A stretch of 35,798 nucleotides of DNA from NCBI GenBank assembly GCA_013816615.1, contig JACDED010000022.1:8823-44620 (forward strand), read 5' to 3'. This DNA is from Bacteroidota bacterium (lineage in GTDB: Bacteria > Bacteroidota > Bacteroidia > B-17B0 > Aurantibacillaceae). This document shows positions 1-35,798 of the stretch, piece by piece (the first letter of the stretch is position 1; each line of letters starts with the position of its first letter). Under the pieces are notes generated by a model, which was not told the DNA's origin, did no database searches, and saw only the letters and a program-made list of their open reading frames with translations. Both the position numbers and the translations under genes were made by a program.

Positions 1-456
1 ACGTACCATACCATCAAAAGCAGAAACAACCTGGTCACCGGTTTCAAGATCAATATCAGTGCCGTAATGCGGGCGGTATTTTCTCCAGCCAAAAACGCTG
101 GTCTTACCACCTTTAAAAGGCATTACAAAACTATTATCACCTTGTGCAACTAATTCAATAACAACACTGTCTGTTTTAAAACTCTCATTAAAGTTATATG
201 GATGTGCCCAAACAGTATCCCATATAGCATAAAGATCATGACTTGGAAATAAGATCTGGTTGGTATCCGGACTTTCGTCATCGCCTTCTATAATGTTCTC
301 GTTATTAATTACAAACTTGGTAGTGTCTTCACGTTTGGCTTTGTTCTTCTTATCATCACCGCGTTTGTTCTTATCGTCATCACCATACGAACTGATTGCA
401 TTTAGGTTAAAGAACCCAATACAAATCATTGATAATATGACAAATAGCCTTTTCAT
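1..456 (-). CDS. M23-family (LytM-like) metallopeptidase, C-terminus cut by window edge
   Basis: Translating the minus strand from the ATG at 456 gives 152 open residues running off the left edge. Residues 1-20 form a hydrophobic signal peptide. Residues 25-45 are very rich in Asp and Lys, a flexible linker. Residues 112-152 match the start of an M23/LytM fold: VFGWRKYRPHYGTDIDL carries the His-x3-Asp zinc ligand pair (H130, D134), followed by the usual GDQVVSAFDGMV strand. M23 enzymes cleave peptide cross-links of peptidoglycan in the periplasm. The second zinc ligand motif (HxH) lies outside the window, so activity cannot be judged. In Bacteroidota such proteins often carry LysM repeats after the peptidase domain; that cannot be seen here. 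The family call is secure, the exact substrate is not. Confidence 0.85.
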   Translation of the reverse strand, partial: MKRLFVILSMICIGFFNLNAISSYGDDDKNKRGDDKKNKAKREDTTKFVINNENIIEGDDESPDTNQILFPSHDLYAIWDTVWAHPYNFNESFKTDSVVIELVAQGDNSFVMPFKGGKTSVFGWRKYRPHYGTDIDLETGDQVVSAFDGMVR

Positions 457-473
457 TTAATTAAGAAGTTTTG

Positions 474-504
474 CAAAGATTAATTTTTTAACGAGAAAAG
501 CAAA
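474..504 (-). promoter_or_regulatory. Possible promoter of the M23 peptidase gene
   Basis: Read on the minus strand, TTTG (504-501) is followed after 18 bases by TAATCTTTG (482-474). This resembles the Bacteroidota -33 TTTG / -7 TAnnTTTG promoter, but with one extra base in the -7 box. It lies about 18 bases upstream of the ATG at 456. Pattern match only. Confidence 0.35.
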
Positions 505-602
505 CCCAACGTTCCGCTTTAGGGGCAAAAGTTATTAACAATTGGCAGTTTTCGGTATTTTTGTGATAAAAAAGAGTCAATTTGTCACCCAAAAAGCATA
601 TT

Positions 603-1115
603 TTAAAATTGAAATTGTAGAATTTTTTCCGGATTATGGGCCTTTAAACTCTTTTTGGAATTATTTACCTCAATATGAGTAATATTCATTTGGTCCTTTA
701 AATGATCATATAATAATGTATTCTCAACATCAATTTTTTTAGGAACCTCGCTTTTTTCAAACTCTACATACATCCAAAGTGCCTCTTCCTCTTTTTCAAA
801 ACCAATTAATTTATATGTACAGGCCTTACCATTGATTTTTAAGGATAAATGTTTTTTTAAATATTCTGATAAAATGATATTTACCTCTTCTTTATTCTTT
901 ACATTAATAAGATCTACGGTTTTGTTGTGAACCTTTTTTAGCGCTGCTTCCAGGTCATTTACAAATAGCTTTACAGAACCCTGAAGCACTTTTTCTTTTG
1001 CATTAAATTTAAGATCGGTAACACCTAAATAGAAAGGATGTTTAAACCCAAACAAAAAAATAATTGTTGCCAGAACTAAAACTTTTCTCAATTTAGTTGT
1101 TGTAAGTGTGAGCAT
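603..1115 (-). CDS. DUF6702-like small exported protein
   Basis: This is a 170-residue protein. Residues 10-25 form a hydrophobic N-terminal segment (signal peptide or anchor) ending near FKHPFYLGVTDLKFN. An HPFY-x-(S/G)VT start to the mature part is typical of the Bacteroidota-only family DUF6702, whose function is unknown. The rest alternates charged beta-strand-like stretches and has no catalytic motif that I recognise. Its start codon is only 20 bases from that of the divergent HupE/UreJ-like gene, with an exported M1 peptidase beyond. From memory, DUF6702, HupE/UreJ-like and M1 peptidase genes are often neighbours in this phylum, which supports the call. No function is inferred. Confidence 0.7.
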   Translation of the reverse strand: MLTLTTTKLRKVLVLATIIFLFGFKHPFYLGVTDLKFNAKEKVLQGSVKLFVNDLEAALKKVHNKTVDLINVKNKEEVNIILSEYLKKHLSLKINGKACTYKLIGFEKEEEALWMYVEFEKSEVPKKIDVENTLLYDHLKDQMNITHIEVNNSKKSLKAHNPEKILQFQF

Positions 1116-1135
1116 AACAAAAGCGAAGGTACAAA

Positions 1136-1722
1136 ATGGATGAATTCAAAATATGGTTTTTTACCGGGATAGAGCATATACTCGATCTTAAGGGCTACGA
1201 CCATATTTTATTTGTTACTTTAATGGTACTTACTTATTATTTTAATAAATGGGGCAAATTGCTTTTGTTAATTTCTGCTTTTACGATCGGACACTCCATT
1301 TCGCTGGCTTTAAGTGTAACCAATAAAATTTATTTACCCCCACCTTTAACCGAATTTTTTATTGCTTTAAGTATTTTAATTACGGCTGTTTATCATTTAG
1401 TATATTATAAAAAGGTAGATCAAAAAATGCAACCTTCGTTATTTTTATTGTTGTTTTTTTCGGGTTGATCCACGGAATGGGCTTCTCATACCTTTTAAGA
1501 TCAATGTTAGGACGAGAAGAATCTGTTGCACTACCCTTACTTTGGTTTAACCTTGGTTTGGAAGTTGGCCAGATCATAATAGTTCTGATCGTACTAATTA
1601 TTTCTTTTTTACTCGCCTTTGTATTTAAATTTCCATATAAACTTTACAAATTAATTTTAGTTTGTATTATTGGCCTTATTGCCTTAAAAATAACAATAGA
1701 GCGGCTTTTAGAGCTTTTTTAG
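1136..1722 (+). pseudogene. HupE/UreJ-like membrane protein, interrupted by a -1 frameshift at a T7 run
   Basis: Two overlapping frames together give one HupE/UreJ_2-type membrane protein of about 195 residues. Frame one (1136-1468) starts MDEFKIWFFTGIEHILDLKGYDHILF and carries the family's GYDH and IGHSISLAL histidine motifs in membrane helices. It stops at a TGA (1466-1468). The remainder (to 1722) continues in the -1 frame as GLIHGMGFSYLLRSMLG and GLEVGQIIIVLIVLI, again family motifs. The switch lies at seven T residues (1454-1460); one more T would restore the reading frame. The family is linked to nickel/cobalt uptake or hydrogenase/urease accessory work, but the Bacteroidota branch is uncharacterised. 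The break may be a homopolymer sequencing error, a real mutation, or corrected by transcriptional slippage. Confidence 0.8.
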
Positions 1723-1900
1723 TTCCACGTACTTTTTTAAACACATAGAAACATAGAAGAAAGACTAAGCTAACCGCATAAAGTTTCACATAAATTTTCT
1801 ACTCTGACAATTCCCCCTTGGAGAAGGGGCTAGGGGGATTGAGATACGAAACTAATTTTTCAACTATATAGAAGTCGAAATTATGAATTACTGAACCCCA

Positions 1901-1946
1901 TTCAGCATATTTTGAACATGGGTGTCCATCTTCAAAATATGCTGAA
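1901..1946. repeat. Perfect 16-bp inverted repeat
   Basis: TTCAGCATATTTTGAA (1901-1916) is exactly complementary to TTCAAAATATGCTGAA (1931-1946) across a 14-base loop. No T-run follows, so it is not a classical intrinsic terminator. It could act as a bidirectional transcript end after the HupE-like gene, or be a dispersed palindrome. Confidence 0.7.
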
Positions 1947-1961
1947 TCCCCCTAAAAGGGT

Positions 1962-1993
1962 GTTGTTTACATTAAATTATTCCTATACTTTTA
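1962..1993 (+). promoter_or_regulatory. Possible promoter of the M1 peptidase gene
   Basis: GTTG (1962-1965), then 20 bases, then TACTTTTA (1986-1993), which fits TAnnTTTG with one mismatch. The predicted start would lie about 25 bases before the ATG at 2025. Pattern match only. Confidence 0.4.
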
Positions 1994-2024
1994 GCCTTGT
2001 ATATAAACTACAAACCACTTTATC

Positions 2025-4394
2025 ATGTATTTACGTCTTCATTTATTTAAAACGATCTTAGGAATTTTTCTGATCTTTTTAACTGCACTTTCATTTTCTC
2101 AAAATATTCATAACAATCCGCAATCCAATCACGGCAATAAATTTGAACAATTAGGAACCATACTTCCTACGCCTAACGAATACCGTACTGCTTCGGGCGC
2201 ACCGGGAAATAAATACTGGCAGCAAAAAGCAGATTACGATATTGATGTAAAGCTGGATGAAAAAAATCTTTCGATCGTTGGTACAGAAACTGTTACCTAT
2301 CACAATAACTCACCGGATAATTTAAATTACATCTGGTTACAGCTGGATGAAAATCAACACGACCCAACAAATGAAGTAAATTATTTTGATGAGAATAAAG
2401 TACAAGAACCTGTGACCGAACAAGCATTAAAAGGTTTACAAACAAAACAAAATTTAGCCGGCCTTGGCGATAAGATCGACGCCGTTACTGATGAATCAGG
2501 CAAAGCCCTAAAATATACCGTTAACGGAACAATGATGCGCATTGATCTGCCAAAAACATTATCATCTAAATCAAAAACAAAATTTATTATTAAGTGGCAT
2601 TATAAAATGATCAACCGTACTCAATATGGTGGACGTGGCGGTTACGAATATTTTCCTGAAGATGGAAATTACTTATTTACACTGACACAGTGGTACCCAC
2701 GCTTATGTGTGTACAGCGATTTTCATGGTTGGCAAAATAAACAATTTACAGGTCGCGGTGAATTTGCTTTAGCATTTGGAAATTTTAAAGTAAAAATGAC
2801 TGTGCCTTCGGATCATTTGGTTTGTTCAACCGGTGAATGTCAAAACTATCAACAGGTATTAACGCCTGCACAATTTGCAAGATGGACAAAAGCACAAACC
2901 GCTACAGAACCTGTAGAAATTGGTCTTTTAGCAGATGCTATTGAAGCAGAAAAAAGTGGTGAAAAAGGTGCAGCAGCACAAAAAACAAAAACATTTATTT
3001 TTAAAGCGGATAGTGTACGTGATTTTGCATGGGGCAGCTCACGTAAATATTGTTGGGATGCAATGCCGGTTAAAGTAGAAGGCAAGAAAATAATGTGCAT
3101 GAGTTTTTATGGTAAAGAAGCTTATGGTCTTTACAGAAAATATTCAACAAAAGTTGTAGCGCATACTATTAAAACCTATTCAAAATATACAATTCCTTAT
3201 CCTTACCCTGTTGCTCAAAGTATAGAAGCTGCAAATGGTATGGAGTACCCAATGATCTGTTTTAATTTTGGAAGAACAGAAAAAGACGGAACATATACTG
3301 AAGGTTCTAAGAATGGAATGATACTGGTTATTATTCACGAAGTTGGCCATAACTTTTTTCCGATGATCATTAACTCCGATGAACGCCAATGGAGTTGGTT
3401 AGATGAAGGCTTGAATACTTTTGTACAGTTTTTAACCGAACAGGAATTTGATTCTAACTATCCTTCGCAACGCGGACCCGCACATAAAATGACAGATTAT
3501 ATGCGTTTACCAAAAAGTCAGTTAGAACCAATTATGACCAACAGCGAAAATATTATTGGTTTTGGTCCGAATGCATACGGCAAACCAGCAACGGCTTTAA
3601 ATATTTTACGCGAGACTGTAATGGGCAGAGAATTATTTGATTTTGCATTTAAACAATATTGTACGCGTTGGGCTTTTAAACATCCGGAGCCGGCAGATTT
3701 TTTCCGCACAATGGAAGATGCAAGTGCTGTTGATCTTGATTGGTTTTGGAGAGGCTGGTTCTATGATATTGAACCCGTAGATATTTCTATTGATACTGTA
3801 AAAGCATTTACGGTTGTAAAAGGAAACAGAATTCCTGTATTGAATGACACGCTTTATACCTATCCAAAAATGAAAGAATTTGAATTCATTACAAAAACAA
3901 GGAATAAAGAAGCTGGATTAAAATCGTTAGTAGATGTGGATACAACACTACGCGATTTTTATTATCACTATAGTCCAAAAGAGCTCACAAAAGAAGTAAA
4001 GAACCGCTTTGATGAAATTGAACCCATAAGCGATACTGCCATTGCAAAATATGACGACAAATTTATTTACGAAATTAAATTCTCAAATAAAGGCGGTTTG
4101 GTCTCGCCATTAATTATACAATTTAATTATGCGGATGGCAGCAGCGATGTTGAACGTATTGGCGCTTATGTTTGGCGCAAGAATGAATATGAAGTAAGTA
4201 AAACATTTATGAAGAATAAAAAAGTAGTTTCAATTCTTTTAGATCCAATGCGTGAGACCTGTGATATTAACGAGCGCAACAATACCTGGAACATTAAAAC
4301 AGAACCAAATAAATTTGACCTATTTAAATCTAAAGCTGCAAAAACCCGCGGACAAAGCACCGGAGAAAATCCGATGCAAAAAGCGAAAAAATAG
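2025..4394 (+). CDS. Exported M1-family metallopeptidase
   Basis: The protein has 789 residues. A signal peptide occupies residues 1-26, ending LSFSQ. The catalytic gluzincin core is complete: HEVGH at 438-442 supplies two zinc-binding histidines and the general base Glu, and E461 in WLDEGLN supplies the third ligand at the usual spacing of 18 intervening residues. ANGMEYPM at 403-410 stands where M1 enzymes have the GAMEN exopeptidase motif. The N-terminal part is the usual beta-sandwich (IVGTETVTYHNNSPDNLNYIWLQLDEN). M1 enzymes remove N-terminal residues from peptides; with a signal peptide this one should act in the periplasm or outside. The C-terminal 200 residues follow the WFWRGWFYDI end of the helical region and have no recognised domain. 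A terminator follows at 4442. Confidence 0.9.
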   Translation: MYLRLHLFKTILGIFLIFLTALSFSQNIHNNPQSNHGNKFEQLGTILPTPNEYRTASGAPGNKYWQQKADYDIDVKLDEKNLSIVGTETVTYHNNSPDNLNYIWLQLDENQHDPTNEVNYFDENKVQEPVTEQALKGLQTKQNLAGLGDKIDAVTDESGKALKYTVNGTMMRIDLPKTLSSKSKTKFIIKWHYKMINRTQYGGRGGYEYFPEDGNYLFTLTQWYPRLCVYSDFHGWQNKQFTGRGEFALAFGNFKVKMTVPSDHLVCSTGECQNYQQVLTPAQFARWTKAQTATEPVEIGLLADAIEAEKSGEKGAAAQKTKTFIFKADSVRDFAWGSSRKYCWDAMPVKVEGKKIMCMSFYGKEAYGLYRKYSTKVVAHTIKTYSKYTIPYPYPVAQSIEAANGMEYPMICFNFGRTEKDGTYTEGSKNGMILVIIHEVGHNFFPMIINSDERQWSWLDEGLNTFVQFLTEQEFDSNYPSQRGPAHKMTDYMRLPKSQLEPIMTNSENIIGFGPNAYGKPATALNILRETVMGRELFDFAFKQYCTRWAFKHPEPADFFRTMEDASAVDLDWFWRGWFYDIEPVDISIDTVKAFTVVKGNRIPVLNDTLYTYPKMKEFEFITKTRNKEAGLKSLVDVDTTLRDFYYHYSPKELTKEVKNRFDEIEPISDTAIAKYDDKFIYEIKFSNKGGLVSPLIIQFNYADGSSDVERIGAYVWRKNEYEVSKTFMKNKKVVSILLDPMRETCDINERNNTWNIKTEPNKFDLFKSKAAKTRGQSTGENPMQKAKK

Positions 4395-4424
4395 TTGTCA
4401 CCCTGAGCGGAGTCGAAGGGCAAC
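4394..4424. repeat. GAGCGGAGTCGA-type dispersed repeat (single unit)
   Basis: GTTGTCACCCTGAGCGG followed by AGTCGAAGGGCAAC begins right at the stop codon of the M1 gene; its ends GTTG and CAAC are complementary. It shares the core GAGCGGAGTCGA with the paired repeat at 5253-5308. Confidence 0.6.
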
Positions 4425-4441
4425 ACTAAAAAAGTAATTTT

Positions 4442-4474
4442 AAATCCCTCTTTTTTAAAGAGGGATTTTTTATT
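4442..4474 (+). terminator. Rho-independent terminator after the M1 gene
   Basis: A perfect 12-bp stem, AAATCCCTCTTT (4442-4453) with AAAGAGGGATTT (4457-4468), closes a TTT loop and runs into further T residues (TTTA TTTT). It lies 48 bases after the stop codon. Confidence 0.85.
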
Positions 4475-5078
4475 TTCAATATATTTTTCACTTCACTTTT
4501 TTGATTTGATGTTTTAATTTTTTTGCGTCGCCCGCAAACTCGCCCGAAAAGGGCTCAGACAGCGCGGGCTCAAAAGAATTTTAATGCGTCGCTATTGCCT
4601 AAATAAATTAATTATTCTACGCATTAAAAATCCGTCAGGATAAAAAATTAAAACCCAAATCTTACGGAATTTCTTTGAGGCCGTTATACAGCGTTTGCTT
4701 ACGCGTATTAGATTACGGAAATTTAGTTAGTTAGATGTTTGAGTTTTCGTTTCGATCTTTTGCAGAGATAGCTGCTGGCTAAGCTAGGCAATTAGTATTA
4801 TAGGCATAAAGATAGAAAGCTTAGACAGGCAGCGGTTTTATTTTGGCTGTCCTTCATCGCCAAAATAAAAATTTCCTTCAAAAGATCGAAAGCGTTTTGG
4901 TTACTTTTGCGCGCCAAAAGTGACAAAAGAAACATAAACAGTTTTGCTCAACTTTTTATAAAGAAAAAGTTGGATGAAAGGCTTTTAACACTGTTCTCAC
5001 TTTTTGTTGTTTATAAAACGGTATGCAAAATATGTTATACCTGTTTTAATAAAAATTTGTTTTAGCTAATTTCATTGC
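4475..5078. other. 604-base gene-free stretch packed with nested inverted repeats
   Basis: I found no coding frame on either strand. The stretch holds a chain of perfect or near-perfect inverted repeats between about 4520 and 4975. GCCCGC/GCGGGC (4530-4535, 4564-4569) encloses GCCC/GGGC (4542-4545, 4551-4554). TTTTAATGCGT pairs with ACGCATTAAAA (4579-4589, 4619-4629). TTTCGATCTTTTG pairs with CAAAAGATCGAAA (4750-4762, 4879-4891) and encloses TTTTATTTTGGC with GCCAAAATAAAA (4836-4847, 4859-4870). CAACTTTTT pairs with AAAAAGTTG (4949-4957, 4964-4972). It may be a non-autonomous palindromic element or a structured RNA. Confidence 0.55.
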
Positions 5079-5246
5079 ATGCAAAACAACACACAAACTC
5101 AGCCAAACAGCAACTTTATTAAGTCGCTTATTAAGATCAACAATCCAGATTGGTCGCCGGAACAAATTGAAGCAGAAGCTCAAAAGAAAATGCTTGAAAT
5201 TACCAATGGTAATGATAGTGATGATTGTGAATTTTGCTCGAGCTAG
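5079..5246 (+). CDS. Small acidic protein of 55 residues ending in a Cys-x2-Cys motif
   Basis: ATG at 5079 to TAG at 5244-5246 encodes 55 residues. The middle reads FIKSLIKINNPDWSPEQIEA and continues as a likely amphipathic helix (EAQKKMLEI). The protein ends GNDSDDCEFCSS, an acidic patch and a CxxC pair. There is no signal peptide. Codon use looks normal for the neighbourhood, and the gene is followed by its own repeat pair and a strong terminator (5335-5364), which together support a real gene although it is short. The CxxC tail could bind a metal or be redox active; nothing shows which. A 91-residue antisense frame over the same bases is less convincing because it has no protein-like pattern. 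Function unknown. Confidence 0.6.
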   Translation: MQNNTQTQPNSNFIKSLIKINNPDWSPEQIEAEAQKKMLEITNGNDSDDCEFCSS

Positions 5247-5252
5247 GCCAAT

Positions 5253-5308
5253 TGTCACTTCGAGTAGAGTCGAAGCATAAACTTGTCTCGACTCCGCTCG
5301 ACATGACA
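5253..5308. repeat. Imperfect inverted repeat of the GAGCGGAGTCGA family
   Basis: Two 21-base arms, 5253-5273 and 5288-5308, match as inverted copies at 17 of 21 positions, both starting or ending with TGTCA/TGACA. The core AGTCGA/TCGACT recurs in the unit at 4394-4424. This looks like a dispersed palindromic intergenic repeat. Confidence 0.65.
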
Positions 5309-5334
5309 CCGTTTTCCTCATTAAAAAAACTTAT

Positions 5335-5364
5335 AAACACCTACTGCTGGCAGTAGGTGTTTTT
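5335..5364 (+). terminator. Rho-independent terminator after the 55-aa gene
   Basis: AAACACCTACTG (5335-5346) pairs perfectly with CAGTAGGTGTTT (5351-5362) across a CTGG loop, followed by TTG TTT. It could also partly stop readthrough towards porU. Confidence 0.85.
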
Positions 5365-5482
5365 GTTTGATGCCCGATTGAGAATTTTCGCCAAACGAGA
5401 AAAAGTATGTTTTATTGTGGGAACTTTTTGCAATAATTGATAAATCTATTCGTTACTAATTCATATACCAAAATATGGAAAT

Positions 5483-8400
5483 ATGAATCTCTTCCGGAAT
5501 GTATTTATAATCATAGCGCTTATAAACGTGAGCGCCTTGCTGGCTCAGCGGACTACAGGTCAACCTAAAGAGCAACAAATAAAAAGCAGTTCTAATATTA
5601 TCGCATCAAGTACTGCCGATTCTGTTCTGTTTAAAGTAGAAATGCTGGGAGCGCAATATGATATAACGCAAAAAAATATGCCTTATTATCTTATTTCAAA
5701 AAATACATTCTATAATCAAAATGCAAGGCCAACTTTAATTGTTAAACGAATTTCTATTGTTGCAGAACCTCATGCCAGTGTAATTAAAAAATATTTTTCA
5801 AAATACCTTACTAATAATTTTGAATTAATTGCAAAAGCCAGTCTTAGTAAAGGTGAAAATCTAAATCATCATCAATTATTTCCTTTTCGTTTGAATACTT
5901 CAGGACAAATAGAGGAATTAATTGAGTACAGTGTTAACTGGCAGGTAACCACAGATAATTTGCGAAAGCCAGCCAGTGCTGCGTCTTTTAAAAATAACTC
6001 GGTTTTAGCAAGTGGTAACTGGTACAAGATCGGGATCACTAAAACCGGTTTTCATAAAATTGATAAAACGTTTTTAAGCAGCTGTGGTATAAACATTGCA
6101 GGATTGAATCCAAAAAACATTCGCATTTATGGTAATGGCGGCAAAATGTTAGCAGAAAAGAATTCTGATTTTCGTTACGATGACCTTGAAGAAAATGCTA
6201 TACAGGTTGTTGGCGAGAACGATGGTGTGTTTAACGATGCGGATTATGTTTTATTTTATGCCAACGATGCAACAGGTTGGAAAAACACAAAGTCAACCAG
6301 CACTTTAAAATTTACAAATTTAAAAAACACGTATTCCGATACCAGTTTTTATTTTATCAATGTTGATCAGGGTGCCGGCAAACGCATTGCAACGATTGCT
6401 TCCTCTACCCTGCCACAAAATATTACAAGCACATCTTACGATTATTATAATTTTCATGAAAAGAACCAATTGAATTTCATAAAAAGCGGTCGCGAATTTT
6501 ACGGCGAATACTTTGACATCACAAATCTTTACAGTTTTACTTTTAATGAGGGTAGTTTTGAACTGGACACTATTATGGCCGAAACCCTTGTTGCGGGACG
6601 TGGCATTATTGATGGGAAATACAGTGTTAGCGGAAATAATTTAAGCGGTATTATTACTACAACATGGACAGATATAAATTATTACCTGGCCGATTATGCC
6701 AACCCGGGTTTATTGTTCAGTAAAGCTATTAATTCAGATCCAAACATTATTAATATTTCAGTTACAAAACAAACACCTACAACCATTGGTTGGTTAGACA
6801 AAATTACCGTCAATGCCCGCAGAAAATTAGTGATTAATAGCAAACAATTTGAGTTCAGGGATACGCGCGTTGTTTTACCCGGCAATATGTGTGATTATAT
6901 ACTTTCAAATCCAGCAAACTTAAATGCTACTATTTGGAATGTTACTGATCCTATAAACCCTTTTATGCAATCGTATACTTCGGGCACCGGCGTTATTGAC
7001 TTTATTGCCAATAGCGACTCTTTAAATGTTTATGCAGTACATACCGGTACAGATCTTTATTTACCCACTTTTATAGGAAAAACACAGAACCAGAATTTAC
7101 ATAATTTACAACAGGCAGATTATGTTCTTATTACACCCCCTATCTTTTTATCGCAGGCACAACGGTTGGCAACTTTACACCAGCAGCAGGAAGGTTACAC
7201 TTATGCTATAGCAACCACCGACCAGGTGTATAATGAATTTAGCAGTGGCAGGACGGATGCAGCAGCTATTCGCGATTTTATCCGCATGCTGTATTCACGT
7301 AACATTGCAAGTGGTAAACAGGTAAAATATGTTGTACTTGTTGGTGATGGTTCTTACAATAATCTGAATCACAATACTTCAACCAACAGTTGTTTGATTC
7401 CAACTTATCAAACAAATAATTCTACTTCATTTACACAAAGTGCAGCTTGCGATGATTTTTTCGGTTTGATGGATCCTAATGAAGGTTTTAATACAGCGTT
7501 TGCAGGCGCTATGGATATTGGTGTGGGGCGATTAACCTGTAGAAATTTAACGGAAGTTACTGCGGTTGTAAATAAAATTGAAAATTATTACCGTAAGGAT
7601 CCAAATTTTAAACCTACAGAAAGTACAATTGAAAATTGCAATACTCAAAACGAATTGCCCTTGGGAGATTGGCGCAACTGGATGGTTTTTTTAGCAGACG
7701 ATGGGGATGCAGCAAGGCATATGATAGATGCTGATGACTTATCATCCACCATAAAAAATAGCTACCCGAATTATAATATTGACAAAATTTATTTAGATGC
7801 GTACCAGCAATTTTCAACTCCCGGTGGACAAAGATATCCTGATGCTGCGGAAGATCTTTTAAGGCGCTTTAAAAAAGGCGCATTGGTATTTAATTACACA
7901 GGGCATGGCGGGGAAGTTGGCATTACCGATGAACGCATCCTGGATGTACCTGCCATTAACAGCCTTGATAACTTTAATAAGCTTCCTTTATTTGTAACTG
8001 CAACCTGTGAGTTTAGCCGCTACGATGATCCTGACAGAACTTCTGCAGGAGAGCTTTGTTTATTAAATCCAAAAGGAGGCTCTATTGCTTTACTTACTAC
8101 ATGCCGGGTAGCATATTCGCCCACTAATAAAACACTTAATCAAACTTTGCTTACCTATCTCTTTAAAAAATTACCAAACGCAAAAATGCCCGCGCTAGGC
8201 GATGTGATGCAAAAAATGAAAGCTGCATTGGGCCAAAATATCTATTTTGTCAATTTTCATTTACTGGGAGATCCTGCATTAACATTAGCCTATCCCCAAC
8301 AAAATATAGTTACATCTAAAATAAATAATCACGTTGTTACCAGCGCTACTATTGATACACTTGGCGCTTTAGCAAAAGTTACAATAACAGGTTTTGTTTC

Positions 8401-9394
8401 TGACACCTTAGGCAATAAGCTCAGTAATTTTAACGGTGTAGTTTATTCAAGCGTGTTCGACAAAGAGCAAAACGTTAGCTGCCTGATAAATGATATTGAA
8501 TCTGCTATTGGTGGAGCACCTTTTGCATTTAATCTTCAAAAAAATATTTTATACCGTGGTAAATCTACCGTTACCAATGGTGATTTTTCTTTTGCCTTTG
8601 TTGTACCAAAAGATATAAGTTTTGCAATCGGGCCTGGAAAAATTTCTTATTATGCTACAAATGGAGTTATAGATGCAAGTGGCGCTACCAAAAATATAAA
8701 AGTGGGCGGCGGATCTAATAATCCATTAATAGATGATGATGGTCCGCAGGCGGCGATATATTTAAACGATAAGAATTTTGTGAATGGTGGTACAACAAAT
8801 GAAAAACCAATTTTATATGCTACACTTTCAGACTCCAGTGGTATCAATACACTCGGCTCGAGTATTGGGCATGATCTATCAGTAATATTAGATGAGAACA
8901 GCAGCAAACCCATTATTTTAAATGATTACTACGAAGCAGATCTTAACAGTTATCAAAAAGGAAAAGTAAGATATGCGTTTGATGAATTACCGGAAGGCAA
9001 TCACCGTTTAACCTTCAAAGCATGGGATATTCAAAACAATTCAAATACGGTAAGTACAGATTTTGTAGTTGCACCAAGTGCTGAACTGGCGTTGAAACAT
9101 GTTTTAAATTATCCTAATCCGTTTACTACAAACACTAAATTTTATCTTGAACACAACCAGGCATGCAATCCATTAAAAATTACCATACAAATATTTACTA
9201 TTAGCGGTAAGGTTGTTAAAACCATTCAAAGAACGGTAACCTGCGAAGGCTTTAGACCCGAAGGAGTTGACTGGGATGGCAAAGATGAATACGGTGATAA
9301 ACTTGGAAGAGGCGTTTACGTTTATAAATTAGCGATCATTAATACTGATAATAAAAAAGCTGAAAAAACAGAGAAACTGGTTATTTTGAATTGA
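5483..9394 (+). CDS. porU: Type IX secretion system sortase PorU (C25 gingipain-like)
   Basis: The protein has 1303 residues, the usual size for PorU. A signal peptide lies at residues 1-21 (ending ALLAQ). The C25 peptidase domain spans roughly 540-930; its catalytic pair is visible as H808 in NYTGHGGEVG and C842 in FVTATCEFSR. A C-terminal beta-sandwich (about 1200-1303: LNYPNPFTTNTKF, ISGKVVKTI, WDGKDEYGDKLGRGVYVYKL) resembles FlgD/T9SS sorting domains, as PorU itself has. PorU is the surface sortase that removes the C-terminal sorting domain of type IX cargo and attaches the cargo to lipopolysaccharide. PorV, its partner and frequent downstream neighbour, is not next to it: the following gene is convergent and unrelated. 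The start at 5483 is taken because the ATG nine bases upstream (5474) hits a stop immediately. Confidence 0.93.
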   Translation: MNLFRNVFIIIALINVSALLAQRTTGQPKEQQIKSSSNIIASSTADSVLFKVEMLGAQYDITQKNMPYYLISKNTFYNQNARPTLIVKRISIVAEPHASVIKKYFSKYLTNNFELIAKASLSKGENLNHHQLFPFRLNTSGQIEELIEYSVNWQVTTDNLRKPASAASFKNNSVLASGNWYKIGITKTGFHKIDKTFLSSCGINIAGLNPKNIRIYGNGGKMLAEKNSDFRYDDLEENAIQVVGENDGVFNDADYVLFYANDATGWKNTKSTSTLKFTNLKNTYSDTSFYFINVDQGAGKRIATIASSTLPQNITSTSYDYYNFHEKNQLNFIKSGREFYGEYFDITNLYSFTFNEGSFELDTIMAETLVAGRGIIDGKYSVSGNNLSGIITTTWTDINYYLADYANPGLLFSKAINSDPNIINISVTKQTPTTIGWLDKITVNARRKLVINSKQFEFRDTRVVLPGNMCDYILSNPANLNATIWNVTDPINPFMQSYTSGTGVIDFIANSDSLNVYAVHTGTDLYLPTFIGKTQNQNLHNLQQADYVLITPPIFLSQAQRLATLHQQQEGYTYAIATTDQVYNEFSSGRTDAAAIRDFIRMLYSRNIASGKQVKYVVLVGDGSYNNLNHNTSTNSCLIPTYQTNNSTSFTQSAACDDFFGLMDPNEGFNTAFAGAMDIGVGRLTCRNLTEVTAVVNKIENYYRKDPNFKPTESTIENCNTQNELPLGDWRNWMVFLADDGDAARHMIDADDLSSTIKNSYPNYNIDKIYLDAYQQFSTPGGQRYPDAAEDLLRRFKKGALVFNYTGHGGEVGITDERILDVPAINSLDNFNKLPLFVTATCEFSRYDDPDRTSAGELCLLNPKGGSIALLTTCRVAYSPTNKTLNQTLLTYLFKKLPNAKMPALGDVMQKMKAALGQNIYFVNFHLLGDPALTLAYPQQNIVTSKINNHVVTSATIDTLGALAKVTITGFVSDTLGNKLSNFNGVVYSSVFDKEQNVSCLINDIESAIGGAPFAFNLQKNILYRGKSTVTNGDFSFAFVVPKDISFAIGPGKISYYATNGVIDASGATKNIKVGGGSNNPLIDDDGPQAAIYLNDKNFVNGGTTNEKPILYATLSDSSGINTLGSSIGHDLSVILDENSSKPIILNDYYEADLNSYQKGKVRYAFDELPEGNHRLTFKAWDIQNNSNTVSTDFVVAPSAELALKHVLNYPNPFTTNTKFYLEHNQACNPLKITIQIFTISGKVVKTIQRTVTCEGFRPEGVDWDGKDEYGDKLGRGVYVYKLAIINTDNKKAEKTEKLVILN

Positions 9395-9415
9395 TGATGT
9401 TACAGTAATAATTTT

Positions 9416-10882
9416 TCACCAATCACTACTTGCACCGCCGCCGCCTGATGTACCGCCACCGCCGTAATAACCTCCATTAGAAGAAGAATTAGAATTACTG
9501 CTTGATGAAGACGATGATGAGTTTGAAGATGAAGAAGAATCTGAAGAATTAGAATAGCTGCTGCCACCTCCTCCTTTGCCCATCCAACTGAATAATTTTG
9601 AATTGAAATAATTTGCATCGATCTTATATACGTAAATAACATTTACCACTTGCGAAACAGCAAGTAAGATCATTAATAATACGGTTATAAGCCCGCTTAA
9701 ACAAATATATTCACTGAAGATAAAATAATAAAGCATTTCAAATGTTACAAGACTAAGAAATGAATATAAATTAATGGCTACCAAAATAATTCCAAGTGGA
9801 ATTTTAATAGCCATTGGCTTCTTTGTTTTTGTTTTTCCCTTTTTATTTTTAGTGAACATAGCTACTATAAATACAAATACTGATATCGATAGCAAATAAG
9901 AAATAAAATAAATAAAACAATTTAACCGTTTAGCGTAAGCTACTTTTTCATCTGCTATCAGCTCCATAATTGTGGTGTATGGCCCCACACTTGCCAGGCG
10001 TTCTTCAATGGCTTTTTGTTTTTTGTAAAAAGTGGGCGAATCGTCGTATTCATCCGATTCACTCATAAAACTTAAATAATAAGTTTTTCTATCAGTACTA
10101 AATTTTAAGATAGAATCTTTTTCATCGGTATAATATCCCGGATTAAATGAAATTTTAAAAAGTGTTGTATCATAACTGTACTTTTTACTAATGTAAACGT
10201 AATTATAATTATAATTTTGCTGGTGATCGGTTATCAAAACTCTTCTTTCGGCATTGAATCCACTATTCATTTCCGCTTCCAGATTCTTTTTTTCTTCATC
10301 AGTAAACACCCTTGCATAGTCATATACAAGATCAGCGCTTTTTTGAACTTCTATTTTATATTGTGGGATCTTACCTACATTTTCTTTACTAATAAAATTT
10401 AAAATAGAGGTACTTCCGTTTTTTATAGCTTTAAAATAATTTCCTTTTTTTAATTCAGGTACCATCATTGCTTTTTCGATCCTACTGCAAAGAAGATCAG
10501 GCAACACACCTTGAACACCGTAACCTGTATGAATTCTAAGCTTACGGCCAACACTATCCATCTTAGAACCAACAATTATCATTAATATGCCATTATTAAG
10601 ATCTTTTTGTCCGGGTTGCCATTTTTCAAATAATTTTTGGGCGTAATCTTCAATTTGTAAATTGCCCAAATAACTTGTAGGAATGGTAACGATCATTAAT
10701 TGGTTAGAATTGGAATTGTATTCACCTTTAATAGCATAGGCCAAAATGCCAATTTCTTCTTCGGTTAAAAGTTTTTCAAAATCGCTTATAACGTTTAAGG
10801 TTGGCTCAGGAATAAATGCATTTTGCGAATACGAAAAATCATAAAGTAAAAAAGCAAAAAATAAAAATATGATTTTTTTCAC
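9416..10882 (-). CDS. TPM-domain membrane protein (YgcG-like)
   Basis: The protein has 488 residues. Signal peptide 1-19 (ending FSYSQ). A TPM domain follows at about 30-165, with LTEEEIGILAYAIKGEYN, QKDLNNGILMIIVG and RIHTGYGVQGVLPDLLCSRI, the typical opening, central strand and GxGV-(L/I)PD motif. Residues about 315-415 hold three or four membrane helices. The last 55 residues are nearly all Ser, Gly and Asn, ending ASSDW; this Gly/Ser-rich tail is characteristic of YgcG-type TPM proteins. TPM domains are implicated in envelope protein quality control and photosystem repair; some act as phosphatases. The exact role here is unknown. It lies 68 bases downstream of the GAF/PP2C gene in the same direction and may be co-transcribed. 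It converges on porU with only 21 bases between the stops. Confidence 0.85.
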   Translation of the reverse strand: MKKIIFLFFAFLLYDFSYSQNAFIPEPTLNVISDFEKLLTEEEIGILAYAIKGEYNSNSNQLMIVTIPTSYLGNLQIEDYAQKLFEKWQPGQKDLNNGILMIIVGSKMDSVGRKLRIHTGYGVQGVLPDLLCSRIEKAMMVPELKKGNYFKAIKNGSTSILNFISKENVGKIPQYKIEVQKSADLVYDYARVFTDEEKKNLEAEMNSGFNAERRVLITDHQQNYNYNYVYISKKYSYDTTLFKISFNPGYYTDEKDSILKFSTDRKTYYLSFMSESDEYDDSPTFYKKQKAIEERLASVGPYTTIMELIADEKVAYAKRLNCFIYFISYLLSISVFVFIVAMFTKNKKGKTKTKKPMAIKIPLGIILVAINLYSFLSLVTFEMLYYFIFSEYICLSGLITVLLMILLAVSQVVNVIYVYKIDANYFNSKLFSWMGKGGGGSSYSNSSDSSSSSNSSSSSSSSNSNSSSNGGYYGGGGTSGGGGASSDW

Positions 10883-10950
10883 GGGTACTAATGTAGATTA
10901 GTTTAAAAAGGGATAAGATGCCGGATCAAATTCGGAATAGCCTTACAATA

Positions 10951-13900
10951 TCATATTTTAACACCGATCAAACAAACGTCATCAACCTGCTCTAATCCAC
11001 CTTTCCATGATTCAAAAGCTTCATCGATAATGATCTTTTGTTCATGCATTGGTTTTTTAGAAACACTTAAAATAAGTTCTTTTAGATTTTTGAATTTGAA
11101 TTTCTTTCCTTTTTCACCACCAAATTGATCAGCATAACCATCGGTTACGAGGTACACCTGGTCGCCCGGCAATATATCGATTTGATTTAATTCAAATTTT
11201 TTACCATCAGTAGAATGTCCTCCGATAGAAAATTTACTTGGCCTGAATTCTAAGATCTCTTCACCACGGATAATTAAAAGCGGGCGATGAGCTCCTGCAT
11301 AATTTAATACCTTATCATTTTTAGAATATGCACAAAGTGCAATATCCATACCATCGTTAGCAGAACTTTCTGAACTCTTTTTGATCAATTGAACCAGTTT
11401 TTCATCAATGCGTTTTAAAGCATCAGCCGGGCTGGTGATTTTTTGATCATTAATTACCTTGTACATGATATCGCTGCAAATAAGCGACATAAATGCGCCA
11501 GGAACACCGTGACCAGTGCAATCGGCAGCTGCAAAAACAGTAGTGTTGCCAAAATGCTCGAACCAGTAAAAATCACCACTTACAATATCTTTTGGTTTGT
11601 ATAGAATAAAACTATCTACAAAATTTTTATTGAAATCGTCAATATTTGGTGCAATTGCCTGCTGAATTTTTTTAGCGTATTTAATACTATCCGTAATATC
11701 TTTATTTTTTTCTTCAATGATCGCTTTTTGCTTGATCACTTCTTTTGTACGCTCTTTTACTTTTTCTTCAAGATTTTGATACAGGTTAGCATTATCCAAT
11801 GCAATACCTACCGAAACCGCTAATGTTTTTAATATATTGAATTGATATTCAGAATAAGCATTCTTCTCAAAACTTTGTACGGTTAAAACTCCAATTGTAA
11901 CATCCTTAGAAAATACAGGAAGATAAATAATAGAAACAGAATCTTGCCCTGAAACAGGGGCCTGCATTCCTGAAATATATTTTTTATACTCTATTGTATA
12001 ATCATTAATATGGATCTCTTTTTGTCCGCTAAAACATTGCGCTGCTAAACGGTTAGGATCATCAGATCTATATGAGAAATTATCCATGAAATTATTATTC
12101 TCAACAAAACCTTTAAACTCTAATTCGTTTGTTACAGGATTATTAAGGCCGATACCAAACATGGTAGCATCCATTAATTTATTTACATTTTCGTAAACCT
12201 TGCTGTTAATAGTTTCTACAGATAATGAAGCGCTAATGTCTTCTGCGATCTGGCTCAATAAACGTGTGTTCTCATAAGCAACACGAATCTCTTCGGTTCT
12301 TTCTTTAACACGTTGATCTAAATTATTATAAAGTGAAGCATTATCCAAAGCAATAGCAGTATAAACAGCTAAGCTTTTTAATAATTGTAAATGATAATCA
12401 GTATAAGAATTTACTTTAAAACTTTGAACGGTAATTACACCAATGCGTTTTGTGCCTTGTGTAATTGGCACGTATATAATTCCCTCAGGTAACTCTCCTT
12501 GTTTTGCGGCAATATTAGTTTGTCCGTAATCGCGGGCATAATTATTTATTAAATAATCTTTTTGCTCGGTAAAACATTTTATGGCCGGGCGATGCGTTTC
12601 TTTAAGGTTATGGGAGAATACTGATAATTTTTCGCCACGCTCTATCACTCCTTCAAACACAATGCACTCATTTTTTGGATCATAGATACCAATACCAAAA
12701 ACGGTAGCATCCATTAATTTATTTACACTCTGGTAAACCTTAGCAATAATATCTTCAATAGAGAATGTACTTGATATCTCTTTACCTATCTCGCTAACCA
12801 AACGCGTGTTCTCGTATGTTTTTACGATCTCTTCTTTTTGTTTAACAACTTCAAGTGTTCTTTCATTAACTTTTTCTTCAAGAGTTTGATAAAGATTAGC
12901 ATTATCTAAAGCAATGCCAATTGATACTGCTAGATTTTTAAGGATACTTACATGATAATCTGTATACGAGTCTTTTTCTAAACTCTGAACGGTAATAACA
13001 CCAATTACTTCATCTTTAGAATAAAGGGGCAAATAAATAATTGACGATGTAGCTTTACCATATATTGGTTTTACTTCAAGCGTAATATATTTAGAATGTT
13101 CGTTAACAAAATCGTTAATAATGATCTCTTGTTTATTATGAAAACACAAAGAGCCTAAACGATTAAGATCAGTAACATCTATCTGAAAATTTGGAACAGT
13201 CTCATTATTTTCTCTAAAGCCATTAAACTCTAAAACATAATTTTGCGGATCGAACAATGCAATACCAAAACTATCGGTACGCATTAAACGGTTTATGTTT
13301 TTATAAACCGAAGACACAATTGTTTCGATAGAAAGCGAAGAACTTAATTCTTTTGCTATCTCTCCCAACAAACGTGTATCGTTATAATTTTTTTCGATCT
13401 CTTCTGTTCTTTCTTCTACCCTGGTTTCAAGATTAGTGTATAAAGAAGCATTATCCAATGCAATAGCCGCGTATGTTGCCACACTTTTTATTAATTGCAA
13501 ATGATAATCATTATAAGCGTAGGCTTTAAAACTTTGTACCGTAAGAACACCTATTTTTTTGTTATTTTGAGTGAGCGGAATATAAATGATCGACTCTGTA
13601 TTTTTGCCTGGAATAGAATTTCGATTTTGAATTTTATTTGTTTTTAAAAACTCTTCTGTAAAATCATGGATCACATAATCTTCCTGTTTTGTAAAACAAA
13701 TAATGGCTGGCCTTACTATATCAGTTAATTCATAATAATAATCCTCGAGCTGCGCGCCATCTTCAATAACACCTCTAAAATTAATACGTTTATCTGTAGG
13801 GTCATAAATACCAATACCAAACATGGTGGCATCCATTAATTTATTGATGCTGTTGTATACTTTACTGATAATTTCTTCGATCGAGAATGTGCGTGAGATC

Positions 13901-16170
13901 TCTTTACCAATTTCACTTACAAGTCGTGTATTCTCGAATGTTTTTTCAATTTCTTCTTTTTGCTTAACAACTTCAATGGTACGCTCTTTCACTTTATCTT
14001 CCATATTCTCATACAGGTAAGCGTTTTCAAGTGCTGTAGCTGTATAAGTAGCAAGTGTTTTTAATATCTCAAGGTGATGTGGTTGGTATGCATTAAATTT
14101 AAAACTCTGAACAGTAATAACACCAATTAGTTTTTCACCTATCATCATTGGCGTAAACATTAAAGAGTTTGGCATATCGCCGGTAACTACTTTAATTTGC
14201 TTAACATATTTAGAGTATTCTTTTTTATTATCGTTTAGAAAAATATCTTTTTTATTCTTGATACACCAAACAGTATAATTATCATCGTCGGTTAAGGGAA
14301 TGGTCATTACTTCTTCGTAAACCTCACCTTTTTCCATTTCAAATCTATACTCAACAGAATTGATCTCCGGTTTATATATACGAACACCAAAGCATTCAAC
14401 CGACATGATCTCATTGATGTTATAATAAAGGTCTTTAAAGATCTTTCCTAAATTTAAGTTAGAAGTGATCTCGCGGCCGATCTCATTTATTTTTTTGTTT
14501 GTCTGGTATGCCTTTTCAATTTCTTCTTTACTCTGAACCAACTCTTTGGTCCTTTCTGCAACTTTTAATTCCTGCTCTTCGTACATCTTTGCATTTTCTA
14601 ATGCAATAGCTGTATAAGTAGCAAGATTCTTAAAAATGTTATAATGATAATTGTTGTAAGCATTTTTATTAAAGCTCTGTACGGTCATTACCCCAAGCAA
14701 AGTATCTTTATAGCGTAATGGTAAATAAATAATAGAAGCTACATTTCTGCCTGCCTTCGGTTTACTAACGTTAGTTAAAAAATTACCGATCTCATTTTCG
14801 TAATCGTTAATAATAACATCTTTTGCCTGGTTAAAACATAAAGAAGTTAAACGATTATCATCATTCAATTCGTATTTTAAATTCTCAAATTTTTCGTCTC
14901 CTTCAATATATAACGGATAAACAATGGTGTGATCTTCGGCATTGTACAAACCAATACCAAAACCCGGAGCATCCATTAACTCGTTAACACTTTTGTAAAC
15001 TGTTGTTACAATGGTGGCAACCGATAGGTTGGAAATAATCTTCTGCCCTACTTCACGCATCAACACTAAGCTTTCCGAAAAATTTTCAAGTTCTTTTGCG
15101 CGTTCTTCTAATATTGCTTTTTCAGCCTGCGATTGTAATACTTTATTTTGAAGTTCTAAACTTTTTGAAAGTTGTGCGCTTTTATGATTACGTACATCTT
15201 CTTTAGCCTGGTGAAAGATCTTATAAAATTTTAAAGCTTCATTAGAATTCTTTTGTTGTTCGTAAAGCTCTGCTAATTTTTCACTTGCCTGGTAAACACC
15301 TTCTTTACTTGAGATCTGTTTTGATAGTTCGTAAGCCTCAGTCAAATTTTTAATAGCATTTATGCTATCACTTTTTTGAATATATAATTTACCAATATTA
15401 CTTAATGTTGTAGCAACACCAAATTTAAATTCTATGTTTTTTCGGATCTGTAAGCTCTCGCTGTATTTTTCAAGCGCTGTATCAAATTGCTTTAAACCTG
15501 TATAAGCCCTGCCCAAACCATCTAGTGCAAATGCTGCCACCCTGAAATTGCCGGTAAGAACCGCAATAATGGCAAGACATTCATTATAATAATCAAGCGC
15601 TTTGTGATAATCTTTTAAATTGTAATAGGTTTCACCTAATCCATCCAATACTTTAATGAGAATGCTTTTAAGATCATTGTCTCTGCAAATTTTTTCGCTT
15701 CTAGTTAAAACATCTAATGCGCTTTCGTTTTGTTCGATGGTATAATAAACGGTACCCATACCATTAAGGCCATCTGCCATACCAAATACAAAATCAATTT
15801 CTGTACTGATGTCGTAACTTTTTTTGTAATATTTAATGGACGTATCGTAATCTGATAAATAGAAAAAATTACTTCCTAAAATGTAATTTGTTTCTGATTC
15901 GTTCTTTTTATCTTTTAAAACCTGGAATAACGAAATAGCTTCAAAACAATAATTTGCAGCATCTTCGTTCTTTGCAACCCACACATGGCAAGCACCCAGT
16001 GTTTTTTTAGCATGTGCAATACCATTAATATAATTTAAAGAAACAGATTGCTCGAGTGCTTTAGTAGCCAGTTCAATAGCTTTTGGGGCATTTTCACGAT
16101 TTAAACTCCATGCTAACGAGTTTAATTCATCAATTTCAAGTGTAGAATTATTTAAAGCTTTTGTGCTCAA
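10951..16170 (-). CDS. Giant TPR - six GAF - PP2C (SpoIIE-type) phosphatase
   Basis: The protein has 1739 residues and no signal peptide or membrane segment, so it is cytoplasmic. Residues about 10-330 are tetratricopeptide repeats (ALDYYNECLAIIAVL, ALEKYSESLQIR), followed by a coiled coil to about 375. Six GAF domains follow, near 365-530, 557-720, 752-908, 933-1092, 1125-1282 and 1305-1460. Each ends (V/I)(L/M)TVQSF...Y..YH...LK.LA.Y.AIAL(E/D)NA.LY and is joined to the next by an ERT-rich coiled coil. Residues 1493-1739 are a SpoIIE/RsbU-type PP2C phosphatase: KDIVSGDFYWFE, AADCTGHGVPGAFMS and LVTDGYADQFGG carry the metal-binding Asp/Gly residues. Such proteins normally dephosphorylate anti-sigma antagonists in partner-switching pathways. 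No anti-sigma antagonist gene is adjacent, and the GAF ligands are unknown. Confidence 0.9.
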   Translation of the reverse strand: MSTKALNNSTLEIDELNSLAWSLNRENAPKAIELATKALEQSVSLNYINGIAHAKKTLGACHVWVAKNEDAANYCFEAISLFQVLKDKKNESETNYILGSNFFYLSDYDTSIKYYKKSYDISTEIDFVFGMADGLNGMGTVYYTIEQNESALDVLTRSEKICRDNDLKSILIKVLDGLGETYYNLKDYHKALDYYNECLAIIAVLTGNFRVAAFALDGLGRAYTGLKQFDTALEKYSESLQIRKNIEFKFGVATTLSNIGKLYIQKSDSINAIKNLTEAYELSKQISSKEGVYQASEKLAELYEQQKNSNEALKFYKIFHQAKEDVRNHKSAQLSKSLELQNKVLQSQAEKAILEERAKELENFSESLVLMREVGQKIISNLSVATIVTTVYKSVNELMDAPGFGIGLYNAEDHTIVYPLYIEGDEKFENLKYELNDDNRLTSLCFNQAKDVIINDYENEIGNFLTNVSKPKAGRNVASIIYLPLRYKDTLLGVMTVQSFNKNAYNNYHYNIFKNLATYTAIALENAKMYEEQELKVAERTKELVQSKEEIEKAYQTNKKINEIGREITSNLNLGKIFKDLYYNINEIMSVECFGVRIYKPEINSVEYRFEMEKGEVYEEVMTIPLTDDDNYTVWCIKNKKDIFLNDNKKEYSKYVKQIKVVTGDMPNSLMFTPMMIGEKLIGVITVQSFKFNAYQPHHLEILKTLATYTATALENAYLYENMEDKVKERTIEVVKQKEEIEKTFENTRLVSEIGKEISRTFSIEEIISKVYNSINKLMDATMFGIGIYDPTDKRINFRGVIEDGAQLEDYYYELTDIVRPAIICFTKQEDYVIHDFTEEFLKTNKIQNRNSIPGKNTESIIYIPLTQNNKKIGVLTVQSFKAYAYNDYHLQLIKSVATYAAIALDNASLYTNLETRVEERTEEIEKNYNDTRLLGEIAKELSSSLSIETIVSSVYKNINRLMRTDSFGIALFDPQNYVLEFNGFRENNETVPNFQIDVTDLNRLGSLCFHNKQEIIINDFVNEHSKYITLEVKPIYGKATSSIIYLPLYSKDEVIGVITVQSLEKDSYTDYHVSILKNLAVSIGIALDNANLYQTLEEKVNERTLEVVKQKEEIVKTYENTRLVSEIGKEISSTFSIEDIIAKVYQSVNKLMDATVFGIGIYDPKNECIVFEGVIERGEKLSVFSHNLKETHRPAIKCFTEQKDYLINNYARDYGQTNIAAKQGELPEGIIYVPITQGTKRIGVITVQSFKVNSYTDYHLQLLKSLAVYTAIALDNASLYNNLDQRVKERTEEIRVAYENTRLLSQIAEDISASLSVETINSKVYENVNKLMDATMFGIGLNNPVTNELEFKGFVENNNFMDNFSYRSDDPNRLAAQCFSGQKEIHINDYTIEYKKYISGMQAPVSGQDSVSIIYLPVFSKDVTIGVLTVQSFEKNAYSEYQFNILKTLAVSVGIALDNANLYQNLEEKVKERTKEVIKQKAIIEEKNKDITDSIKYAKKIQQAIAPNIDDFNKNFVDSFILYKPKDIVSGDFYWFEHFGNTTVFAAADCTGHGVPGAFMSLICSDIMYKVINDQKITSPADALKRIDEKLVQLIKKSSESSANDGMDIALCAYSKNDKVLNYAGAHRPLLIIRGEEILEFRPSKFSIGGHSTDGKKFELNQIDILPGDQVYLVTDGYADQFGGEKGKKFKFKNLKELILSVSKKPMHEQKIIIDEAFESWKGGLEQVDDVCLIGVKI

Positions 16171-16188
16171 TTTTTACGTTAAAACACA

Positions 16189-16219
16189 TAAATATAAGAT
16201 AGTTTACTTTAAAATCAAA
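16189..16219 (-). promoter_or_regulatory. Promoter of the GAF/PP2C gene
   Basis: On the minus strand, TTTG (16219-16216) is followed after exactly 19 bases by TATATTTA (16196-16189). This matches the Bacteroidota consensus with one mismatch and sits about 19 bases from the ATG at 16170. Confidence 0.5.
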
Positions 16220-16257
16220 AATTTTTAGACCGTACACGGATTTAGGTATCCAAACCC

Positions 16258-18027
16258 TTACTGCACAAGCATTTCAAAAGGCAGGCGAGCCTGAATACCC
16301 TTCATATTTACCAGTTTTTGAAGCTGTTTAAAATAAGTATACGAAATGCCAAGGTTCTGCTTAATAAAACGGGCCTCGATCTCATTTTCTTTTTTAGTTA
16401 AAAAATCGAATGGACTTTTTTGCTTTGGCAGTTCAACGATTTTATAATCCGTTAGTTTCACTTTTTTTACAGCATATGCAATGGCATCATTTAATCCGCC
16501 CATTTCATCAACCAAATTTATTTTTAAAGCATCCGCTCCTGTCCATACGCGACCTTGTCCAATACTATCAACATCCGCCTGACTCATGTTACGACCTTCA
16601 GCAACACGCTTTGTAAATACATCATACACGCGCTCTACTCCGCCTTGAATATATTCATACTCTGATGGAGAAACCGCACGTAAAGCACCGCCTACATCAC
16701 TGTGAAGGTTAGTATTTACGGTGTCTACAGTAATTCCTAATTTTTGATCCAATGCTTTTTGAATATTCGGAAGCATACCAAAAACGCCTATAGAACCTGT
16801 GATGGTATTGGGTTGCGCAAAAATACGATCAGCTGCACAACTAATATAATATCCACCACTTGCCGCTAAATTACCCATACTTACAATTACCGGTTTTGCT
16901 TTTTTTGCCAAAACAACTTCTCTCCAGATCACATCACTTGCCAAAGCACTGCCACCCGGCGAATTTACACGTAATACAATAGCTTTTATTTTATCATCCA
17001 AACGCGCATCTTTAATCGTTTTTGCCAATGCATCGCTTCCAATTTCATCATCATCTCCACTACCGCTGTTAATACTGCCACTTGCGTAGATCACAGCTAT
17101 TTTTTTCACATCTATACCTTCTGTTTTTTTATCTTTTGGATCGTATTTATCTATATCAATTAAATTCAGTTTATCTTTTTCAGCAATACCAACTTTCTTT
17201 TTTATTTCTGCCAAAACTTCATCTTCATAATAGGTTGCATCTACTAATTTTCCAACAGCATCTTCCGGATATTTTATTTCAAGATTATTTGCCATTCTGT
17301 TAAGATCTTCAATAGATGTTTTTCTGTCTTTTGATATCTGCACTAACATAGTGTTCCAGATACTATTTAAAAAAGTTTCAGACTGAATTCTGTTTGAAGC
17401 ACTCATTTTATCCAATAAAAATGGCTCCACCGCGCTTTTAAATTTACCGTGACGGAATACCTGAACATCTACGCCTAATTTTTCGAAAGTCTTTTTAAAG
17501 AACATAATGCTCATGCTTAAACCTTTCCAATCAAGGTCGCCTTGCGGGTTTAAGAAAACTTTATCAGCAACAGAGGCTAAATAATATTCTTTTTGGCCAT
17601 AAAATTCGGCGTAACTATAAATGAATTTTCCTGATTTTTTAAAATCTTCAAGTGCATTTCTTAATTCCTGTGTTGTTGCAAATCCTGCTTCCAAATGTTT
17701 TGAGTATAAATAAATACCTTTTATTTTATCATCTGTTTTTGCTTTTTGGATCTTATCGATCAATACGTTTAATCCATAAGCACCTTCAGCAGTTAAAGGG
17801 CCAAGGTCACCAAATTCTTTTAAAGGGTTTTCTTTTTCACGGTCCTGGATCTGTCCTTCAAGATCTAATTTTAAAACAGAATTGGTTTTTACTGTTGATG
17901 ATCCTTCCTCCTTCATACCAGAACCAAAACTTGATTTTACTGCTCCAATGATCATTATAACTGCTAAAACAGTTGCTATAATAATTCCTATTACCGACCC
18001 AAAAAATGCTCCAAAAAACTGCTTCAT
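16258..18027 (-). CDS. sppA: Signal peptide peptidase SppA, long (67K) form
   Basis: The protein has 589 residues. It is anchored by one N-terminal membrane helix (about 10-30). It has the two tandem S49 domains of the long SppA type. The catalytic lysine is K197 in HGKFKSAVEPF and the catalytic serine is S390 in NLAASGGYYISCAAD; VNSPGGSALASD at 354-365 is the oxyanion-region motif. SppA degrades cleaved signal peptides and misplaced membrane proteins from the periplasmic side of the inner membrane. It is transcribed divergently from folK, with 146 bases between the starts. The gene ends 87 bases before the GAF/PP2C start, which has its own promoter, so the two need not be one operon. Confidence 0.95.
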   Translation of the reverse strand: MKQFFGAFFGSVIGIIIATVLAVIMIIGAVKSSFGSGMKEEGSSTVKTNSVLKLDLEGQIQDREKENPLKEFGDLGPLTAEGAYGLNVLIDKIQKAKTDDKIKGIYLYSKHLEAGFATTQELRNALEDFKKSGKFIYSYAEFYGQKEYYLASVADKVFLNPQGDLDWKGLSMSIMFFKKTFEKLGVDVQVFRHGKFKSAVEPFLLDKMSASNRIQSETFLNSIWNTMLVQISKDRKTSIEDLNRMANNLEIKYPEDAVGKLVDATYYEDEVLAEIKKKVGIAEKDKLNLIDIDKYDPKDKKTEGIDVKKIAVIYASGSINSGSGDDDEIGSDALAKTIKDARLDDKIKAIVLRVNSPGGSALASDVIWREVVLAKKAKPVIVSMGNLAASGGYYISCAADRIFAQPNTITGSIGVFGMLPNIQKALDQKLGITVDTVNTNLHSDVGGALRAVSPSEYEYIQGGVERVYDVFTKRVAEGRNMSQADVDSIGQGRVWTGADALKINLVDEMGGLNDAIAYAVKKVKLTDYKIVELPKQKSPFDFLTKKENEIEARFIKQNLGISYTYFKQLQKLVNMKGIQARLPFEMLVQ

Positions 18028-18115
18028 AATAATGTACTTTTAAATTTTATTTTGCTTTGTTAACCGTTCAATCCTTTATTTGTTTAATTTATTACAAGAT
18101 AGTTGAACGATACTC

Positions 18116-18123
18116 TATATTTG
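18116..18123 (+). promoter_or_regulatory. Possible -7 box for the folK-dNK gene
   Basis: TATATTTG is an exact match to TAnnTTTG and lies about 50 bases before the ATG at 18174. No TTTG box is present at the usual distance upstream, so this is half a promoter at best. Confidence 0.35.
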
Positions 18124-18173
18124 TATTTTGATTTAAAGATAGAGATAAAGTAATTTTACCGGCAAAGAATATT

Positions 18174-19262
18174 ATGAATGTAGCTTTTTTATGTTTGGGC
18201 GGAAATATTGGCAACCGGATAGAGAATCTAAATCTCACAAAAAAAGCCATTAGCCGTATTTTAGGCAAACTAACAGCTCAATCACAGGTGTACGAAACGG
18301 CAGCCTGGGGAAGTGATTCGGCTAATAAATACCTGAACCAGGTAATTAAAATACAAACCAAATTAAGCGCACAAAAACTTTTAACCAGCGCATTGGCTAT
18401 TGAAAAAAGTCTTGGCCGAAAAAGAGGAGTAACAAAAAATAACGATAGAACTATTGATATTGACGTGCTGTTTTTTAATTCGGAAATAATTAAGGATAAA
18501 AATATCCAGATCCCGCACCCTCGTTTACACATGCGCAACTTTGTTTTAAAACCACTAAATGATATTGCAGCCGGTTTTATTCATCCTGAATTAAAAAAAT
18601 CTATCGCTGTTCTATTAAAAAACAGTAAAGATAAATTATCGGTAAAAAAATATGATGGAATAAAAAGCCTTAAATACATTTGTATTGAAGGTAATATTGG
18701 ATCCGGAAAAACCACGCTGGCAAAGGTGTTAGCGAAAAAATTAAGTGCACACTTTTTGCCTGAAGAGTTTGAAGATAATCCGCTATTACCGTTATTTTAC
18801 GAAAATAAAAAACTTTTTGCTTTTCCTTTAGAATACAGTTTTTTAGTGAGCCGTTTTAAACAATTAAATCAAACATTAAAAACAGAAAAAAAATTAGTTG
18901 TAAGCGATTATAGCTTATACAAATGTTTATGGTTTGCGAAAAATAATTTAGCAAAAAAAGATTTTACCCTTTTTAAGAAACAGTTTAAGCTTATTGCTGA
19001 GCAACTACCAAAACCCGACCTGATGGTTTATTTAAATACAACAACTAAAAATTTAAAACAAAATATAAAAAAACGTGGCAGAAAATACGAGCAAAGTATT
19101 TCTGAAGACTATTTAAACAATATCAGTGCGCAATATGATAAGGGTTTTGCTAAAATAAATGATATAAAAACACTACGCATAACAGTTAATACGTACCATC
19201 AAAAGCTTGAAGAAGCGTCTGTACAGGCGATTAATAACTTTATAAAAGAAAATTTTGGCTAA
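18174..19262 (+). CDS. folK: Fused HPPK (FolK) - deoxynucleoside kinase
   Basis: The protein has 362 residues and two enzymes in one chain. Residues 1-135 are 6-hydroxymethyl-7,8-dihydropterin pyrophosphokinase: FLCLGGNIGNR at the start and NDRTIDIDVLFF at 90-101, with D95 and D97 binding magnesium, and IPHPRLHMRNFVLKPL. HPPK makes the activated pterin for folate synthesis. Residues 165-362 are a deoxynucleoside kinase: a P-loop GNIGSGKTT at 173-181, the LEYSFLVSRFKQ helix, the DYS motif (equivalent to the DRS arginine motif but with Tyr), and the lid region KKRGRKYEQSISEDYL. dNKs phosphorylate salvaged deoxynucleosides. This fusion is known in Bacteroidota. The dNK specificity cannot be read with certainty. 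Both domains look intact. Confidence 0.9.
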   Translation: MNVAFLCLGGNIGNRIENLNLTKKAISRILGKLTAQSQVYETAAWGSDSANKYLNQVIKIQTKLSAQKLLTSALAIEKSLGRKRGVTKNNDRTIDIDVLFFNSEIIKDKNIQIPHPRLHMRNFVLKPLNDIAAGFIHPELKKSIAVLLKNSKDKLSVKKYDGIKSLKYICIEGNIGSGKTTLAKVLAKKLSAHFLPEEFEDNPLLPLFYENKKLFAFPLEYSFLVSRFKQLNQTLKTEKKLVVSDYSLYKCLWFAKNNLAKKDFTLFKKQFKLIAEQLPKPDLMVYLNTTTKNLKQNIKKRGRKYEQSISEDYLNNISAQYDKGFAKINDIKTLRITVNTYHQKLEEASVQAINNFIKENFG

Positions 19263-19285
19263 TATATTCAAAAAAATTACATTTA
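19254..19285 (+). promoter_or_regulatory. Possible promoter of the OmpA-family gene
   Basis: TTTG (19254-19257), 20 bases, then TACATTTA (19278-19285), one mismatch from the Bacteroidota consensus. The -33 box overlaps the end of folK. The ATG follows at 19299. Confidence 0.45.
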
Positions 19286-19298
19286 GTTAATATTTATA

Positions 19299-21191
19299 AT
19301 GAAGAGTTTCCTCATTTTTTTAATTACATTTTTTTATTCCGCTTTTTTAACGGGTCAAATTACAATTATTGGCCATGCTGAATTCAATAGCACACCCTTA
19401 ATAAATACAACCATTGTTATAAAACAGGATGGCCTTGTAAAAGAAACATTTTATACAAAAACAAAATCAGATTTTACTTTAAAGCTAACCTTTGATAAAA
19501 ATTACCAGGTATACTTTAGCAATACAAAATACCAAACTTTATTTTTGGAAGTAAAAGCGGATGATATTCCAAAAGAAAAGCAGGATATTAATATGGTGCA
19601 CGAACTCAATATTCCCTTTGTGCTTAGAACTGATCAAGACATTGATACCAACGTTTTTAAAAAAGCTTTTTGTAAAATATTTTTTGACGGCAGGTCCAAA
19701 ATGATAGCAGATACCGCCTACACAAACACATTCAACAAAAGTGTTATAAAAAAACAAACACAAGAGCCCACTACTACGAACACTACAGTTGAAATTCCGG
19801 TAATGCTTGCCGGGCGTATTTGTTTAAATAAAAACACAAACTTACCGGTTGTTAACCAGGTAATAACTTTACTGGATAAAAGTGGTAAGGTTTTAAAAAC
19901 CACAGCCACTAACCGTTTTGGCGCATTTGCATTTACAGGTGTTAAGGCTTCTGAAGTTTCTAAGATCAAACTTAACATTAAGGATGCAGAAAATGCTACT
20001 GCAAAATTCACGCTATTCAATTCAAATAAAGTTGCCGTTTCAGAAGCAAAACCGGCAAGTAACGGATACGAATGGGTTTTAAAGCCCGAAGAATTAAAGA
20101 ACATGATCAATAACCAATACGTAAGTAATATTGGTGGTAAATTAGTATTAACATCAGGACAACAGAAAAAATTCTTTTCAAATAAAACCGTTTACTTATG
20201 CAATAAACATAATACTATTATTAAAAAAACAACCTCGAATGTTTTGGGAGCATTTGTTTTTGAAGATATCAGACCTGATGACACTTACTTTATAGGGGTT
20301 GATACAAAAGAAGTTGGCAGCGGCGAAAAGCTCGATTTTTTAAATAAAGATGATAATTACATAAAGCATTTTGATACAATTGCCGGTATAAGAAGGTCGT
20401 TAAAAATAAATACAAACTACAACAACCTTTTTAATTCTATCTCTATCAGCGATGATGAAATGAAAATGAATGTAAATGCAAAAGTGTATGGCGATCAAAA
20501 TACTCCTTTAGGAAAAATAAAGATCATTTTATTAAATGAAAATTACCTTGTAATTGACAGCGTTTTAACAGATGATCTGGGAGCTTTTAAATTTAAATAC
20601 CTCCCATTCTTAAAGCGTTTTTATTTAAGCGCCAATAATTCAGACAATGCTTTAGATGCTTTTAAAAACATTTTAGTTTATACTTTAGATGATAAATTAG
20701 TGAAGATAATTACAAATGAAAAAGGCAAGCGCTTTATTTACAAACCTATTGATGCCGAAATAAATCAAATTAAAGATCTTGAAATGGATGATCCATGGTT
20801 AGACCTCATGGGTAGTAATAAACCTAAAAAAAGCAGCAGTACTATTATTGAGAATATTTTATTCGAGACCAACAAAACAGATCTGTTGCCACAGGCAAAA
20901 GAAGTATTAAATAAAGTGATCTTAGTATTAAACACTAATAAAACAATTAAGATAGAAATTAGCGCGCATACGGATAGCAAAGGAACTGATGCTGATAATT
21001 TAAAACTTAGTCAGCTAAGAGCAAAAACAGCTTTAACATACGTTACTGCTGCAGGTGTTGATGCCGACAGAATAATCTCTATTGGTTATGGAGAAGGAAA
21101 ATTATTAAATAAATGTAAAGATAACACGCCTTGCAGCGAAATAGAACACGCACAAAACCGACGTGTTGAATTTAAAATATTAGAAAATTAA
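19299..21191 (+). CDS. OmpA-family outer-membrane protein with repeated beta-sandwich domains
   Basis: The protein has 630 residues. Signal peptide 1-20 (ending FLTGQ). Residues 20-500 contain several carboxypeptidase-regulatory or Cna-B-like segments, each with a (V/L)xxTxxNxxGAFxF pattern: ATNRFGAFAFTGV, TTSNVLGAFVFEDI, LTDDLGAFKFKYL. Residues 520-630 form an OmpA-like peptidoglycan-binding domain: ENILFETNKTDLLPQAKEVL, ISAHTDSKGTDADNLKLSQLRA and IGYGEGKL, ending QNRRVEFKI. Such proteins sit at the outer membrane and tether it to peptidoglycan. The gene lies 36 bases after folK and 8 bases before gldC, so it is probably co-transcribed with gldC. Confidence 0.85.
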   Translation: MKSFLIFLITFFYSAFLTGQITIIGHAEFNSTPLINTTIVIKQDGLVKETFYTKTKSDFTLKLTFDKNYQVYFSNTKYQTLFLEVKADDIPKEKQDINMVHELNIPFVLRTDQDIDTNVFKKAFCKIFFDGRSKMIADTAYTNTFNKSVIKKQTQEPTTTNTTVEIPVMLAGRICLNKNTNLPVVNQVITLLDKSGKVLKTTATNRFGAFAFTGVKASEVSKIKLNIKDAENATAKFTLFNSNKVAVSEAKPASNGYEWVLKPEELKNMINNQYVSNIGGKLVLTSGQQKKFFSNKTVYLCNKHNTIIKKTTSNVLGAFVFEDIRPDDTYFIGVDTKEVGSGEKLDFLNKDDNYIKHFDTIAGIRRSLKINTNYNNLFNSISISDDEMKMNVNAKVYGDQNTPLGKIKIILLNENYLVIDSVLTDDLGAFKFKYLPFLKRFYLSANNSDNALDAFKNILVYTLDDKLVKIITNEKGKRFIYKPIDAEINQIKDLEMDDPWLDLMGSNKPKKSSSTIIENILFETNKTDLLPQAKEVLNKVILVLNTNKTIKIEISAHTDSKGTDADNLKLSQLRAKTALTYVTAAGVDADRIISIGYGEGKLLNKCKDNTPCSEIEHAQNRRVEFKILEN

Positions 21192-21199
21192 TTAATAGC

Positions 21200-21523
21200 A
21201 TGAAGACCTCTGAAATTAAATTTAAAGTAACAGTTGACGAAAATAATTTACCCACTAAAATTGAATGGGATGCGCCCGATTCAGGCGAAAAAAGCACTTG
21301 TAAAAGCGTTATGATAGCGCTTTGGGACGAAAAAGAAAACAACACATTACGCATTGATCTGTGGACCAAAGAAATGATGGTGGATGAAATGAAAAAATTC
21401 TACCATCAAAATGTAATGACCTTAACAGATACTTATTTACGTGCAACAGGCGATACAAAAACCGCAGATAGCGTAAAAGCTATTTTTAACCAAGTTGGAA
21501 AAGATATTGGGGTATTGAAGTAA
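21200..21523 (+). CDS. gldC: Gliding motility protein GldC
   Basis: The protein has 107 residues and no signal peptide. The sequence follows GldC of gliding Flavobacteria along its whole length: EIKFKVTVDENNLPTKIEWDAP, ALWDEKENNTLRIDLWTKEMMVDEMKKFYHQ and LTDTYLRATGDTKTADSVKAIF. GldC is a small cytoplasmic protein found beside or among gliding and type IX secretion genes; loss reduces but does not abolish motility in model species. It is also present in many non-gliding Bacteroidota, so it does not prove gliding. The start is 8 bases after the OmpA-family stop. Confidence 0.92.
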   Translation: MKTSEIKFKVTVDENNLPTKIEWDAPDSGEKSTCKSVMIALWDEKENNTLRIDLWTKEMMVDEMKKFYHQNVMTLTDTYLRATGDTKTADSVKAIFNQVGKDIGVLK

Positions 21524-21530
21524 TTCCTGC

Positions 21531-21610
21531 GTCATTCCGGCCTTGAGCCGGAATCTCAGCTCTCTTTAGAATTGTTTAGTTCTGAGACCCTGAATCAAGT
21601 TCAGGGTGAC
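21531..21610. repeat. Three-way palindromic repeat element after gldC
   Basis: Two hairpins, ATTCCGGC/GCCGGAAT (21534-21541, 21547-21554; loop CTTGA) and CCCTGAA/TTCAGGG (21588-21594, 21600-21606; loop TCAAG), flank a central pairing TCTCAG/CTGAGA (21554-21559, 21582-21587). The whole is closed by GTCA/TGAC at the edges. The element lies 8 bases after the gldC stop, between convergent genes. It resembles REP-like intergenic elements. Confidence 0.7.
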
Positions 21611-21639
21611 AGTTTATTAGTAATAAATTCTTTATGTGT

Positions 21640-22182
21640 TTAAGACTTCTCGTTCGTCTCAAAAAAACTAAAATTCACATTACCATAACTTCTTTTTTGA
21701 ACAAAACCCTGTAAGGTTTCCAGGTTAGTTCTTGGTCCGTGTTCAATAATTAAAATTCCGTTTTCATTTAATAATTGTTTCTCCATTACCAATTGGTGAA
21801 TGGTTGGTATATTTTCTAGATCGTAAGGTGGATCAGCAAAGATCAGATCGAATTTCTGATTACAATTCTTTAAAAAATCAAATACATCACTTTTAATTGT
21901 ATCGATATTGAGTTTTAATTCTTTACTGGTGGCTTTTAAAAAGCCAACGCATTTAAAATTTTTATCTACTGCTAAAATATCATTACTTCCTCTTGATGCA
22001 AACTCTAAAGAAATATGACCGGTTCCGCTAAAAAGATCCAGCACTTTTGTCTCGTCATAATTGATCTTATTATTAAGCATGTTAAACAAACCTTCTTTTG
22101 CAAAATCGGTTGTAGGCCTTAGCGGCAGGTCTTTGGGCACTTTTATTACCCTGCCTTTGTGGGTTCCGTTTATGATACGCAC
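21640..22182 (-). CDS. rsmD: 16S rRNA (guanine966-N2)-methyltransferase RsmD
   Basis: The protein has 180 residues, the normal family length. It opens MRIINGTHKGRVIKVPKDLPLRPTTDFAKEGLFNML, the RsmD signature. The S-adenosylmethionine site LDLFSGTGHISLE is at 49-60 and the catalytic DPPY at 117-120. It methylates G966 of 16S rRNA on the small subunit. The start overlaps the end of the DUF3822 gene by 13 bases, so the two are translationally linked; DUF3822 next to rsmD is a common arrangement in Bacteroidota. Confidence 0.95.
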   Translation of the reverse strand: MRIINGTHKGRVIKVPKDLPLRPTTDFAKEGLFNMLNNKINYDETKVLDLFSGTGHISLEFASRGSNDILAVDKNFKCVGFLKATSKELKLNIDTIKSDVFDFLKNCNQKFDLIFADPPYDLENIPTIHQLVMEKQLLNENGILIIEHGPRTNLETLQGFVQKRSYGNVNFSFFETNEKS

Positions 22183-23027
22183 AGGTGTTGATTTAATAAA
22201 GTAAAATAAAAGTGTTTAGGTAATGTTTGCAGTTCAGCATCCAATTTTATGTCAGGGTTATGTACAACAAAGTTTACTTGTTTAATATACTTTTTTATAC
22301 TTAAAATTAAACTATCATCGGTTTGCACCTGCCCGCTTATCACCAATTTAATTTGTAATGGATTTAAATTAAATTGTTCCATCATAAACAATAGGTAATA
22401 CAAAATATCTTCGTTGTTCTCGTAATTAAATACATTATAAAAAAGAAGGTCGTTCTTTTCTTTTGCTGCAATTTCGATCAGATCATCATTTATGGTTAAA
22501 AATAAATTGTCGTTAATTAAAGAATGATTATTAAAAAACAATTCATTATTAATAGCGCCTGCGTGTTTTATAATAGCATGAGAAAACACCCGTTCAAGGG
22601 CCTGCACTAATTCATTATCGAAAACATAACAAAATTTTACATTCTTAATAGTATGTGCCAAAGGATTTTTAACTTCGGCTATACCTGATGAAAAAGAAAG
22701 AAATTCCTTAAGATCGTTTGAATTGGAATAAGCTTCGGGAACAATAGTAAAATCTTTATTTAAAACAGATACAATTACTTTTTCAAATTTTTTTTGGGCC
22801 AATTGATAATTGTTGAGTAAAAAAACAATTTTTTCACCAAACGTTTGAGCCGTGCCGAGCGTATTGTTTATTGTTACGTGACCAATTTGTATAACATTTT
22901 TAAAATTATTTGATGAAACAGCAAACATAAAAGAGCTTTGGCTTATAAAAAGAGATAAAGATATTGCATCACCTACAACAGCCTTATTCGTTAATACCTG
23001 CTTTTCTTTATAATATTCGCCCAACAT
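22170..23027 (-). CDS. DUF3822 family protein
   Basis: The protein has 285 residues and no signal peptide. It begins with a beta-rich stretch (DAISLSLFISQSSFMFAVSS). HAIIKHAGAINNELFFNNHSL and DLLFYNVFNYENNEDILYYLLFMMEQFNLNP are the best conserved parts of DUF3822, an uncharacterised Bacteroidota family with an actin/hexokinase-like fold prediction. It overlaps rsmD by 13 bases. Its role is unknown; the fixed pairing with rsmD suggests a link with ribosome assembly or simply shared expression. Confidence 0.8.
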   Translation of the reverse strand: MLGEYYKEKQVLTNKAVVGDAISLSLFISQSSFMFAVSSNNFKNVIQIGHVTINNTLGTAQTFGEKIVFLLNNYQLAQKKFEKVIVSVLNKDFTIVPEAYSNSNDLKEFLSFSSGIAEVKNPLAHTIKNVKFCYVFDNELVQALERVFSHAIIKHAGAINNELFFNNHSLINDNLFLTINDDLIEIAAKEKNDLLFYNVFNYENNEDILYYLLFMMEQFNLNPLQIKLVISGQVQTDDSLILSIKKYIKQVNFVVHNPDIKLDAELQTLPKHFYFTLLNQHLCVS

Positions 23028-23135
23028 CCGGTAACAAATCTAAGGTATTCTTAAAAATAAAAAACTTTTTTTTTAAACTCATTAAACCTTTTCCTTTTTT
23101 CACCATCATAGATTAAAATATTAAAACTTTAAAAC

Positions 23136-24071
23136 ATGAAAACTTCAAAAATCTATTTAGTCCTGGTTGCAGCTTTAGTGGCCTTTTCTATAGCATTTAC
23201 ATCTTGCCGCAAAAAAGATAAAAACCCTGTAGAGGAGCCTGATAATGAGCAAACAACCGCAACAGATAACAACTTAGCTGAAACTACTTCCAGCGATATT
23301 GAATCGATGGGAAGCCAGGTAGGCGAAAACGGCACATTGTCTACTTATAGATCCAACGGCTCTTCAACAGGCAATGGGATCGTCTCCATCGCTCCGTGTG
23401 CTACTCTTAGTGGTATTGGCACCGGAACAGTGACCGTAGATTTTGGCACAACCGGCTGTATAGGTACTGATGGCAGGGTTCGTACAGGTAAATTATTCTT
23501 TGATTTTTCTGCATCAAGCCCTACTACCTCTATTTATTATCGTAATCCGGGTTTTAGCATGAAAGTTACTGCATTAAATTATGTTGTAGATGGATACCAG
23601 GTTACTATTAATAACAAGGTGATTACTAATACTACACCGGCTGGTGCTCCTGTGGGTACAAACCTTACATGGTCAATTGCTGCAAACATATCAATTGTTA
23701 AACCAAATAATGCAGGTACTGTTTCGTGGAGTTGCAACCGTACTAAAGAACTTATTAATACAAGTGATCCCCTTTGCTATAGTGGCCAAACTAATCCAAT
23801 TAACTGGACAAAAGCTAAAGTAAAACTAAATGGTTCAGCAACGGGTACAAATGCAAAAAATGAAAATTTTACTGCAACAGCTACAGATCTTGTAAGAGAT
23901 TTTACTTGTGCGCCTGATGTTGCTCACCCGCACCGCCACCCATTTGTAAGTGGTACTATTTCTTATACTCCCGGCAGTCGGCCAACACGCTTGATCGATT
24001 TTGGTAGCGGCACCTGTGATCTTGTTGGTACAATCACCATCAATAGTCAGACATATGCGTTCAATTTCTAA
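23136..24071 (+). CDS. Lipoprotein of unknown function
   Basis: The protein has 311 residues. A type II signal peptide ends in the lipobox AFTSC (Cys at about 24), followed by RKKDKNP and an acidic, Thr-rich linker typical of Bacteroidota surface lipoproteins. The rest is Gly/Thr/Ser-rich and beta-stranded (GIGTGTVTVDFGTTGCIGTDG, FDFGSGTCDL near the end), with an HPHRHPF cluster at about 275-281 that could bind metal. Several Cys residues may form disulphides. I do not recognise the family. It stands alone with a strong terminator 22 bases after the stop. Confidence 0.8.
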   Translation: MKTSKIYLVLVAALVAFSIAFTSCRKKDKNPVEEPDNEQTTATDNNLAETTSSDIESMGSQVGENGTLSTYRSNGSSTGNGIVSIAPCATLSGIGTGTVTVDFGTTGCIGTDGRVRTGKLFFDFSASSPTTSIYYRNPGFSMKVTALNYVVDGYQVTINNKVITNTTPAGAPVGTNLTWSIAANISIVKPNNAGTVSWSCNRTKELINTSDPLCYSGQTNPINWTKAKVKLNGSATGTNAKNENFTATATDLVRDFTCAPDVAHPHRHPFVSGTISYTPGSRPTRLIDFGSGTCDLVGTITINSQTYAFNF

Positions 24072-24093
24072 CAAACTAAATAAATAAAAGTTG

Positions 24094-24124
24094 AAAAGCC
24101 ATCCGTAACAGGGTGGCTTTTTTA
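24094..24124 (+). terminator. Rho-independent terminator after the lipoprotein gene
   Basis: AAAAGCCATCC (24094-24104) pairs with GGGTGGCTTTT (24111-24121) with one wobble, around loop GTAACA, followed by TT ATTT. It shows that the helicase coding region must begin downstream of it. Confidence 0.85.
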
Positions 24125-24160
24125 TTTAATTTAGAGGGCTTCGTAAATTTATATTCTGAA

Positions 24161-25585
24161 ATGTCCAAAATAATTTTGCCACACGATTTTGAAAAAATAG
24201 TTTCAGGATATTTACCATTTATTGCAAACGCAGATCAAAAGATCGCAATAAAAAAGATCTCTGAATTTATTTTTAATCCCGATGAACGTGGTGTGTTTAT
24301 TTTAAGAGGTTATGCCGGAACGGGTAAAACAAATTTAATTTCTGCATTTACAAAAGCTTTACCAAATATAAAATGGCGTAGTGTTTTATTAGCTCCAACA
24401 GGCCGTGCAGCAAAGGTGTTGGGTATGTATTCACAAAAACCAGCACAAACCATTCATAAAAAAATATTCAGGAAACAAATTGGCGCGGATGGTACTTTTT
24501 ATTTTTCACTGGCCGAAAATTTACACAAGAATACGTTGTTTATTGTTGATGAAGCATCTATGATAAGTGCTGATTCAGGTGGAGAAAGTTTATTGAACAG
24601 TTTGCTCGAAAATTTATTTGAATACATTTACAGCGGCGATAATTGCAAACTTATTCTTATTGGTGATACAGCTCAGCTGCCACCTGTTGGCAGTATTGAA
24701 AGCCCGGCATTGAGCGAAGACTATTTAAAAAGTGCTTTTCATTTAAACATTAATTTTTTTGAATTAAAAGAAGTTGCAAGACAACGTTTAGAAAGCGAAA
24801 TTTTATTGAACGCAACCCATATCAGAAACAATATTGGCAACAAGGTTTTTGAATTTCCGAAATTTATTTGTGGTAAAGATCTTATTAATTTGCCAGGCGA
24901 TGAATTGGAAGATCAGATAAACGCTGCTATTTCAAAGTATGGTGAAGAAAATGTAGTGATCATTACACGCAGCAATAAAAGAGCAAATCTTTTTAATCAG
25001 AGTTTCAGGAACAGGATAAAATTGTATGAGGAAGACCTTTGTGCAGGAGATAAAATAATGATCGTGAAAAATAATTATTTTTGGTTGCCCGAAAATAATG
25101 GTGAAGCAGGTTTTATTGCAAACGGCGACATGGTAGAAATTACACGCATTGTAAAACGTGAAAATTTATACGGCCTGGATTTTTGCGAGTGCCAGGTAAG
25201 ATTTATTGATTATCCAAACCTGGCAGAATTGCAGGTGAAGATAATTACCAACTCACTCTTTTCAGATAATCCTGCCTTAACACAGGAAGAGCAAAAACAT
25301 TTGTTTGAAGCTGTAATGGCCGATGTAAGCCATGAGCCAGCCAAAGGCATACGTATGGCCTATTTAAAAAACAGTCCGTATTACAACGCATTACAGGTAA
25401 AATTCAGTTATGCTATAACTTGCCACAAGTCACAGGGCGGCCAATGGCCAGTGGTATTCATAGATCAGGGTTATTTAAAAGAAGAAAATATTGATGAGGG
25501 TTTCCTGCGATGGCTGTATACAGCCATAACAAGAGCAACTGAAAAAGTATACCTTATTAACTTTAACGCATTGTTTTTTAATTAG
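24161..25585 (+). CDS. RecD/PIF1-like superfamily 1B DNA helicase
   Basis: The protein has 474 residues from the ATG at 24161. An earlier in-frame GTG at 24113 lies inside the preceding terminator stem and would add MAFLFNLEG, which is not family-like, so it is rejected. Motifs: Walker A GYAGTGKT at 50-57, motif Ia LLAPTGRAAKVL, Walker B VDEAS at 129-133, motif III GDTAQLPPVG at 168-177, ITCHKSQGGQWPVVFID near residue 425, and the C-terminal LYTAITRATEKVYLI. This is an ATP-driven 5'-3' DNA helicase of the RecD2/PIF1 type, lacking the long N-terminal domains of RecD2. It acts in DNA repair or replication; the exact pathway is unknown. Confidence 0.9.
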   Translation: MSKIILPHDFEKIVSGYLPFIANADQKIAIKKISEFIFNPDERGVFILRGYAGTGKTNLISAFTKALPNIKWRSVLLAPTGRAAKVLGMYSQKPAQTIHKKIFRKQIGADGTFYFSLAENLHKNTLFIVDEASMISADSGGESLLNSLLENLFEYIYSGDNCKLILIGDTAQLPPVGSIESPALSEDYLKSAFHLNINFFELKEVARQRLESEILLNATHIRNNIGNKVFEFPKFICGKDLINLPGDELEDQINAAISKYGEENVVIITRSNKRANLFNQSFRNRIKLYEEDLCAGDKIMIVKNNYFWLPENNGEAGFIANGDMVEITRIVKRENLYGLDFCECQVRFIDYPNLAELQVKIITNSLFSDNPALTQEEQKHLFEAVMADVSHEPAKGIRMAYLKNSPYYNALQVKFSYAITCHKSQGGQWPVVFIDQGYLKEENIDEGFLRWLYTAITRATEKVYLINFNALFFN

Positions 25586-25680
25586 TTACAAGCGACTTAA
25601 CAATTGCTTTTTGAAAATATATTAGTAAACCTATGGTATTTTCCGAAATTTTTCCTATTTTTATTCGATTAAAACCCTAA

Positions 25681-26622
25681 ATGAGAAAAGTACTTTTTTT
25701 AATTTCCTTACTTTCTTTTATACTAATTACTGAGGCTCAGAATTTTACACGTCCTGGTGATTGGAAAAAATACAGGAAGGAAATTTTTGTTACAGGTGGT
25801 ACTTCTAATTTTTTAGGTGATCTTGGTGGACGTGATCAAATAGGAAAAGATTATAGTCCTGTTGATCTGGAACTTTCTCAAACAAAAACAGCATTTGGTG
25901 TAGGCTACAGATATAAATTAGATACCTGGATAAATCTTACTGCAAAATTTAATTATTTAATTGTAAAAGGCGACGATGCTTTAACGCAGGAACCTTTTAG
26001 AAATAACCGTAACCTTAATTTTAAATCTAATATTTTTGAATTAGCTGGTAGAATTGAGATCGGTTATCAAAGTAGTAAAAGCAGGAACCGTTATGGTATT
26101 AAACGAACTTTAAGTAAAAGAACAAAAGGCCTTACTCATGCAGCATTTGCTTTTATTGGTGTTGGTGGTTTTTACTACAATCCAAAAGGCCGTATGAGTA
26201 ACGGAAAATATGTAAAGCTTATCTCTTTACACACCGAAGGACAAGGCTTACCCGGTGGTCCTAAAAAATATACAAATTATAGTGTTTGCATTCCTATTGG
26301 TTTATTTTATAAATGTACTATCAATAAACAGTGGAGCGTTGGCCTTGAAGCCGCCTGGCGCAAAACATTTACAGATTATATTGATGATGTTGGTACAAGT
26401 TATTATGATCCCATTGCTTTAACCGAAGCTTACGGCCCGTTATCTGCAACTATGTCCGATCCAAACAAAGGCCTTATTTACGGAGCAACATCGCCGGATG
26501 GTTCTGGAGTTGCTGCACAACGTGGTGATAGACAAAAAGATTCTTACGTTTCAGTTGAATTAACCGTAGGCTACATTTTTAAACAAAAACGTAAGCGCGC
26601 AAGGTTAAGAAGTAAGTTCTAG
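25681..26622 (+). CDS. Outer-membrane beta-barrel protein, DUF6089/PorG-like
   Basis: The protein has 313 residues. Signal peptide 1-19 (ending LITEA|QN). The mature part opens with KEIFVTGGTSNFLGDLGG, then the strand pattern GVGYRYKLDTWINLTAKFNYLIVKGDD and RNLNFKSNIFELAGRIEIGYQ. This GxSNFxGDxG ... RNLxFxxxIxE layout is shared with DUF6089, the family of the type IX component PorG. It ends in alternating strands and a basic tail (FKQKRKRARLRSK). PorG-type proteins sit in the outer membrane with the PorK/N ring. Because DUF6089-like barrels have many paralogs, PorG itself is only a possibility. Confidence 0.75.
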   Translation: MRKVLFLISLLSFILITEAQNFTRPGDWKKYRKEIFVTGGTSNFLGDLGGRDQIGKDYSPVDLELSQTKTAFGVGYRYKLDTWINLTAKFNYLIVKGDDALTQEPFRNNRNLNFKSNIFELAGRIEIGYQSSKSRNRYGIKRTLSKRTKGLTHAAFAFIGVGGFYYNPKGRMSNGKYVKLISLHTEGQGLPGGPKKYTNYSVCIPIGLFYKCTINKQWSVGLEAAWRKTFTDYIDDVGTSYYDPIALTEAYGPLSATMSDPNKGLIYGATSPDGSGVAAQRGDRQKDSYVSVELTVGYIFKQKRKRARLRSKF

Positions 26623-26654
26623 TACTTTTTATTCACTATTCAAATTTATATTTT

Positions 26655-27158
26655 ATGAATTTCACATTAAGGCCCTGGACGGTCAAGGACCTGGAGAGCC
26701 TTGTAAAATATGGCAATAATAATAACATTGCAAAATTTATGACCGATAAATTTCCACATCCATATACACTTGAAAAAGGAAAACAATTTATTGAATTTGC
26801 AACAAGTCATAAACCTGTTCGTTTGTTTGCGGTTGAAATTAACGGAGAAGCTTGTGGTGGTATTGGCATTCATCCACAAGATGATATTCACTGTAAGAAC
26901 GCTGAATTGGGTTATTGGCTTGGTGAACCATTTTGGGGACAGGGTATAATAAGCAAAGCAATAATACAAATGGTAGATCATGGTTTTATGAATTTTGATA
27001 TCACACGCATTTTTGCAAGACCATTCGGAACAAATGCGGCATCACAAAAAGTATTAGAAAAAGCAGGTTTTAAACTTGAAGCGCGCTTTGAAAAAACCTT
27101 ATATAAAAACGGTATTTATCTTGATGAACTTATCTATTCGGTAAATAAAAAAAACTAA
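26655..27158 (+). CDS. GNAT acetyltransferase, RimJ/RimL type
   Basis: The protein has 167 residues, cytoplasmic. It has the full Acetyltransf_3 layout: LRPWTVKDLESLVKYGNNNNIAKFM, AELGYWLGEPFWGQGIISKAI (acetyl-CoA loop with GxGxxxxAI) and ARPFGTNAASQKVLEKAGFKLEARF. Enzymes of this group transfer acetyl from acetyl-CoA to an N-terminus or a small molecule; the substrate here is unknown. It starts 32 bases after the barrel gene and may be read with it. Confidence 0.9.
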   Translation: MNFTLRPWTVKDLESLVKYGNNNNIAKFMTDKFPHPYTLEKGKQFIEFATSHKPVRLFAVEINGEACGGIGIHPQDDIHCKNAELGYWLGEPFWGQGIISKAIIQMVDHGFMNFDITRIFARPFGTNAASQKVLEKAGFKLEARFEKTLYKNGIYLDELIYSVNKKN

Positions 27159-27299
27159 AAAAAACACAACAAATTTCATGCCTTTTTACAATCCTTTATT
27201 CATAAGAATTTCAAAGCAATATCAAAAAACAGTTTGAGGAATTTGTTTCCCATAAAAAACTAAAAGTTAAATTAATAACTCTTTAATTCAATACCTGCT

Positions 27300-27307
27300 T
27301 AGATTTG
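27300..27307 (+). promoter_or_regulatory. Possible -7 box for the ECF sigma gene
   Basis: TAGATTTG matches TAnnTTTG exactly and lies 27 bases before the TTG start at 27335. There is no clear TTTG at -33. Confidence 0.35.
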
Positions 27308-27334
27308 TATCTTTAAACATTAGAAGATAGATAT

Positions 27335-27850
27335 TTGCAGGAACAGTTTGAAATAATTTACCGAACTTATTATAATACACTTCGAAACGTAGTAGAGAAT
27401 ATAATTAATGATAAGGATGCATCTCATGATGTTGTTCAGGAAGTATTTTTAAAACTCTGGCGAAAACGCGATGAATTAGATCTGATTTTGGATAAAAGAT
27501 CTTACCTTTTCAGATCTTCTATCAATGCCTCTATCACTTATCTTGAACACAATAAACATTGTGTACAATTAACCGACGTGATAGCAGGTACCGAAAATGC
27601 CGATTCAACTATATTAACTAAAGAGCTTGAACTTAAAGTACAAATTGCACTGGATAAATTACCGCCAAAATGTAAAGCGATCTTTATTTTGAGCCGTTTT
27701 GAAAACATGAAATATAAAGAGATAGCAGCCTTTCTTGATGTATCCGAAAAAACTATTGAAAACCAGATCGGAATTGCACTTAAACGCATGAGAGATGACC
27801 TAAAGCGCTATTTAACCAAAGGTTTTTCATCCTTTCACCAAACTAAATAA
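27335..27850 (+). CDS. ECF-type RNA polymerase sigma factor
   Basis: The protein has 171 residues. Region 2 is at 1-65 (FEIIYRTYYNTLRNVV, DASHDVVQEVFLKLWRKRDEL) and region 4 at about 105-158 (LDKLPPKCKAIFILSRFENMKYKEIAAFLDVSEKTIENQI with its helix-turn-helix). The start is TTG at 27335: the same frame reaches a TAA 19 bases upstream without any ATG between. This is the Bacteroidota FecI-like group that is held by a FecR-type anti-sigma factor, and such a gene follows at 27979. It directs RNA polymerase to a small regulon, possibly including the operon itself. Confidence 0.92.
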   Translation: MQEQFEIIYRTYYNTLRNVVENIINDKDASHDVVQEVFLKLWRKRDELDLILDKRSYLFRSSINASITYLEHNKHCVQLTDVIAGTENADSTILTKELELKVQIALDKLPPKCKAIFILSRFENMKYKEIAAFLDVSEKTIENQIGIALKRMRDDLKRYLTKGFSSFHQTK

Positions 27851-27911
27851 CCACGCTCCTTTTAATTTCACTCTAAGGATCAATCAGTTAAAGTATTTAT
27901 TTTTTTCTTTT

Positions 27912-27940
27912 GGGGGTATAGCCTTTTTTTTGGGTCTTAT
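27912..27940 (+). promoter_or_regulatory. Possible ECF-type promoter before the anti-sigma gene
   Basis: GGGGGTA (27912-27918) and GTCTTAT (27934-27940) are separated by 15 bases, mostly a T run. GGGGTA and GTCTTA boxes resemble the -35 and -10 elements I remember ahead of FecR-type genes in Bacteroidota. If right, the sigma factor drives its own anti-sigma gene. Inference from pattern and position. Confidence 0.4.
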
Positions 27941-27978
27941 AGTTAAACCATGGCGTATTTAATAATTAAATCTAAAAA

Positions 27979-28845
27979 ATGAAAACAGGTAAAGAAAAAC
28001 TAATTGGTAAATATCTTTCCGGTAATGCATCTTTAGCAGATGAAAAAGAATTGTTTGATTGGATAAAAGAAGATGGTGCCAATGAAGTGTTTTTTGAAGA
28101 GGCTAAAAATATTTGGGCCACATCGTTAAATCTTAAAAAAGAAGGTGAGGACCTTACAGAAAAAGCCTGGCAGGATTTTAAAATATTAGCAGCAAATGAA
28201 CCTGCTAAAATAGATAAGAAGGTCAATTTTCGTCCATTGCAAATTGCTGCTGCGATTGCATTAGTAGTTACATTAGTTCTTCTTATAAAATATTTTGTAC
28301 CTGTTTCAACTATTGATATTAAAGAACGATCTGAAACTCCAATTTTAAAGCGCGAAAAAGAAAAAGCTGTTGCAATGATCACTATTCAGACAACGGACTC
28401 TGCAAAAACTTTCTTTTTACCGGATAGCAGTTGTATCCACTTAAATAAAAAAAGCAGTTTTACCTATCCCAAAAAATTTGACACTCATGAAAGAGCTACC
28501 TCTCTTTCAGGCGAGGCATTTTTTGAGATAATAAATAATGGTGTAGCATTTGCAGTAACATGTAAAGAAACTAAAACAATGGTAGTTGGCACTTCGTTTA
28601 ATATTAAAGGGTATGAAGAAGATAAAAAAGTAACCGTAAGCGTTGTAACAGGCACAGTAGAGCTTTCAAATAACGAAAATAAAAAAGTAACTCTAACAGC
28701 AAATGAAAGAGGCACTTTTAACAATGAAAACACATCGCTGTCGAAAACAAATTACACCGATAAAAATTTTATTTGGTGGAAAAAGAATACTCTTAAAACC
28801 AGGATCAAAAAAATTATAAAAAAATTAAAACAAAAAATAAATTAA
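27979..28845 (+). CDS. FecR-type anti-sigma factor with a shortened C-terminus
   Basis: The protein has 288 residues. Residues 1-75 are the cytoplasmic sigma-binding part (LIGKYLSGNASLADEKELFDWIKED, WQDFK). One membrane helix lies at 86-106. The periplasmic FecR domain runs at about 140-255: FFLPDSSCIHLNKKSSFTYP, LSGEAFFEI, FAVTCKETKTMVVGTSFNIKGY, VSVVTGTVEL and ANERGTF. In most Bacteroidota FecR proteins a DUF4974 domain follows the NFIxW motif and contacts a TonB-dependent receptor. Here the protein stops about 25 residues after FIWWK, with a strongly basic tail. The next gene starts at the very next base after the stop. No TonB-dependent receptor is in the window, so the signal that releases the sigma factor is unknown. 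Confidence 0.88.
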   Translation: MKTGKEKLIGKYLSGNASLADEKELFDWIKEDGANEVFFEEAKNIWATSLNLKKEGEDLTEKAWQDFKILAANEPAKIDKKVNFRPLQIAAAIALVVTLVLLIKYFVPVSTIDIKERSETPILKREKEKAVAMITIQTTDSAKTFFLPDSSCIHLNKKSSFTYPKKFDTHERATSLSGEAFFEIINNGVAFAVTCKETKTMVVGTSFNIKGYEEDKKVTVSVVTGTVELSNNENKKVTLTANERGTFNNENTSLSKTNYTDKNFIWWKKNTLKTRIKKIIKKLKQKIN

Positions 28846-29091
28846 ATGCAACAACTTCTTACAACTATGAGTAAAGTGTTAAGTGAGATAGATCATGTAT
28901 ATGGAACCCTGTATCAAAAAATGACACAGAGAGAGAGAATAAGTTATTGTGAAATATTGATCAATACTATGAAGACTTCAATAAAAGGATCAAAAAACCT
29001 GCATACTATTGATACAAAAAGAAAAGATGAGCTGATCGCAGCTGCACAGTCTGAACTGGAAATACTAACTGATTCAACAACTAAAAAATAA
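28846..29091 (+). CDS. Small helical protein, first of a tandem paralogous pair
   Basis: The protein has 81 residues, with no signal peptide or membrane segment. Its core EIDHVYGTLYQKM, then TQRERISYCEILINT, aligns with the next protein (LDTVYADVLSKM, SIEERITYCEILIKT), and both carry an AAQxE motif near the C-terminus. Predicted largely helical. The ATG abuts the anti-sigma stop (zero bases between), implying coupled translation. I do not recognise the family. Position and duplication suggest a partner of the sigma/anti-sigma module or of the barrel protein. Confidence 0.75.
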   Translation: MQQLLTTMSKVLSEIDHVYGTLYQKMTQRERISYCEILINTMKTSIKGSKNLHTIDTKRKDELIAAAQSELEILTDSTTKK

Positions 29092-29114
29092 TGCGTTAAA
29101 ATCATCCTGTACGA

Positions 29115-29372
29115 ATGATAAAATTTTCGGATAAAATAACTAAGAATATAACTGATCTCGATACAGTTTATGCCGATGTACTTTCAAAAATGAGTATTGA
29201 GGAAAGAATTACATACTGTGAAATACTTATAAAAACCACAGAAGACTTTCTAATGAAAAACGAGCTTTTTTTACATAAGACCATAAAAATAAAATCACTT
29301 GAGATTATTTCTGCTGCTCAAATAGAAGTAAAAGAACTAAAAAAACAAATTAAAAGAATTAAAAAGAATTAA
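29115..29372 (+). CDS. Small helical protein, second of a tandem paralogous pair
   Basis: The protein has 85 residues. It shares VY, KM, ERI-(S/T)-YCEILI-x-T and AAQxExxxL with its neighbour at 28846-29091, from which it is separated by 23 bases. It ends in a basic run (KKQIKRIKKN), similar in charge to the tail of the anti-sigma factor. No signal peptide. A conserved Cys in YCEIL is present in both copies. Function unknown. Confidence 0.75.
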   Translation: MIKFSDKITKNITDLDTVYADVLSKMSIEERITYCEILIKTTEDFLMKNELFLHKTIKIKSLEIISAAQIEVKELKKQIKRIKKN

Positions 29373-29410
29373 AAAATAAAATTAACCGTATAAAATAAAA
29401 TCCAAAAAGT

Positions 29411-30058
29411 ATGAAAAACAAAATAGCTTTATGCATTGCATTTTTAGTAACCACCACCTTTGCAAATGCGCAGGATAATAAAAGTTCCTCTTCATCTTCA
29501 GGCGGACAATGTTTTGATGAGAGTACTAAAATTATAAATATTGGCGTTGCATTTGGAGGATATTACTATCGATACAACCGCGGTTTAGGCTATACATATA
29601 GAATAACACCGGCAATTAATTTAAGCTACGAACAAGCATTGAAGAATAAAGTTGGCCCGGGTTTTATTGGCCTTGGTGCTTATTTTGGCTATCAGCATGC
29701 TTCGCTTAGATATAACGATTATTACTATAACGGAAACCAATATTATTACCGTCATAGCTGGAACTATATGTTGATCTCTTTGAGAGGGGCATATCATGCT
29801 GATGCTTTAAATTTCGAAGAAGGCGAAGTTTATTTTGGAGCAACAGTTGGTGTAAGGCTTCAAACATATAATTACGAAAGTAATAGCCTTGATCCCAATA
29901 AAGATAATTATCAGATAAGTGGTGGCAGCGTTTACCCCAGCTCTTCGGTATTTGTTGGGGGCCGCTGGTATTTCACAAATAAAATAGGTGTGTTTGGAGA
30001 AATAAGCTATGGTTATTCTTACCCTTATTTAACTGCCGGATTAAGCATTAAATTATGA
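29411..30058 (+). CDS. Outer-membrane beta-barrel protein
   Basis: The protein has 215 residues. Signal peptide 1-20 (ending NAQ). After a Ser-rich linker come alternating strands rich in Tyr and Gly (GVAFGGYYYRYNRGLGY, GLGAYFGYQHASLRY, EVYFGATVGVRL, IGVFGEISYGYSYP), finishing SIKL. This is a typical eight-stranded OmpW/OmpX-size barrel. It follows the small protein pair by 38 bases, so it may be the output or the sensor of the ECF system. No specific family is recognised. Confidence 0.8.
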   Translation: MKNKIALCIAFLVTTTFANAQDNKSSSSSSGGQCFDESTKIINIGVAFGGYYYRYNRGLGYTYRITPAINLSYEQALKNKVGPGFIGLGAYFGYQHASLRYNDYYYNGNQYYYRHSWNYMLISLRGAYHADALNFEEGEVYFGATVGVRLQTYNYESNSLDPNKDNYQISGGSVYPSSSVFVGGRWYFTNKIGVFGEISYGYSYPYLTAGLSIKL

Positions 30059-30074
30059 TCAAATAATAAAATGT

Positions 30075-30527
30075 ATGAAAAAAATACTCTTTTTATCCCT
30101 GCTTCCTTTTTTTTGTTTAGCGCAAACAAATAAGTTGGATCAGAAAAATGGTTTTAAAACTTATATTTTTGGCGCATCGCCAAAGGAGTTTACTAATTTG
30201 GTACTTGAGATCGATGAAGGAAATACAAAACTGTATTCGCTTGGCCAATCAAATATAAACCTTGATGGAGCAGAGTTTGAATACATCCGTATTACTTTTT
30301 GCAAAGATAAGCTTTCGGCTATCTCGCTTCAAACCAAGAACTCTACAGGTCAAAAATTCTTATCAAGCCTTAAAGAAAATTATGGTGAACCGGGCAAGTC
30401 AAACAAGCAAAAAGAAAATTATGAATGGCTAAGCAGCAAATGCCAGCTGGTGTACGAGAAAAACGCCAGATCGAACGATGCTACCATCTCTTTTTATGCT
30501 AAAACTATTTGCAAAAACAAGAAATAG
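30075..30527 (+). CDS. Small exported protein of unknown function
   Basis: The protein has 150 residues. Signal peptide 1-17 (FFCLAQ). The mature part has an FGASPKEF motif followed by short beta strands (FEYIRITFCKDKLSAISLQTK) and FLSSLKENYGEPGKSN, a layout that recurs in Bacteroidota proteins annotated only as hypothetical. Two pairs of Cys may form disulphides. It begins 16 bases after the barrel gene and is likely the last gene of the same transcript. Function unknown. Confidence 0.8.
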   Translation: MKKILFLSLLPFFCLAQTNKLDQKNGFKTYIFGASPKEFTNLVLEIDEGNTKLYSLGQSNINLDGAEFEYIRITFCKDKLSAISLQTKNSTGQKFLSSLKENYGEPGKSNKQKENYEWLSSKCQLVYEKNARSNDATISFYAKTICKNKK

Positions 30528-30540
30528 GAATTAACATTTT

Positions 30541-30559
30541 ATATACAAATTTTGTATAT
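30541..30559. promoter_or_regulatory. Palindrome upstream of a GNAT gene
   Basis: ATATACAAA (30541-30549) and TTTGTATAT (30551-30559) are perfect inverted copies around a single T, 20 bases before the ATG at 30579. The size and symmetry suit a dimeric regulator, but an AT-rich palindrome can arise by chance. Confidence 0.35.
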
Positions 30560-30578
30560 TTAATGTATATATTCAATC

Positions 30579-31016
30579 ATGTATCGAGAAGCAAAAATAG
30601 AAGACATTAAACAAATTCAGATCGTTCGTAATTCTGTTAAAGAGAACACCCTATCAAATCCCGCATTAGTAAGTGATAAAGACTGTGAAGAATTACTTAC
30701 CGTTCGCGGTAAAGGATGGGTATACGAGGTTGACAATATCATCGTAGGATTTTCGATAGTAGATCTAAAAGAAAATAATATATGGGCTTTATTTGTAAAA
30801 CCTGAGTTCGAAAAAAAGGGTATTGGCAAAGAATTATATACTCTTATGATGGATTGGTATTTTGATCAAACCAAAACACCTGTATGGCTGGGAACAGCAC
30901 CAAATACAAGAGCGGAAAAATTTTATGAAACATTAGGCTGGATCAAAACCGGTACCGTTAATAAAGGGGAAACAAAATTTGAAATGAGCTACAAAAGCTG
31001 GATACAAAATGGTTAG
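30579..31016 (+). CDS. GNAT-family N-acetyltransferase
   Basis: The protein has 145 residues. It opens YREAKIEDIKQIQIVRNSV, then has the acetyl-CoA binding strand-loop FVKPEFEKKGIGKELYTLMMDW (KKGIGK as the Q/RxxGxG/A loop) and TAPNTRAEKFYETLGWIKTG. This is a standard cytoplasmic GNAT with unknown acceptor. Its stop overlaps the start of the next gene by 8 bases. Confidence 0.9.
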   Translation: MYREAKIEDIKQIQIVRNSVKENTLSNPALVSDKDCEELLTVRGKGWVYEVDNIIVGFSIVDLKENNIWALFVKPEFEKKGIGKELYTLMMDWYFDQTKTPVWLGTAPNTRAEKFYETLGWIKTGTVNKGETKFEMSYKSWIQNG

Positions 31017-31350
31017 CATCGAAATTTTCAAAAAGCTCGCTCTTTCTTATGATGAAGCACAGGAACTTCCGCATTTTGAAAAAACATCTTTTCGTGTACA
31101 CAAAAAAATATTTGCTACCCTCGACATTGAAAAAAAAAGAGCCTGTTTAAAATTCACCGAAATTGAACAATCTGTTTTTGGCGCTTTTGATAAAAGCATT
31201 ATCTATCCCGTACCGGGTGCCTGGGGTAAAAAAGGCTTTACTTACGTTGAATTAAAAACTGTAAGAAAGGATATGTTAAAAGACGCCCTTAACGTTTCAT
31301 ATTGTAACGTTGCTCCAAAAAAACTATCCGAAAAATATAAACAACACTAA
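31009..31350 (+). CDS. MmcQ/YjbR family protein
   Basis: The protein has 113 residues. IEIFKKLALSYDEAQELPHFEKTSFRV, KKIFATLDIEKKRACLKF and PVPGAWGKKGFTYVELKTV are the family's three conserved blocks (PF04237). The fold resembles a DNA-binding CyaY-like domain, but no function is proven. Overlap with the GNAT gene (8 bases) indicates coupled translation; acetyltransferase-YjbR pairs of this kind are common. Confidence 0.9.
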   Translation: MVSIEIFKKLALSYDEAQELPHFEKTSFRVHKKIFATLDIEKKRACLKFTEIEQSVFGAFDKSIIYPVPGAWGKKGFTYVELKTVRKDMLKDALNVSYCNVAPKKLSEKYKQH

Positions 31351-31351
31351 C

Positions 31352-32692
31352 ATGACGAAAACAATTCAATACAAAACGTTTTACTTATTTATATTGATCT
31401 TTTGTTTTCAAATAAAATTTTTTGGCCAACGCGTAGTTGCCTCAGAAGAAGTAAAATTAATTACAGTAACAAACCCTTCGCCGGCATGTACTGCTACATC
31501 AAGTGCTTATGTTAAAAAATACAGCAAACAATCCTTTTACATTCCTGCAAAAAATGATCCGCTTATAACTTTAAAAATAACTATTCATATTTTTAAGCCG
31601 CTTAACGATTCAGGCAGGTGGCAAATGAACGATAATAAATTTAATGGCCTTCCCGCATTAAAAGCTATGCTTGATTCAGTTACAAATGGCCACCAGGAAA
31701 GATATTCTGCCAAACGCCGTTCAAGTTATGAAGTAAAAAATTTTAATTCACCATACATTCACGATTCAAAAATACAGTACGAGATAACCAATATTTATTT
31801 TTATCCCGAATCAACATTATATACTTCTTATAACGATCTGGCTCTTTTTGAACACATCGAAAAAATTGACCCAAAACGTTTGGAAGAAGGAATGCCTTTT
31901 GTGTTTAATGCCAGCGGCGGTCCGGGCCATTTATCAGGTTATAAAGGTGCGGCAGCGCTGGTAACAACCATACAGGCTTTCGATCCGGTTTTTAGCCGCT
32001 CACATATTTTACATGAAATAGGACATGCTTTTGGACTTGGACATACTTATATAAATGGCGGTGGCGGCGGTTCTGACTGGCAAAATTTTAACGGGGCCTG
32101 TGGCTCTGATGATTATTTAAATGATGTTTTTCCAAATAATAATCCTGCCTGCCAGCACGAAAAAGAAGCAACAACAAAGCCCATTAATACGCCTTGTTTT
32201 TCATGTTATGAATCAACACCCGACACCAGTAATAATATTATGGGCGGGCAACGTTATAATTTATGGATGTCGCCTTTACAAATGGGAAGACGCATCAGGA
32301 GCTTTCATATAAATTCAAACGCAGGGCGAAACTTAAGACACTTTGCAAAAGACATGGAAAGCGAACATAAGAACGTACTAACGATAACCGAAAATGAAAT
32401 GTGGGATTTTGATATCCAGCTTTATAAAGACGTTGTTGTTAAAGCCGGAAAAACGTTGATCATAAAATGTAAAGTGGCAATGGCTATTAACGGAAAAATA
32501 AAACTGGAAGCCGGCGCCAAAATAATAATTGATGGCGGTGAAATTACCTGTTGGTGCAAAACCGGCGACTGGCAAGGAATAGAAACACCGCTAAAGAAAA
32601 AAGGCGCTAAAGTTATCGGGCCCTCTCCTATTTCGATTATTAATAGTGGTGTAATAAACAAAGCAAAAATGCAAATGCCAATTAGTAAATGA
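31352..32692 (+). CDS. Exported metzincin protease with a beta-solenoid-like tail
   Basis: The start is the ATG at 31352, one base after the YjbR stop; a longer frame opening at a TTG at 31310 would overlap YjbR and is not needed. From the ATG the protein has 446 residues. Signal peptide 1-25 (ending KFFGQ). The metzincin zinc site HEIGHAFGLGH is complete at 221-231 (H221, E222, H225, H231), and the Met-turn is M297 in NNIMGG. Cys residues around 245-290 could be disulphide linked, as in pappalysin-like (M43) enzymes. Residues about 350-430 show short repeating strands (VVKAGKTLIIKCKVAM, GKIKLEAGAKIIIDGGEITC, WQGIE) like a beta-helix. It probably acts outside the cell. No C-terminal type IX sorting domain is seen. 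Confidence 0.85.
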   Translation: MTKTIQYKTFYLFILIFCFQIKFFGQRVVASEEVKLITVTNPSPACTATSSAYVKKYSKQSFYIPAKNDPLITLKITIHIFKPLNDSGRWQMNDNKFNGLPALKAMLDSVTNGHQERYSAKRRSSYEVKNFNSPYIHDSKIQYEITNIYFYPESTLYTSYNDLALFEHIEKIDPKRLEEGMPFVFNASGGPGHLSGYKGAAALVTTIQAFDPVFSRSHILHEIGHAFGLGHTYINGGGGGSDWQNFNGACGSDDYLNDVFPNNNPACQHEKEATTKPINTPCFSCYESTPDTSNNIMGGQRYNLWMSPLQMGRRIRSFHINSNAGRNLRHFAKDMESEHKNVLTITENEMWDFDIQLYKDVVVKAGKTLIIKCKVAMAINGKIKLEAGAKIIIDGGEITCWCKTGDWQGIETPLKKKGAKVIGPSPISIINSGVINKAKMQMPISK

Positions 32693-32699
32693 TCCTACT

Positions 32700-33172
32700 A
32701 TGAAAAAAGAACATCATTATAAAGCAAATATAACGTGGACAGGTAATCCGGGACATGGAACAATTAATGCTGCTGCATACAGCCGTGATCATACTATATC
32801 AGTTGCAAACAAAGTTAATATTCTTGCTTCATCCGATACACCTTTTCGCGGTGATGGAACGAAACATAATCCTGAAGATCTTTTGCTTTCCTCTTTATCT
32901 GAGTGCCATATGTTATGGTATTTACATATTTGCGCAGATAACGGTATTACTGTTATGGCATACGTTGACAATGCAGAAGGTATAATGACCCAAAATGAAG
33001 ATGGTGGTGGTCAGTTTAAAGAAGTAACCTTAAATCCTGTGGTTACAATAACAGACACATCTCAAATAGAAAAAGCTAACGCTTTGCATCATGAAGCAAA
33101 TAAAAATGTTTTATTGCAAACTCCGTTAATTTTCCTGTTAAGCATAATCCAAGTAGTTCTGTAAAAAAATAA
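32700..33172 (+). pseudogene. OsmC-family peroxiredoxin-like protein with a frameshift near the C-terminus
   Basis: In frame, 154 residues run from 32700 to 33164. The first 135 match the OsmC/Ohr family (HHYKANITWTGNPG, HNPEDLLLSSLSECHMLWYLH with C69, and DNAEGIM). After HHEANK the sequence should continue CFIANSVNFPV, carrying the second redox cysteine. Those codons are present in the -1 frame, from TGT at 33107 to TAA at 33170-33172. The switch is at five A residues (33102-33106); a sixth A would restore a full protein of about 157 residues. As written, the second Cys is lost. OsmC proteins reduce organic hydroperoxides. The gene follows the metzincin by 7 bases. Confidence 0.85.
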
Positions 33173-33200
33173 ACCAAAAAAAAGAGAAAAAATGTTCTTT

Positions 33201-33397
33201 GGACGTGCCCCGCAGCCTGCGCTGAGCCCGACGAAGCGGGCCGCGTTTTACGCTGCAAGTCCTCGCTTCGCTGTGGGCTTTTCGCTACAATCGCTCACGC
33301 AGATTTTCGTATGGCATGCGTGAGGGATACGAAGGGCTTGGTGCGAAGCACGGGAGTGAAACGCACCCGTAGAAGCCCGGCCTGAAAGGACACGCCC
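33201..33397. repeat. GC-rich structured non-coding element
   Basis: The 197-base stretch is much richer in G and C than its surroundings and has no coding frame. Its edges, GGACGTGCCC and GGACACGCCC, pair as 8 of 10 terminal inverted bases. Inside are GCCCG/CGGGC (33226-33230, 33237-33241); CTCACGCA (33294-33301) with TGCGTGAG (33317-33324) interleaved with TTCGTAT (33306-33312) and ATACGAA (33327-33333), a pseudoknot order; and a long stem GGGCTTGGTGCG (33334-33345) with CGCACC (33362-33367) and AAGCCC (33373-33378). It sits between convergent genes. From memory, elements with GGGCGTGYCC edges recur in Bacteroidota intergenic DNA. Confidence 0.65.
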
Positions 33398-33446
33398 AAA
33401 TTAAAATTTTTAATATAGAATGTTGAAACCTAAAAAAACAGAACTA

Positions 33447-35600
33447 TTACTTCACCAATTTCATCTCGTTTAATAAATAGCCTGCGCCGGCATATTTATC
33501 TACCATCCACAATGTAAATCTTACATCCAAAACAATGTTACGGCAAAAGCTGCCATTGTACATTACATCGCTCATCGTACCTTCCCAGTTACGGTCAAAA
33601 TTAGTTCCTATTAATTCGCCTTTGGCATTAATGACAGGGCTACCGCTGTTACCACCTGTTGTATGATTACTTCCGGTAAAAGCAATATGTAACTTGCCGT
33701 TTTTATCTGCATATTGTCCAAAATCTTTTTTCTCGTATAATTCCAATAAACGCGGCTTCACATAAAAATCTTCAAGGCCCGTTTTATTTTTGTCAACCAT
33801 TCCATCAATTGTTGTGTAATGTAAATACTGCACACCATCTTTAGGTTGATAATCTGCCACTTTACCATAAGTAACGCGTAAAGTACCGTTGGCATCCGGA
33901 TAGAATTTTTTATCCTTAACATTATCCATAAGGCCTTTCATGTAGGTTTTTTGCAATTCATTTATCTGGCGATCATAATAACCTATTTGAGGTAATACTG
34001 TTTTTTGATAATGAACCAAAATACTTGAAGCCAATAAATACATTGGATCGCGCTCGTAAAGTGCTGCATTTTTTTCAAAATCAGCAAACATGATCTTTGC
34101 CTTTTCATTGTCTACAAAGCTTGAATTGTTGTATAAGAAATCGGTTAAGGCTCCAACATTTCCATTGTGCACATTTAAAAGTGAATCTAAAAAACGCGGC
34201 ATAAACTCTCTATCTGTGTTAGCAACGTATACCTCCAACATTGCTTTGCAAAGCTTTCTATCTGTTTCTTTATTAAAATTCTTAAAAGGAATTGCAGGTT
34301 TGTTATCTTTAAATGCAGTCTCGAATTTATTATCCTTTCCTGCTTGTTTTTTTCTTAGTTCATTAAATACAACAGTAAAATTAGCAGTGAATCTGAAAGC
34401 CTCAACGCCCCATAAACACTCAGTAAAATAATCGTACTGTTTGCTTAAGGGTGCATAATCTGCATAGGTTCTTTTAAACTCTGCAAACAGGTTCTTATAT
34501 AATTCAGCTTTTTTTGGATCGCTGGCAACAAGTGCCAGAAAATCTGCTTCCTGTTTTTTCTTTTTATTTATAGCATCAGATTTTTGTAAGCCAAGCATTT
34601 CGCCGCTCCATTTTTTATAGTAGTTTGCTACACCCGCATATTTTGCAGTATACATTAAACGCAGGGTATCGTTCTTTTTCATATCTGCATCTAAAATATT
34701 TAAACGTTTTTCGCGAAGGCTTACACGTAAAGGATCTTGTTGATTGATCAACAGATCAACTGCGTAAGAAGTTAAATATTCTTGTGTTCTTCCAGGGAAA
34801 CCATACACCATTGTAAAATCCCCTTTTTCAACTCCTTTTAAAGAAATAGGAAATGAATGAAGCGGTGTATAAGGAATATTTTCCTGGTTAAAATCAGCAG
34901 GTTTATTTTCCTTATTACCGTAAATTCTAAACATACTAAAATCAGCATTGTGTCTTGGCCAAACCCAATTATCTGTCTCGCCACCAAATTTACCAATGCT
35001 TTCAGGAGGTGTGCCAACTAAACGAATATCTTTAAATGTTTCTACAACAAATAAATAATATTCGTTACCATAATAAAAGGGGCGAATAAAAGAATCAAAA
35101 TGTGAATCTTTTTTTGCTGCTACCTCCAACGCTTTAATATTTGATTGAATTGCTGAATCTTTTTGAATCTCCGAAAAAGCTGACTTAATACTTCCCATTA
35201 CTTTTGCAGTTACATCCTCTATTCGTTTAATGAACGTAACAGTTAAACCCGGACACATCAGTTCTTCATTCGGCTTCATTGCCCAATAACCATTTTTTAA
35301 ATAATCATTTTGTACGGTGCTTAAACCCGCAATAGATGAAAAACCACAGTGATGATTGGTTAAGATCAATCCTTTGGTGGAAATTACCTCAGCAGTACAA
35401 CCACCGCCAAATATGGCAACAGCGTCTTTCATACTTGCTTTATTGATACTGTAAATTTGTTCCGCTGTTAATTTAAAGCCATTCTTTTTCATATCCTGAA
35501 AATTCAGTGCTTCAATTAATTGTGGCATCCACATTCCTTCATCTGCTTTTGCAAAAAAAGAAACCAACGTAAAAACAATAATTATTTTTTTCATTTTCAT
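33447..35600 (-). CDS. S46-family dipeptidyl-peptidase, DPP11-like
   Basis: The protein has 717 residues, the normal length of the family. Signal peptide 1-19 (ending FFAKA). The mature part begins DEGMWMPQLI, the S46 signature. The catalytic histidine is H84 in LTNHHCG and the serine S652 in TGGNSGSPV. Eighteen residues after that serine is R670 (GTNFDRNWEG). In the best studied enzymes this position is Arg in DPP11 (Asp/Glu-specific) and Gly in DPP7 (hydrophobic), so a preference for acidic P1 residues is inferred. Such enzymes cut dipeptides from peptides in the periplasm. The second Met (residue 3) is an equally possible start. The gene is 11 bases downstream of the partial gene at 35612 and probably co-transcribed with it. 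Confidence 0.92.
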   Translation of the reverse strand: MKMKKIIIVFTLVSFFAKADEGMWMPQLIEALNFQDMKKNGFKLTAEQIYSINKASMKDAVAIFGGGCTAEVISTKGLILTNHHCGFSSIAGLSTVQNDYLKNGYWAMKPNEELMCPGLTVTFIKRIEDVTAKVMGSIKSAFSEIQKDSAIQSNIKALEVAAKKDSHFDSFIRPFYYGNEYYLFVVETFKDIRLVGTPPESIGKFGGETDNWVWPRHNADFSMFRIYGNKENKPADFNQENIPYTPLHSFPISLKGVEKGDFTMVYGFPGRTQEYLTSYAVDLLINQQDPLRVSLREKRLNILDADMKKNDTLRLMYTAKYAGVANYYKKWSGEMLGLQKSDAINKKKKQEADFLALVASDPKKAELYKNLFAEFKRTYADYAPLSKQYDYFTECLWGVEAFRFTANFTVVFNELRKKQAGKDNKFETAFKDNKPAIPFKNFNKETDRKLCKAMLEVYVANTDREFMPRFLDSLLNVHNGNVGALTDFLYNNSSFVDNEKAKIMFADFEKNAALYERDPMYLLASSILVHYQKTVLPQIGYYDRQINELQKTYMKGLMDNVKDKKFYPDANGTLRVTYGKVADYQPKDGVQYLHYTTIDGMVDKNKTGLEDFYVKPRLLELYEKKDFGQYADKNGKLHIAFTGSNHTTGGNSGSPVINAKGELIGTNFDRNWEGTMSDVMYNGSFCRNIVLDVRFTLWMVDKYAGAGYLLNEMKLVK

Positions 35601-35611
35601 ATTTTTTACTT

Positions 35612-35798
35612 CTATTTAATCATTCCTGCCATCTTCATAGCATCTACTTTTATCGCACTATCTAATGGTATTTGAAGATCACTGCTTTTTTGAGTTGATT
35701 TTTTTAATAGGGCTGGTGTGTCTCTAATTTGTTTTGCAAATACCTGTATCTGCCTGTTTTTTTCGGCGCGAGGATAATATGTTTTTGGCGACGTATAT
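35612..35798 (-). CDS. Unrecognised protein, C-terminal 61 residues only
   Basis: An open frame enters from the right edge on the minus strand and stops at TAG (35614-35612). The visible end contains TYYPRAEKNRQIQVFAKQIR and DTPALLKKSTQKS, and closes KVDAMKMAGMIK. It is hydrophilic and probably helical, with no motif that I can place. Gap of 11 bases to the S46 peptidase gene. Too little is visible to name a function. Confidence 0.55.
   Translation of the reverse strand, partial: YTSPKTYYPRAEKNRQIQVFAKQIRDTPALLKKSTQKSSDLQIPLDSAIKVDAMKMAGMIK

Follow-up and report, generated by a model that had tools for sequence, protein, structure and literature searches.

What is the GC-rich, folded stretch that lies between two convergent genes in the 35,798-nucleotide stretch of Bacteroidota DNA analyzed here (the window)? 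The element occupies positions 33201-33397, and both neighbors read towards it, an OsmC-like gene on the left (32700-33164, plus strand; PF02566, 42 bits) and a peptidase S46 gene on the right (33447-35600, minus strand; PF10459, 742.5 bits). The first-pass annotation had described a GC-rich stretch of 197 bases with near-complementary ends and two perfect stems in the order a-b-a'-b', and these features are borne out: the GC content is 62% against 34% across the window, the ends are nearly complementary, and stem a (8 bp; CTCACGCA at 33294-33301 with TGCGTGAG at 33317-33324) interleaves with stem b (7 bp; TTCGTAT at 33306-33312 with ATACGAA at 33327-33333). Its judgment that such a fold would hardly arise by chance was also correct. 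In comparison with dinucleotide shuffles, the plus strand gave z = -2.64 (3/200 shuffles folded as well) and the minus strand z = -4.58 (0/200); since shuffles rarely or never fold as well, the stretch is structured beyond chance.

The element is repeated throughout its genome, with 54 BLAST matches to the window stretch and 55 matches to its end pattern, compared with 1 in the control. The aligned copies are modular, with ends of the form TTTGGGCG..., several kinds of internal arm, and a center of the form ...CTCACGC-spacer-GCGTGAG...; relatives often carry one half alone, terminating at CTCACGC. The half is therefore the basic unit, and two of these stand head to head in the window. A covariance model (R1), which recognizes 58 units in the genome, resolves the window copy into a left unit on the plus strand (33200-33300; 77.7 bits, E 2.5e-18) and an inverted right unit on the minus strand (33318-33398; 34.3 bits, E 1.1e-6), separated by a 17-nt spacer (33301-33317) that contains half of stem b. 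Three parts make up the fold that defines the unit, namely the closing stem (P0), a side hairpin (P1) whose tip varies, and a long arm (P3/P2) that contains paired internal loops. In the left unit, P0 joins 33203-33207 to 33296-33300, the first pair being A.C in the window copy, and the arm is of the AAGTCC/GGGCTT type. The tip of its P1 is long (33211-33241, plus strand) and has a CTGAGC..GACGAAG core that resembles REP-type palindromes in a motif scan, whereas side-by-side comparison of ends showed that the tip is short and TTCG-like in other units. The right unit is closed by GCGTG/CACGC (33391-33395 with 33318-33322) and bears a different arm type, GGGCTTCTACGGG...AAGCCC. Parsed units measure 77-183 nt after the trimming of false starts, share a conserved core common to several families, and occur singly or, in the genome of the window, mostly as head-to-head pairs.

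The paired positions of the fold covary strongly. In the alignment A1 of 34 diverse units (30 of 63 parsed units, a few with trimmed starts, together with L012, L026 minus strand, L036, and L099), the 21-pair structure of the model has 97.3% standard pairs, and 11 pairs are changed on both sides; the covariation score is 0.217 versus 0.072 for shuffled alignments, with 0/500 shuffles as good, and the signal is destroyed by sliding the partners. The closing stem is of the type GCGTG/CACGC in 47, GCGTT/AACGC in 28, and GCGCC/GGCGC in 14 of 110 unit entries, the remainder being rare; these entries were kept from 200 regex candidates and include some alternative starts of one unit (103 distinct 3' ends). 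Its partners pair within units in 529 of 550 cells, against a mean of 434 on random re-pairing, under a regex pattern that holds the first three pairs largely fixed and the fourth limited and leaves the fifth free. Because both multiple copies and compensatory changes are present, the suggestions of a structured element family and of a mobile palindromic element made in the first-pass annotation are supported. Its anatomy survives in part. The folded element is real, but the outer and central stems are mostly pairings between units that are broken in other copies: in 25 complete two-unit elements (24 in the genome of the window and 1 in the genome G012), 19 of which mix different closing-stem types, broken pairs amount to 6/250 in intra-unit stems and 56/250 in inter-unit stems. 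Spacer lengths in the two-unit elements of the genome of the window fall into clusters around 14-16 nt and 26-29 nt; a small palindrome like AAGTTTCCGAACTT is contained in many of these spacers.

Units were found in 33 of 40 genomes of the same genus and in 50 of 296 genomes sampled across the phylum Bacteroidota (27 of 140 genera). They are present on plasmids of Bacteroides, Parabacteroides, and Phocaeicola (65 records; 80 with a closer query, which added one from Butyricimonas). On phage-like contigs, five of six pattern stretches are units, two of them (L299 and L302) near-identical, and the sixth (L298) was dropped as a chance match in a coding region. One of these units sits between the genes for a head protease and a major head protein; the genes that precede the unit in L302 and L303, to which no Pfam or PHROGs family could be assigned, may, judged by eye, be large terminases. 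Phage GenBank records gave 0 matches in one search and 1 in another. In three independent contexts on phage-like contigs and Bacteroides plasmids, the GGGCG with which the unit starts shares the TAG stop codon of the preceding gene (L302, near 8926; L303, near 286 on the reverse strand; L307, near 722; L310, near 2986).

Comparison of orthologous sites shows gain or loss of units. Seven named relatives retain the S46-OsmC gene pair, and all seven lack the unit there; at the kbl-mutS locus, 3 of the 9 syntenic genomes among L268-L278 have an element, shortly 3' of the kbl terminator, with different arms in each. In the genome of the window and in other families, the unit begins at GGGCG directly after TT and ends at CACGC, and the sequence common to two 8-kb regions of Bacteroides plasmids is limited to 198 bp, which stop at the 3' end of the unit. 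No inverted ends or duplication were found outside the unit in the genome of the window and in other families, and in the former there was no consistent target duplication (a repeat of at least 7 nt in 20/25 cases versus 15.9 by permutation). The congener G018 holds about 40 units, many near-identical, which lie mostly inside an element of 229-290 bp (larger values reflecting nested or misplaced ends) with the ends GGGTCAAGCGGAA / TTCCGATTGATCC. An 8-bp duplication with 7 or 8 matching positions flanks 16 of 24 of these elements, compared with a permuted mean of 1.14 and a highest value of 5 in 200 permutations; usable ends were lacking at a further 8 of 32 loci, and ends were misplaced in some of the 8 non-matching cases, among them L377 and L400, where duplications are visible by eye. 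G018 has 31 occurrences of the end pattern, whereas none of seven other genomes has more than two. In G018 the unit thus rides as cargo in a short inverted-repeat transposon (MITE) with 8-bp target duplications, while elsewhere the unit's own ends form the borders. At several G018 loci (L374, L379, L382-L391, and L396), a second, partial 5' unit end precedes the unit, as might result from recombination or nesting of hairpin tips.

Three other explanations of the window element must be weighed against a mobile repeat. The perfection of stems a and b in the window copy would suit an H-type pseudoknot RNA, but as a feature of the family we consider this extremely improbable, and as a conserved one it is refuted: stem b is found in 1 of 34 paired elements, that of the window alone, and stem a joins two units and is mismatched in many two-unit elements. 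A spacer-to-arm match of at least 6 bp likewise occurs once in the 34 paired elements, in the window copy, with a mean of 3.97 in permuted pairings. The transcript end shared by the convergent genes that had been proposed, that is, a bidirectional terminator, is also very unlikely. The convergent neighbors at the window locus would suit a terminator, as would the 21 convergent cases among 48 paired-unit entries for which both neighbors were called; however, the same entries include 16 tandem and 11 divergent cases, and a separate terminator precedes several copies. The flanks themselves run in the reverse of terminator order, with T before the hairpin (at flank position -1 in 98% and at -2 in 90%) and A after it, so that no U tract follows the hairpin in either direction.

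The remaining alternative, a functional RNA, is bound up with Flavo-1 (RF01705), which Rfam classes as an sRNA. In the genome of the window, 19 matches exceed the Flavo-1 gathering cut-off of 42 bits, and all lie inside units, on the strand opposite to that of the unit; the arm of the left window unit (33235-33308, minus strand) reaches 23.6 bits, below the cut-off. R1, which was built without Flavo-1-type arms, matches all 19 loci. Flavo-1 is thus the inner arm of units of one type, and the Rfam "sRNA" is one arm of a wider element family. The arm stands in the homologous position in both, but the Flavo-1 model, with 76 positions, represents one arm as read on the opposite strand, includes neither the closing stem nor P1, and fails to recognize most other arm types; in 20 unit-bearing loci from other families, it reaches threshold twice, one of the two matches falling outside the listed unit. 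One locus from another family (L324) carries a SAM riboswitch and a Flavo-1 match about 100 bases apart (74-193 and 301-405). The RNA was described by Weinberg et al. in 2010 (PMC2864571). The idea that units are transcribed and act as sRNAs or cis elements, with the fold kept for RNA function and mobility secondary, would agree with the strong covariation, the conserved loops, and the sRNA classification, and a strand preference might be read from the T.G pair that is invariant in 34/34 units or from the better folding of the Flavo-1 strand in 79/103 units. These two strand clues conflict, however, and wobble counts do not settle the preference, as wobble and A.C cells are otherwise equal (5 and 6). 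Nor do gene contexts, counted with a simple ORF chooser and not from annotation, show a sense bias in relatives, where single units are sense to neighboring genes in 12 cases and antisense in 10; in other families, the figures are 10 and 18. A paper on the F. psychrophilum transcriptome (PMC9723704) states that Flavo-1 matches are sense or antisense indistinctly and that many lie outside transcribed regions. We therefore regard a primary RNA function as unlikely.

The window stretch is a real structured repeat and belongs to the REP/MITE kind of dispersed element; it probably represents two units of a mobile structured element that is dispersed and non-autonomous. Its spread can be rationalized as follows: (i) an enzyme whose gene lies elsewhere would copy units in trans, for which the most likely route, proposed tentatively by analogy with the REP/RAYT and IS200/IS605 systems, is an enzyme that reads the folded single strand; (ii) units may, in addition, be carried passively by MITEs, plasmids, and phages; and (iii) head-to-head pairs could arise if a second unit inserts beside the first or if one event copies an inverted pair. 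Such a scheme would require no host function. On the other hand, the core is conserved across families more strongly than would be required of a decaying repeat, which may point to a function. This counts against the account, as do the lack of a transposase tied to the units and of a consistent target duplication in the genome of the window.

RAYT was examined as mobilizer of the units and an ISL3-type transposase (PF01610) as parent of the G018 MITE; no mobilizing enzyme was identified in these searches, and no transposase was tied to the units. The genome of the window has a RAYT gene (109 bits) with a unit 480 bp downstream, and RAYT genes are present in the genus; RAYT was rejected as mobilizer because linkage and correlation are weak, a unit lying within 1.5 kb of 2/30 RAYT loci of the genus and copy numbers giving a Spearman coefficient of 0.35 and a Fisher p of 0.08 with no tree correction. 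The end of the G018 MITE resembles ISL3 ends; PF01610 was found in 0 of 4 genomes, which disfavors an ISL3 transposase as its parent.

Among known repeats, integron attC sites are imperfect palindromes with a variable tip that often lie just behind a gene and carry a GTT/AAC core. The present units share the first three traits but not the fixed core, as their closing stem shifts to GCGTG/CACGC and GCGCC/GGCGC. BOX and RUP of pneumococcus are interchangeable modules with many copies per genome, as are the present units, which differ in that one conserved core extends over many families, plasmids, and phage-like contigs. REP/REPIN units measure about 20-40 nt, and the RAYT gene is flanked by repeats. 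Like them, the units here are dispersed intergenic palindromes, single or in inverted pairs, in a genus with RAYT genes (compare PMC3733652); they are, however, about 77-183 nt in length with a branched fold, as opposed to 20-40 nt, and the RAYT genes here are not regularly flanked by units. MITEs, such as the IS982-derived MITE of Cardinium (PMC9769881), are equally short, non-autonomous, and dispersed, and the G018 element has their inverted ends and 8-bp duplications; units in the genome of the window and in other families differ in that neither feature was found outside the unit, and no parent transposase was found (PF01610, 4 genomes).

No description of the unit was found among the open-licence papers listed in literature searches, which does not prove its absence elsewhere. 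More speculatively, the units may form a class of selfish modules that spans the phylum, is defined by its fold, and has not been described as such. Its members would move between chromosomes, conjugative plasmids, phages, and unrelated transposons and would be recognized by their branched fold, in which stems covary and hairpin tips can be swapped; Flavo-1 would be only a fragment of such a module, and the class's own mobilizing enzyme would be a transposase or recombinase system of a new, structure-reading kind. The abundant, catalogued RNA family Flavo-1 would, if this is true, be reclassified as part of a mobile structured repeat, changing both the annotation of its matches and the search for a function, and Bacteroidota, including gut Bacteroides plasmids and phage-like contigs, would share a dispersed module that can be followed in its spread and effects. 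Units that close on themselves and have swappable tips also lend themselves naturally to tests of DNA recognition by structure-reading enzymes.

Several further features of the window deserve mention. At 33090-33164, the 3' end of the OsmC-like gene is still similar in DNA to the close relative L120 but differs from it in reading frame, apparently through a one-base frameshift or a sequencing error. Another REP-like palindrome of a different kind, CACCCTGAGCGGAGTCGAAGGG, stands at 4404 (plus strand), directly behind the gene at 2025-4394. One reading frame at 18174-19262 (plus strand) combines an HPPK (folate) domain with a deoxynucleoside kinase domain, and that at 10951-16170 (minus strand) encodes a protein of 1739 aa that contains TPR repeats together with some six GAF domains and a SpoIIE phosphatase domain.
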